44,435 nt of DNA from an uncultured Flammeovirgaceae bacterium. GTDB taxonomy: Bacteria; Bacteroidota; Bacteroidia; Cytophagales; Cyclobacteriaceae. A program made the translations under genes and the position numbers. Below, one piece after another: positions 1 through 44,435 of the stretch. The notes under the pieces were generated by a model that worked only from the letters and a program-made list of their open reading frames with translations, made no database searches and had not been told where the DNA came from. The DNA lies in contig CAKZYA010000010.1 of assembly GCA_937883755.1 (NCBI GenBank), positions 1 through 44,435 of the forward strand, given 5' to 3'. Each line of letters opens with the position of its first letter. Position 1 is the stretch's first letter.

Positions 1-49
1 AACTACAACTGGAAATCTCTAATTACTAATGTTCCTAACTAAGGGAAGC

Positions 50-658
50 TTACACTATCCACCAATCAAAAGCTTCTATATCTTTTGAGTATCTAAAATT
101 TATAAGGTCAATACAGTAGTCAATGAGGTAATCGTCATAAATTAAATCAAAAGCTTCATCTATAAGAGTATCATAATTTGTTGTAATGACTCCAATTTTC
201 TGATTGTTATCCTTTATTGATTGCCAAAATTCTCTAAAGCATACACTTTTTTCTGTTTTGCTACTGATTATGTAATGCAGAATTTTAGTGAGGTCAGTTT
301 TTAATTTTATTAATTCCGTGACTGCCCATTTTCTTGAGAGGCTGTAGTCATTATTTATATGGAAGTCAATAAATCCAAATACTTCTTCTAAAGTTGGAAA
401 TTGAGAATTTATCGAGAAATTTTCTCCTAGAAATTCTCTTATTTTCTTTCCAATCTCAGATTTCAATATTTGCAAATCACCTCTTTGAAACAGTAGCGGA
501 ATAATTTCCGATTGAATGGGTATACCATCTGGATAAGATGTGCCTGCCCCAAAGATGAATACATTTTCAGGTTTATCATTCTGTTCAGGCAGTATGATAT
601 TACTATCTGGATATGCCTTTTTGAAACTTTCTATGTAATCAATATTAGGATTCACCAT
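50..658 (-). pseudogene. SIR2-like domain protein, C-terminally truncated
   Basis: The 202-residue product carries the nucleotide-binding start of a SIR2-like (SIR2_2 type) fold: GAGTS at residues 37-41 and the ITTNYD motif with Asn161. SIR2 domains of this type in bacterial defence proteins are NAD-consuming enzymes; their catalytic His lies in a later LHG-type motif. Here the frame stops after residue 202 (DWWIV), before any such motif, and none of the three minus-strand frames in bases 1-49 restores one. The piece therefore looks like a 5' remnant of a longer gene, or one cut by a rearrangement near the window edge. It is visibly AT-richer than the genes to its right. The ATG at 658 is the natural start. 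SIR2 identity is fairly sure; loss of activity is inference. Confidence 0.7.
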
Positions 659-863
659 TCAAATTGCAGCTAACATCTGTATAGACGCAATTGCGGCTAT
701 TTCTATTGTACATGTGGTATCAGGACTTATTAACAACTTAATATATAACTATATTAATTTATAATTTTATTTTTTAGTAAAACCTTAACCACTGTTTTCA
801 TTTAATTAAATACCTGTAGCGTTTACAGTCGTTTGTACACGAATACTACTAACTGTCTTTCAT
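659..863. other. AT-rich intergenic gap
   Basis: This gap separates the truncated SIR2 gene from the end of the SDR gene. It is AT-rich, with runs of A/T around 735-785. I see no open frame, tRNA-like fold or strong hairpin. It probably contains the SIR2 promoter, but no clear TAnnTTTG element is visible on the minus strand. Confidence 0.4.
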
Positions 864-1649
864 TCATTTAGCCGTCCAACCACCGTCTACCGTTAGCATT
901 GAGCCAACCACATAACTAGCTGCATCGCTAGCTAGAAAGATGGCTGCCCCCTGAATCTCCTTGAGTTCTCCCCAACGAGCCAAGGCAGTAGCACCCACAA
1001 TGAACTTCTTAGCTTCTTCGGTTTCGGCAATGGGAATATTCATTTCGGTAAGAAATGGGCCAGGACAAATAGCATTCACATTAATGTTGAACGGCGCCAG
1101 TTCCAGAGCCAAAGCCCGGGTCATTTGTACTACTGCTCCTTTACTCGCGGTATAGGGCGTTCGGTTAGCTAAACCCACTAGACCGAGGGTGCTAGCCAGA
1201 TTGATAATGCTACCCCGTTGCTGCTTTTTCATTTGGGGAGTTACCGCACGGGAACATAGCCAGGTGCCCGTGACGTTTACATCCATCACTTGCTTAAATT
1301 CCTCTTCCGTTACCTCATCAATAGCTCCTCGGATGTTAATTCCAGCACTGTTAATCAGAATATCTATCCGCCCAAAGGCATCCAACGTAGCCTGCGCCAT
1401 CGCTTCGGTTTGACCTTTAACCGTTACATCAGCCGAGAAAGAGGCTACTTTGGTTTCGTAAGTATCGCTAAGCTGCTCAGCAGCCTGCTTACCTTCTTCA
1501 GCATTACGATTTATCAACATAACGTTGGCTCCGGCGGAGGCTAGTCCAGCCGCCATCGCTAGACCCAATCCTTTTGAGCCTCCGGTAATAATAGCGGCTT
1601 TTCCAGCTAAGTCGAATTGATTAATTCCAGGAAGTTTTTCTTTACTCAT
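864..1649 (-). CDS. SDR family oxidoreductase (gluconate 5-dehydrogenase-like)
   Basis: This is a classical short-chain dehydrogenase/reductase of 261 residues, the usual length. Visible landmarks are the cofactor motif TGGSKGLG (residues 22-29), INSAG near residue 100, the catalytic Ser153 and the YTASK motif with Tyr166 and Lys170, followed by the PGPFLTEM segment. The family oxidises or reduces a hydroxyl/keto group with NAD(P)H; closest in style are gluconate/ketogluconate dehydrogenases. It is the last gene of a four-gene minus-strand run and lies 18 bases after the TIM-barrel gene. No signal peptide is present, so it is cytoplasmic. The substrate is probably a sugar acid or polyol, but that is inference. 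Confidence 0.9.
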   Translation of the reverse strand: MSKEKLPGINQFDLAGKAAIITGGSKGLGLAMAAGLASAGANVMLINRNAEEGKQAAEQLSDTYETKVASFSADVTVKGQTEAMAQATLDAFGRIDILINSAGINIRGAIDEVTEEEFKQVMDVNVTGTWLCSRAVTPQMKKQQRGSIINLASTLGLVGLANRTPYTASKGAVVQMTRALALELAPFNINVNAICPGPFLTEMNIPIAETEEAKKFIVGATALARWGELKEIQGAAIFLASDAASYVVGSMLTVDGGWTAK

Positions 1650-1667
1650 AAATGATTGATTAATATT

Positions 1668-2777
1668 TTAGGTGATTGGCAAACTGTTTCGGCTGTAAGC
1701 TAGGGAGTTTCTAACATTTTTCTCTTCGGCTGCCAATTTCTCAACAGAATCAAGATTTGAAATAAGTGGTAAGTCAGTAGAGTATCGATTCTCTCGTACC
1801 ATCTGCAAAGTGCGAGCTAGCTCTTTACCGTTTACCTCAGGAAAGGTAGCCCAATAAGCTTGGGTCAGACAAGGAATTTTTAACGGGTCGCGAGTGATCA
1901 TTTCCAGATTAAAAACGATGTCAGGATTATGTTTTCGGCAAAGCGAAACAATCCGGGGGAGATCCAAGACACCTTTGCCTAGCTGAACTTCCGACATTAA
2001 GAAGCCATCTTCGTACTCTTCAAACGCCATGTCTTTTACGTGGGTAGAGAATACGTAGGGCACTAAGGCTTCCACCACATCCATTGGGTTTTCCATCAAC
2101 GAAATGCTATTGCCAAAATCGAGCGTTACTCCCACCCACTCACTATCCAGGTGCTTAAGCATATCTATTAATTCAGGAGCCCGCCAATCTTTATGATTTT
2201 CTACTGCCAGCCGCATATGGTGTTTTCGCACGATGGGTTCGACTAGCTCTAGTGACTTGATGGATTGTTGCTTAAAGCCTTGAAAAGCTGCCAGCGAATC
2301 AAACGTTTCGTAGCGCCTTCCACTCAGGCATACCGTCCGTACTACCTGCGCCCCGGCTTCCTTCGCCCATTTTAGCTCCTGTTCAAAAGTAACTACTTCT
2401 TCCGGTGTTTTTGGCAACCGAATCGATCCTTCCAGATACAGCCCTAGCTTCTCCCGCCTACTTCGCACCTTTCCTGCAAAGTCCTGCGTCCAGTCGCGCA
2501 TGCCAACTTGAACACCTCCCCCACCAACCTGGTGACAGTGCTCCAATAAATCCAGTGCGTTCTGAAAACCCGGATATTTTTCATCATTTACTTCAGAGTG
2601 CCAACGGTGGGAATAGGTATGAACCACTATTCCCATTGGCGCATCTTTAAAAATCTGAGCAATTGCTGGGGAGGTAAACGCGGTAGCTGCTGCCAGTGTG
2701 CTACATTGTAAAAAAGATCGGCGGCCTATTTTTTTACAGGCAACATCTTGAAACGAAAGGTTGGTTGAAGCTTTCAT
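1668..2777 (-). CDS. Tat-exported sugar phosphate isomerase/epimerase-like TIM barrel
   Basis: The 369-residue protein starts with a twin-arginine leader (GRRSFLQ, Arg19-Arg20, then a hydrophobic stretch to about Ala40), so it should be exported folded. The rest is a xylose-isomerase-like TIM barrel with metal-ligand style motifs AVENHKDW, TLDFGNS, STHVKDM and FNLEMITRD. Members include sugar isomerases, 3-dehydroshikimate dehydratases and endonuclease IV-like proteins; this exported type is common beside glycan and polyol breakdown genes. It sits 18 bases from both neighbours in the operon, between the PVC-type dehydrogenase and the SDR. The reaction cannot be named from sequence alone. Confidence 0.85.
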   Translation of the reverse strand: MKASTNLSFQDVACKKIGRRSFLQCSTLAAATAFTSPAIAQIFKDAPMGIVVHTYSHRWHSEVNDEKYPGFQNALDLLEHCHQVGGGGVQVGMRDWTQDFAGKVRSRREKLGLYLEGSIRLPKTPEEVVTFEQELKWAKEAGAQVVRTVCLSGRRYETFDSLAAFQGFKQQSIKSLELVEPIVRKHHMRLAVENHKDWRAPELIDMLKHLDSEWVGVTLDFGNSISLMENPMDVVEALVPYVFSTHVKDMAFEEYEDGFLMSEVQLGKGVLDLPRIVSLCRKHNPDIVFNLEMITRDPLKIPCLTQAYWATFPEVNGKELARTLQMVRENRYSTDLPLISNLDSVEKLAAEEKNVRNSLAYSRNSLPIT

Positions 2778-2795
2778 AGATAGTTGAACTCGTAT

Positions 2796-5339
2796 TTATT
2801 GATTAGCTACCGTTTGTCGCTCCTGAATATGCTGATTCAATTCTTCAGCCGTCCAGGGTACAACTCGCCCCTGGGAAGTATGGCGGGTAGTCCCTACCAA
2901 CCGGCGACTTACTGGCTCAGCTTGATTACCCCAAGCATTTCGAATATAATTCATGATAGCGGTTATTTCAGTATCATCCATCGTAGAGTGAGCAGGCATA
3001 ACGGGCAGAATATCTGGAGCATCATATGTTTTACCATTCACCTGAATAGGTCCTTCTAATCCATGTAGTAGCAATAGTGCTAACCGCTTTTGGTTACCCA
3101 ACACCCATTCTGATGCGATTAGCGGCGGGGCAAATCTACTTACTCCTTCGCCTTCGGTGCCATGACAACCCGCACAAGTAGTCAGATAGTGCTGGCGCCC
3201 CAGAGCAAACTGTTGTTGCGCTTTTTCATCTAGGCGATTTTTATCAGTCGCATTATTTAATTGAGCAGTATGACCAGGCCAGGAGAGCAATGAGGCAATC
3301 GCCTGCTGCTGAGCAGAAGTAATATTGGGGTGAGGCTGAATCAGTGCCGTTGGGATTTCTGCCAATGCCACCAATTTTTCTGATTCCTGAAAACCTTGTA
3401 CCGCCAATCCATTGACGATGGCTTTTTCTTGCCAGCTAAACGCTTGATTAGCATCTAAGCTTGAAAGAAGAGCCGTTAATTCCTCCGAGTCACCTTTATT
3501 CACAATAGCAACGGTAAGTGTCTCCCACAAAATCTCCCGGGCGGGAGAAGCAGCTTGCCACTGAGGGTGATGACGAAGATGCTGCAAAAAGGCATACTCC
3601 TGATCTTGCAAACTGCTCAATGCTGCATCTCGAATCAAGGCCGATGTATCGTATCGGATTAATAGATCGGACAAAAGCTGGTAAGAAGCCTGGGCTTCTA
3701 TTCTATTGGCTACTAAAGCCATCTGTAGGCTTAATTTAATTGGAGAAGTTTTCGATTGATCTAATAGTTTACTGGCAAGCTGTGGCCGAATCTTCGGATT
3801 TGTCTCCGCTAGCGGTTCTAATAATCGAAGAGCAGTACCACGAACCAAAGAGTTGTCGTCAGTTAAAAGTGTCAACAGCATTTCTGGATTATCAATATTC
3901 ATACCCTCCAGTGTCCAGAGTGCATGAAACTGCCCTAAATAATTCTCACCGTTTCTTGCCAAATCTTCCAGCATTGGAATAACGCTAACGTCCCGACGTT
4001 CTACCAGCAGACGCTGCGCCATATCGCGGTACCAGCCGTTGGCGTAAGACAGATACACTACCAGTTCTTCAGAAGGCAGTTTGGAGAGCTTAGCCGGAGT
4101 TGTTTTCTGCCAGTTATTCGGAACTATTCGCCATATGCGTCCTCGGTTAATAAACTGATCTAGCTTACGGTGTACAGTTTGCTCCTTCAGGTAAGGCGTC
4201 ATATATGCGCCATGTTGAATGATGCCTCGGTACATATCAGCAATGTACAATGCACCATCTGGCCCGGTAGCTAGGTGTACGGGACGAAACCGCTCGTCGG
4301 TTGACGCCAGAAATTCTTGGCCCGGATGAGGATCGTTAGCCAACAATTGTAAGCCATCCTCTTTCACCACATTGCGCTTAATCAGATTTCCGGCAGGTTC
4401 ACAGACAAAAGCGTTTCCCTGAAATTCAGCAGGAAAAGCAGCTCCCCGATACACTAATGGTGAACAGGCTGCAGTGAATTCTAGAAGTTTACCTTCTTCG
4501 TCTAAAGTACCCGGAATATAGCCCCGATTTACGGCTGGGTTATCACGAATGGGGTAAATCCTCCGATCTAAGGTCAACCCTTCGTCAATACCTGAAGTGG
4601 GGGTATGATTTACGTTTCGGGAAAAATAGTTGGGTGGAACTAGGTCGGCGTGTAGTTGCGACCAGTTATAGTTGTAGTATAATCGCCCTTCATCATCATG
4701 GCTTAGTCCCCACTGACCTCGAAACTCAGTGTTGTCACGCTGCCATTCTCCATCAACTAACTTATAACGAAAGTGTGATTTCGCATTGTAATACCAGTTA
4801 TCTACTCCTCGCCAAAGTCCATTGTCGGAATGTTCGGGTAAACCATTGGAGGCATAGTCAGCATCTATCAGTGTTTTAGTATCAGCTTGTAAGTCGCCAT
4901 CCAAATCCTGCGTCATCCACAGCGAATTACGTTCAGCAATCAACGCGCCACCCTGAACGACTGCGAGTGCCCGAGGCATTACCAGACTATCTAGATAAAC
5001 AGTACTGGTATCCATTTGCCCATCGCCATCTTGATCTTCCAGCACCGATACTCTACCCACTGGTTGCTCTTCCCCGTCACCACTAATAGTTGGCATAAAA
5101 CCCCGCATTTCTACTACCCACAGCCGACCATCTTCATCAAAGGTAATTACCACTGGCTCCTGTACCATAGGCTCAGCCGCCACCAGTTGAATCTCCATCC
5201 CGGGTTCTACCTGGAAAGTAGCCATTTCCTCAGCGGGGGTCAGCACTGGCGAAGGATCTTCGTCTTTTACATCCGAAATGGTGGAGGTAAAAACTAGCGC
5301 AATTAGGCCAATAGCTATAATGAAGAATCGCTTTGTCAT
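2796..5339 (-). CDS. PVC-type beta-propeller dehydrogenase with HEAT repeats and cytochrome c domain
   Basis: This is a large exported protein of 847 residues. A signal segment occupies about residues 1-20. It is followed by a glucose/sorbosone-dehydrogenase-like beta-propeller (about 40-400; note FDEDGRLWVVEMRG), HEAT-like helical repeats (about 430-650), and a C-terminal class I cytochrome c domain with the haem site CAGCH at 722-726 and a late Met (PVMPAH). This layout is the membrane-associated PVC-type haem protein first seen in Planctomycetes. It probably oxidises a sugar or related alcohol in the periplasm and passes electrons to the haem. It lies 69 bases after the PhyH gene and 18 before the isomerase. 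The substrate is unknown. Confidence 0.85.
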   Translation of the reverse strand: MTKRFFIIAIGLIALVFTSTISDVKDEDPSPVLTPAEEMATFQVEPGMEIQLVAAEPMVQEPVVITFDEDGRLWVVEMRGFMPTISGDGEEQPVGRVSVLEDQDGDGQMDTSTVYLDSLVMPRALAVVQGGALIAERNSLWMTQDLDGDLQADTKTLIDADYASNGLPEHSDNGLWRGVDNWYYNAKSHFRYKLVDGEWQRDNTEFRGQWGLSHDDEGRLYYNYNWSQLHADLVPPNYFSRNVNHTPTSGIDEGLTLDRRIYPIRDNPAVNRGYIPGTLDEEGKLLEFTAACSPLVYRGAAFPAEFQGNAFVCEPAGNLIKRNVVKEDGLQLLANDPHPGQEFLASTDERFRPVHLATGPDGALYIADMYRGIIQHGAYMTPYLKEQTVHRKLDQFINRGRIWRIVPNNWQKTTPAKLSKLPSEELVVYLSYANGWYRDMAQRLLVERRDVSVIPMLEDLARNGENYLGQFHALWTLEGMNIDNPEMLLTLLTDDNSLVRGTALRLLEPLAETNPKIRPQLASKLLDQSKTSPIKLSLQMALVANRIEAQASYQLLSDLLIRYDTSALIRDAALSSLQDQEYAFLQHLRHHPQWQAASPAREILWETLTVAIVNKGDSEELTALLSSLDANQAFSWQEKAIVNGLAVQGFQESEKLVALAEIPTALIQPHPNITSAQQQAIASLLSWPGHTAQLNNATDKNRLDEKAQQQFALGRQHYLTTCAGCHGTEGEGVSRFAPPLIASEWVLGNQKRLALLLLHGLEGPIQVNGKTYDAPDILPVMPAHSTMDDTEITAIMNYIRNAWGNQAEPVSRRLVGTTRHTSQGRVVPWTAEELNQHIQERQTVANQ

Positions 5340-5408
5340 AGTTTTTACACTAGTTAGCTACTCAAATTAGCACTTTCTTTCAATATAGCTTAAAATTTTA
5401 CCAATATC

Positions 5409-6173
5409 TCAGTTGGTAGCGGGCGTGCCACCTTGGTTGCGTACCTCTCGATCACCCGTATGATCGTAACCCTGTTCTCGCTCCAGGGCAATCATAGCCG
5501 CGGGACGGAAGTTGGTAATAAATGCCCGACGGCGCAGATCAGTACTATTACCCCGGCTATAGTGGAGGGTGCCACCGTGGTGCAGCACGCACTCACCCGG
5601 CTGAAGCCCAACCGCTACACCTTCTTCCTCAGTAGCTTGACACTCCAAGGCACCTCCCCCTTTGCCCGCTGGTTGATGAGGACGCATTGGCTGAAGATGA
5701 GAGCCCGACACGTACCACATACAACCATTATCTAGTTTAGCTTCGTCTAACGACACCCAACAGCTCACCGCTCGCTTATCGGGCATATCGATCCAGTAGG
5801 CACAGTCCTGATGCCAGGGAGTGGGAGTGTCAGAAAAGGGCACTTTATCGATCAGCATATCAAAGTCCAGAGCCATATCGTCTCCCATCAATTGTTTAGC
5901 TAAGGCGTTGGTTTTGATATGCAACGACTTACCCAACAAATCAGGCACTATGCGGGAGGGCACCATAATCTGGGTAATACGCTCAGTAACCGAGGATATG
6001 TTATCATCGATATGACCACCTAGATCCGAACGATAGCGACTGGCATCGATTCGATTAGATAAAAAATCTTCGTAAAGGTTTTGGTAGTAAGTCACCTCTT
6101 CAGAAGTAAGGAGGTTTGAGATTTTTAGGTAACCGTTTTCTTCAAAGAATTGGCGTTGCTCAGGTGTAATCAT
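5409..6173 (-). CDS. Phytanoyl-CoA dioxygenase (PhyH) family protein
   Basis: The 254-residue protein has the iron facial triad of the PhyH branch of 2-oxoglutarate/Fe(II) oxygenases: WHQD with His121 and Asp123, and a distal His204 in TLHYSRGNS. Basic residues follow in DLRRRAF for the co-substrate. Bacterial members hydroxylate diverse small molecules, so no substrate is claimed. It is the first gene of the minus-strand operon and has a good promoter match 23 bases upstream. The sulfatase gene starts divergently 120 bases away. The ATG at 6173 gives the normal PhyH opening (ITPEQRQFFEENGYL), which fixes the start. Confidence 0.9.
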   Translation of the reverse strand: MITPEQRQFFEENGYLKISNLLTSEEVTYYQNLYEDFLSNRIDASRYRSDLGGHIDDNISSVTERITQIMVPSRIVPDLLGKSLHIKTNALAKQLMGDDMALDFDMLIDKVPFSDTPTPWHQDCAYWIDMPDKRAVSCWVSLDEAKLDNGCMWYVSGSHLQPMRPHQPAGKGGGALECQATEEEGVAVGLQPGECVLHHGGTLHYSRGNSTDLRRRAFITNFRPAAMIALEREQGYDHTGDREVRNQGGTPATN

Positions 6174-6195
6174 TAGGTCGTGTTTGGGGTTCTAA

Positions 6196-6225
6196 CAAAA
6201 ATAGCGAGTGCGAGTGATTTGGCAA
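6196..6225 (-). promoter_or_regulatory. Bacteroidota-type promoter of the PhyH operon
   Basis: Read on the minus strand, TATTTTTG (6203-6196) matches the -7 element TAnnTTTG, and TTG (6225-6223) lies exactly 19 bases upstream, inside the known 17-23 range for Bacteroidota. Transcription would begin about 17 bases before the PhyH ATG at 6173. The match is by eye. Confidence 0.5.
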
Positions 6226-6293
6226 GTAGAAAAAAACCGCTTAGATTAAGAATGACTGTTTCTATACCACAACTACTAACAACCTAACCGTAT

Positions 6294-7763
6294 ATGAGTC
6301 ATTTCTCAGGCCAAAGTATTCTCTTCATTTTTCTGCTGCTATTTTCACCACTTGTTTTTCCTAAAGAATCAGTTGGGCAAAATACCTCTCCCAATGTGCT
6401 TTTTATCGCCATCGATGATCTGAACGACTGGCTAGGAGTTATGAATGGGCATCCTGATGCGAAAACTCCCAATATGGATGCGTTAGCGGCTCGCGGAGTA
6501 CTGTTCCAGAATGCTCATTGCCAGGCTCCCTTATGCGGTCCCTCCCGGGCATCCATCATGACTGGTTTACGACCTTCTACTACTGGTATTTACGGAATGA
6601 TTGACGACAACAAAATTAAATCGGACAATCCGGCTACTTCCGATATTATCTTTTTACCCGAATACTTTAAACAGCAGGGCTATCATACAATGGGTATCGG
6701 TAAGCTATTTCACCGCCACGCTCCTGAAGGATTGTTTGACGAATCGGGCGGTCGGTACAAGGGGTTTGGGCCACTGCCGGAAGAACGATTTGTGTGGGAT
6801 GGTTTTGGTGGCGAGAATTACGGACGCACCAGCACCGACTGGGGTGCTTTTCCAGCTAACGATTCATTAATGCCGGATTATCAGTCCGTTCAGTGGGCTG
6901 CCGAACGATTGCAGCGAGAATACGATCAGCCATTTTTTCTGGCGGTGGGATTTCTGCGTCCGCACGTCCCGCTCTACGTTCCTCAGCCCTGGTTTGATCT
7001 TTATCCGACCGAGGAACTCGCTTGGCCATCGTATAAAGCTGATGATTTAGAAGATGTTCCTCCGGTAGCCCACAAAATTAATGATCTGCCGATGATGCCC
7101 AGTACCGAGTGGGCGATTAAATCAGGTAACTGGGATGATATTATCCAAGCTTATCTGGCTTGTGTGAGCTTTGTAGATCATCAGGTTGGGCAATTACTAG
7201 AAGCTTTGGAGAGCAGCACTTACGCAGATAATACCATTATTGTACTGTGGTCGGATCATGGCTACCGACTGGGAGAGAAAGGCACCTTTGCCAAGCACGC
7301 TCTCTGGGAACCAGCTACTCAGGTACCACTAATCTTCGCTGGCTCAGGTGTTCCGGCTGGAAAGATAGTCAATGAACCCGTGGAGCTTCTTTCCCTCTAC
7401 CCTACTCTGCTAGAGTTAACCGGACTACCCGCCTACGACCGTAACGAAGGCCATAGCTTAGTCCCTTTGATGAACGAGCAAACCCAAGAAAAAGATTGGT
7501 ACGCCATTACCACCTTTGGACGAAATAATCATGCAGTTCGCACCAATGACTTTCGCTACATCCGCTACGAAGATGGCGGTGAAGAACTGTACGATCATAC
7601 TACTGACCCACAGGAGTGGTATAACTTAGCGAATCAAGGCGAATATCAGTCGCAGAAAGAAATGCTCCGAAAGTATTTACCAGAGAATAACGTTCCCTGG
7701 AACACGCATTCATCCTACACCTTTCAGCCCTATTTTGTAGAGCAGAAAGCCCGGAATGAGTAG
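6294..7763 (+). CDS. Secreted sulfatase (iduronate-2-sulfatase-like)
   Basis: This is a 489-residue sulfatase with an N-terminal signal peptide (about residues 1-28). The activation motif C-x-P-S-R is present as CGPSR, with Cys81 expected to be converted to formylglycine. Metal-site residues are visible in FIAIDDLNDW and in LWSDHGYRLGEKG. The architecture and HVPLYVPQPWFDLY region resemble iduronate-2-sulfatase-type enzymes acting on sulfated glycans. It needs a formylglycine-generating enzyme, not encoded here. It diverges from the PhyH operon, and both may belong to use of a sulfated algal or animal polysaccharide, which is inference. The ATG at 6294 directly precedes the signal peptide. 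Confidence 0.92.
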   Translation: MSHFSGQSILFIFLLLFSPLVFPKESVGQNTSPNVLFIAIDDLNDWLGVMNGHPDAKTPNMDALAARGVLFQNAHCQAPLCGPSRASIMTGLRPSTTGIYGMIDDNKIKSDNPATSDIIFLPEYFKQQGYHTMGIGKLFHRHAPEGLFDESGGRYKGFGPLPEERFVWDGFGGENYGRTSTDWGAFPANDSLMPDYQSVQWAAERLQREYDQPFFLAVGFLRPHVPLYVPQPWFDLYPTEELAWPSYKADDLEDVPPVAHKINDLPMMPSTEWAIKSGNWDDIIQAYLACVSFVDHQVGQLLEALESSTYADNTIIVLWSDHGYRLGEKGTFAKHALWEPATQVPLIFAGSGVPAGKIVNEPVELLSLYPTLLELTGLPAYDRNEGHSLVPLMNEQTQEKDWYAITTFGRNNHAVRTNDFRYIRYEDGGEELYDHTTDPQEWYNLANQGEYQSQKEMLRKYLPENNVPWNTHSSYTFQPYFVEQKARNE

Positions 7764-7915
7764 CTTGTTTGGTGTCATTACCAGTTTTTATACTTCATTT
7801 GCTCCAGCTACATTTAGCACATGATATAAAAAATAGCGGTAACTTGTCTCCGTTACCCGTCAGTATCAGTCGGATAACGAAGATATTGCCATTATCAATT
7901 GTGGGTAATCAAAAA

Positions 7916-8395
7916 ATGAAATTACGATTTTACGCCTTAGTTGTACTATCACTGGTTTGGTTCGTCTTCGGTTCTATGCTAATATTTAGAGGCTCATTTG
8001 AACTCAATGAACTCGCATATTATAAAGGAAAATTACAACAGATTGGAACAACCATAACGACAGACTTAAGAGGTCGGCAAAAAGAAATTCTGTACTTTAA
8101 TGTAGGCGATCTAACTCAAACTCTCGGCATCTATCATAGTACAAAAAAGGATTATGATTATTATTTGAATCAATTGAAAAAGGGAGATATGGTTGAGGTT
8201 TATTTTAACGAAAACGGTGGGAAAGCCGACACAATAAACCTGCATGTATATCAATTAGAACATAACGGGCAAATAATGTTAGATCATAAACAAAGAACCA
8301 GGACTGATAGAAAAGTGGGCTTCATTCTTTATGGTGTCGGACTTATTTTCTCAATTGCACCAATATGGATTTACAGAACTAAAATGAACAAATGA
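7916..8395 (+). CDS. Hypothetical membrane protein
   Basis: I do not recognise this family. The 159-residue product begins with a hydrophobic segment (about residues 5-25). It continues with a polar domain of about 100 residues rich in Asp, Tyr and Lys, and ends with a second hydrophobic segment (about 133-152) followed by a basic tail. That predicts two membrane passes with a soluble loop. A longer frame opens at 7769, but the ATG at 7916 starts directly on the membrane segment and the preceding residues look non-coding. The gene is AT-richer than the sulfatase before it and has no operon partner. Confidence 0.6.
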   Translation: MKLRFYALVVLSLVWFVFGSMLIFRGSFELNELAYYKGKLQQIGTTITTDLRGRQKEILYFNVGDLTQTLGIYHSTKKDYDYYLNQLKKGDMVEVYFNENGGKADTINLHVYQLEHNGQIMLDHKQRTRTDRKVGFILYGVGLIFSIAPIWIYRTKMNK

Positions 8396-8523
8396 CTGCC
8401 CACAACATCACCTAGCCCCAACCGGGCATAAAAACGAGAACGAATATTTATTGCTCCAAGCACGAAAATTGTAAATTGAAAGGAAAACGCCCACAAGACC
8501 CGGTATGATGGCTAGCCTAGGCG

Positions 8524-9051
8524 TCACCTCTTCACCGGAACTTTCAAACTTACGGTGAAGTCATCACCGACCATGAAGCTAACGAAGGGGCCTTCAATGC
8601 CATATTCTTCTCGGTCTACCGTAAAGCTTCCTTCAAATACCCCAGAGTCACCGCTTTGGGAGAAGGTAAAAGGAAAACTGATTTCTTTTTCGGTACCGTG
8701 TAAGGTAAGCGTGCCCGTCATTTGGTACTGATTGCCGGATGCGGTCACTTTAGAAGAGCGAAATTGAATGTTTGGGTATTTTTCCACATCAAACCAGCTA
8801 TCGCCCCGGGCGTGTTTGTTTTGAGTGTTATTACCCGTATCAATAGTACTAGCATCTACGGTCACATCAAACCGGGCTTGCCCCAGGGCATCGGGGTCAA
8901 ACACAATGGTACCGGATAATCCTCTAAATATACCATCAGCCCCCGAACCTGAAAACTCAATGGTATAGTCATCTCCAATCTGCCACTGGCTCTGAGGAAG
9001 CAGTGTTGGAAAAGTTAATAGACCAATGGTTACTAGTAAGTAATGAATCAT
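8524..9051 (-). CDS. YceI family protein
   Basis: The 175-residue protein has a short signal peptide (about residues 1-21) and the YceI lipocalin-like pattern: FRGLSGTIVFDP, DVTVDASTIDTGN, RGDSWFDVEKYPNIQF, TGTLTLHGTEKEI and FTVDREEYGI. YceI proteins bind isoprenoid-like lipids in the periplasm, and some work with polyprenyl or quinone metabolism. It diverges from a small membrane-protein gene. A TAAATTTG element lies at 9162-9155 on the minus strand, but its -33 partner is not evident. Family assignment is firm; the ligand is unknown. Confidence 0.92.
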   Translation of the reverse strand: MIHYLLVTIGLLTFPTLLPQSQWQIGDDYTIEFSGSGADGIFRGLSGTIVFDPDALGQARFDVTVDASTIDTGNNTQNKHARGDSWFDVEKYPNIQFRSSKVTASGNQYQMTGTLTLHGTEKEISFPFTFSQSGDSGVFEGSFTVDREEYGIEGPFVSFMVGDDFTVSLKVPVKR

Positions 9052-9168
9052 TTTAGCTATTTTGATTGTAAATAAGCGGTCTTCTAGTTTACCGCTTTAA
9101 GTTTTTGCTTCTCTTCTTCGTCAAAGAACGCAGAAAGATAACAATTTGATTTACCAAATTTAGCGAAA

Positions 9169-9477
9169 ATGACCTCCGATATACTTTACTTCCTAACCGC
9201 CGTGGTTCTTTGGAGTGCCGGCTACCTGCATACCGGACGGTTTGTTCGCCCTCGCTGGAAGCAGCCAGGAAAGTTAGTTTTTTACTTAGGTGTCTCCGCT
9301 CTGCTGATTTACTGGATTGGTTGGTATAGTTTATTCTTCATCGTCGGTCACCCGCTCATCGGATTAATTTTCCATATCCGAGTTTGTAAAAAGCACAATA
9401 TTGACTGGCGCAATTGTCAGCCTCGGGAGAAATACCTAGCTCTTCAGAAAAAGTGGGCTCGGGGTGATTTTCAATAA
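9169..9477 (+). CDS. Small hydrophobic membrane protein
   Basis: This 102-residue product is not one I recognise. It contains two to three hydrophobic segments (about residues 4-20, 30-50 and 52-70), then a short basic soluble tail with Cys and His residues (VCKKHNIDWRNC). It starts with ATG and is transcribed away from YceI and towards the MarR gene 93 bases further on. Its simple architecture gives no function, though YceI and small membrane proteins are often near one another. Confidence 0.6.
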   Translation: MTSDILYFLTAVVLWSAGYLHTGRFVRPRWKQPGKLVFYLGVSALLIYWIGWYSLFFIVGHPLIGLIFHIRVCKKHNIDWRNCQPREKYLALQKKWARGDFQ

Positions 9478-9532
9478 AACTGGTGAATGTAGCCTAGTGT
9501 TTGATTCGCTGAGGTAGTTTTACGAAGATGAC

Positions 9533-9540
9533 TATATTTG
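9533..9540 (+). promoter_or_regulatory. -7-like element upstream of MarR gene
   Basis: TATATTTG matches TAnnTTTG exactly and lies 31 bases before the ATG at 9571. No TTG stands at the right distance upstream. It argues against a TTG start at 9538, which would fall inside this element. Confidence 0.3.
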
Positions 9541-9570
9541 GTAGTATTACATGCCTACGAAAATCAACTC

Positions 9571-10008
9571 ATGCCTAACTACGACCCGTATAGCGAATAT
9601 TCGTTTTTATTAGAAAAAACCCAACGCCGGATTAAACAGTACGCCCAGAAGAAATTTACTGAATTTGATTTTGGCGTAACGGTAGACCAGTGGATGGTGC
9701 TGAAGCAACTATACATCCGCTCGGATTTAAGCCAAAGCGAACTAGCCGAAGCCATCTACAAAGGAATGCCCACGCTGACTCGCATTGTAGACTTACTCTG
9801 CACTAAAGGACTTACCGAACGTATTGCCGACCCTCAGGATCGCCGAAAGTGTCAAGTGCATCTTACCGATGCCGGTAGAGCGAAAGTAGAAGAAATGAAG
9901 CCTAAAGTAAGTCAAATCCGTAAGGCTGCCTGGCAGGGATTGCAGCCCAAAGATTTTGAGCACTTTCAACACACCCTCAATAAGATTTATCAAAACCTAG
10001 AAGTGTAA
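9571..10008 (+). CDS. MarR family transcriptional regulator
   Basis: The 145-residue protein is a typical MarR dimer. An N-terminal helix is followed by the winged helix-turn-helix: QSELAEAIYKGMPTLTRIVDLLCTKG is the recognition region, and the wing contains DPQDRRKCQVHLTDAG. Members usually repress genes for stress, efflux or aromatic-compound use and respond to small ligands. I place the start at ATG 9571 rather than the in-frame TTG at 9538, because the latter overlaps a -7-like promoter element. The FNR and ferredoxin genes follow on the same strand after a hairpin repeat, so control of them is possible but unproven. Confidence 0.88.
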   Translation: MPNYDPYSEYSFLLEKTQRRIKQYAQKKFTEFDFGVTVDQWMVLKQLYIRSDLSQSELAEAIYKGMPTLTRIVDLLCTKGLTERIADPQDRRKCQVHLTDAGRAKVEEMKPKVSQIRKAAWQGLQPKDFEHFQHTLNKIYQNLEV

Positions 10009-10099
10009 AAATTTTTCTCAATTTATTTGCCATAATAACATTTCGTATAGCAAACAATTTCACTAGCTTAGCGTATTGTAACTAAAAAGCCGTTCTCTT

Positions 10100-10118
10100 C
10101 CCCCTTTCCCAAAGGGGG
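10100..10118 (+). repeat. C/G-run hairpin in intergenic gap
   Basis: CCCCCTTT and AAAGGGGG form a perfect 8-bp stem with a 3-base loop, followed by another G5 run (10123-10127). It lies between the MarR stop and the FNR start. It has no T tract, so it looks more like an interspersed palindromic repeat than an intrinsic terminator. Confidence 0.5.
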
Positions 10119-10148
10119 TGAAGGGGGATTTAAAACGCGTAATTGATT

Positions 10149-11177
10149 ATGGTACAAAGTATTGACGATAAGCGAGTAGAAACTGACATATGCATTATTG
10201 GTGCTGGTCCAGTAGGATTATTTGCCGTATTTGAAGCAGGTTTGCTAAAAATGCGCTGCCACCTAATTGATGCTCTACCGCAGATTGGTGGTCAGTTATC
10301 CGAAATTTATCCCAAGAAACCTATTTATGATATTCCGGGCTACCCTGATATTCTTGCTCAGGATTTAGTAAATAATCTAGAACAACAAATCGCCCCCTTC
10401 CACCCTACCGCTACGTTGGGCGAACGAGTTGAAGAATTGGAGCGACAAGAAGATGATTCGTTTCGATTACAAACTAATGAAGGTACCGAAGTATTCTGTA
10501 AAGTGGTCGTCATTGCCGGTGGTTTAGGTTGCTTCGAACCTCGCAAACCCGCCGTTGAAAATCTGGAACAATACGAAGGCAAAGGCATCGCTTACATCAT
10601 TAAAAACCCAGAGAAGTTCCGAGGTAAAAAGCTAGTACTCGCCGGAGGTGGCGACTCCGCCCTGGACTGGACACTGTATCTTTCTGAGCTAGCTGAGGAA
10701 GTAACGTTAGTGCACCGAGGTAGTACTTTTCGGGGTGCACCTGATTCAGCCGAGAAAGTGATGAGTTTGGCTGATCAGAGAAAGATCAATCTACAGCTCA
10801 ACGCTAATGTCACCGCCATTCAAGGAAATGGTAAACTCAATGCCTGTGTCATTACTGATAAAGCAAAAAATTCAGTGATCGTTGACACTGACTATTTCAT
10901 TCCTTTATTTGGTCTAAGCCCAAAACTCGGACCGATTGCTAATTGGAACTTGAATCTAGACCGCAATGCCATTGTGGTAAATACCGAAGATTATTCCACC
11001 AATGTGCCCGGTATTTATGCCATTGGCGATATAAACACCTACCCTGGTAAACTAAAACTAATTCTCTGCGGCTTTCATGAAGCGGCACTAATGTCGCACT
11101 CAGCCTACCGTATTGTAAGTGGTGGTAAGAAGCCTAGTTTTAAGTATACAACGGTAAATGGAGCCCCAACAATGTAA
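10149..11177 (+). CDS. Ferredoxin/flavodoxin-NADP+ reductase (thioredoxin-reductase-like type)
   Basis: This 342-residue flavoprotein has the FAD motif IIGAGPVGLFAVFEAG near the N-terminus and a second nucleotide-binding motif VLAGGGDSALDWTLYL, but no CxxC redox pair between them. That excludes thioredoxin reductase and fits the YumC-type ferredoxin-NADP reductases, as do GGQLSEIYPKKPIYDIPGYP and the end motif GIYAIGDINTYPGKLKLI. It transfers electrons between NADPH and ferredoxin in the cytoplasm. A 2Fe-2S ferredoxin, its likely partner, is encoded 94 bases downstream. I chose the ATG at 10149 over the TTG at 10143. Confidence 0.92.
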   Translation: MVQSIDDKRVETDICIIGAGPVGLFAVFEAGLLKMRCHLIDALPQIGGQLSEIYPKKPIYDIPGYPDILAQDLVNNLEQQIAPFHPTATLGERVEELERQEDDSFRLQTNEGTEVFCKVVVIAGGLGCFEPRKPAVENLEQYEGKGIAYIIKNPEKFRGKKLVLAGGGDSALDWTLYLSELAEEVTLVHRGSTFRGAPDSAEKVMSLADQRKINLQLNANVTAIQGNGKLNACVITDKAKNSVIVDTDYFIPLFGLSPKLGPIANWNLNLDRNAIVVNTEDYSTNVPGIYAIGDINTYPGKLKLILCGFHEAALMSHSAYRIVSGGKKPSFKYTTVNGAPTM

Positions 11178-11190
11178 AAGCTTGGCTTTG

Positions 11191-11243
11191 GAGATTAGGG
11201 ATTAGGCGACCGCCGCGCGGGTTTAGCGATTACCTAATATCTC
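11191..11243. repeat. Imperfect inverted repeat between FNR and ferredoxin genes
   Basis: GAGATTAGG (11191-11199) pairs with CCTAATATCTC (11233-11243) with a 2-base bulge, enclosing the GC-rich element CCGCCGCGCGG. It could fold in mRNA between the two genes. It is probably an interspersed repeat. Confidence 0.35.
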
Positions 11244-11271
11244 ACTCCCAAACCCAAATGACTAATAGTTT

Positions 11272-11613
11272 ATGGCAGACGATTTAATCACAATTTTTGT
11301 AGAAGAAGAAAACGGTGAGCGACGCTCGATTGAAGCACCCACTGACGTGCAGTTATCGTTGATGGAGTTGCTAAAAGCGTCTGACTATCCAGTGCAAGCC
11401 ACTTGCGGAGGAATGGCTCTTTGCGCTACCTGTCACGTGGAAGTTGTAGAAGGTGACGATTCATACAAAGAAGCCACTGACCCAGAACTGGATATGCTGG
11501 ATACATTACCCGAAGTGACCGACGCTAGTCGCTTGGCTTGTCAAATGCGCCTCGCCGATGATATGGACGGAATGGTAGTTCGGATTCTCGCCAGCGAAGA
11601 AGCTGAGTATTGA
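11272..11613 (+). CDS. 2Fe-2S ferredoxin (adrenodoxin type)
   Basis: The 113-residue acidic protein has four cluster ligands in the adrenodoxin pattern: Cys45, Cys51, Cys54 and Cys90 (TCGGMALCATC and LACQM). It begins with the usual beta-grasp strand ITIFVEEENG. It carries single electrons in the cytoplasm, and the FNR-like reductase encoded just upstream would reduce it with NADPH. The final acceptor is unknown; cytochromes P450, Rieske oxygenases and Fe-S assembly enzymes are typical for this type. ATG at 11272 gives a full-length protein. Confidence 0.93.
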   Translation: MADDLITIFVEEENGERRSIEAPTDVQLSLMELLKASDYPVQATCGGMALCATCHVEVVEGDDSYKEATDPELDMLDTLPEVTDASRLACQMRLADDMDGMVVRILASEEAEY

Positions 11614-11639
11614 ACAAGTAATCCTAAGTTGTATAAAGC

Positions 11640-11735
11640 TATATCCCCGGATGAGCAAGGCGAATTCCGGTGGACGTCCCGGCGGGGAACCGCACGCGCC
11701 CAGCGTGGGGCGGGGTCTCCTACATAATAAGCAGT
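11640..11735. repeat. GC-rich palindromic intergenic repeat
   Basis: The gap between the convergent ferredoxin and isomerase genes holds a GC-rich stretch with short self-complementary parts (CCCAGCGTGGGGCG, CCCGGCGGGG) and the tail GGTCTCCTACATAATAAGC. That tail resembles CGATCTCCTGCTTAGTAGC in the repeat at 37166-37267, after a similar CGCCCAGCG. I group it tentatively with that family. Confidence 0.4.
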
Positions 11736-11773
11736 AGATCCGGGAAGATAACCTCGAATCTTCACTCCTTTTA

Positions 11774-12694
11774 CTAGGTTACTAAAAACTGGCTTACGTA
11801 ATTTCGGGCAATCAGAATGGAAGATTTGATGGCCTCTTCTGAATCTTCAAAGGCTTTGTCTTCCACCTCAATGCAGGTTGGCCCTTTGTAGCCAATAGTG
11901 GTCAGGGCTGAAAAAAAATCTCGCCAACGGACATCCCCCAAACCAGGTAATTTAGGCGAATGATACTCCAGCGGAGTAGCCAGTACCCCTACCCGATTAA
12001 GCTTATCGCGGTAGACCTTCACATCTTTCAAGTGTACATGGTGGATGCGATCTTTGTAGTCATAAATGGGCTGAATTTCGTCCATTTGCATCCATACCAA
12101 ATGAGAAGGGTCATAATTTAAACCTAAACGGGGACTAGGAATAATATCAAACATTCGATCCCAGTGAGCGGGACTGTAGGCTAAATTTTTCCCTCCAGGC
12201 CACTCATCCTGAGTGAAGAACATCGGGCAGTTTTCAATACCGATATTGACATTATACTGCTCGGCAACTTTAACAATCTCGGGGAAACGCTCTTTGAACA
12301 CCGCGAAATTATCATCCACACTACGACTGGGTTCTCGCCCCACAAATGTATTGATTACCGGAATTCCTAGTTTAGCCGCCGCCGGAATAAGTTTTTTAAT
12401 ATGCTCAATCTCCTGAGCCGCCTTTGCCTCGTCTGCCGCTAGCGGATTGGGATAATATCCAAGTCCGGAAATAAAGATGTTTTTCTGTTTTAGATAGCCC
12501 TGAATGTAGTTTACTTTCTCATCATCCAGTTCGTCCACATCAATATGAGTGACCCCAGCGTAGCGACGTTCAGCTTTCCCGACAGGCCAGCACATGATTT
12601 CTACACAAGCAAACTTATTTTCGGAAGCAAAATCGATAACTTCTTCAAAGGGTTTTTCGGCCAGAATGGCACTCACAAATCCAAGTTGTTGCAT
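11774..12694 (-). CDS. Sugar phosphate isomerase/epimerase (TIM barrel)
   Basis: This is a cytoplasmic xylose-isomerase-like TIM barrel of 306 residues. The metal ligands usual for the family are visible in NIGIENCPM, LNYDPSHLVW, HHVHLKDVK and CIEVED. Related enzymes include inosose dehydratases, hydroxypyruvate isomerase and ketose epimerases. It is the last gene of the GntR-led operon, 82 bases after the DinB-like gene. I start it at ATG 12694; the longer frame to 12739 needs a TTG and adds an unlikely basic extension. It probably converts one intermediate in the pathway that feeds the kinase and DeoC aldolase, but its exact step is not readable. Confidence 0.88.
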   Translation of the reverse strand: MQQLGFVSAILAEKPFEEVIDFASENKFACVEIMCWPVGKAERRYAGVTHIDVDELDDEKVNYIQGYLKQKNIFISGLGYYPNPLAADEAKAAQEIEHIKKLIPAAAKLGIPVINTFVGREPSRSVDDNFAVFKERFPEIVKVAEQYNVNIGIENCPMFFTQDEWPGGKNLAYSPAHWDRMFDIIPSPRLGLNYDPSHLVWMQMDEIQPIYDYKDRIHHVHLKDVKVYRDKLNRVGVLATPLEYHSPKLPGLGDVRWRDFFSALTTIGYKGPTCIEVEDKAFEDSEEAIKSSILIARNYVSQFLVT

Positions 12695-12776
12695 GATGGT
12701 TTGACGTTGGTGGAATAGCGGGTATTTAGTAATTTTCAAGTTTCTATTGTATTCCGCACGACCTGTAGTTATGAGT

Positions 12777-13274
12777 TCAGAACCACATTCGTTCTAGCCG
12801 GGCGGCACGGCGTGCATCAGCCAATTGGCCACGGTGCATATACCAGTGATCAGCGGCAAACTGAAAACAATGACGATAGGTACCAAACATATCCTCGAAG
12901 CCCTCGGGTGCGTTCTGACTTTTCTTATCAAGATCGTTTTCGGTGAGCGAATCAAGTAAGCTCATAGTTGATTGACGCATCTCGCGGCATCTGGTCAAAA
13001 CGAAATTAAACGAAGGATATTGATTAACATCACCAGCTACTTCTGCCCCATCAAATATTTCTTTCCAGTCTTGCAAAGGATTGGGTTCAGCGAGCATAAA
13101 TACCCTAATAACCAGCGCCTCAATATATGCTAAGTGTCCGAGTACCCAAAGAGTGTGACATCCTCCATTCGGTGTCGGAAACACTGTACCGTAGTTACTC
13201 ATATCTTCAATACGCACCAGCACCCGACTAGTACTCTTCTCTAAATTATCTCGTATGAGATCAATGGATTGCAT
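12777..13274 (-). CDS. DinB family (DinB-like four-helix) protein
   Basis: The 165-residue protein matches the DinB/YfiT-type helical bundle. It has a His in VLGHLAYIE (His47) and a C-terminal cluster FAADHWYMHRGQLADARR that supplies the remaining metal-binding His residues. Relatives include bacillithiol S-transferases and other thiol-linked or metal-dependent enzymes, many without known substrate. The gene sits 13 bases behind the Gfo/Idh/MocA gene and so shares the operon. Its role in sugar breakdown is unclear; protection from a reactive aldehyde product such as acetaldehyde is a speculative option. Confidence 0.85.
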   Translation of the reverse strand: MQSIDLIRDNLEKSTSRVLVRIEDMSNYGTVFPTPNGGCHTLWVLGHLAYIEALVIRVFMLAEPNPLQDWKEIFDGAEVAGDVNQYPSFNFVLTRCREMRQSTMSLLDSLTENDLDKKSQNAPEGFEDMFGTYRHCFQFAADHWYMHRGQLADARRAARLERMWF

Positions 13275-13287
13275 CTACGATTACACA

Positions 13288-14433
13288 CTAGATCGTTACC
13301 CAAGCCTGCTTTCTATTACTCTCTACGATGGCTTCGCCTAAATAAAGTTCTCGCAATCCGTCAGCGAAAGTTGGGTACATATTAGTTTCATGCTTACCGC
13401 CACGGATGGCTCCGTATACCTGCTTGAACAATTGCTTAGATGTATCAGGGAACCCTTCGTTGTGACCACCGGGGAAAGAAATTAGCTTAGAAGCTGCCCC
13501 ATCTACTAAAGCCGGGTCACGCAATAGCTGTCCATTCGGTACATCCCGTTCACCAATCCAGATTTCATTAGGCGACTCCGAGCACCAGGCTACGGTTTTC
13601 TTGGAGCCAGCAATCTCCACGTTGATACGGTTTTTACGTCCGGCGGAAACCTGACTGACAGTCAGAACTCCTTTGTTACCATTACTGAAGCGAAGTAATA
13701 CGGTAGCAAAATCCTCTGTTTCTATGGGTACATCAGCGTAATCTTCTGGTTTCAGCATTTTACCAGAGTAGGTTTCTACCGGCTTCAGTGGCTTCTTCCG
13801 GGTGGGATGAACGGTAGAAAAGTCTGCCATCACTTCCTTAATTTGCAGACCTGTTACGTGCTCAATCAAGTCCATCAGGTGAGAACCTATGTCGGCAATA
13901 GCTCGGGAATCGCCGGAGTACTGAGGCTCCAATCGCCAGTTGTAATCGGTAGCGTAAAATAGCCAATCTTGCAGATACGTACCGATTACAGAGTAAATAT
14001 CTCCCAGATCACCATTCTCCCGCATCGCTTTCATCTGCCGTACTAGCGGATAGTAACGAATGTTGAAGTGAACGGCATTCACTAAACCAGTTTTTTTAGC
14101 TAGCTCCACCAATTCTTCGGCTTCGGCAATAGTCATGGATAGTGGCTTTTCACAAACCACATTAATACCCGCTTCCAAAGCCGCCTTCGCCATTGGGTAA
14201 TGTAAATGATTGGGTGTACAGATATGAATACAATCTAGACCATCGTGAGCCAACAATTCTTCGTAACTACCATAAGCTGCTGAAACGCCGAGTTGATCCG
14301 CTTTTTCCTGAGCAATCTCCTTGTTCATATCGCTGATCGCTGCTACGTGAAGATTAGGGATACGACGTAGAGCCTCAATGTGGGCGGGTCCGATAAAACC
14401 AAGTCCAGCTACGCCAATTTGTAAGGTTTTCAT
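13288..14433 (-). CDS. Gfo/Idh/MocA family oxidoreductase
   Basis: This 381-residue dehydrogenase has the N-terminal Rossmann motif GVAGLGFIGPAH and the conserved VCEKPLSMT segment, whose Lys is a usual active-site residue. It also has the H-x3-D-like GSHLMDLIEHVTG region of the C-terminal substrate domain. Members oxidise or reduce sugars and cyclitols with NAD(P). Its start codon overlaps the PfkB stop by four bases (14430-14433), which suggests translational coupling. With the kinase and aldolase it forms the metabolic core of the operon. The substrate may be a deoxy sugar or inositol-like polyol, by inference only. Confidence 0.92.
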   Translation of the reverse strand: MKTLQIGVAGLGFIGPAHIEALRRIPNLHVAAISDMNKEIAQEKADQLGVSAAYGSYEELLAHDGLDCIHICTPNHLHYPMAKAALEAGINVVCEKPLSMTIAEAEELVELAKKTGLVNAVHFNIRYYPLVRQMKAMRENGDLGDIYSVIGTYLQDWLFYATDYNWRLEPQYSGDSRAIADIGSHLMDLIEHVTGLQIKEVMADFSTVHPTRKKPLKPVETYSGKMLKPEDYADVPIETEDFATVLLRFSNGNKGVLTVSQVSAGRKNRINVEIAGSKKTVAWCSESPNEIWIGERDVPNGQLLRDPALVDGAASKLISFPGGHNEGFPDTSKQLFKQVYGAIRGGKHETNMYPTFADGLRELYLGEAIVESNRKQAWVTI

Positions 14434-15551
14434 AGGTTGTTTTTCCAGTTTTGTAGGTAAAAAATTAATTCAGATCGGCTGGGGCTTTTGCCATTTTGCA
14501 CGTAAGCCCCGGAAGTAGCCATCCCCAGCAAAGCAGAGTCTTCCAGCGAATATCCGGCTAATTGTCCAAAACAAAATCCAGCGTTTAGGTTATCACCACC
14601 CCCTGTAGAAATACGCGGTTTAGCGACTACCTGCCCGGGAATTGCCTGTATACCCTGGGGACTTACAATAATAGAACGGTTTAGCGGATGTACCAACAAA
14701 TTTGTCAAATTCGTGTGTTCGTAGATGAATAAGCAAACCTCGTTTAACTCATCTCCGGCAGATTTCCCGGTTTGAATTTCAATAGTTTTTGCAAGTCGGC
14801 GAGCTTCGTTTTCGTTTAGTCCGAGCGTAACTGTTCCGTACTTGCTAAAGCTACCGATCACTTCTAGCACCTCCTCAATAGCGGTCTGCGACTTTTTAGT
14901 AGGGTCAGCCAAATCAAAAAAGAAGTGACGAGGGGAATTCGTCAATTGAGGAATAAGTTCCTGACTGATTCCTCGCCAGACGTCAGTAGCCAACGGTAGA
15001 TTACACCAGTCTACCAGAGCGATAAATTTAGTCGAGTTGCAGTACCGCGTTAGATTAGCCATACCGACCGTCTCCTTCACAAAATTCCAGTCAATCGTCT
15101 GAAAAGGACTTACTTCGGATAAGATGAGCTTACCATCGTCAAATTCTAAAGCATTGGTTTCAGCGGGTGCTCCTAACGAAATCAGCTTACTCTGCGAATG
15201 GATTTGCTCGAACAAGGGATCAATTACCGGAGAGCCAAAGTTACCCAGACAATAATTTAAAACTCCTAGGGAAGCCAGCGCGTGCGCCATAATCGGGGCA
15301 TTACCGCCTAACTTTACCTCCTGAGAAACTAGTTCTAGTTGAGCACTTAATCCTGCTGCCCGCTCAATACGCTTGGCAAAAGTATCGATTGTTGGATAGT
15401 ACAAACGCGATTGCCCATCCTGTGCCTGAACCACTTTCTGAATCTTGTCGATGTAGCCATCTAACCCGATAAATACTGGTACCTCTTCCGGGTTTGGATC
15501 AAACGTCTCCAGATGACTACTTAAATCATCTAGCCTTGCTGATAAATCCAT
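14430..15551 (-). CDS. PfkB family carbohydrate kinase
   Basis: The 373-residue protein shows both PfkB landmarks: an N-terminal glycine pair (LGGNAPIMAHALASLG) and the C-terminal ATP/anion-hole motif ISTGGGDNLNAGF with the catalytic Asp in GGGD. It is longer than ribokinase (about 310), mainly in the N-terminal part, and the residue three before GGG is Ile rather than the common Asp. It would phosphorylate a sugar that the neighbouring DeoC (24 bases upstream) could then cleave. In enteric bacteria a PfkB deoxyribokinase works with DeoC in just this way, so 2-deoxyribose or a similar deoxy sugar is the leading guess. Confidence 0.88.
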   Translation of the reverse strand: MDLSARLDDLSSHLETFDPNPEEVPVFIGLDGYIDKIQKVVQAQDGQSRLYYPTIDTFAKRIERAAGLSAQLELVSQEVKLGGNAPIMAHALASLGVLNYCLGNFGSPVIDPLFEQIHSQSKLISLGAPAETNALEFDDGKLILSEVSPFQTIDWNFVKETVGMANLTRYCNSTKFIALVDWCNLPLATDVWRGISQELIPQLTNSPRHFFFDLADPTKKSQTAIEEVLEVIGSFSKYGTVTLGLNENEARRLAKTIEIQTGKSAGDELNEVCLFIYEHTNLTNLLVHPLNRSIIVSPQGIQAIPGQVVAKPRISTGGGDNLNAGFCFGQLAGYSLEDSALLGMATSGAYVQNGKSPSRSELIFYLQNWKNNL

Positions 15552-15575
15552 TGGTTAGGTTGTTGTACGGAAAGA

Positions 15576-16337
15576 CTAATACCCGCTAGGATCTTCTTTA
15601 GGATTTTCTTCTACAGCTACGCTGCCATCGCCAAAGCGCTTCTGAGCTTCGTTCAAAATGGTAGCGGTAGCCGTAGCTCCAATGCGAGTAACGCCTAACT
15701 CTTTCACTTTTAAAAGATCATCCAAAGTGCGCACTCCTCCGGCTGCTTTCACCTGTACTTGGGGGGCACTGTGTTCTCGCATTAGTTTGAGGTCGGGATG
15801 GGTAGCTCCTTGGTAGGAGTATTTTCCGTCGCTGCCCTTCACAAAACCGTAGCCAGTGGAGGTCTTCACAAAATCAGCGTTTAGCTCACTGCAAATTTCG
15901 CATAGCTTGATTTTATGCTGATCGTTATCCAAAAAATCATTTTCAAAAATCACCTTTACAATAGCTCCATGTTTATGAGATTCGTCTGTTACTGCTTTTA
16001 TTTCATTAGTTACGTACTCCCATTCTTCACTCAGTACTTTCCCGATATTAACTACCATATCGATTTCAGTGGCTCCCGCTCGGCAAGCCTGCTTCGTTTC
16101 TTGAACTTTTATTTCAGTGGTTGAACTTCCCTGCGGAAAACCCACTACGGTTCCTACGGCTACATCAGAACCTTGTAGTAACTTTACTGCCATTGGCACG
16201 GCGTAAGGCTTGATACAGACCGAAGCGGCGTTGTATTTTTTAGCTAATTCGCAACCCTCGGTTAAGTCCTGGTCGGTCATAGTGGGGTGTAACAACGAGT
16301 GGTCAATCATTTTGGCGAGTTCGGTAATCTTATCCAT
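15576..16337 (-). CDS. deoC: Deoxyribose-phosphate aldolase
   Basis: This is a class I aldolase of 253 residues, the DeoC length. The Schiff-base Lys158 lies in ADFVKTSTGYGF, the proton-relay Lys197 in VQVKAAGGVR and Asp93 in EIDMVVNIG, all in the order and spacing of DeoC. It splits 2-deoxy-D-ribose 5-phosphate into acetaldehyde and glyceraldehyde 3-phosphate. The gene lies 29 bases after the GntR regulator and 24 before the kinase. No nucleoside phosphorylase or phosphopentomutase is near, so it probably serves sugar catabolism rather than nucleoside salvage, possibly on a related phosphorylated deoxy sugar. Confidence 0.94.
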   Translation of the reverse strand: MDKITELAKMIDHSLLHPTMTDQDLTEGCELAKKYNAASVCIKPYAVPMAVKLLQGSDVAVGTVVGFPQGSSTTEIKVQETKQACRAGATEIDMVVNIGKVLSEEWEYVTNEIKAVTDESHKHGAIVKVIFENDFLDNDQHKIKLCEICSELNADFVKTSTGYGFVKGSDGKYSYQGATHPDLKLMREHSAPQVQVKAAGGVRTLDDLLKVKELGVTRIGATATATILNEAQKRFGDGSVAVEENPKEDPSGY

Positions 16338-16366
16338 GTTTCGTTAGTTGAAAATTGAAAGCTTAA

Positions 16367-17080
16367 TTATTTTATGATGGTGCCGATGGCGTAGTGTTCA
16401 GTGTTGCAGTAAAGTGAGCTGTATATGAAGTAGTTTGGTCGGTTGGTGCCGTATTTTCGGTGGATATGTAGAATAGGAGTTCCCATATCTAAATGAAATT
16501 GTTCGGCAGTTTCAGCTTCAGCAGCCAGAGCGCGAATACGCTGATCTACATTCGTAATTTCCAATTGATAATACCAATAGAGCATACGAAACAACGAGCC
16601 TTGAACCCACTTTTTATCACAAAAATTGGGAATATTTAAATTAGGGAGGTAAGTGAATTCTAGCATCACCGGCTGATCATCAACTTTTCGCAGACGCTCA
16701 ATCGTGATACACCCAGCCTTCTGCTCGCTCACTGACAGATCAAAGAAAAAATCTTTACTCCAAGTAGTAGCATGTGGCTTACTCAGGAATTGAGAAGTAG
16801 CCGAATGTTCGGTTTCGCCTAACACTTCCGAAAACCCTCGGAAAGAAAGTAGCCCCAAAGCGGGTTGTTGAGCGCAGACAATACTTCCCTTTCCCTGCCG
16901 ACGGGCAATGTAGCCTTCCTGCTCCAGCGCGCTGAGTGCCTGACGAACCATCACTCGGGTAATTTTATGCTGAGCACTTAATGTGTTTTCCGAAGGAAGC
17001 AAACTTCCTTCAGCATAATGCCCGGAAAGTATATCACTTTTAAGCCGTTGATGAAGCTGCTTGTAGCGCGGGAGTTTCAT
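16367..17080 (-). CDS. GntR family regulator, HutC/UTRA subfamily
   Basis: The 237-residue protein has an N-terminal GntR winged helix (about residues 5-70: LPRYKQLHQRLKSDI, SENTLSAQHKITRVMVRQAL, RRQGKGSIV) and a C-terminal UTRA ligand domain typical of the HutC branch, which senses phosphorylated sugars and similar metabolites. I start it at ATG 17080; an upstream frame opening at 17110 would run through the palindromic operator and promoter. It is the first gene of the deoC operon. A perfect palindrome over its own -33 element strongly suggests autorepression relieved by a pathway intermediate. Confidence 0.92.
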   Translation of the reverse strand: MKLPRYKQLHQRLKSDILSGHYAEGSLLPSENTLSAQHKITRVMVRQALSALEQEGYIARRQGKGSIVCAQQPALGLLSFRGFSEVLGETEHSATSQFLSKPHATTWSKDFFFDLSVSEQKAGCITIERLRKVDDQPVMLEFTYLPNLNIPNFCDKKWVQGSLFRMLYWYYQLEITNVDQRIRALAAEAETAEQFHLDMGTPILHIHRKYGTNRPNYFIYSSLYCNTEHYAIGTIIK

Positions 17081-17093
17081 AGAAGTATTTCTA

Positions 17094-17123
17094 CAAAGAT
17101 AGAAACTCAACTTGTATATACAA
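17094..17123 (-). promoter_or_regulatory. Promoter of the GntR-deoC operon
   Basis: On the minus strand, TATCTTTG (17101-17094) matches the -7 consensus TAnnTTTG, and TTG (17123-17121) stands 19 bases upstream as the -33 element. The leader to ATG 17080 would be only about 10 bases, which is short but possible in Bacteroidota. Confidence 0.55.
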
Positions 17124-17126
17124 GTT
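17109..17126. promoter_or_regulatory. Palindromic GntR operator
   Basis: AACTTGTATATACAAGTT is a perfect 18-bp palindrome located 28 bases upstream of the GntR start. It covers the -33 TTG and part of the spacer of the operon promoter. The core TTGTATATACAA resembles operators of HutC/TreR-type GntR regulators. Binding here would block RNA polymerase. I saw no second copy in the window. Confidence 0.65.
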
Positions 17127-17150
17127 AACAGGTAATCTTTTAGCAGAGAA

Positions 17151-17723
17151 CTAAGGGTGTTTCACCATCTTCATTCCGGGAATAGTGATGGAATCAGGAA
17201 GTGTCATGGCTATCTTCTCAACTTCTTGATAGCCGTAGCAGGAATAAAACGAATAGCCACTCAGCGTGGCAGTAAGCTCAAACCAACCAAAGCTGTCACG
17301 AAGTGCCTGGGTTTCACAGTGATGAAGAAGCTGACGAGCAATACCCCGACGAGCCCAATTCGGATGAACGTAAAAAGCCCGAATAACCGCCGGATCTACA
17401 GTTGGATTGCGTAGCTCGTAATTGAGTTGCTTACTAGCCTGATCACCACCAAACGGAGTTTTACGACGGCTCCAACCCCCACAAGCCACTATTTCGTCTG
17501 CTTTCTCAACTGCATAGTATGTACCGTCGAGCACTATCTGGGTATCGATACCAAATAGATATTTCAGTGAGCTTTCTACTTGCTGAGGTGAGTAGTATTT
17601 ACCACCAAGTTGACGGATGGAAATTTGTACAATCTGATTTAGAACCGGAATATCATCTACCGTTGCTTGTCGGATTAAAAAATTGGTTTTACCAGCTTTC
17701 GGGCTTGAGATATCATTTTGCAT
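17151..17723 (-). CDS. GNAT family N-acetyltransferase
   Basis: The 190-residue protein has the GNAT order: an opening strand IRQATVDDIPVLNQIV, a central strand with AFYVHP, then the acetyl-CoA pyrophosphate loop WARRGIARQLL (motif A), and the motif B tail ATLSGYSFYSCYGYQEVEK. It moves an acetyl group from acetyl-CoA to an amine; the acceptor is unknown. Its start overlaps the end of the phosphatase gene by 11 bases (17713-17723), so the two are probably co-translated. It lies 70 bases before the GntR gene, beyond the operator. Confidence 0.9.
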   Translation of the reverse strand: MQNDISSPKAGKTNFLIRQATVDDIPVLNQIVQISIRQLGGKYYSPQQVESSLKYLFGIDTQIVLDGTYYAVEKADEIVACGGWSRRKTPFGGDQASKQLNYELRNPTVDPAVIRAFYVHPNWARRGIARQLLHHCETQALRDSFGWFELTATLSGYSFYSCYGYQEVEKIAMTLPDSITIPGMKMVKHP

Positions 17724-18219
17724 TTTTCCTTAGCATTTCTTGCTGGCGCAACCATTGGGTTTGCTCTTCTGTATCAGGCACTTCGATCTTTCTGATTTCT
17801 CTAATCTTGTTAATAATCTGCTCAACACTCATTTCGAACTCTAATAATATTACTCCAGCAATTATAGTGGATCGTCCAATACCCATCCGGCAGTGTATCA
17901 CTGTCTTTCTGCCATCAAGAATATTCTTTTTCAGCACGGAAACAAGGTCATTAGTTGCCGACTGATCTGAAGGGACATCCCTATCAACTATTGAGAAATT
18001 GATAAACTCTATTTGATGTTTACGACAAGTTGCTTCTTCGTTGTTGAGACCTAATTGTTGAACCTCACTTCTTTCTAAAAGAGAGACTATTACTTGTACT
18101 CCGTCAACTTTTAGTTTTCTGATTTCATCTTCTAACCAGTCACCCCCTCTAGGTCTAGGCATAATACCTACGGCAGCCCCACTATCAAAGCTCTCAATCC
18201 AATACACTCTAGTATACAA
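17713..18219 (-). CDS. Dual-specificity protein phosphatase-like protein
   Basis: The 168-residue protein carries the C-x5-R phosphatase loop VIHCRMGIGRS (Cys110, Arg116) and an upstream acid loop candidate, Asp81 in VDRDVPSD, the expected spacing for a general acid. It begins with GIMPRPRGGDWLEDEI, as in cyclin-dependent-kinase-inhibitor-3-like phosphatases. Such proteins remove phosphate from phosphotyrosine/serine proteins or from small phosphorylated molecules. The gene begins 12 bases after the cytochrome-LRR gene and overlaps the GNAT start. The substrate is unknown. Confidence 0.87.
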   Translation of the reverse strand: MYTRVYWIESFDSGAAVGIMPRPRGGDWLEDEIRKLKVDGVQVIVSLLERSEVQQLGLNNEEATCRKHQIEFINFSIVDRDVPSDQSATNDLVSVLKKNILDGRKTVIHCRMGIGRSTIIAGVILLEFEMSVEQIINKIREIRKIEVPDTEEQTQWLRQQEMLRKNAK

Positions 18220-18231
18220 GTGAGCGAAGGT

Positions 18232-19668
18232 CTAACGCAAAGCCACGGCACTGTCGGCTTTTACAGCATTCCAGTCTTCTACTCCTAAGTTGATTTCTAA
18301 GTTAGGGTTAGCTTCCTGCAATTGAGTAGCACCTTGTTTAGTAACTTCGGTCTGCCATAGGTAGAGTCTACGCAGATTCTTCATCTGAGCTAGTTGCTGC
18401 ACACCCTCGTCGGTAACCTTGGTACCGTAGAGGTTGAGATACTCCAGATAAGGTAATTCAGAAATAGCTGACAATCCGGAATCGGTCACTTTTGTATTCT
18501 CTAGATGCAGTCGAGTGAGGTTCTTGAATTGAGACAGTACTTTTAGTGCTTCATCCGTAGTTTTGGTATTTCCTAAATCCAACCAGGTGATTTGCTCCGC
18601 AGCTTTACTAAGCTCACTCATGAGTGAGTCAGCCGAAGCCGAGCGAGGCACATTCACTTGCAGCCAGTGAACCTCTTCCGCCAGAGGCATAATCATCACT
18701 CCTCGCTGTTGAATACCGTTGACCAATTGCTCATCAGCGGGAGTAATCTCTGAGGCTAACAGAATTTCAACTTCCGTTTTATTGGCATTGGGATCAACCA
18801 GTGTGTTCAAAACCGACTGAGTTTCCTCATCAACTTCAAGCTGGGCTACGGTCTTATCGAACGAAGCTCCCTGCGCTATCCACCAACTAAGCAGAGTAAT
18901 TTGCTCGTCAGTAAGTTGAATTTTACCATCAGGCGGCATATGATGTTCATCTTCTTCAGGTAAATGAACACGAACGAGCATTTCGCTTGTTTCAGGGTCA
19001 CCGGGCACAAAAATATCCCCGTTCTCTCCTCCGGCTAGCAATGCTTCAGCCGTGTGCATCATCAGTTCACCTTTCTTCTTATCAGGGTTATGGCAAGAAA
19101 CACAGCGAGAATCTAAAATAGGATGAACAATTTCGGCGTATACCACTGCTTCTTCCAGATTGGTGATGGGCTTAGCCTCTTTGCTTTCTTTTTCAGGCAA
19201 ACCCGCAATTTTCCGCAGTGGATTGGGCATGTACTGCGTGAGGTAATCAGAACCATGGGTAAGTGAGCCGCCGTAGTGCCCTGCTCCCATCAGTACGAGC
19301 ACCATAACAGAAAGGGCTGATACATAAGTTTTGTCCAATGCAGGGTTTTCCCGTTTGTTTCTTTGCAAGTATAGCACGTAAGCAATCACCGCTAGCACTA
19401 CCGTAGCAATGCCTAACCACTGGTGTAGTCCTAGTAATTCATCACCATAACCACCGCCTTGTGCCAGCATATAGCCCAAAACTGCTGCTACGAATGCCGA
19501 AGCTGCCCCTAATAAAAGAGCTAGTCCCACTGCCGGACGATACATCTTAAACTGCTCAAGCCTTGATAGAAGTTCTAGCAAAAATGCTAACAATAAAAAG
19601 CCAATAGGTAAGTGGAGAATGATCGGATGAAAGCGTCCGAAGAAGAGAACAATATCAGGAGTTTCCAA
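18232..19668 (-). CDS. Membrane cytochrome c (planctomycete type) with leucine-rich repeats
   Basis: This 478-residue protein combines three parts. Residues about 1-140 form four membrane helices, beginning FGRFHPIILHLPIGF. A planctomycete-type cytochrome c domain (about 170-265) has haem site CVSCH (Cys189, Cys192) and an HHMPPDGK Met ligand region. Residues about 345-465 are leucine-rich repeats (LDLGNTKTTDEAL, LHLENTKVTDSGL, LNLYGTKVTDEGV). It is probably an inner-membrane electron-transfer anchor for the DUF1501 and PSD1 proteins encoded upstream. It follows the DUF1501 gene by 132 bases. Function is inferred from family context. Confidence 0.88.
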   Translation of the reverse strand: METPDIVLFFGRFHPIILHLPIGFLLLAFLLELLSRLEQFKMYRPAVGLALLLGAASAFVAAVLGYMLAQGGGYGDELLGLHQWLGIATVVLAVIAYVLYLQRNKRENPALDKTYVSALSVMVLVLMGAGHYGGSLTHGSDYLTQYMPNPLRKIAGLPEKESKEAKPITNLEEAVVYAEIVHPILDSRCVSCHNPDKKKGELMMHTAEALLAGGENGDIFVPGDPETSEMLVRVHLPEEDEHHMPPDGKIQLTDEQITLLSWWIAQGASFDKTVAQLEVDEETQSVLNTLVDPNANKTEVEILLASEITPADEQLVNGIQQRGVMIMPLAEEVHWLQVNVPRSASADSLMSELSKAAEQITWLDLGNTKTTDEALKVLSQFKNLTRLHLENTKVTDSGLSAISELPYLEYLNLYGTKVTDEGVQQLAQMKNLRRLYLWQTEVTKQGATQLQEANPNLEINLGVEDWNAVKADSAVALR

Positions 19669-19800
19669 AATAGTCGTTGTTGTTAAGAGTTATACTGAGT
19701 GAAAGTACTAACAAAAGCTCCCTTAGCTTCTGTAGTGAAATTACCTACTAAAATAAGCCTTTTTCTTACGATAATCAATTAGCAGTTTGCCACCTCAAGT

Positions 19801-21288
19801 CTACGCTAACACTTTCTTTATCACTTTGCCGTGTACGTCAGTCAGGCGAAAATCCCGCCCCTGAAAATGATACGTTAATTTCTCATGATCCATTCCTAAC
19901 AAGTGCAACAGCGTGGCGTGCAGATCGTGAATATGTACCCGATCTTTAATGGCATAGTAGCCGATTTCGTCAGTCTCACCTAACGAGAATCCTTGTTTCA
20001 GCCCTCCTCCGGCCATCCACATGGTAAACGCCTCGGTATGGTGATCCCGCCCCATAAAAGGCATTGTTTTACCGTTACGGTTTTCTTGCATCGGGGTACG
20101 ACCAAACTCCCCCCCCCAAACCACGAGAGTTTCATCCAATAAGCCTCGCTGTTTCAAATCTTTGAGAAGGGCAGTCATCGGCTTATCTACCTGATTACAT
20201 TTATCGATAAATCCTGCTTCCAAAGCAGTATTTCTGCTATCACCGTGTGTATCCCACCCCCAGTCGAAGAGCTGCACGAAGCGTACCCCTTGTTCAATTA
20301 AACGACGAGCCAACAGACAATTATTAGCAAAAGAAGCCTTACCTGGTTCGGTTCCGTACATTTCATGGATGTATTCAGGCTCATCTTCAATATCCATTAC
20401 CTCAGGAACTGAAGTCTGCATGCGAAAAGCCATTTCGTACTGTGAGATACGGGTCAAAATTTCTGGATCACCCACTTCCTGATATTCCTTCTGATTAATA
20501 TGGTTTATCGCATCTAGTGTTTTCCGACGCAAATCGCCACTCATCCCATCTGGGTTAGAAACATACAGCACCGGATCGCCTTGCGAACGGCACTGAACTC
20601 CCTGATAGATAGACGGCAAAAACCCGCTCCCCCACACACTTTTTCCAGCACTAGGAGTTTTCCCCCCCGATACCAGCACGATAAAACCGGGTAGGTTTTC
20701 ATTCTCACTGCCTAAGCCGTAGGTTACCCAAGAGCCAAAGCTAGGCCGTCCTAGACGGGCACTACCGGTTTGCAGCAGCAGTTGAGCCGGAGCGTGATTA
20801 AACTCATCCGTGTGCAGTGATTTAATTACGGTAATCTCATCAGCCACAGTGGATAAATGAGGTAGCCGATCCGAAATCATCATACCGCTCTCACCTCGCT
20901 GGTAGAATTTCGCCTGAGGCCCTAGCATTTTAGGTACTCCTTGAATAAATGCAAAACGCTTACCTTCCAATAATGATGGAGGACAGTCTTTGGCGTGTAG
21001 CTTTTCCAATTCAGGTTTGTAATCAAACAGTTCTAGCTGAGAGGGCGAACCCGCCATGTGCATATAGATCACCCGCTTGGCCTTGCCCGCAAAATGTGAA
21101 ATACCTGGAGCCATAGGATTAGTCGGGAAAGGAGCTACCGGAGCGGAGGCTGCTGGGCTACTGTCCAGATTACAGCCAAATAAAGAAGCCAAAGCCACCC
21201 CACCTAATCCCGAAGTACATTTCTTTAAGAAATGCCGTCGCGTTTCAAGTTGCAATTCCCGGTATTGCTTTTCCTGATAAATATTCAT
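19801..21288 (-). CDS. DUF1501 domain protein, Tat-exported
   Basis: The 495-residue protein starts with a twin-arginine leader (TRRHFLKKC, Arg17-Arg18, hydrophobic to about Gly38). The rest is a DUF1501 domain, a sulfatase/alkaline-phosphatase-like fold: [20 protein letters not shown] at its start, [32 protein letters not shown] and [13 protein letters not shown] are its hallmarks. DUF1501 proteins almost always neighbour PSD1 (DUF1553) cytochromes, as here with a gap of only two bases. Their biochemical role is still unclear; periplasmic breakdown of a polymer or its sulfated parts is the usual suggestion. Confidence 0.92.
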
Positions 21289-21290
21289 AT

Positions 21291-24050
21291 TTAGGCTTTG
21301 GTTACAAATTCGTCTAAGTTCAATATAACATTTGCTACTACCGTCAGGGCAGCTAAATCAGCATCATCATTACCCGCCATCTTCGTAATCTCCTCTGGGT
21401 TTTCGCGGTAGTATTGTTGAGCCTCCTGATAAAGTGTTTCTAACTGATCCAGCTTGGATTGATCAGCATCTCTGATTATTGCCCGTTCATAGCCAAACTG
21501 CAATTGCTCAGAAACTCCGGAAGCCGATTGTTGCATCTGTCTAGCTAGTGCCTGAGCAGCTTCTACGTATACTGGGTCATTTAGCGTGACGAGGGCTTGC
21601 AAAGGTGTATTCGTATTGATTCGGCGGGTGACGCAGAACTCCCGGCTAGGCCCATCAAACGCAATCATAGATGGGTAAGGACTCGTACGGCGCCAGTACG
21701 TATACAGTGCCCGCCGATACTTATCTTCCCCTATGCTAGTTTCCCATGACCGCCCACTGTAAACTACCTGCCACACTCCTTCGGGCTGAGGAGGCATTAC
21801 GCTCGGTCCATACATTTTTTCGCTTAATAAACCACTCACTGCTAATGTCTGGTCGCGAACTTGCTCAGCAGTGAGCCGAAACCTAGGTCCTCGAGCCAGC
21901 AAACGATTACGAGGATCCAGCTCGAGCAATTCTGGATTTACCTCGGATGATTGGCGGTACGTAGATGACATGACTACTTGCTTAAGTAGCCCTTTGATGC
22001 TCCAATCGTGCTCGTGCATGAATTGTAGTGCCAGCCAATCGAGTAGTTCAGGGTGGGATGGTTTAGCTCCCTGAGTTCCAAAATCTTCTATCGTTTCCAC
22101 AATACCTATTCCGAACAGCTCCGCCCACAACCGATTTACCATGACTCGAGCCGTTAAAGGATTTTCTTTGCTCACCAGCCACTGTGCCATACCCAACCGA
22201 TTATCAGGGGCACCATCGGGCAAAGCTGGCCAGGCCTGAGGCACGTCAGGAGATACTTCCTCACCCGGAACTAGCCAATTACCTCGCTCAAAAACATGGG
22301 TTGTTCGCTGAAAACGCTCCGGACGATCGACCATGATTGGAGTACGAATGACTTCCGGATTATTAAGTAGTGCTATGAGGTTATTTTGTTGCTGCTGATA
22401 CTGTGGCTGAGCCTTACCCGGAAGCGCCTCATGAAACAGCAGCCATTCTATCGTAGCAATCTCGCCTTCTTTCTTAGGGTCGCTAAATTTGAAGTATAAA
22501 TCATGCTTACCGTTAATACTTTTGATAGGAATAGCGGTAGCTTCAAATCGCCAGCCACCTTGGTTTTTCTCTATATTCCAGGTAGCCAATCGCTCTCCGT
22601 TCAAACTATCCAATCGTATTTCTACCTTACCTCGACTGTGGTTGGCACTATAACTAATTAGAAGTTGGGTTTCACCCTTCAAAGGCACATCCGATAATCG
22701 GGCAAACCCACCGTCTTCTACCACGAGGTACTTACCGTCTCGTAACGCACCATTAGCAATTGTATCAAAAACACTAGGATGAATTTTAGGCTCAGTAACT
22801 CTGACTAGGTTAACAAACTGCTGGGCTTTTTGAAGCTTATCATCTGCGGAGCTAGTATGCCGGATGACCCAATTCTTTAGGCTTTCCAGTTTTTGTTGAT
22901 CCTGTTCCTGTTTAAAGGTAGTCAGGTTGGGCGACTCACTGGGAACATCTACATCAGCTGAATTATTAAGAAAAGCAAAAAACTTATAGTACTCCTCATG
23001 ACGGATAGGATCATAAGGGTGGCTATGACACTGTACGCAGGCCATGGTCGTAGCTTGCCAAACGTCCCAAGTGGTATTCACCCGATCAATCACTGCAGCT
23101 ACCCGAAACTCTTCATCATCAGTACCTCCTTCATCATTATTCATGGTATTCCGATGAAAAGCCGTAGCAACACGCTGTTCGTCCGTAGGATTGGGTAGCA
23201 AATCCCCTGCTAGTTGCTCAATGGTGAATTGATCAAAAGGCTTATCTTCATTAAAAGCCTTAATCAACCAGTCACGGTACTGCCAGATGGAACGATAGTC
23301 ATCTTTTTCGTATCCCTTGGAGTCGGCGTAGCGAGCCAGATCCATCCATAGAGCTGTCCAGCGTTCACCGAAACGAGGCGAAGTCAGCAGTCGATCTACT
23401 TCTTCTTCATAGGCTTGTTCGCTACTATTATTAAGAAATGACCGAGTCTCTTCTAGTGTGGGAGGCAAGCCAGTTAAGTCAAGTGAAAGTCGGCGAAGTA
23501 AGGTAGCTTTATCTGCCTCGGGTGAGGGCGCAATTTGTTCATGCTCTAAGCGATGTAGCACAAATGCATCAATCTCACTATCGCCCCAAGCTGCTTCAGT
23601 TTCAGGCACCTTCACTGGTTGTGGCTTTATATACGCCCAATGATCTTCCCAGTAAGCACCCTGTTCAATCCATTTAATTAGAATAGAAACTTCTTCCTCT
23701 GAAAGTGGATCACCTTCGGGAGGCATACGCTCCTCTGAATCATCAGATGTAATACGTTGTAGCATTTCACTCGTATGCGGATCGCCTGGGACAATCGCCC
23801 GCTTACCCGATTCATTCACACTTAGTGCCTCCGAGCGGAACAACAAGCTAAATCCACCCGACCGCTTTACCCCTCCGTGGCAGGTGATGCATTTTTTATT
23901 GAGAATCGGGCGAACCTCGGCATTAAAGTCTACTTTATCGGAAGAGAGAGGATTGAATGTAATCCATATAGCGTAAACAAAGATAAGAAAGGTCGATACC
24001 AATAATGTCCAAAGAACGGGCTGACGGATATTTCCTACAGAGTTTTTCAT
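21291..24050 (-). CDS. PSD1 and planctomycete cytochrome C domain protein (DUF1549/DUF1553)
   Basis: From ATG 24050 the protein has 919 residues. A membrane anchor (about 12-32) precedes a planctomycete cytochrome c domain with CITCHGG (Cys54, Cys57, His58) and a second MPPEGD motif. Then come the DUF1549 domain ([18 protein letters not shown] on to about 400), a carbohydrate-binding-like beta section and the C-terminal DUF1553 domain ([26 protein letters not shown]). A 20-residue longer frame to 24110 overlaps the upstream palindrome and is unlikely. It heads the operon with DUF1501 and the cytochrome-LRR gene. It probably oxidises a periplasmic substrate, identity unknown. Confidence 0.92.
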
Positions 24051-24405
24051 AAAAGTTGTAGCGTAGTGTAGACCATAAATATGGTTTTGCAATAATGCAA
24101 CTGATTGCATTAGTTATTCAACAAGAACAGAAGGAAAGCTGTTCGCTTACATTTTTTTGGATAAGGCTAATGTTCCAACTGCTCTCCAACCCTGTCCGTA
24201 TCAAGGTGAAAGACGACCTTATTCTGCTAAAATACTAAAACATATTTATCTCAGAGTCACCCCTACTGACCTCATCCAATGCGCTCATCTGTACTTAGTG
24301 CTGATAAATTACAAATGGCTGGTCGATCATACCAGAAGAATTTCTTTTTTTCTTCTAAAGATGTCTCTACTCACTTGCTCCATGCATTCATTTCGAATTC
24401 AGAAA
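24051..24405. other. Intergenic gap before PSD1 operon
   Basis: This 355-base gap lies between the CHAT gene stop and the PSD1 start on the same strand. It contains the palindromic operator candidate at 24093-24112, a short inverted repeat CCATA-aa-TATGG at 24073-24084, and an AGAAGAA/TTCTTCT hairpin near 24333-24357 without a T tract downstream on the minus strand. No convincing small gene is present. Confidence 0.5.
24093..24112. promoter_or_regulatory. Palindromic operator candidate upstream of PSD1 operon
   Basis: TAATGCAA-CTGA-TTGCATTA has perfect 8-bp arms around four bases and ends 43 bases before ATG 24050. Position and symmetry suit a dimeric regulator. No regulator gene is adjacent, and no clear -7 element is visible here. 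Confidence 0.4.
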
Positions 24406-27400
24406 TCACCTCTCCAAAAGTACAAAACCACCCCAGTAATAAGGGTCGCTACGTTGTTTCCTAATACTCAATTGGGCATTTCTAAGCGCCTGATGTTTGC
24501 TCTGACCAGTGAGCCAGTTTTGATAAAAAAGCTGCATTAATTCAGCAGTGCTATTATCACTTATATTCCATAAGCTCATCAGCACACTCTGAGCCCCTGC
24601 TATTAGAAAAGATCGCTGTAACCCATACACTCCCTCGCCATTTCTAATATCACCCAAACCTGTCTCACACGCACTCAGCACAACCAACTCGGTATCATTC
24701 AACCGTAGATTCATCGCTTCGTAAGCAGTTAAAATTCCATCTTCTATCTCCCAATCTGATGAGTTTTGACGATGAACAGTATACTCAGCACCCGCTAGCA
24801 ACAGTCCTGATCGCAGTAGTGGATTTACTGAAATATTCTGCAAATGAATTCCATACGCTCGATTACTTGGACCATTTTCTGGAAGATCAGTCATAAAATA
24901 ACCGTGAGAAGCAATATGCAACACTCTTGGAGACCTAACAGACTTCACCATCTCTTCCCGGGCCTCCGTGCCTAGATAGGCCTTAGTAACCCACTGCTTC
25001 TGAGTCAACATATTACTAATTGCCTCTACCTCGTTTCGGGTGCCGGGCAGTTCCCGGATTCCAAACAAAAACGGGGTACTTTCTAGCATACTGAAAGCTG
25101 TAGGTGAGACAATCTCCTCAGACTGAATTATTGCCTCACTACTTTGATAACCTACCCTGAACTGAAAGTCAGGTGAACCAATTAAGTAGGCAAGTTTTTC
25201 CGGCTGGGCTTCGGGAGAACGGATCAGATCGCGGGTACTGCTAACCAATCGTAAGTCTGCTTCATCAATCACATGCTGCTCTGAATCAGCGTGGTACAAG
25301 CTGTTAATATTAATCTTATGATAAACTCCATCGGGTGCCAGATATATCGTCTCTACTTTTCCAGACAGTTGTTTCCAGATAGGTGCCCAATACTTTTCGT
25401 ACGATAGTTCATCAGTAATGCGAAACTTAATTGCATTCTGATAATAATAATAGTTTTTATTCTCCATGACCTTACCCTCAGGAAAGAAACACAGTTGGGG
25501 AGCAATGTCATCTGAGGTTAAGGTCAGAGCTGCGTATAGAACAGTGGTATCCCGGGCAATACGTATAACCTCTACGGCGGCTTCTGTCGGATCAAGTTGC
25601 TGTTGTACCTGTTGCCAGGTTATCTGTTTACTGTCTACTGTGGTAGCAAATGTTTCAGACTTACGGGATAGCTTCTTTTCTAATTCAGTAGCCTCTCCCT
25701 CTAGGGTGGCAACAACTTTCCTTTGCTTAGCTCTTTCCCGCCGGGACAGGGTATATAGTTGTCCCAATTGCTCTTTCACTGCCAACCAACGCTCATATTC
25801 ACGAACTGTTTCAGGATCACTCCGGGCTTCAATAGCCTGGCGAAGTTGATAAGATGCATCCAGAAGCATCGCTTTAGTGACTAGTTGCAGGTTGTACAGT
25901 TTGCTCAGCAACCGTTGTTTACGAGCTTTGGTTATCTCTCCGGCTCGGAAATACGTCTGATCAATTACAAAATCGCGAAAAGCATGAAAGACGGGTTCTA
26001 CCCGCTGATAGTATGCCCCTTTTTCTTGCTCACTGAGTGAAGGGAAATAGTTTTGGATTTGCCCGATATAGTTTTCAACTACTTCGTAAAAGATATTTTC
26101 GGCCTTTTGATATTGTTCTAGTTTATGGTACAAAACGGCTTGACTGTAACGAGCGTAAGCAAAATCAGGGTGTATTTCACCTAATACTTCCCGACGCACC
26201 GTCACTGCCTGTTCAATATATTCAGTAGCTTTCTCGAACTCGTTCAGGTCTTGATAGAGTAAGCCTAAGTTGAGTAGAGTGGTTGAATAGTACGGATGAT
26301 CCTTACCTAATATCTTTTCGCTAATAGTGAGCGACTCTTCCAATAATGGTAAGGCTTGCTCATAATCATTATTGTTCTGGTACAGCGTAGCCAAGTTACT
26401 TAACGTAGCAGCATAGGATGGATGCTGTTTTCCTAGGGTATTAGCATCTATACTAAGTGCCTGCTGATAATATTGCTCAGCAAGTGTAACACTGTCTTGC
26501 GCGGCATAAAGAGCCGCAAGGCTCTGATAGGTTGCTGCTAGATCAGGATGATAAGCTCCGTAGGCATCATAAAAAATCGCTCTACTAGCTAGTAAAAGAG
26601 GTTTCGCCTTAGTAAAATTTCCCAATGTGAAATAAAACTTTGCCATTTCTAGCTGTACCTTTGCTTGCTCAGGATGCTCTTCGCCAAAGTACTCTAATGA
26701 AAGGTCGTAAGCTTGCTGTAATAGCGGCTCGGCTTCAGGGTAGTTACCAGTAACTATTTCCAGGCGAGCTAGGTTCAGGTAACTGCTAATCATAGCCGGA
26801 TGCTCTATTCCTAGTCTTTCCTGTTGTACATTAACCACTAACTCAAGCATCGGTCGAGATTGAGCGTACTTTCCCTCCTCCATGTACAGTAGACCAACAT
26901 TAGAGAGCGTTGCTAGGTATTCAGGATGCCTTGCCCCCAAAATTTCTTCTTTTATTTCAATAGCCGTCTCCATCAGCTCGATGGCTTTAGAGTAATTACC
27001 AGCGGCTTGGCAGACTAAAGCGTAGTTGCTGAGCAAATTAGCATACACATTTTCTTTTTTTCCACTGAGTTTCTTCTGAATGGTAATTGCTTCTTGAAAA
27101 AATATTTCAGCCTCAACCAAATACCCAATATCATGGTACAGTGCTGCCATCCCACTAATAGCGGCTACGTAGGTCGGGCTTTCCCGTCCAACCGCTTGCT
27201 TAATTAGTTCTAATGATTTCTGATGATAAAAGATGGCTGTATCGAAGCGCACCAAATCTTGAAAATTACGGGCCGCGTTACTGTAAATTGAAGCTTGGTG
27301 CAGTAATGCCCGTCGACTTGGCAACCTGTTTTGCCTTAGCACTTCAATAGCCCGCCGAAAATACTGAGCTGCTTGTTTGTAATTACCTTCACCTTGCTGT

Positions 27401-28464
27401 AAAGCAGCAACATTATTGAGAGCGATGGCGTATTGCCAGGGGTAATCCGTAGTAGTATCGTCAAGGTGAATATGCCGAGCATATAATATGTTGGCTTCTG
27501 CCGGATTACTGTGCTCTTGATAATAAGCAGCTAAGTTAGCCAAGGCTACCCAAAAACTACCTTGCTCATATTCAGCGGGTACCGATCGGTGGCGAAAGGC
27601 TTTTTCAATGAGGAAGCCCCCTTGCCCAGTGTTTTGGTCAGCTAGCGCAATTGCTCCCAAGTTATTTAAAATACTAGGGTAGATTGAAGTAGTTTGTACT
27701 GAGTCCTTTTCATAAAAACGACGAGCCATCTCATACCATTGGCGAGCGTCCTGCCACTCCGCTTCATGCAAAGCCATATTTGCTCTTCGGTAACATACTT
27801 CAGCGTATAGGCTAGTAGTAGTATCACCCCGTTGCTGAAGCGTATTTATCAAGCCTTCCGCTTTCGTTCTATCAAATTCGCCTCGAAGTATCCATTGTTG
27901 AAAACGAGCTTGCATTCGCACCAAGCTATCCGAGGATTGGCGTTCAATGCGTTTATATAACGAGTCTGCTATTCGCCGATCAGCGGTTACCTGATAGAAT
28001 TTGGCTGCGTTGAGCCTCAATCTATTGATCGAATCTTGTGGTATTTCTACTGAATCAGACAGCATCAGGGTTCGGCTAATCATTGACCGGGCTGATTCAA
28101 CATCACCTAACGATAAATGTAGATTTGCTGCGTTTTGGCAAGCCTCAGCTAAGGGGTATTTATTCGTTAAAGACAGATATTCCCGACACTTTATTTCTTG
28201 TAATGTGTACGATAGTGCCAGTGAATCTTGGTACAACGATGCAGTAATCAGCGATAGTAAGCGTAAATGATCGGCGTACTCAGGACTAAGACCGCCGTGA
28301 CGCGATTTGGTTGTTTCTAACCCTTGCCAAGCTAGTTCATAAGAGTTAGCAACCTCTCCCTGCTGATACAAGACGAGTGCACGCTGATAGGGCAACGCCT
28401 GCCTATCTTGAGCCCAGGCACCAGTCATTATTAGAAGCAGGAGAAAAATATAAGCAGTACGCAT
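24406..28464 (-). CDS. Secreted TPR-CHAT protein (caspase-like protease)
   Basis: From ATG 28464 this is a 1352-residue protein. A signal peptide (MRTAYIFLLLLIMTGAWAQ) is followed by about 20 tetratricopeptide units to about residue 770, many of the kinesin-light-chain style (GxxHPxYAxTLxNLAxLY). A helical linker comes next, and then a CHAT domain. The caspase-like dyad is intact: His1187 in LHIASHGYF and Cys1266 in VVLSACETGLGD. CHAT proteases cleave protein targets, and TPR arrays bind partners. Because it is exported, its targets should be periplasmic or extracellular. The ATG was chosen over a TTG at 28473 because it starts on the signal peptide. It diverges from an OmpA gene. Confidence 0.92.
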   Translation of the reverse strand: MRTAYIFLLLLIMTGAWAQDRQALPYQRALVLYQQGEVANSYELAWQGLETTKSRHGGLSPEYADHLRLLSLITASLYQDSLALSYTLQEIKCREYLSLTNKYPLAEACQNAANLHLSLGDVESARSMISRTLMLSDSVEIPQDSINRLRLNAAKFYQVTADRRIADSLYKRIERQSSDSLVRMQARFQQWILRGEFDRTKAEGLINTLQQRGDTTTSLYAEVCYRRANMALHEAEWQDARQWYEMARRFYEKDSVQTTSIYPSILNNLGAIALADQNTGQGGFLIEKAFRHRSVPAEYEQGSFWVALANLAAYYQEHSNPAEANILYARHIHLDDTTTDYPWQYAIALNNVAALQQGEGNYKQAAQYFRRAIEVLRQNRLPSRRALLHQASIYSNAARNFQDLVRFDTAIFYHQKSLELIKQAVGRESPTYVAAISGMAALYHDIGYLVEAEIFFQEAITIQKKLSGKKENVYANLLSNYALVCQAAGNYSKAIELMETAIEIKEEILGARHPEYLATLSNVGLLYMEEGKYAQSRPMLELVVNVQQERLGIEHPAMISSYLNLARLEIVTGNYPEAEPLLQQAYDLSLEYFGEEHPEQAKVQLEMAKFYFTLGNFTKAKPLLLASRAIFYDAYGAYHPDLAATYQSLAALYAAQDSVTLAEQYYQQALSIDANTLGKQHPSYAATLSNLATLYQNNNDYEQALPLLEESLTISEKILGKDHPYYSTTLLNLGLLYQDLNEFEKATEYIEQAVTVRREVLGEIHPDFAYARYSQAVLYHKLEQYQKAENIFYEVVENYIGQIQNYFPSLSEQEKGAYYQRVEPVFHAFRDFVIDQTYFRAGEITKARKQRLLSKLYNLQLVTKAMLLDASYQLRQAIEARSDPETVREYERWLAVKEQLGQLYTLSRRERAKQRKVVATLEGEATELEKKLSRKSETFATTVDSKQITWQQVQQQLDPTEAAVEVIRIARDTTVLYAALTLTSDDIAPQLCFFPEGKVMENKNYYYYQNAIKFRITDELSYEKYWAPIWKQLSGKVETIYLAPDGVYHKININSLYHADSEQHVIDEADLRLVSSTRDLIRSPEAQPEKLAYLIGSPDFQFRVGYQSSEAIIQSEEIVSPTAFSMLESTPFLFGIRELPGTRNEVEAISNMLTQKQWVTKAYLGTEAREEMVKSVRSPRVLHIASHGYFMTDLPENGPSNRAYGIHLQNISVNPLLRSGLLLAGAEYTVHRQNSSDWEIEDGILTAYEAMNLRLNDTELVVLSACETGLGDIRNGEGVYGLQRSFLIAGAQSVLMSLWNISDNSTAELMQLFYQNWLTGQSKHQALRNAQLSIRKQRSDPYYWGGFVLLER

Positions 28465-28768
28465 CCACTTCAAGTTGTCATCCTTTCAGTAAAGGTAACG
28501 AGGGAATATTTAGTTCAAACCACAAACCTTGAAGATATTATAACTGCTTACATTTCTAGGCTTCTAACTCATTAAGTCATCTTTTTTTGGTAGCATCATT
28601 ATTTATTACTAGCAAAAAAGACCAATAAAAAACCATGAAATGTAAGATTAGAATTGTTTATACATATTTCTGACCACATTATCTATATTATTTGTATGCA
28701 TGTTTACCTAAATTTGACCACTGTATTCATAAACGCCTCTTGAACAAATTATTCAAACCACACTGAAC
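28465..28768. other. Divergent promoter region between CHAT and OmpA genes
   Basis: This AT-rich gap of about 300 bases must hold promoters for both divergent genes. A TAnnTTTG match is seen at 28709-28716 for the OmpA side. Nothing convincing is seen on the CHAT side, and I see no small gene. Confidence 0.45.
28709..28716 (+). promoter_or_regulatory. -7-like element upstream of OmpA gene
   Basis: TAAATTTG matches TAnnTTTG and lies 53 bases before ATG 28769. The nearest TTTG (28691-28694) is only 14 bases upstream, short of the usual 17-23, so the promoter call is weak. Confidence 0.25.
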
Positions 28769-30847
28769 ATGTTCAAAATCTTGCTGTCTTCTCTTTTCTT
28801 TATTTTAGCTTGCCCTGTCTTTAATTACGCTCAAGAAACTCAATGGGCTAGTGAAGTACTAGATGTGTCTTCTTCTTACAGTCCGCGTTTGCTGTTCAAG
28901 CAGGATTTGCAGTACGTTGAATACGAGCCCCGTCAAGTTCTGGGACAACCCGATGTGCTACCTGGTAATAGTGGTGATAGCCCTAACGCCTGGATGCCCG
29001 CTAAGCCCGATAAAGAAGACTTTATTAAAGTAGGGTTTGATACCCCTATGAAAATTCAGCAAATAGCGATTGCTGAGTCTCGTAATCCGGGAGCTATTTA
29101 CCAGATTTTTTGTTACGATGTTTCGGGTAATGAATATCTGGCAGCCACCCTTGAACCAGCCCCAGTAGCAGCCCAGGGGCGAGTGTTTAATTTCTTCCTT
29201 GACCCTACCCCCTACGAGGTGAATGCGGTAAAGATTGTATTGAGAGGTGAGGCTGTTCCTGGCTATAATGCTATTGATGCCATTGCTATTTCAGGTTCAT
29301 CAGTTCCAGCTGTGGCTGATATTGTCATTGTGCCCAATCTCAACCCTGAGTTAGCACTAGAAAAGGTAAAGGCCAATTTTGGAGATATGATTAACATTAG
29401 CCCCATTATGTCTCCCGATGGTAATACTATGTTTATTAGCCGTAACTCACCGGATAATGTAGGGGGCAAACGAGATTTTGAAGACATCTGGTATCTAGAA
29501 CGCAATCCCAATACTGGTGAGTGGAGCGATCCTAAAAACATTGGTATTCCGCTCAATAATAAAGGTAACAACTTTGTTAGTTCGGTAGCTTTAAACGACG
29601 ATGGTAATTACACGCTACTACTGGGCAACCGTTACTTAGAAAATGGTAAGATGCGAGGTGGGGTGTCTATTACTTCCCGCCAAGCCGATGGTAGCTGGGC
29701 AACACCCGTACCGATGGACATTCTTGACTTCTACAATTATTCTGAGGTAGCTAACTACCATTTATCCAACGATCAGAAATATTTGCTCATGTCTTTACGC
29801 CGCGACGATGGATTTGGTGAGCTAGACGTTTACGTGAGTTTTAACCGGGGGGATAATTCTTGGTCAGCCCCACTCAACTTGGGCAGAAATATTAATACCG
29901 CCGATAATGAATCAGCTCCTTTCATGGCTGATGACAGTACGCTTTACTTTTCTTCTAAAGGATACAGTGGCTTCGGAGGTGAAGATGTGTACGTGAGTCA
30001 TCGCTTGGATGACACCTGGATGAGTTGGACGAGACCGGAGAACCTTGGCCCGGTAATTAACTCCCAAAATGATGATACTTATTTCAACATCTCGGTAGAT
30101 AAGCAGTACGCTTTCCTTACTCGCGCTACCGTTGATAGCTCCGACTTATTTCAAATATCAGTACCTATTTATCAGCGTATTGAGCCTTTGTACATTGTGA
30201 AAGGGCAAGTGTATAATGTAAAAAATAATATGCCGGTGCAAGCTAGTGTTATCTTCGATAACGTCTCAGATACAGTATCTTCTACTAGCAGTCAGGGCAG
30301 TACGGATAGCGAGGGACGCTATGAATTAACTCTTGCGCCGGGTACCTACGATATTTATGCTGAAAAGCAAGGCTTCGCTACCCTGAATCGCCAACGAATT
30401 GCGCTAGCAGAAATTGACCCAGATGGTGATAAACTAGTCTTCCGCGATATTTATATGTCTGATAACCTATCCGGAGTAGACGTTGCTCGTTCCCTCTCCC
30501 TTACTAAAAAGGCAATTGCTTCTGAAGAGATTCTGTTCGAGCTGGAAAGCTTTGCTTTAGGTAAGAAAGCCTACTCATACCTGGATGGTGTCGCTGCCTA
30601 TTTAAATGAGAACACAGATGTTAAATTACGGGTAGCGGGTCATACCGACTCCTCAGGAACAGATAGTTTTAACCAGAACCTCTCTGAAAAACGGGCAGGT
30701 GCAGTAGTCGACTACCTGACCCACCGAGGTATCTCCGCCGAGCGCATCGTGACCATAGGCTACGGGGAAAAACGCCCACTAGTTAAGAATACATCAGCTG
30801 CAAACCGCCAGCTTAACCGAAGAGTGGAGTTTGAAGTGATTGAGTAA
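28769..30847 (+). CDS. OmpA family protein with discoidin-like, PD40 and CarboxypepD_reg domains
   Basis: The 692-residue outer-membrane/periplasmic protein has a signal peptide (1-21), a discoidin-like beta domain (about 22-180), PD40/WD40-like propeller repeats (about 200-460: SPDGNTMFISRNS, SNDQKYLLMSLRRDDG, ADDSTLYFSSKG), a carboxypeptidase-regulatory beta domain (about 475-560: VKGQVYNVKNNMPVQASV) and a C-terminal OmpA peptidoglycan-binding domain (about 585-692: VAGHTDSSGTDSFNQNLSEKRA). It resembles gliding/T9SS-associated PorE-like proteins but lacks their TPR part. It probably anchors a surface or sensing complex to the cell wall. A second OmpA gene follows 122 bases downstream. Confidence 0.9.
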   Translation: MFKILLSSLFFILACPVFNYAQETQWASEVLDVSSSYSPRLLFKQDLQYVEYEPRQVLGQPDVLPGNSGDSPNAWMPAKPDKEDFIKVGFDTPMKIQQIAIAESRNPGAIYQIFCYDVSGNEYLAATLEPAPVAAQGRVFNFFLDPTPYEVNAVKIVLRGEAVPGYNAIDAIAISGSSVPAVADIVIVPNLNPELALEKVKANFGDMINISPIMSPDGNTMFISRNSPDNVGGKRDFEDIWYLERNPNTGEWSDPKNIGIPLNNKGNNFVSSVALNDDGNYTLLLGNRYLENGKMRGGVSITSRQADGSWATPVPMDILDFYNYSEVANYHLSNDQKYLLMSLRRDDGFGELDVYVSFNRGDNSWSAPLNLGRNINTADNESAPFMADDSTLYFSSKGYSGFGGEDVYVSHRLDDTWMSWTRPENLGPVINSQNDDTYFNISVDKQYAFLTRATVDSSDLFQISVPIYQRIEPLYIVKGQVYNVKNNMPVQASVIFDNVSDTVSSTSSQGSTDSEGRYELTLAPGTYDIYAEKQGFATLNRQRIALAEIDPDGDKLVFRDIYMSDNLSGVDVARSLSLTKKAIASEEILFELESFALGKKAYSYLDGVAAYLNENTDVKLRVAGHTDSSGTDSFNQNLSEKRAGAVVDYLTHRGISAERIVTIGYGEKRPLVKNTSAANRQLNRRVEFEVIE

Positions 30848-30969
30848 GCATTAATCACATAGGGAATAGCAAAAAAACTCTATTAATTATAATTAATTTT
30901 ATATTTTATATTACTTTTGGAATATTTTTTGTCTCAATTACGTATATTTACCTGATTCTCAGGTAGCCT

Positions 30970-31683
30970 ATGGACAATTATATTGGCATGATGAAATGTC
31001 TCGCTTTCGTACTTATTAGTTTTTGGACGACAACCCACGATACGCTTTCCTATGCCCAACCTGATAATCTAGTACATCTTTCTGGTAAAATCCTCGATGC
31101 TAGAACAAAAGAGCCTATAGGAGCAAAAGTGCGATATGAATTACGCCCTGTCAGCAATGTAATGGGTATTCGGTCTTTTGATGACCAAGATGGGCACTAC
31201 CAACTCAATTTACAACAACACCGGAAATATCACCTTGAGGTTACCGCTGCTGATTACTTACCTCTGCTGTTAACCTTGGAAACTGATGGTTCTGAAGTGA
31301 TGCCTAAAAACCTATTACTTCAGCCTATCCCTCAACCCGGTGATTATATTCAACTTTCAGATACCATATGGTTTGATCGTGATGTCAGTATAATTCGACC
31401 GGAAGCTCAACCAATTATCGGAGAGATTAAAATGCTCATGGAGAAATTTCCCGACATGGTCATCCAACTGGAAGGGCATACCGACCGAGGTGGTAGCAAA
31501 TCATTATTAGTCCTATCGGAAGAGCGAGCTGAGAAAGTAAAAGATTATCTGGTTGATTTGGGTATTCGTAAGAAGCGCATCAAGACCAAGGCATACGGTA
31601 ATACGCAGCTAATTTCACGCGATAATACCATAACTGATCGGCAAAAGAATCGTCGGGTTGAAATAAAGGTGCTAGATATCTGA
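30970..31683 (+). CDS. Short OmpA family protein with CarboxypepD_reg domain
   Basis: The 237-residue exported protein has a hydrophobic leader (about 1-30), a carboxypeptidase-regulatory beta-sandwich (about 35-115: LSGKILDARTKEPIGAKV) and a C-terminal OmpA domain with LEGHTDRGGSKSLLVLSEERA that binds peptidoglycan. It looks like a cut-down version of the preceding OmpA protein, without discoidin and PD40 parts. A TACTTTTG -7-like element is at 30912-30919. Its stop overlaps the convergent TPR lipoprotein gene by 12 bases (31672-31683), which is tight and leaves no room for a separate terminator. Confidence 0.88.
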   Translation: MDNYIGMMKCLAFVLISFWTTTHDTLSYAQPDNLVHLSGKILDARTKEPIGAKVRYELRPVSNVMGIRSFDDQDGHYQLNLQQHRKYHLEVTAADYLPLLLTLETDGSEVMPKNLLLQPIPQPGDYIQLSDTIWFDRDVSIIRPEAQPIIGEIKMLMEKFPDMVIQLEGHTDRGGSKSLLVLSEERAEKVKDYLVDLGIRKKRIKTKAYGNTQLISRDNTITDRQKNRRVEIKVLDI

Positions 31684-32760
31684 TGAACAATACTGCCGGA
31701 TAGCTTCATTCGCCTCGCTATTTCCATTTTCTAACGACTGTTGCCAAGCCTGACAAGCTTCTTCTATTTGTTCCAATTTTTGATGTGCTTGCCCAACGTA
31801 GTAATAAATACCTTGAGTAGCGGCATCTAGCTCAATAGCTCGCTCAAACAAACGAAGCGCATCTTCTGCCTGACTCTTTTTTAAATAAAGTAACCCTTGG
31901 TTACGGTAAACATAACTGTTATCTGCATCAAGGCGCATGCTAGTTTTTAGGTCTTTCTCTGCAGCAGCGAGCGAATCTAATTGCAAGTACAAATACGCTC
32001 GGTTGTTAAGAAAATAAGGTTGGTAAGGCTGTAATTGTAACGCCTTAGTAAAGGCCTGTTTTGCAGCAATATACTCTTGAGTTTCCGTGTAAATCAACCC
32101 TAAAACATTATAAGCATTACTTTCCTTAGTGTCTAAACCAATTGCTTGTTGAATATCTTTTTGGGCTTGCTGGTAATCTTGCTGATAATAATATACCGTA
32201 GCCCGATTCACCCAGCTTTCGGCATTGGTAGAATCTAATTGAATGGCCTGACTAAACGCCTGTTTAGCCTCAGTGTAACGCTTTAGTCCCGTAAAAGCCA
32301 GTCCCTGACTGAAATGTACGTAGGCTGAATCAGGATAGTGACTTAGCACAGTATCTAAATCTGCCAAACTACGCTGATAATTACCATTTTGCTGGTAAGC
32401 ATTCGCTCGGTTAAAATAAGCATCTACGTAGTTAGCTTGAGAGTTAATGGCTCGGGTATAATCGGTAATGGCTTCGGGAAAACGCGCCAAATTAGTATAG
32501 GCTGTTCCCCGGTTATTATAGGCTATCGCAGCATTAGGGTCTATCTTAATAGCTTCATTGTAGTAACGAATTGCTTCCTGATACTCACCTTCTTCTAACT
32601 GTAAATTTCCCCTCAACACAAAGTCATCCCGCTGCTCTTCGGGCGATTGGCTGCATCCGAGAATGAAAAGGAAAATAGCGAGCAAATTGGGTCGCCGGGC
32701 AAAACGGAGTATGGAAAGCGAAAAGTGGAGAGAGGAACTGACATTATCAAAATTTATCAT
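31672..32760 (-). CDS. TPR repeat lipoprotein
   Basis: From ATG 32760 the product has 362 residues. A lipoprotein signal ends in the lipobox ILGC (FLFILGCSQSPEE), so the mature protein is membrane-anchored by Cys. The rest is nearly all tetratricopeptide repeats, about nine units (AIRYYNEAIKIDPNAAIAYN, AITDYTRAINSQANYVDAYF and so on). Such proteins scaffold envelope complexes. It follows the M28 peptidase gene by 28 bases. A GTG at 32799 would overlap that gene and adds residues with no signal character, so I reject it. Confidence 0.88.
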   Translation of the reverse strand: MINFDNVSSSLHFSLSILRFARRPNLLAIFLFILGCSQSPEEQRDDFVLRGNLQLEEGEYQEAIRYYNEAIKIDPNAAIAYNNRGTAYTNLARFPEAITDYTRAINSQANYVDAYFNRANAYQQNGNYQRSLADLDTVLSHYPDSAYVHFSQGLAFTGLKRYTEAKQAFSQAIQLDSTNAESWVNRATVYYYQQDYQQAQKDIQQAIGLDTKESNAYNVLGLIYTETQEYIAAKQAFTKALQLQPYQPYFLNNRAYLYLQLDSLAAAEKDLKTSMRLDADNSYVYRNQGLLYLKKSQAEDALRLFERAIELDAATQGIYYYVGQAHQKLEQIEEACQAWQQSLENGNSEANEAIRQYCSSDI

Positions 32761-32788
32761 TGACCTATTTACTATCTTCACCTGTAAT

Positions 32789-34390
32789 TTATTCCTCACC
32801 GTTCTCCTTACTCCCTTCGCCTTTCTCTATCTTATCCACCATAATACGTTCATCACGGTTTGCCAGTTTCCAAGCGGTATGAAATACCAGTTGGGCACGT
32901 TTCTGTAACAAAGGGAAACTAATTTTTTCTATGGTATCAGATGGGCGATGGTAGTCGGCGTGAGTGCCATTGAAGTAGAAAACAACCGGAATATTATTCT
33001 TAGCGAAGTTGTAGTGATCTGACCGATAGTAGAAGCGATTAGGATCATCTTCAGCATTATAGCGGTAGTCTAAATTCAGTTGAGTGTACGTTTGGTTAGC
33101 CTCTTCGTTTACCTGATGCAACTCGGCACTTAGCCGATCTGAACCAATAATGTACACATAATTAGAATCTTCAGCATGGTAAGGGTCAATACGACCCACC
33201 ATATCAATGTTCAGGTTAGCAATCGTTTTCTCTAGTGGAAATATCGGATACTCAGTGTAGTATTTTGAGCCAAACAAACCCTTTTCCTCCCCCGATACGG
33301 TCATAAACAGTATGCTACGGCGCGGACCGTTCCCGGCTTCTTTTGCTTCAACAAACGCTTCCGCAACTTCTAATACAGTTACTGTGCCGGAGCCATCATC
33401 GTCTGCTCCGTTGTTGATAAATTCCCCCTGCTTACCAATATGATCGTAGTGGGCTGTAACCACGATCAGTTCATCTTTCAAATCGCTACCTTCTACGTAG
33501 CCCAGCACATTTTCGGAGGTAATGTGCTCCACATCCTGCTGCAAATCTACTTTGAGTGATACTTTGTTGGTGAACGAACTGGATTTCCCTTTTTTATCTA
33601 TACGCTGTTGCAGCTTATCTAAATCATTTTTACCACTTAGGGCTTTCGCCATTTTTGGAGAAATAATAACCAGACTAGGTTGAGCAAACTTGTTCTGCAA
33701 CTTCAGGATAGGGCGACGGGCTGCCATAGAGTAGCGGTTCAGATGCTTTTTAAAGTCATCATCTACTACTATTACCAAAGCTGCGTCTTCAATTCCGGCT
33801 AAAGTACGTTTAGTACCTAAACTTGCCATTAGGCTTTTGGTAAAGCGGGAAGGTTCGGACGAATCGGTTACATAGTAATTACCCTCTTTATCCTGAGGCT
33901 CTCCGGCTAATATCATTACGGCTTCCCCGGTTACATCCACTTCGGCATAATCATCGTACTTTTCGCTAGAAATACCGTAGCCAGCAAAGGTGATTTGCTG
34001 AAAAGAAGTATCAATGGGGTCAGCTAACCGAAAAAAAGAGTAAAAGTCTTCCAGAAAGGTAAAACGTTGTCCATCAACCTCAATGTAGGGTTCCTCCCAC
34101 TTATTCTCGGTGATGGGGTAGGTCTGAAAATAAGAAGTATCTCCTACCACCGGAGGTAGATTTAACCCAGCAAAATAGCCAGAGATATATGCGGCGGCTT
34201 TCTTTTGCCCGGCAGTACCCGTTTCCCTACCTTCCATGTCATCCGATGCTATAATCTGCAAATGCTCCCGCAACTCTTCCTGGGTGATGGTTTGAGCATA
34301 TTGTTTGGCTAACGGATCAACTTCAGTAGTTTGAGTATATCCCGAGCAAAAGCTGGTGAGTAATGCTAAGGAAAGAAAATATTTATACAT
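32789..34390 (-). CDS. Secreted M28 family metallopeptidase
   Basis: The 533-residue protein opens with a signal peptide (MYKYFLSLALLTSFCSGYTQ). It has an M28 zinc aminopeptidase domain interrupted by a PA-like insert (about 110-270). Zinc-site motifs are visible: VTAHYDHIG (His, Asp), NNGADDDGSG (Asp bridging), VSGEEKGLFGS (Glu-Glu), NIDMVGRID (Asp) and NGTHADYHRPSDT (His). It would trim N-terminal residues from peptides in the periplasm or outside the cell. I start at ATG 34390 since the 19 extra residues to 34447 precede the signal peptide. It is probably co-transcribed with the TPR lipoprotein. Confidence 0.92.
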   Translation of the reverse strand: MYKYFLSLALLTSFCSGYTQTTEVDPLAKQYAQTITQEELREHLQIIASDDMEGRETGTAGQKKAAAYISGYFAGLNLPPVVGDTSYFQTYPITENKWEEPYIEVDGQRFTFLEDFYSFFRLADPIDTSFQQITFAGYGISSEKYDDYAEVDVTGEAVMILAGEPQDKEGNYYVTDSSEPSRFTKSLMASLGTKRTLAGIEDAALVIVVDDDFKKHLNRYSMAARRPILKLQNKFAQPSLVIISPKMAKALSGKNDLDKLQQRIDKKGKSSSFTNKVSLKVDLQQDVEHITSENVLGYVEGSDLKDELIVVTAHYDHIGKQGEFINNGADDDGSGTVTVLEVAEAFVEAKEAGNGPRRSILFMTVSGEEKGLFGSKYYTEYPIFPLEKTIANLNIDMVGRIDPYHAEDSNYVYIIGSDRLSAELHQVNEEANQTYTQLNLDYRYNAEDDPNRFYYRSDHYNFAKNNIPVVFYFNGTHADYHRPSDTIEKISFPLLQKRAQLVFHTAWKLANRDERIMVDKIEKGEGSKENGEE

Positions 34391-34641
34391 AATACTGGTT
34401 GAAAATTGAAAACAGACAGTTGATGATAAGCTTTTGTTTATCAACACTTTATAAAGTATAAATTACGCAGTTAATAATTTGAATTAGTATAACTTTGGAA
34501 ATATTTAGTTGAATTGTGTAATAAACAGTACCGAGATACGACTAATTCAGTGTTCGGATAAAATTACGGCTTTCCAGTGGGTTTACCGAATTTGATTCCT
34601 AACCGCGAATTTGTGTTCTTAGCATCCAAAATTAACAAACA

Positions 34642-35541
34642 TTGCATCTACTAGAAGCTCAGCATGTCTCGAAACGCTACGCTAACCACGAAGCCCTTCG
34701 GGATGTGAATATTACAATTCCCCGACAGTCTATATTCGGACTGCTTGGTCCCAACGGGGCGGGAAAGACGACTTTGATCCGTATCATCAATCAGATTATT
34801 GAAGCCGATGTTGGGCAAATCTTGATAAAAGATGAACCCTTGCAGCCCAAGCATATTGCCGACATTGGTTACTTACCCGAAGAGCGGGGACTGTATAAGA
34901 AAATGAAAGTGGGCGAACAGTTAATTTATCTGGCGCAACTCAAAGGGTTATCTCGTTCAGATGCTATTCGCCGCATTAAGGATTGGTTTGTCCGATTAGA
35001 AATTTCGGGCTGGAGCGAAAAGAAGATTGAGGACTTATCGAAGGGAATGCAGCAGAAGGTTCAGTTCATCGCTACGGTTATTCACGAGCCCGATTTAATT
35101 ATTTTGGACGAGCCCTTTACTGGGTTTGACCCGGTAAACGCTAATCTGATTAAAGATGAAATTCTGAAGCTTCAGGAAGGTGGAAAAACTATCATTTTCT
35201 CTACCCACCGAATGGAATCAGTAGAAGAACTGTGTACGCACATTGCCCTAATTAATAAGTCTGAAAAGATACTAGATGGGCGGAAACAGGACATTAAAAA
35301 TCAGTTTCGCTCCAACACTTACGAGATAATACACCTGGGCAATTTAAACGGATTAAATTCTGATTATCAAATACTTAATCAAGAAAATGGCGAGGAAAAT
35401 TTTATTAAATCAACGGTGAAGATACCCGAATCAACCAACCCAAATGAATTACTGCAAGAGCTAATCCCTCAAGTAGAGATTCACGGTTTTCAAGAAAAGA
35501 TACCCACGGTTAATGAAATTTTTATTGCTGCTGTGCAGTAA
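34642..35541 (+). CDS. ABC-2 type exporter ATPase (NatA-like)
   Basis: The 299-residue ATPase has Walker A GPNGAGKTT (36-44), a Q-loop region, signature LSKGMQQK, Walker B LIILDEP and the H-loop STHRM. The C-terminal part (about 225-299) is the DUF4162-like tail of NatA-type proteins. It energises export by the permease encoded 164 bases downstream. Its start must be TTG 34642: the frame has a stop at 34633-34635, and no ATG lies near the N-terminus. A TAACTTTG -7-like element is at 34490-34497. The exported substrate is unknown; NatAB family members move Na+ or lipophilic molecules. Confidence 0.9.
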   Translation: MHLLEAQHVSKRYANHEALRDVNITIPRQSIFGLLGPNGAGKTTLIRIINQIIEADVGQILIKDEPLQPKHIADIGYLPEERGLYKKMKVGEQLIYLAQLKGLSRSDAIRRIKDWFVRLEISGWSEKKIEDLSKGMQQKVQFIATVIHEPDLIILDEPFTGFDPVNANLIKDEILKLQEGGKTIIFSTHRMESVEELCTHIALINKSEKILDGRKQDIKNQFRSNTYEIIHLGNLNGLNSDYQILNQENGEENFIKSTVKIPESTNPNELLQELIPQVEIHGFQEKIPTVNEIFIAAVQ

Positions 35542-35563
35542 GTACCTGCTCATATTTATTTTA

Positions 35564-35690
35564 GCGTCATCGGACGCCGAGCGTTGCGAGGCGTGAGGAA
35601 CGAATACCGAAGCAATCTCCCACGCCGCATTGGCTCGTACCTTAACCATCGTGCGATTCCCCGCCGGGGCGCGATTGCAAAATGATCAAA
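35564..35690. repeat. Palindromic interspersed repeat
   Basis: Between the ABC ATPase and permease genes lies a member of the GTCAT...GCGAGG...GGAACGAA...GCAATCTCC repeat family (35566-35621), with an inserted short GC-rich piece. A second hairpin follows (CCCC-gcc-GGGG at 35659-35669). It separates two genes that would otherwise be adjacent in an operon. Confidence 0.55.
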
Positions 35691-35705
35691 CTGTAAAAAG
35701 ACCTA

Positions 35706-37010
35706 ATGAATAAAATAGGATTAATTATTAAGCGGGAATATTGGACTCGCGTTCGTAAGAAGTCATTCATCATCATGACCCTTCTCGGGCCACTGATCTT
35801 TGCAGGGATTGTGGTAGTACCTATATGGTTAGCTTCCAGCGAAAGCAGCGAGGAAAAGGTAATTGCCGTAATTGACGAAAGTGGTTTATTAACCAATAGC
35901 TTTGAAGATGATGAGAGTGGTAATATTCGCTATCAGTACATCAACCAGTCGTTAGACGAAGCGAAGGAAGGCTTTTCGGCGAGCAACCGCTACGGACTGC
36001 TGTATATTCCTGATATTGATATTGACGACCCCAAGGGCGTCACCTTTTTTGCCGAGACCAACCCTAGTATACAATTATTAGGCAACATCAAGCGTACCTT
36101 ACGTCAGAATATCCGCGATGTAAAACTAGAACGCTCCAGCATCAGCCAGGAAATGCTCGATGCGCTGGAAACTAGTGTAAATATTAATACCATTAACCTA
36201 AGCCAAGCCGGAAAAGAACAGCAGGGCAATGCCGAAGTAGCCTCGGTGGTGGGTTACGTAGGGGCTTTCTTAATCTATATCTTCATCTTCCTCTACGGTG
36301 CTCAGGTAATGCGAGGAGTGATTGAGGAAAAGTCCAGCCGAATTGTGGAGGTGATTATCTCTTCGGTTCGTCCGTTTCAATTGATGGTGGGTAAAGTCAT
36401 TGGCGTAGCTTCGGTAGGGCTAACCCAGTTCTTACTTTGGGTAGGGCTTACGCTACTAATTGTAAACGTAGCGGGTAGCTTCTTTCCTGATGTTGTGAAT
36501 GACCCTACTACCACTATGCCAATGGCGCAAGTACCCGAAAGTAGCCCTCAACTGGAGGCTATGCAGGATATTTCTTCGGCATTTGATTCAGTAAACATTC
36601 CTAAACTCATCTTCTGCTTTATCTTTTACTTTCTAGGAGGCTACTTAATGTACGGGGCTTTGTTTGCCGCTGTAGGTTCCGCTGCCGACTCGGATACGGA
36701 TACCCAGCAATTTATGCTACCCGTTTCAGTTCCGCTGATTATCTCTATCGTTACACTAGCAGCCATTCTCAACGAACCAGACGGAAACTTAGCCTTCTGG
36801 ATGTCGATGATCCCCTTTACCTCCCCCGTTACCATGATGATGCGGATTCCCTTCGGCTTACCCGACTGGCAGTTAATCTTATCAATGGCACTGCTCGTAG
36901 GTGGCTTTATTTTCACCACCTGGGTCGCCGCCAAAATCTACCGCATCGGTATCCTGACCTACGGCACCAAAGTAAACTACAAAACCATCGGGAAATGGCT
37001 TTTTCAGTAG
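35706..37010 (+). CDS. ABC-2 type exporter permease (NatB-like)
   Basis: The 434-residue membrane protein has one N-terminal helix (about 22-42), a periplasmic domain of about 130 residues, and five or six helices from about 175 to 415. The conserved MRGVIEEKSSRIVEVIISSVRPFQLMVGKVIGV segment is spread over about 197-230 and is typical of NatB-type permeases. It pairs with the ATPase encoded just upstream to form an exporter in the inner membrane. Between them sits an interspersed repeat, so co-transcription through it is assumed. Substrate is unknown. ATG 35706 gives the standard IIKREYWTRVRKKSFI opening. Confidence 0.9.
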   Translation: MNKIGLIIKREYWTRVRKKSFIIMTLLGPLIFAGIVVVPIWLASSESSEEKVIAVIDESGLLTNSFEDDESGNIRYQYINQSLDEAKEGFSASNRYGLLYIPDIDIDDPKGVTFFAETNPSIQLLGNIKRTLRQNIRDVKLERSSISQEMLDALETSVNINTINLSQAGKEQQGNAEVASVVGYVGAFLIYIFIFLYGAQVMRGVIEEKSSRIVEVIISSVRPFQLMVGKVIGVASVGLTQFLLWVGLTLLIVNVAGSFFPDVVNDPTTTMPMAQVPESSPQLEAMQDISSAFDSVNIPKLIFCFIFYFLGGYLMYGALFAAVGSAADSDTDTQQFMLPVSVPLIISIVTLAAILNEPDGNLAFWMSMIPFTSPVTMMMRIPFGLPDWQLILSMALLVGGFIFTTWVAAKIYRIGILTYGTKVNYKTIGKWLFQ

Positions 37011-37037
37011 GGGTATATACGATACTCTCTTTGAATT

Positions 37038-37145
37038 TCATCGCGAGGAACAAAGCAACCTCATCCTGTAAGAGCTATTCGGATTCGAGGGGAGAAGATC
37101 GCGTCACTACGCTACGCTTCGTTCGCCCACTGTGTGGCGCGATAA
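37038..37145. repeat. Palindromic interspersed repeat, unit A
   Basis: TCATCGCGAGGAAC (37038-37051) opens the unit, and the inverted end GGGGAGAAGATCGCG (37089-37103) closes its core, continuing to about 37145. It has the same building blocks as unit B, in partly degraded form. Confidence 0.5.
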
Positions 37146-37165
37146 CGGCACAAAATTAACCACAA

Positions 37166-37267
37166 CGTCATCGCGAGGAACGAATGGGACCGCCCAGCGG
37201 CGATCTCCTGCTTAGTAGCAAAAGTATGTCAGTAGGGGAGACTGCTTCGCAGAGCCTCGCAGTGACG
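37166..37267. repeat. Palindromic interspersed repeat, unit B
   Basis: CGTCATCGCGAGG (37166-37178) and CCTCGCAGTGACG (37255-37267) are inverted ends matching at 11 of 13 positions. Inside them, GCGATCTCC and GGGGAGACTGC are also inverted relatives. The whole 102-bp unit can fold on itself. It ends 34 bases before the GIY-YIG gene stop. Confidence 0.65.
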
Positions 37268-37300
37268 CCCTCTTTGTTATCTTTCTTCTTTTGAAAAACA

Positions 37301-37648
37301 TCACCATTTTTTAATCTCATCCCACAAATCAATCCAATCAGGATTGATTGCCGTAATTAAATTTTCCTTCTTTTTACGAGAGCCAGCTTTAAGCTGCTTT
37401 TCTCGTTGAATAGCTTCTTCAATACGAGGATATATCTCGTAGTACACCAGTTTGATAAGGTTATACCGAGCCGTAAAACTTTCAGGATTGTCACGATTGC
37501 GGTGCTGCTGTACTCGGGCGACTAAATCAGCCGTTACGCCAGTGTATAATGTCGTATGATGCCGATTAGTCATAATGTAGATACAGCCGCCTCGTTCCAT
37601 CGCTTTTTGGTTTAAAGACTCCTTTCTATGTTTCGCCCACCTTGGCAT
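37301..37648 (-). CDS. GIY-YIG nuclease family protein
   Basis: The 115-residue protein is a stand-alone GIY-YIG domain: CIYIM and LYTGVTADL form the two short strands, RVQQHR supplies the usual Arg, REKQLKAGS has the metal-binding Glu on its helix, and the tail DLWDEIKKW is typical of the small UPF0213/YhbQ-like group. These enzymes cut DNA, but the cellular role of the small type is poorly known. ATG 37600 is an alternative start that removes 16 residues. Palindromic repeats lie 34 bases past its stop, and a 9-bp piece of the same repeat (TCGCAATGA) is found upstream at 37665-37673. Confidence 0.9.
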   Translation of the reverse strand: MPRWAKHRKESLNQKAMERGGCIYIMTNRHHTTLYTGVTADLVARVQQHRNRDNPESFTARYNLIKLVYYEIYPRIEEAIQREKQLKAGSRKKKENLITAINPDWIDLWDEIKKW

Positions 37649-37677
37649 TCCATACTGGGCATAATCGCAATGAGATT

Positions 37678-38628
37678 CTAATAGGTTTTGTGTTTAGTTT
37701 TCCCAAAGTCTTGGGATATACTTTTTTGTGCTAGCTGTATCCAGTATTCTTCAAACTTCTTCCAGTGTTGCTCTTCAGGTAAATCGGTATGGCTCACGGG
37801 AAACTCCATAATTTCGTGAGGGCCTGATAAATGATTGGCAATGGCATAAACAGTATAAGCGGGCACTACCGGATCTTTAATACCTACTCCTACTAGTGTG
37901 GGGCATTGAATGTAACTGGCAAAGTTAACGGGATCAAAGTACCGTAGGACGAGCATAGTGTCTTCTTCGTACTCGGGATGGATCTTGAGAAAGCGATTAA
38001 TTTCCTGGCCAGAACCGGATTGGGCAAAAAACTTCCGCCCTTCTGCCCAGCCAAAGGTAGGAACTCCCAATACGAGCAGATCAGCAGCTTGTAATACATA
38101 CTCAGCCATTAGTGCCAAACCGCCCGCGAAGCTCATGCCTTGCAACACTAAGCGGGAAGCATTTTCGGCGCAGATTTCCTGAGCCACCCGTACAGCTTGT
38201 ATATAATCGCATACCGCTCCTCTCAATACTGATTGCTCCGGAGATTCAATGCCAGTGAGTACGTATCCCCACTGGGAGGGGTTGGGCACAGCGGTACGAG
38301 AACGGCCGAATCCCCGAATATCTACTCCCACAATATTAAAACCCTGTTGAGCCCATTCCCAGCGAACTTCCGTTTGGGACATATAGCCGTGAGCGTGAAC
38401 AATTAATGGTCGCGGTTGGGAGTCGTTCCATTGGAGAGCGTATCCATGAATGCGCTGGTTTTCTAGTGAAAGAAAAGAGATATTAGTAAGGGTACAATCT
38501 TGGTTTTTGGTATCAGTAGGCTCGTAACTGATTGAGAGAGGAAGAGCCAGTAATTCTTCCCTAGTTTTTCTCCAAAAGTGCTCAAAATCAACGGGTTTAG
38601 TTAGAATGGGTTTTATCTCTTTTCTCAT
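37678..38628 (-). CDS. Acetylxylan esterase / cephalosporin-C deacetylase-like hydrolase
   Basis: The 316-residue alpha/beta hydrolase matches the AXE1 family from end to end. The nucleophile Ser166 lies in LQGMSFAGG, the acid is Asp252 in GIKDPVVP and the base His280 in PVSHTDL. The oxyanion region HAHGYMSQ follows the family pattern. No signal peptide is seen, so it is cytoplasmic and likely removes acetyl groups from imported oligosaccharides or small esters. The nucleophile elbow is GMSFAGG rather than the common GGSQGG, which may alter substrate choice. It starts at ATG 38628 and has no close operon partner. Confidence 0.88.
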   Translation of the reverse strand: MRKEIKPILTKPVDFEHFWRKTREELLALPLSISYEPTDTKNQDCTLTNISFLSLENQRIHGYALQWNDSQPRPLIVHAHGYMSQTEVRWEWAQQGFNIVGVDIRGFGRSRTAVPNPSQWGYVLTGIESPEQSVLRGAVCDYIQAVRVAQEICAENASRLVLQGMSFAGGLALMAEYVLQAADLLVLGVPTFGWAEGRKFFAQSGSGQEINRFLKIHPEYEEDTMLVLRYFDPVNFASYIQCPTLVGVGIKDPVVPAYTVYAIANHLSGPHEIMEFPVSHTDLPEEQHWKKFEEYWIQLAQKSISQDFGKTKHKTY

Positions 38629-38732
38629 GTAGAACTACTTTACCAAAAATTTTCAAAGCGTGTGCCAAATTAGCGAAACATTTAAAAAATCCTTATTTTC
38701 AGAGACGTTGATAAACGTGAGTAGCAGGTATT

Positions 38733-40739
38733 ATGGTGAACTCAAATCTACTATCCCAGCTTCCCTTTTTTAAGGATATACCATTGGTAGTAATACACCG
38801 ATTGGCCGAGGTAGGAAAAAAGATCACCATTGAACCCAATACCTCTATTGTACATCAGCACGACGAAGCCCGGTTTGTCTTCTTTCTGCTTTCCGGGGCA
38901 GTGCAGTTACATCTCCAGACTGGAGAGTTAGATGATGTCTTGGTGGGAGTTATGAAAACCCCGGGTGCTCTAATTGGTTGGTCAGCGTTTCGTTTTCCTT
39001 ATCGATATACTACCACGGTAACTACTGAGGAAGAGAGTCTTTTAGTTCAGTTACCCCGGCAGGCTTTTGATGAAATATTTCGTACCTATCCACTAGTCGG
39101 ATACGAGATCTTAAAGCGGATTAACACTACCGTGGCCAATCGCCTGGAACAGGTTCGGGATCATTTGCTTACTGCCAGCCAAGCTAGCACTCATACCCCA
39201 ATAGCCCACCCTCAGGAAAAATCAACTGACCTATTGACGCTTTCGGATGAGATCATACAGGATCCGATTACCTTATTGCAGCATTCCTCCTTTTTTCACC
39301 CTTTTAAGCTAGCGTATTTACAAGATTTAGCTCAAGCTGTAACCATTGAGGGGTTTGCGAAGGGAGCTACTGTTTTTCAGGAAAAAGATACTGCTGACAA
39401 TCTATATCTACTGGTGAAAGGAGAAGTAATGTTGTCGGTACAGTCTATGTTCGAAGCATCTGAAGATCGAAGGACAAAAGAAGGCGAGGTACGGATATAT
39501 GCGATCAATAAAGCGGGACACCTGATAGGATGGTCGGCACTGGTGCCTCCTTATCATTATCGGGCAACGGCAACGGCCACCCAGGAAACCCAAATATTGG
39601 CAATACCAAAGGAGGCATTGGAGAAAGAAGCCTTAGAACATCCTAGTTTTGGCATCTTTTTGATGCAGCGTATTTTATGGGTTATTGGCAATCGCCTGCG
39701 GGCTACTCGCGTGAGGCTTATTGCCCAGCGTTACGATAAAATCACCGTAGCCATTCGTTCCCTATTGGATCAGAGTGCGGAGCAACTAAGTGTGACTTCT
39801 CCGCTGCACAAAATTCCGCACTATCTGGCGAATCGCCTCACGTTGCACGATGCATTTATTACTCTAAAAACATTAGAGGCACACGGGGATGAAACCGAGC
39901 AGCATTTAGCGAAGGTATGTCTGGAACTACTGACAGAGGTAAAACAAGAGCTGCGGATTTACCAACAACTACAAAAAATATACGAAACCGTAGCCAATGC
40001 TCCGAAAACAATGATTCCTCCCCAAATTAGGAGTAACTGTTGTTCCGCGTTTATCAAACTGTTCGAAGGCACAAATTATATCATCCGGGGCGAAGAGAAT
40101 TTGCCCGACCAGCCCGGTCATATTTTTATTATGAACCATTTGTTTAATCATCCAGAAAATACGCTGCCCAATGATTTTCAACTAACCTTAGATTCTCATT
40201 TTGTGTCTTCTATGATTATCTACAAAAAGTATGGAACAGCTCCGGTACGGGTTATTCGCAAGTCTCGTCCAGATGAATATGGACACCAACGGTACTACGA
40301 TCAACTGGGCTATATCTACGTGTATTCAGGGCATGTAGACGAATCGGTTTACGAACCTCAGCATACGGCGGCAGAAAGACGGAAGTATTTTCTTGATCAG
40401 GCTCGAGACTTGTTGCTGAATGGGGAGAACATTGTGATTTGTCCGGAAGGGAAAAATGTAGCGACAGAAGACTCACCTCAGCCATTTAAAGCCGGGGCTT
40501 TTCGCTTAGCTGCCTACGTTCATCCTGAACCGATGATTGTACCCATTGCGGTAGCTAATTTTGATAAAAAGCTCACCCGCACTACTACCGCCGCTATTGT
40601 GTATCCTCCCTTCTATTTATCCGACTACGTGCCGAAGCCAGTGGAAGACCAGGTGTTGTTTGATTTCATTAATAGTTATCAGAAACGGTATCAAGAGTAT
40701 GTAAAGGAAGCGATTTCTTTAACTAAAAATATTACATAA
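38733..40739 (+). CDS. Double cyclic-nucleotide-binding domain fused to acyltransferase
   Basis: The 668-residue protein has two CRP-like cNMP-binding domains (about 10-145 and 175-330; both contain LxGWSAxxxPYxYxxT near the phosphate-binding turn). A helical linker follows, then a PlsC-like acyltransferase domain (about 435-640). The PlsC motifs are unusual: the His of motif I is in FIMNHLFNHPEN with no Asp four residues later, the next candidate being Asp in TLDSHFVSS, while motif III is CPEGKN instead of FPEGTR. The two cNMP domains lack an obvious canonical RxA-type cAMP pocket. A role in ligand-regulated phospholipid acylation is inferred. The gene stands alone. Confidence 0.82.
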   Translation: MVNSNLLSQLPFFKDIPLVVIHRLAEVGKKITIEPNTSIVHQHDEARFVFFLLSGAVQLHLQTGELDDVLVGVMKTPGALIGWSAFRFPYRYTTTVTTEEESLLVQLPRQAFDEIFRTYPLVGYEILKRINTTVANRLEQVRDHLLTASQASTHTPIAHPQEKSTDLLTLSDEIIQDPITLLQHSSFFHPFKLAYLQDLAQAVTIEGFAKGATVFQEKDTADNLYLLVKGEVMLSVQSMFEASEDRRTKEGEVRIYAINKAGHLIGWSALVPPYHYRATATATQETQILAIPKEALEKEALEHPSFGIFLMQRILWVIGNRLRATRVRLIAQRYDKITVAIRSLLDQSAEQLSVTSPLHKIPHYLANRLTLHDAFITLKTLEAHGDETEQHLAKVCLELLTEVKQELRIYQQLQKIYETVANAPKTMIPPQIRSNCCSAFIKLFEGTNYIIRGEENLPDQPGHIFIMNHLFNHPENTLPNDFQLTLDSHFVSSMIIYKKYGTAPVRVIRKSRPDEYGHQRYYDQLGYIYVYSGHVDESVYEPQHTAAERRKYFLDQARDLLLNGENIVICPEGKNVATEDSPQPFKAGAFRLAAYVHPEPMIVPIAVANFDKKLTRTTTAAIVYPPFYLSDYVPKPVEDQVLFDFINSYQKRYQEYVKEAISLTKNIT

Positions 40740-40842
40740 GCTGGTTTGCTTCTTTTTGAATATGAAACATGAATTGGAAATTATCTATGGTAGATTACGA
40801 AAGTCTGATTTTCTGCACCTCAGCCCTTAGGTCGGGCAGGCC

Positions 40843-41052
40843 CATACTTTTTCCATCGATGAAAAAGTATGTCCAGCGTGGAACGCAAAAAATCTAGGAA
40901 ACCTTGAAATCGCACCGGCGACCCGCCGCGTCCACGGTGGATCGCTACGCTCAGACAGCAAGCTTTCCCTTTAATTTATAGATGAAAATGCTTTCTTAAC
41001 GTCATTACGAGCGTTCCACGCTGGACGAGGAACGAGCGAAGTAATCTTCCCC
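40843..41052. repeat. Compound palindromic repeat with inverted 16-mers
   Basis: CATACTTTTT and AAAAAGTATG (40843-40871) form a 10-bp stem. Directly after it GTCCAGCGTGGAACGC (40871-40886) is matched perfectly and inversely by GCGTTCCACGCTGGAC (41011-41026). The second copy lies inside a copy of the GTCATTACGA...GAGGAACGAGCGAAGTAATCTTCC repeat (41001-41050), as if inserted. A related element, GCGTCCACGGTGGAT, is at 40928-40942. Confidence 0.6.
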
Positions 41053-41093
41053 ACTCTACCACAAAGCTACTTTCAAACGAAAAACCCTGAATA

Positions 41094-41228
41094 AGCTTCA
41101 TATACAACTGGAATAAACTGAGAAACTGTATAGTGGCTTCATTTACCTTTGCTACGGAAATAGGAAAGCTATTAAAGCTCAATACGGGACTATAATGAAA
41201 ATAAAAGTTGTATATGAGCTTCATATAC
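41094..41228. repeat. Short direct and inverted repeat pair
   Basis: AGCTTCATATAC occurs directly at 41094-41105 and 41217-41228. The first copy, extended as AGCTTCATATACAACT (41094-41109), is also met inverted at 41206-41220 with one base missing. Spacing of about 100 bp and terminal inversion give a miniature-element look, without any gene inside. Confidence 0.4.
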
Positions 41229-41562
41229 CACATCTACCGAAGTTTTTGTACTAAACGCGCTTCATTTACGACTACTATTTTTGAAAAAGTTCGAGAGTAA
41301 CTTCGTATGCCATAGATAATTTGGTGGGAGTAATAAATGAAGCGCATATGGCTTTATAACTTTTATTGTAATGGCATTTGAACGGTTACTCGTCTTAGAA
41401 TTTTTTAATAACTTCCATATAGCCCTGATTTGTTATTGGTTTTATAAGAGAAGTACTATTCACACTTTCTTGGCTTAAAGTAAGAATTTTAAAGGTTTAG
41501 TCTTGGCATTCTGCGCTGGTCAACATATTAAACCTTCGAGTAGTATTTAGATTAGGAGTTAG

Positions 41563-42918
41563 CTAATACAACACTCCTTTTTCTTTCATCTCTTCGTGTA
41601 TTTTAATTAGTGGGGCTAATTCTTGGTAAGCTTTCTGAAGCTTTGCTTTTCGCTCATCAATATCAAAAGGAATTACTCCTCCTGGAATTAATTCACTCCA
41701 GCGTTTGGCAAGCCTGCTATTTACCGGACTTTTCCATTCCTTCTGGTCAACAAATAGCTCAACTATAATGCCCTCATTAAGCTTTGGTATGGTTTCAATA
41801 TTTATTTGTGATGGCGGACATTCGGGAAGTATGAATACACAATATTTGTCATTATCCATTTCCTGTTGCCAATTTTGACTTACGGATGCATATCTTTTAA
41901 TATCCTCCTCTAATTGCGCATCAGATGCTAGTTTTGATCTATTATGTCGTATGTCATTAACTATTGTATTCCTTCGAGAAATCCACTGACTCTGGTTTAA
42001 GATTTTTCCCTGAAATTCTTTAGGAAGGATAATACGAGCACTTAAAAGTTTTTCGCAACCAAAACTACTTTTAGAGTAAAAATTATGTTCACGTAAGTCA
42101 AAATCTTTATTTACAGAATCACAGTATAAAGATAAACTCAGAACATTGAAAAGCCTTAATTCATTTTCAGAAATATCAAAATTAAAGTAATGACTTGGGG
42201 AGACTCCTTCTATTTTGTTAAAATAAACATGTCTCATGTGCTTGGCAATAAACAATGGTCTTTCAGCAGAGATGATGTTGTTAAATTGATAAAGTTTGTT
42301 CCTACCTTGAAACAGAAAAAGACAGGATGAATATGTCTGCGATATATTAGAGTCTACTACTGATAAACCACTTTGCAACATCCTAAATTGGTAAATATCT
42401 ATGCCAAAGGATCTAGCATGATATTTTACGCCTGGATGCTCTGGTATTTTAAAGGGTTTTAGCTTTGCATGAAAGGAAGGGCAACGAATTATCAAATACG
42501 CAATATAGTCGTCGATAATATTTTTCAAGAGTTTTTTTTCAAAAGGATAGTATTTTTCAGTAATGTCTGTCCGTTTTAAATTTAATGGGAAACTTCCGTC
42601 AGGATCTTGAATACATATTTTAGGGTGGTATATACTATGAAATGATTCATTATAAGTATTCTCGGAATCTATGTAAGCAGTAGTGGCAGAATTTACTAAA
42701 CTAGTTGAGAACTGTTTCCTATGAATAGAATCTGTAATGCGAATGCCGTTCACTGTTAGTAAGGGAATTGGTTTAGAGTGAAATGACCAAAATATATCAT
42801 AAGTCTCTGTAGGAAAAGAAAGATACCTCCAATGCTGCGGGGTATTAAATTCGTTTAATTGTATTTTTTTGTTTTTAATAAGCCTGTTTTTTTCTACCCC
42901 TACCTGTATGACTACTAG
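41563..42918 (-). CDS. C-terminal half of HD-GHKL ATPase, frame-shifted from the rest
   Basis: The only start codon in this frame is GTG 42753, which would give 396 residues. Yet the same frame is open from 42939, and its codons between 42918 and 42754 read sensibly (LVVIQVGVEKN, TPQHWRYLSF, PLLTVNGIRI). The sequence after NGIRI (YHPKICIQDPDGSFPLNLKR, then YPFEKKLLKNIIDDYIAYLI) fits the region that follows the GHKL domain in long HD-GHKL proteins. I therefore read it as the second half of the upstream ATPase, disconnected by one base at 42918-42922. On its own I recognise no catalytic motif. The family match is from memory of the protein pattern, not a search. Confidence 0.65.
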   Translation of the reverse strand, partial: LVVIQVGVEKNRLIKNKKIQLNEFNTPQHWRYLSFPTETYDIFWSFHSKPIPLLTVNGIRITDSIHRKQFSTSLVNSATTAYIDSENTYNESFHSIYHPKICIQDPDGSFPLNLKRTDITEKYYPFEKKLLKNIIDDYIAYLIIRCPSFHAKLKPFKIPEHPGVKYHARSFGIDIYQFRMLQSGLSVVDSNISQTYSSCLFLFQGRNKLYQFNNIISAERPLFIAKHMRHVYFNKIEGVSPSHYFNFDISENELRLFNVLSLSLYCDSVNKDFDLREHNFYSKSSFGCEKLLSARIILPKEFQGKILNQSQWISRRNTIVNDIRHNRSKLASDAQLEEDIKRYASVSQNWQQEMDNDKYCVFILPECPPSQINIETIPKLNEGIIVELFVDQKEWKSPVNSRLAKRWSELIPGGVIPFDIDERKAKLQKAYQELAPLIKIHEEMKEKGVLY

Positions 42919-42923
42919 GGGGC
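42915..42923 (-). other. Frame-change site in C5 run
   Basis: The coding strand reads CAA-GCC-CCC-TAG-TAG here. One extra C (six instead of five) would give CAA-GCC-CCC-CTA-GTA and join the upstream ATPase to the downstream frame. A -1 slip of the tRNA on CCC, just before the TAG stop, would do the same. Confidence 0.6.
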
Positions 42924-44435
42924 TTGGTACACAAACCAGTCAAGTTTAAAGGGTACATTTCTTCTACTATTGTTTTTCCTTGGTATTTCTAATTTATTCT
43001 TAGTATTATTAGATATTAATATTCTTATTATAGTTCCTACTGCGAGACTGCTATCATACTTTAATTCAATCGCACTGAAGTCTCGAGCAGTTTTAAATCT
43101 GATTCCCTTTTCACTCTTTATATATCTAGTAGAAATTTCCATCTCTTCACCAAGCAGAAAACCCGCAAGAACTCCTATTCCAAAGCGACCTGATCGTAGG
43201 ACTTGAGAAGCAGGTCTCTCATTAGTCTCGAATTCTTTTTTCCAAGCGTCACTATTTCGAAAAGATGCTCCAGCAGTCAAAAAATAATCTCGGATAATAT
43301 CTACTGTCATTCCTACTCCTCTATCGCTAATTGTTAACCAAGCAAACCCACTTTCATCAGGATCATCTAACCAAATAACTACATCACCTTCTTGCTCGAT
43401 TAATGGTGCATTTTGCAATTCTGGATACTTTTCTTGAAGAATCCAACGCTCGCGCACTGCATCAATAGCATTTTGCATCAATTCTCTAATCCCAATTTCA
43501 GGTTTATTATGGTAGAGGGGGCGAACAAGTAATTTTAACAAATCGGAACCAGCAACGCCTAATTCTATTTTTTCTGGCACATAGTCTACTTGCTTAGAAA
43601 ATATCTTAACATTATCTAGATTTGAGCGAACTCTTCTGATGATTAGGCCTAGCTTAGAAAGCTTATCATGTGATCCATACACTTCACCCAGTACCGCCCA
43701 AGATTTATCCAGTTCATCTTGGATTCCAGCTAACCAGTCCTTTAACCGTAAGAACGTTTTTACATCTTCCGGTCGGGCCTGAATTTCAATAGATTCAGGA
43801 TCATTATGAGTTTGGGTTATATTCTTTACTGCATTATGAGCTTTCCATTCTTGCACAGAAATCTCACTAGGTATATGACGATATTCAAAGGCTATTGCCG
43901 GTGCGCGGTCGGCTTGAATCTGAAGATAATCAGCAATACGCAACAGTGTCATCAAATACACTGCGTGAATTCCCTTATATTCCCTATGATGATACCAATT
44001 TAAGTATTCTAAACAACGCCGTAACGGTAAACCGTGACTTCTGGCAACTAGTCCACTAATATCTCGGATATCCTTATCTCCCTGGATAGTAATCACTTCG
44101 TCATTGGGACCGGGCACACCGTATAAGGCAAACTCATGAGCCATACGGGGATGGTGTCGGCGAATAAACTCACCTATCAGCTTTCGATCCGTTTCGGTTA
44201 GATTATCGAAATGCTCAAAAGGGTCGCGCACTAATGCTTTAGGCTTTCCATCTATTTCGCCAAAAATTTCAATAAGCTTTCTGTCATCCCATCGATTAGC
44301 AGAAAAGAGAAAGTCGTCCCAAAGTTTATTCCAAGGTATATCTTTGAATCCCCTAGTAGTCCGAGAGGAAGCATGACCTTGTATTAGAGCATGTTTAAAT
44401 TTTGAAAAGAGCAGGTCAGCTTGTAAACTTTGGGT
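42915..44435 (-). CDS. HD-domain and Hsp90-like (GHKL) ATPase protein, 5' partial
   Basis: The frame is open to the window edge, so the true start lies beyond 44435; the GTG at 44231 is not needed as a start. At least 506 residues are seen here. An HD-like region is encoded at about 44170-43900 (RRHHPRMAHEFALYG, GLVARSHG, LLRIADYLQ). A GHKL ATP-binding domain follows at about 43500-43000: N-box RELMQNAIDAVRER (Asn near 43470), SDRGVGM, the glycine box GRFGIGVLAG. That is the fold of Hsp90, MutL and histidine kinases. HD proteins cut phosphate bonds in nucleotides. The combined role is unknown. It stops early at 42915 owing to a frame change. Confidence 0.8.
   Translation of the reverse strand, partial: TQSLQADLLFSKFKHALIQGHASSRTTRGFKDIPWNKLWDDFLFSANRWDDRKLIEIFGEIDGKPKALVRDPFEHFDNLTETDRKLIGEFIRRHHPRMAHEFALYGVPGPNDEVITIQGDKDIRDISGLVARSHGLPLRRCLEYLNWYHHREYKGIHAVYLMTLLRIADYLQIQADRAPAIAFEYRHIPSEISVQEWKAHNAVKNITQTHNDPESIEIQARPEDVKTFLRLKDWLAGIQDELDKSWAVLGEVYGSHDKLSKLGLIIRRVRSNLDNVKIFSKQVDYVPEKIELGVAGSDLLKLLVRPLYHNKPEIGIRELMQNAIDAVRERWILQEKYPELQNAPLIEQEGDVVIWLDDPDESGFAWLTISDRGVGMTVDIIRDYFLTAGASFRNSDAWKKEFETNERPASQVLRSGRFGIGVLAGFLLGEEMEISTRYIKSEKGIRFKTARDFSAIELKYDSSLAVGTIIRILISNNTKNKLEIPRKNNSRRNVPFKLDWFVYQAP

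Follow-up and report, generated by a model that had tools for sequence, protein, structure and literature searches.

The two neighboring minus-strand frames at the end of the window, by which we mean the whole stretch of 44435 bases analyzed here, derive from a single gene for a large Hsp90-like ATPase that has been disrupted at two points: at its front, where it meets the end of an insertion sequence (IS), and in its middle, where the frame changes by one base. The window is the complete contig C10; its genome comprises 7.6 Mb in 75 contigs and is rated 99.28% complete. We hold it to be, with a probability of about 0.85, a recently inactivated pseudogene of an HD-CE/GHKL ATPase that normally has ~920-1070 residues, lying at a site where different strains carry different anti-phage genes. 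In outline, the gene would have been gained horizontally and its product would have acted in defence, with Hsp90-like, ATP-driven clamping controlling the HD phosphohydrolase and C-terminal parts; it would have decayed by the one-base frame change, and its front would have been lost or separated at the IS. The features of the locus are collected in Table 1.

Table 1. Features of the broken ATPase gene and its surroundings, in window coordinates
Feature	Position	Strand	Evidence
Flank common to congener G002, inner edge of the variable site	41084..41513	.	blastn 72% over 435 bp to L097 14045-14474
Native part of frame B, covering the C-terminal third to half of the gene	41563..42918	-	family profile
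C5 run and TAG stop, one-base frame change	42915..42922	-	read from the sequence
Frame A, native part: rest of HD-CE and GHKL (Hsp90-like) ATPase domain	42918..44386	-	Pfam, family profile, four ATPase motif matches
TAA triplet, probable target-site repeat	44384..44386	-	C58 has the same triplet next to its IS end; the IS1031 group targets TNA
Left end of an IS5-family insertion sequence (probably IS1031-like), where the contig stops	44387..44435	+	recurrence in the genome; complete copies; transposase

Frame A is open from the contig end at 44435 to the TAG at 42915-42917, which, as the sequence-only reading had seen, comes right after the C5 run at 42918-42922; its first 17 codons are derived wholly or partly from the IS, and native coding starts at ~44386. 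Frame B is open from 42939 to its stop at 41563, the first listed start codon within it being the GTG at 42753. The GC contents of the two frames are 39.5% (A) and 33.5% (B) versus 44.5% for window 1001-40739. Apart from the junction, no stop interrupts the 489 codons of frame A or the 458 of frame B, which points to young decay or possibly to an error at the frame change.

Frame A matches the Pfam HD-CE family (PF24391; 2.2e-29, 103.4 bits against a cut-off of 27), with only the later part of the domain being present (profile positions 90-263 of 263 in one search and 74-263 in another), and it scores 24.5 bits, just under the cut-off of 25, with HATPase_c_3 (PF13589), an HSP90-type ATPase domain. 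The GHKL ATPase motifs N box, G1, G2 and a GT are all found in frame A. Both Pfam domains occur in the same order in all six intact relatives tested; the window copy differs in lacking the first part of HD-CE and in being split by the frame change. That first part holds the HD metal motif (DHGxxH, LLHD), which is invariant in five relatives and absent from frame A. As the front of the gene with this motif is missing, the window holds a remnant and not a working member of the HD-CE/GHKL family. The ATPase domain resembles that of HtpG/Hsp90 (NCBIfam PRK14083, 1.7e-17, but 63 bits against a cut-off of 455), and among proteins of solved structure the family profile matches endoplasmin (1.7e-16) and HtpG (3.8e-15), mainly over profile positions 378-600. 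The relatives of the window gene are set apart from HtpG/Hsp90 by the HD-CE domain in front and by a C-terminal part that looks unrelated. In frame B no Pfam family scores above its cut-off, and AlphaFold2 gave no usable model of the intact relative L032 from eight alignment rows (mean pLDDT 39.3).

That the two frames belong together is best seen with a family profile, which we built from eight unbroken relatives (L032, L033, L039, L040 and L085-L088), each carrying both parts in one open frame of 921-1066 amino acids. Frame A matches this profile over positions 132-619 (E 1.9e-151) and frame B over positions 615-1026 (E 2.7e-24, 81 bits; the best of 1,000 shuffles reached 4.1 bits), so that the two matches are co-linear and meet at the C run. 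In the alignment, 'LDWFVYQAP' of frame A and 'LVVIQVGVEK' of frame B stand opposite continuous family sequence, e.g. 'IDWFCWDWPKVIKRVIR'. On sequence comparison, the two frames are hence consecutive parts of one HD-CE/GHKL gene. The suggestion, made from the sequence alone, that they form a single gene is borne out by these matches, and the test that could have refuted it turned out in its favor, the eight relatives having both parts in one open frame. In the window no single open frame runs through to the C-terminal part, as frame A stops at its TAG and the remainder lies in another frame. Speaking against the join, frame B used alone matched only itself at E <= 0.001 in 98 genomes and missed G005 and G087, which hold the gene; its kinship is visible only in profile searches or in searches confined to the loci of relatives. 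The C-terminal part thus appears to be fast-evolving.

The front of the gene is cut at the contig end. The window copy begins at alignment column 112, after ~100-110 residues of the relatives, and the last 49 bases of the window (44387-44435) occur at ten places in the genome, namely the window and nine others, six of these nine being contig ends. Two complete copies of the element, of 865 and 880 bp, are each flanked by TAA on both sides, and the copy on contig C59 has 14-base inverted ends and a single transposase frame of 274 codons, of the IS4/5 type (DUF4096 5.1e-21, DDE_Tnp_1 5.6e-14). The triplet outside the element is TNA at all ten left ends, and a TNA target is described for the IS1031 group of the IS5 family in the accessible text of PMC12016507. 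As far as that text goes, ISLrh of the IS1031 group is like our element in its size of ~860-880 bp, its inverted ends and its TNA target repeated on both sides, and differs in having two overlapping transposase frames rather than the one frame of the C59 copy. By size, target and transposase, the element at the window end belongs to the IS5 family and is probably IS1031-like. Three further matches with three mismatches were rejected as IS ends, since a reversed control pattern also gave three. A shortened copy (L011 2835-3000; G000:C23:174833) has the left end and the transposase start, followed by other sequence.

A search of the genome for the missing front found only the window's own overlap. 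With the alignment as query, the best match in the genome was a different HD protein (E 0.65); this search overlooked even the short stretch in which the window overlaps the front, so its sensitivity is limited. Nor did the C58 tail match the front. The idea that the front adjoins another IS end was rejected after fourteen such stretches, at 13 contig ends and one internal copy, were set against the corresponding region of five relatives: the matches were at chance level (best E 0.043), and the best did not border on the residue expected there. An unassembled part of the genome may contain the front. Because it is cut off, joining the two frames would not restore a whole gene. The sequence-only reading, in which a repair of the frame unites an HD-GHKL gene, accordingly holds as to the single gene; it fails as to the whole, the HD metal motif being absent.

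The rival readings concern the cause of the frame change. The foremost, though unlikely, is that it is a sequencing or assembly error, in which case the gene would only be cut in front by the IS or, should the contig end be misleading, would be whole. In its favor, no other stop breaks either frame, and a single base, within a homopolymer, is affected. Against it, at 13 of 14 contig ends the IS bases present and the flank letters common to another end add up to 55, and the fourteenth (C26) would fit 55 with one unseen contig; the contig ends thus fit a k=55 short-read assembly graph. Short reads seldom misread a five-base run, and with such an assembly a misread C run is less likely. Moreover, searches of a genome of this completeness did not recover the front, so that the gene is cut in any case. 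A much less probable reading, one of those offered from the sequence alone, takes the C run for a contingency locus with reversible switching. The frame does change exactly at the run; however, the window contains 30 C or G runs of at least five, up to nine long, among which a C5 is unremarkable, and with the front cut off at the IS end a frame switch would not yield a whole protein. A search for the junction pattern found it in nine of the ten relatives examined (in all but L085), and at this point none of these nine shows a C5 run or a stop codon. The same comparison leaves hardly any room for programmed -1 recoding with two products, one short and one long, which had also been proposed: by reasoning from the sequence, re-pairing of a proline codon one base back, ahead of the stop, is conceivable, but these relatives have no C run and continue in one frame, the RNA 3' of the run folds like its shuffles (z 0.08 against 200 shuffles, folded without pseudoknots), and the fused product would lack the front of the protein. 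We thus prefer inactivation of the gene, of which frame A may still give a shortened, ATPase-only product.

The surroundings of the pseudogene were compared with those in congeners. In G002 a single contig holds DNA like window 40140-41513 together with DNA like the end of our contig C58, in fitting orientation. C58 also ends in the same IS, and since both contigs map to one contig of G002 they are probably neighbors joined by the element. A TAA precedes the IS at the end of C58, and C10 resumes with TAA after it, a pattern expected of an ordinary insertion; given TNA targets, this agreement is likely by chance. At the corresponding site G002 encodes Drt3a and Drt3b (1e-117 and 2.8e-202; L097 10586-13963, G002:C55), which are the catalogued defence pair DRT3. 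The comparison rests on this one congener, as the G001 contig holds one flank only and the flanking gene gave no match in G003. The opposite end of the window (1-658) is also a repeat end, with bases 1-54 or so recurring in C35, C68 and C18; the minus-strand frame there (53-658) has a low GC content and weak matches to SIR2 defence proteins (5.4e-8), ends at this repeat, and may be a second defence-like gene cut by a repeat. The only other HD-CE match in the genome is a protein of 344 amino acids without the ATPase part; by eye its gene stands in a row (L020 331-5048; G000:C23) with apparent DNA methyltransferase and ATPase genes, possibly a further defence locus.

Among named genomes, searches with part A recovered seven loci, of which four are close. 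In 98 related genomes it found a match in 92, with E below 1e-90 only in G005 and G087 besides its own genome; the remaining matches range from 3e-17 down and mostly cover the ATPase domain. At E <= 1e-40 the family profile detected members in 10 of 395 genomes of the phylum, our own included. Relatives were found in a Bacteroidota lineage, in green sulfur bacteria and in a planctomycete bin. Chlorobaculum thiosulfatiphilum has a named intact copy. Eight stretches of viral contigs matched a pattern, none of them being a relative, and a plasmid search with the L032 protein returned two records with partial, weak matches. We count 12 close loci, namely the window, L032 (the same as G117), L031 (the same as G411), L033, L034, L039 (G005), L040 (G087), G462, G145, G279, G337 and G403; L032 and G117, and L031 and G411, were equated because each pair has a common 1,000-base core. 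Eight of the 12 are unbroken and four are broken. Besides the window, these are L031, with a DDE_5 transposase between codons ~896 and 908 of a relative; G403, cut near codon 196 with a DDE_Tnp_1 transposase adjoining; and L034, from a metagenome bin, whose one-base frame break may be an error. L035-L037, L041 and L042 were too distant to be counted; G284, unbroken but also more distant, was likewise omitted and would make the count four of 13. The interruptions by transposase genes, in two genomes other than our own, lie at L031 7000-8283 and L089 6033-6833.

Several of the relatives stand beside known or candidate defence genes. The G145 gene is preceded by PDC-M28A, B and C and followed by an HNH gene, and in G279 the preceding genes are like those of G145 in starts and sizes, a likeness judged by start and size alone. 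The L031 copy lies downstream of a HEC-02B match, and that in L033 faces AbiD and a type ISP gene. At L040 a phage integrase adjoins the gene and a PDC-S73 match follows ~5 kb on (L074 6599-18001; G087:C1), so that this locus is possibly a mobile defence island. By eye, the neighbors of L032 look like housekeeping genes, with no defence context. PADLOC 2.0 has no family for the two intact proteins tested, L086 and L087, and frame A reached only 21 bits, with a restriction enzyme model. Among the matches listed in a literature search under the HD-CE name, no title has the domain as its subject. According to the accessible text of PMC12137116, the GHKL ATPase of the Shedu protein VcSduA has been proposed to control an effector domain, which is where the likeness to our family lies; there the GHKL domain is N-terminal and the effector is a PD-(D/E)xK nuclease, whereas in the family of the window gene HD-CE stands in front and the C-terminal part has no name. 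With modest confidence, and from the neighbors, we suggest a role in defence for the family, in which the Hsp90-like clamp would control the HD part.

The window locus by itself matters little, as the gene is most likely dead, and there is no case here for pursuing recoding of an Hsp90-like ATPase. More tentatively, and short of an even chance in our estimate, the large HD-CE/GHKL proteins could constitute an uncatalogued anti-phage system, an Hsp90-like clamp on an HD phosphohydrolase that would be costly and repeatedly broken, often by insertion sequences. The family is the better lead: it has several intact relatives beside known or candidate defence genes and no PADLOC model for the two members tested, and a third of its close loci are broken, as a raw proportion.
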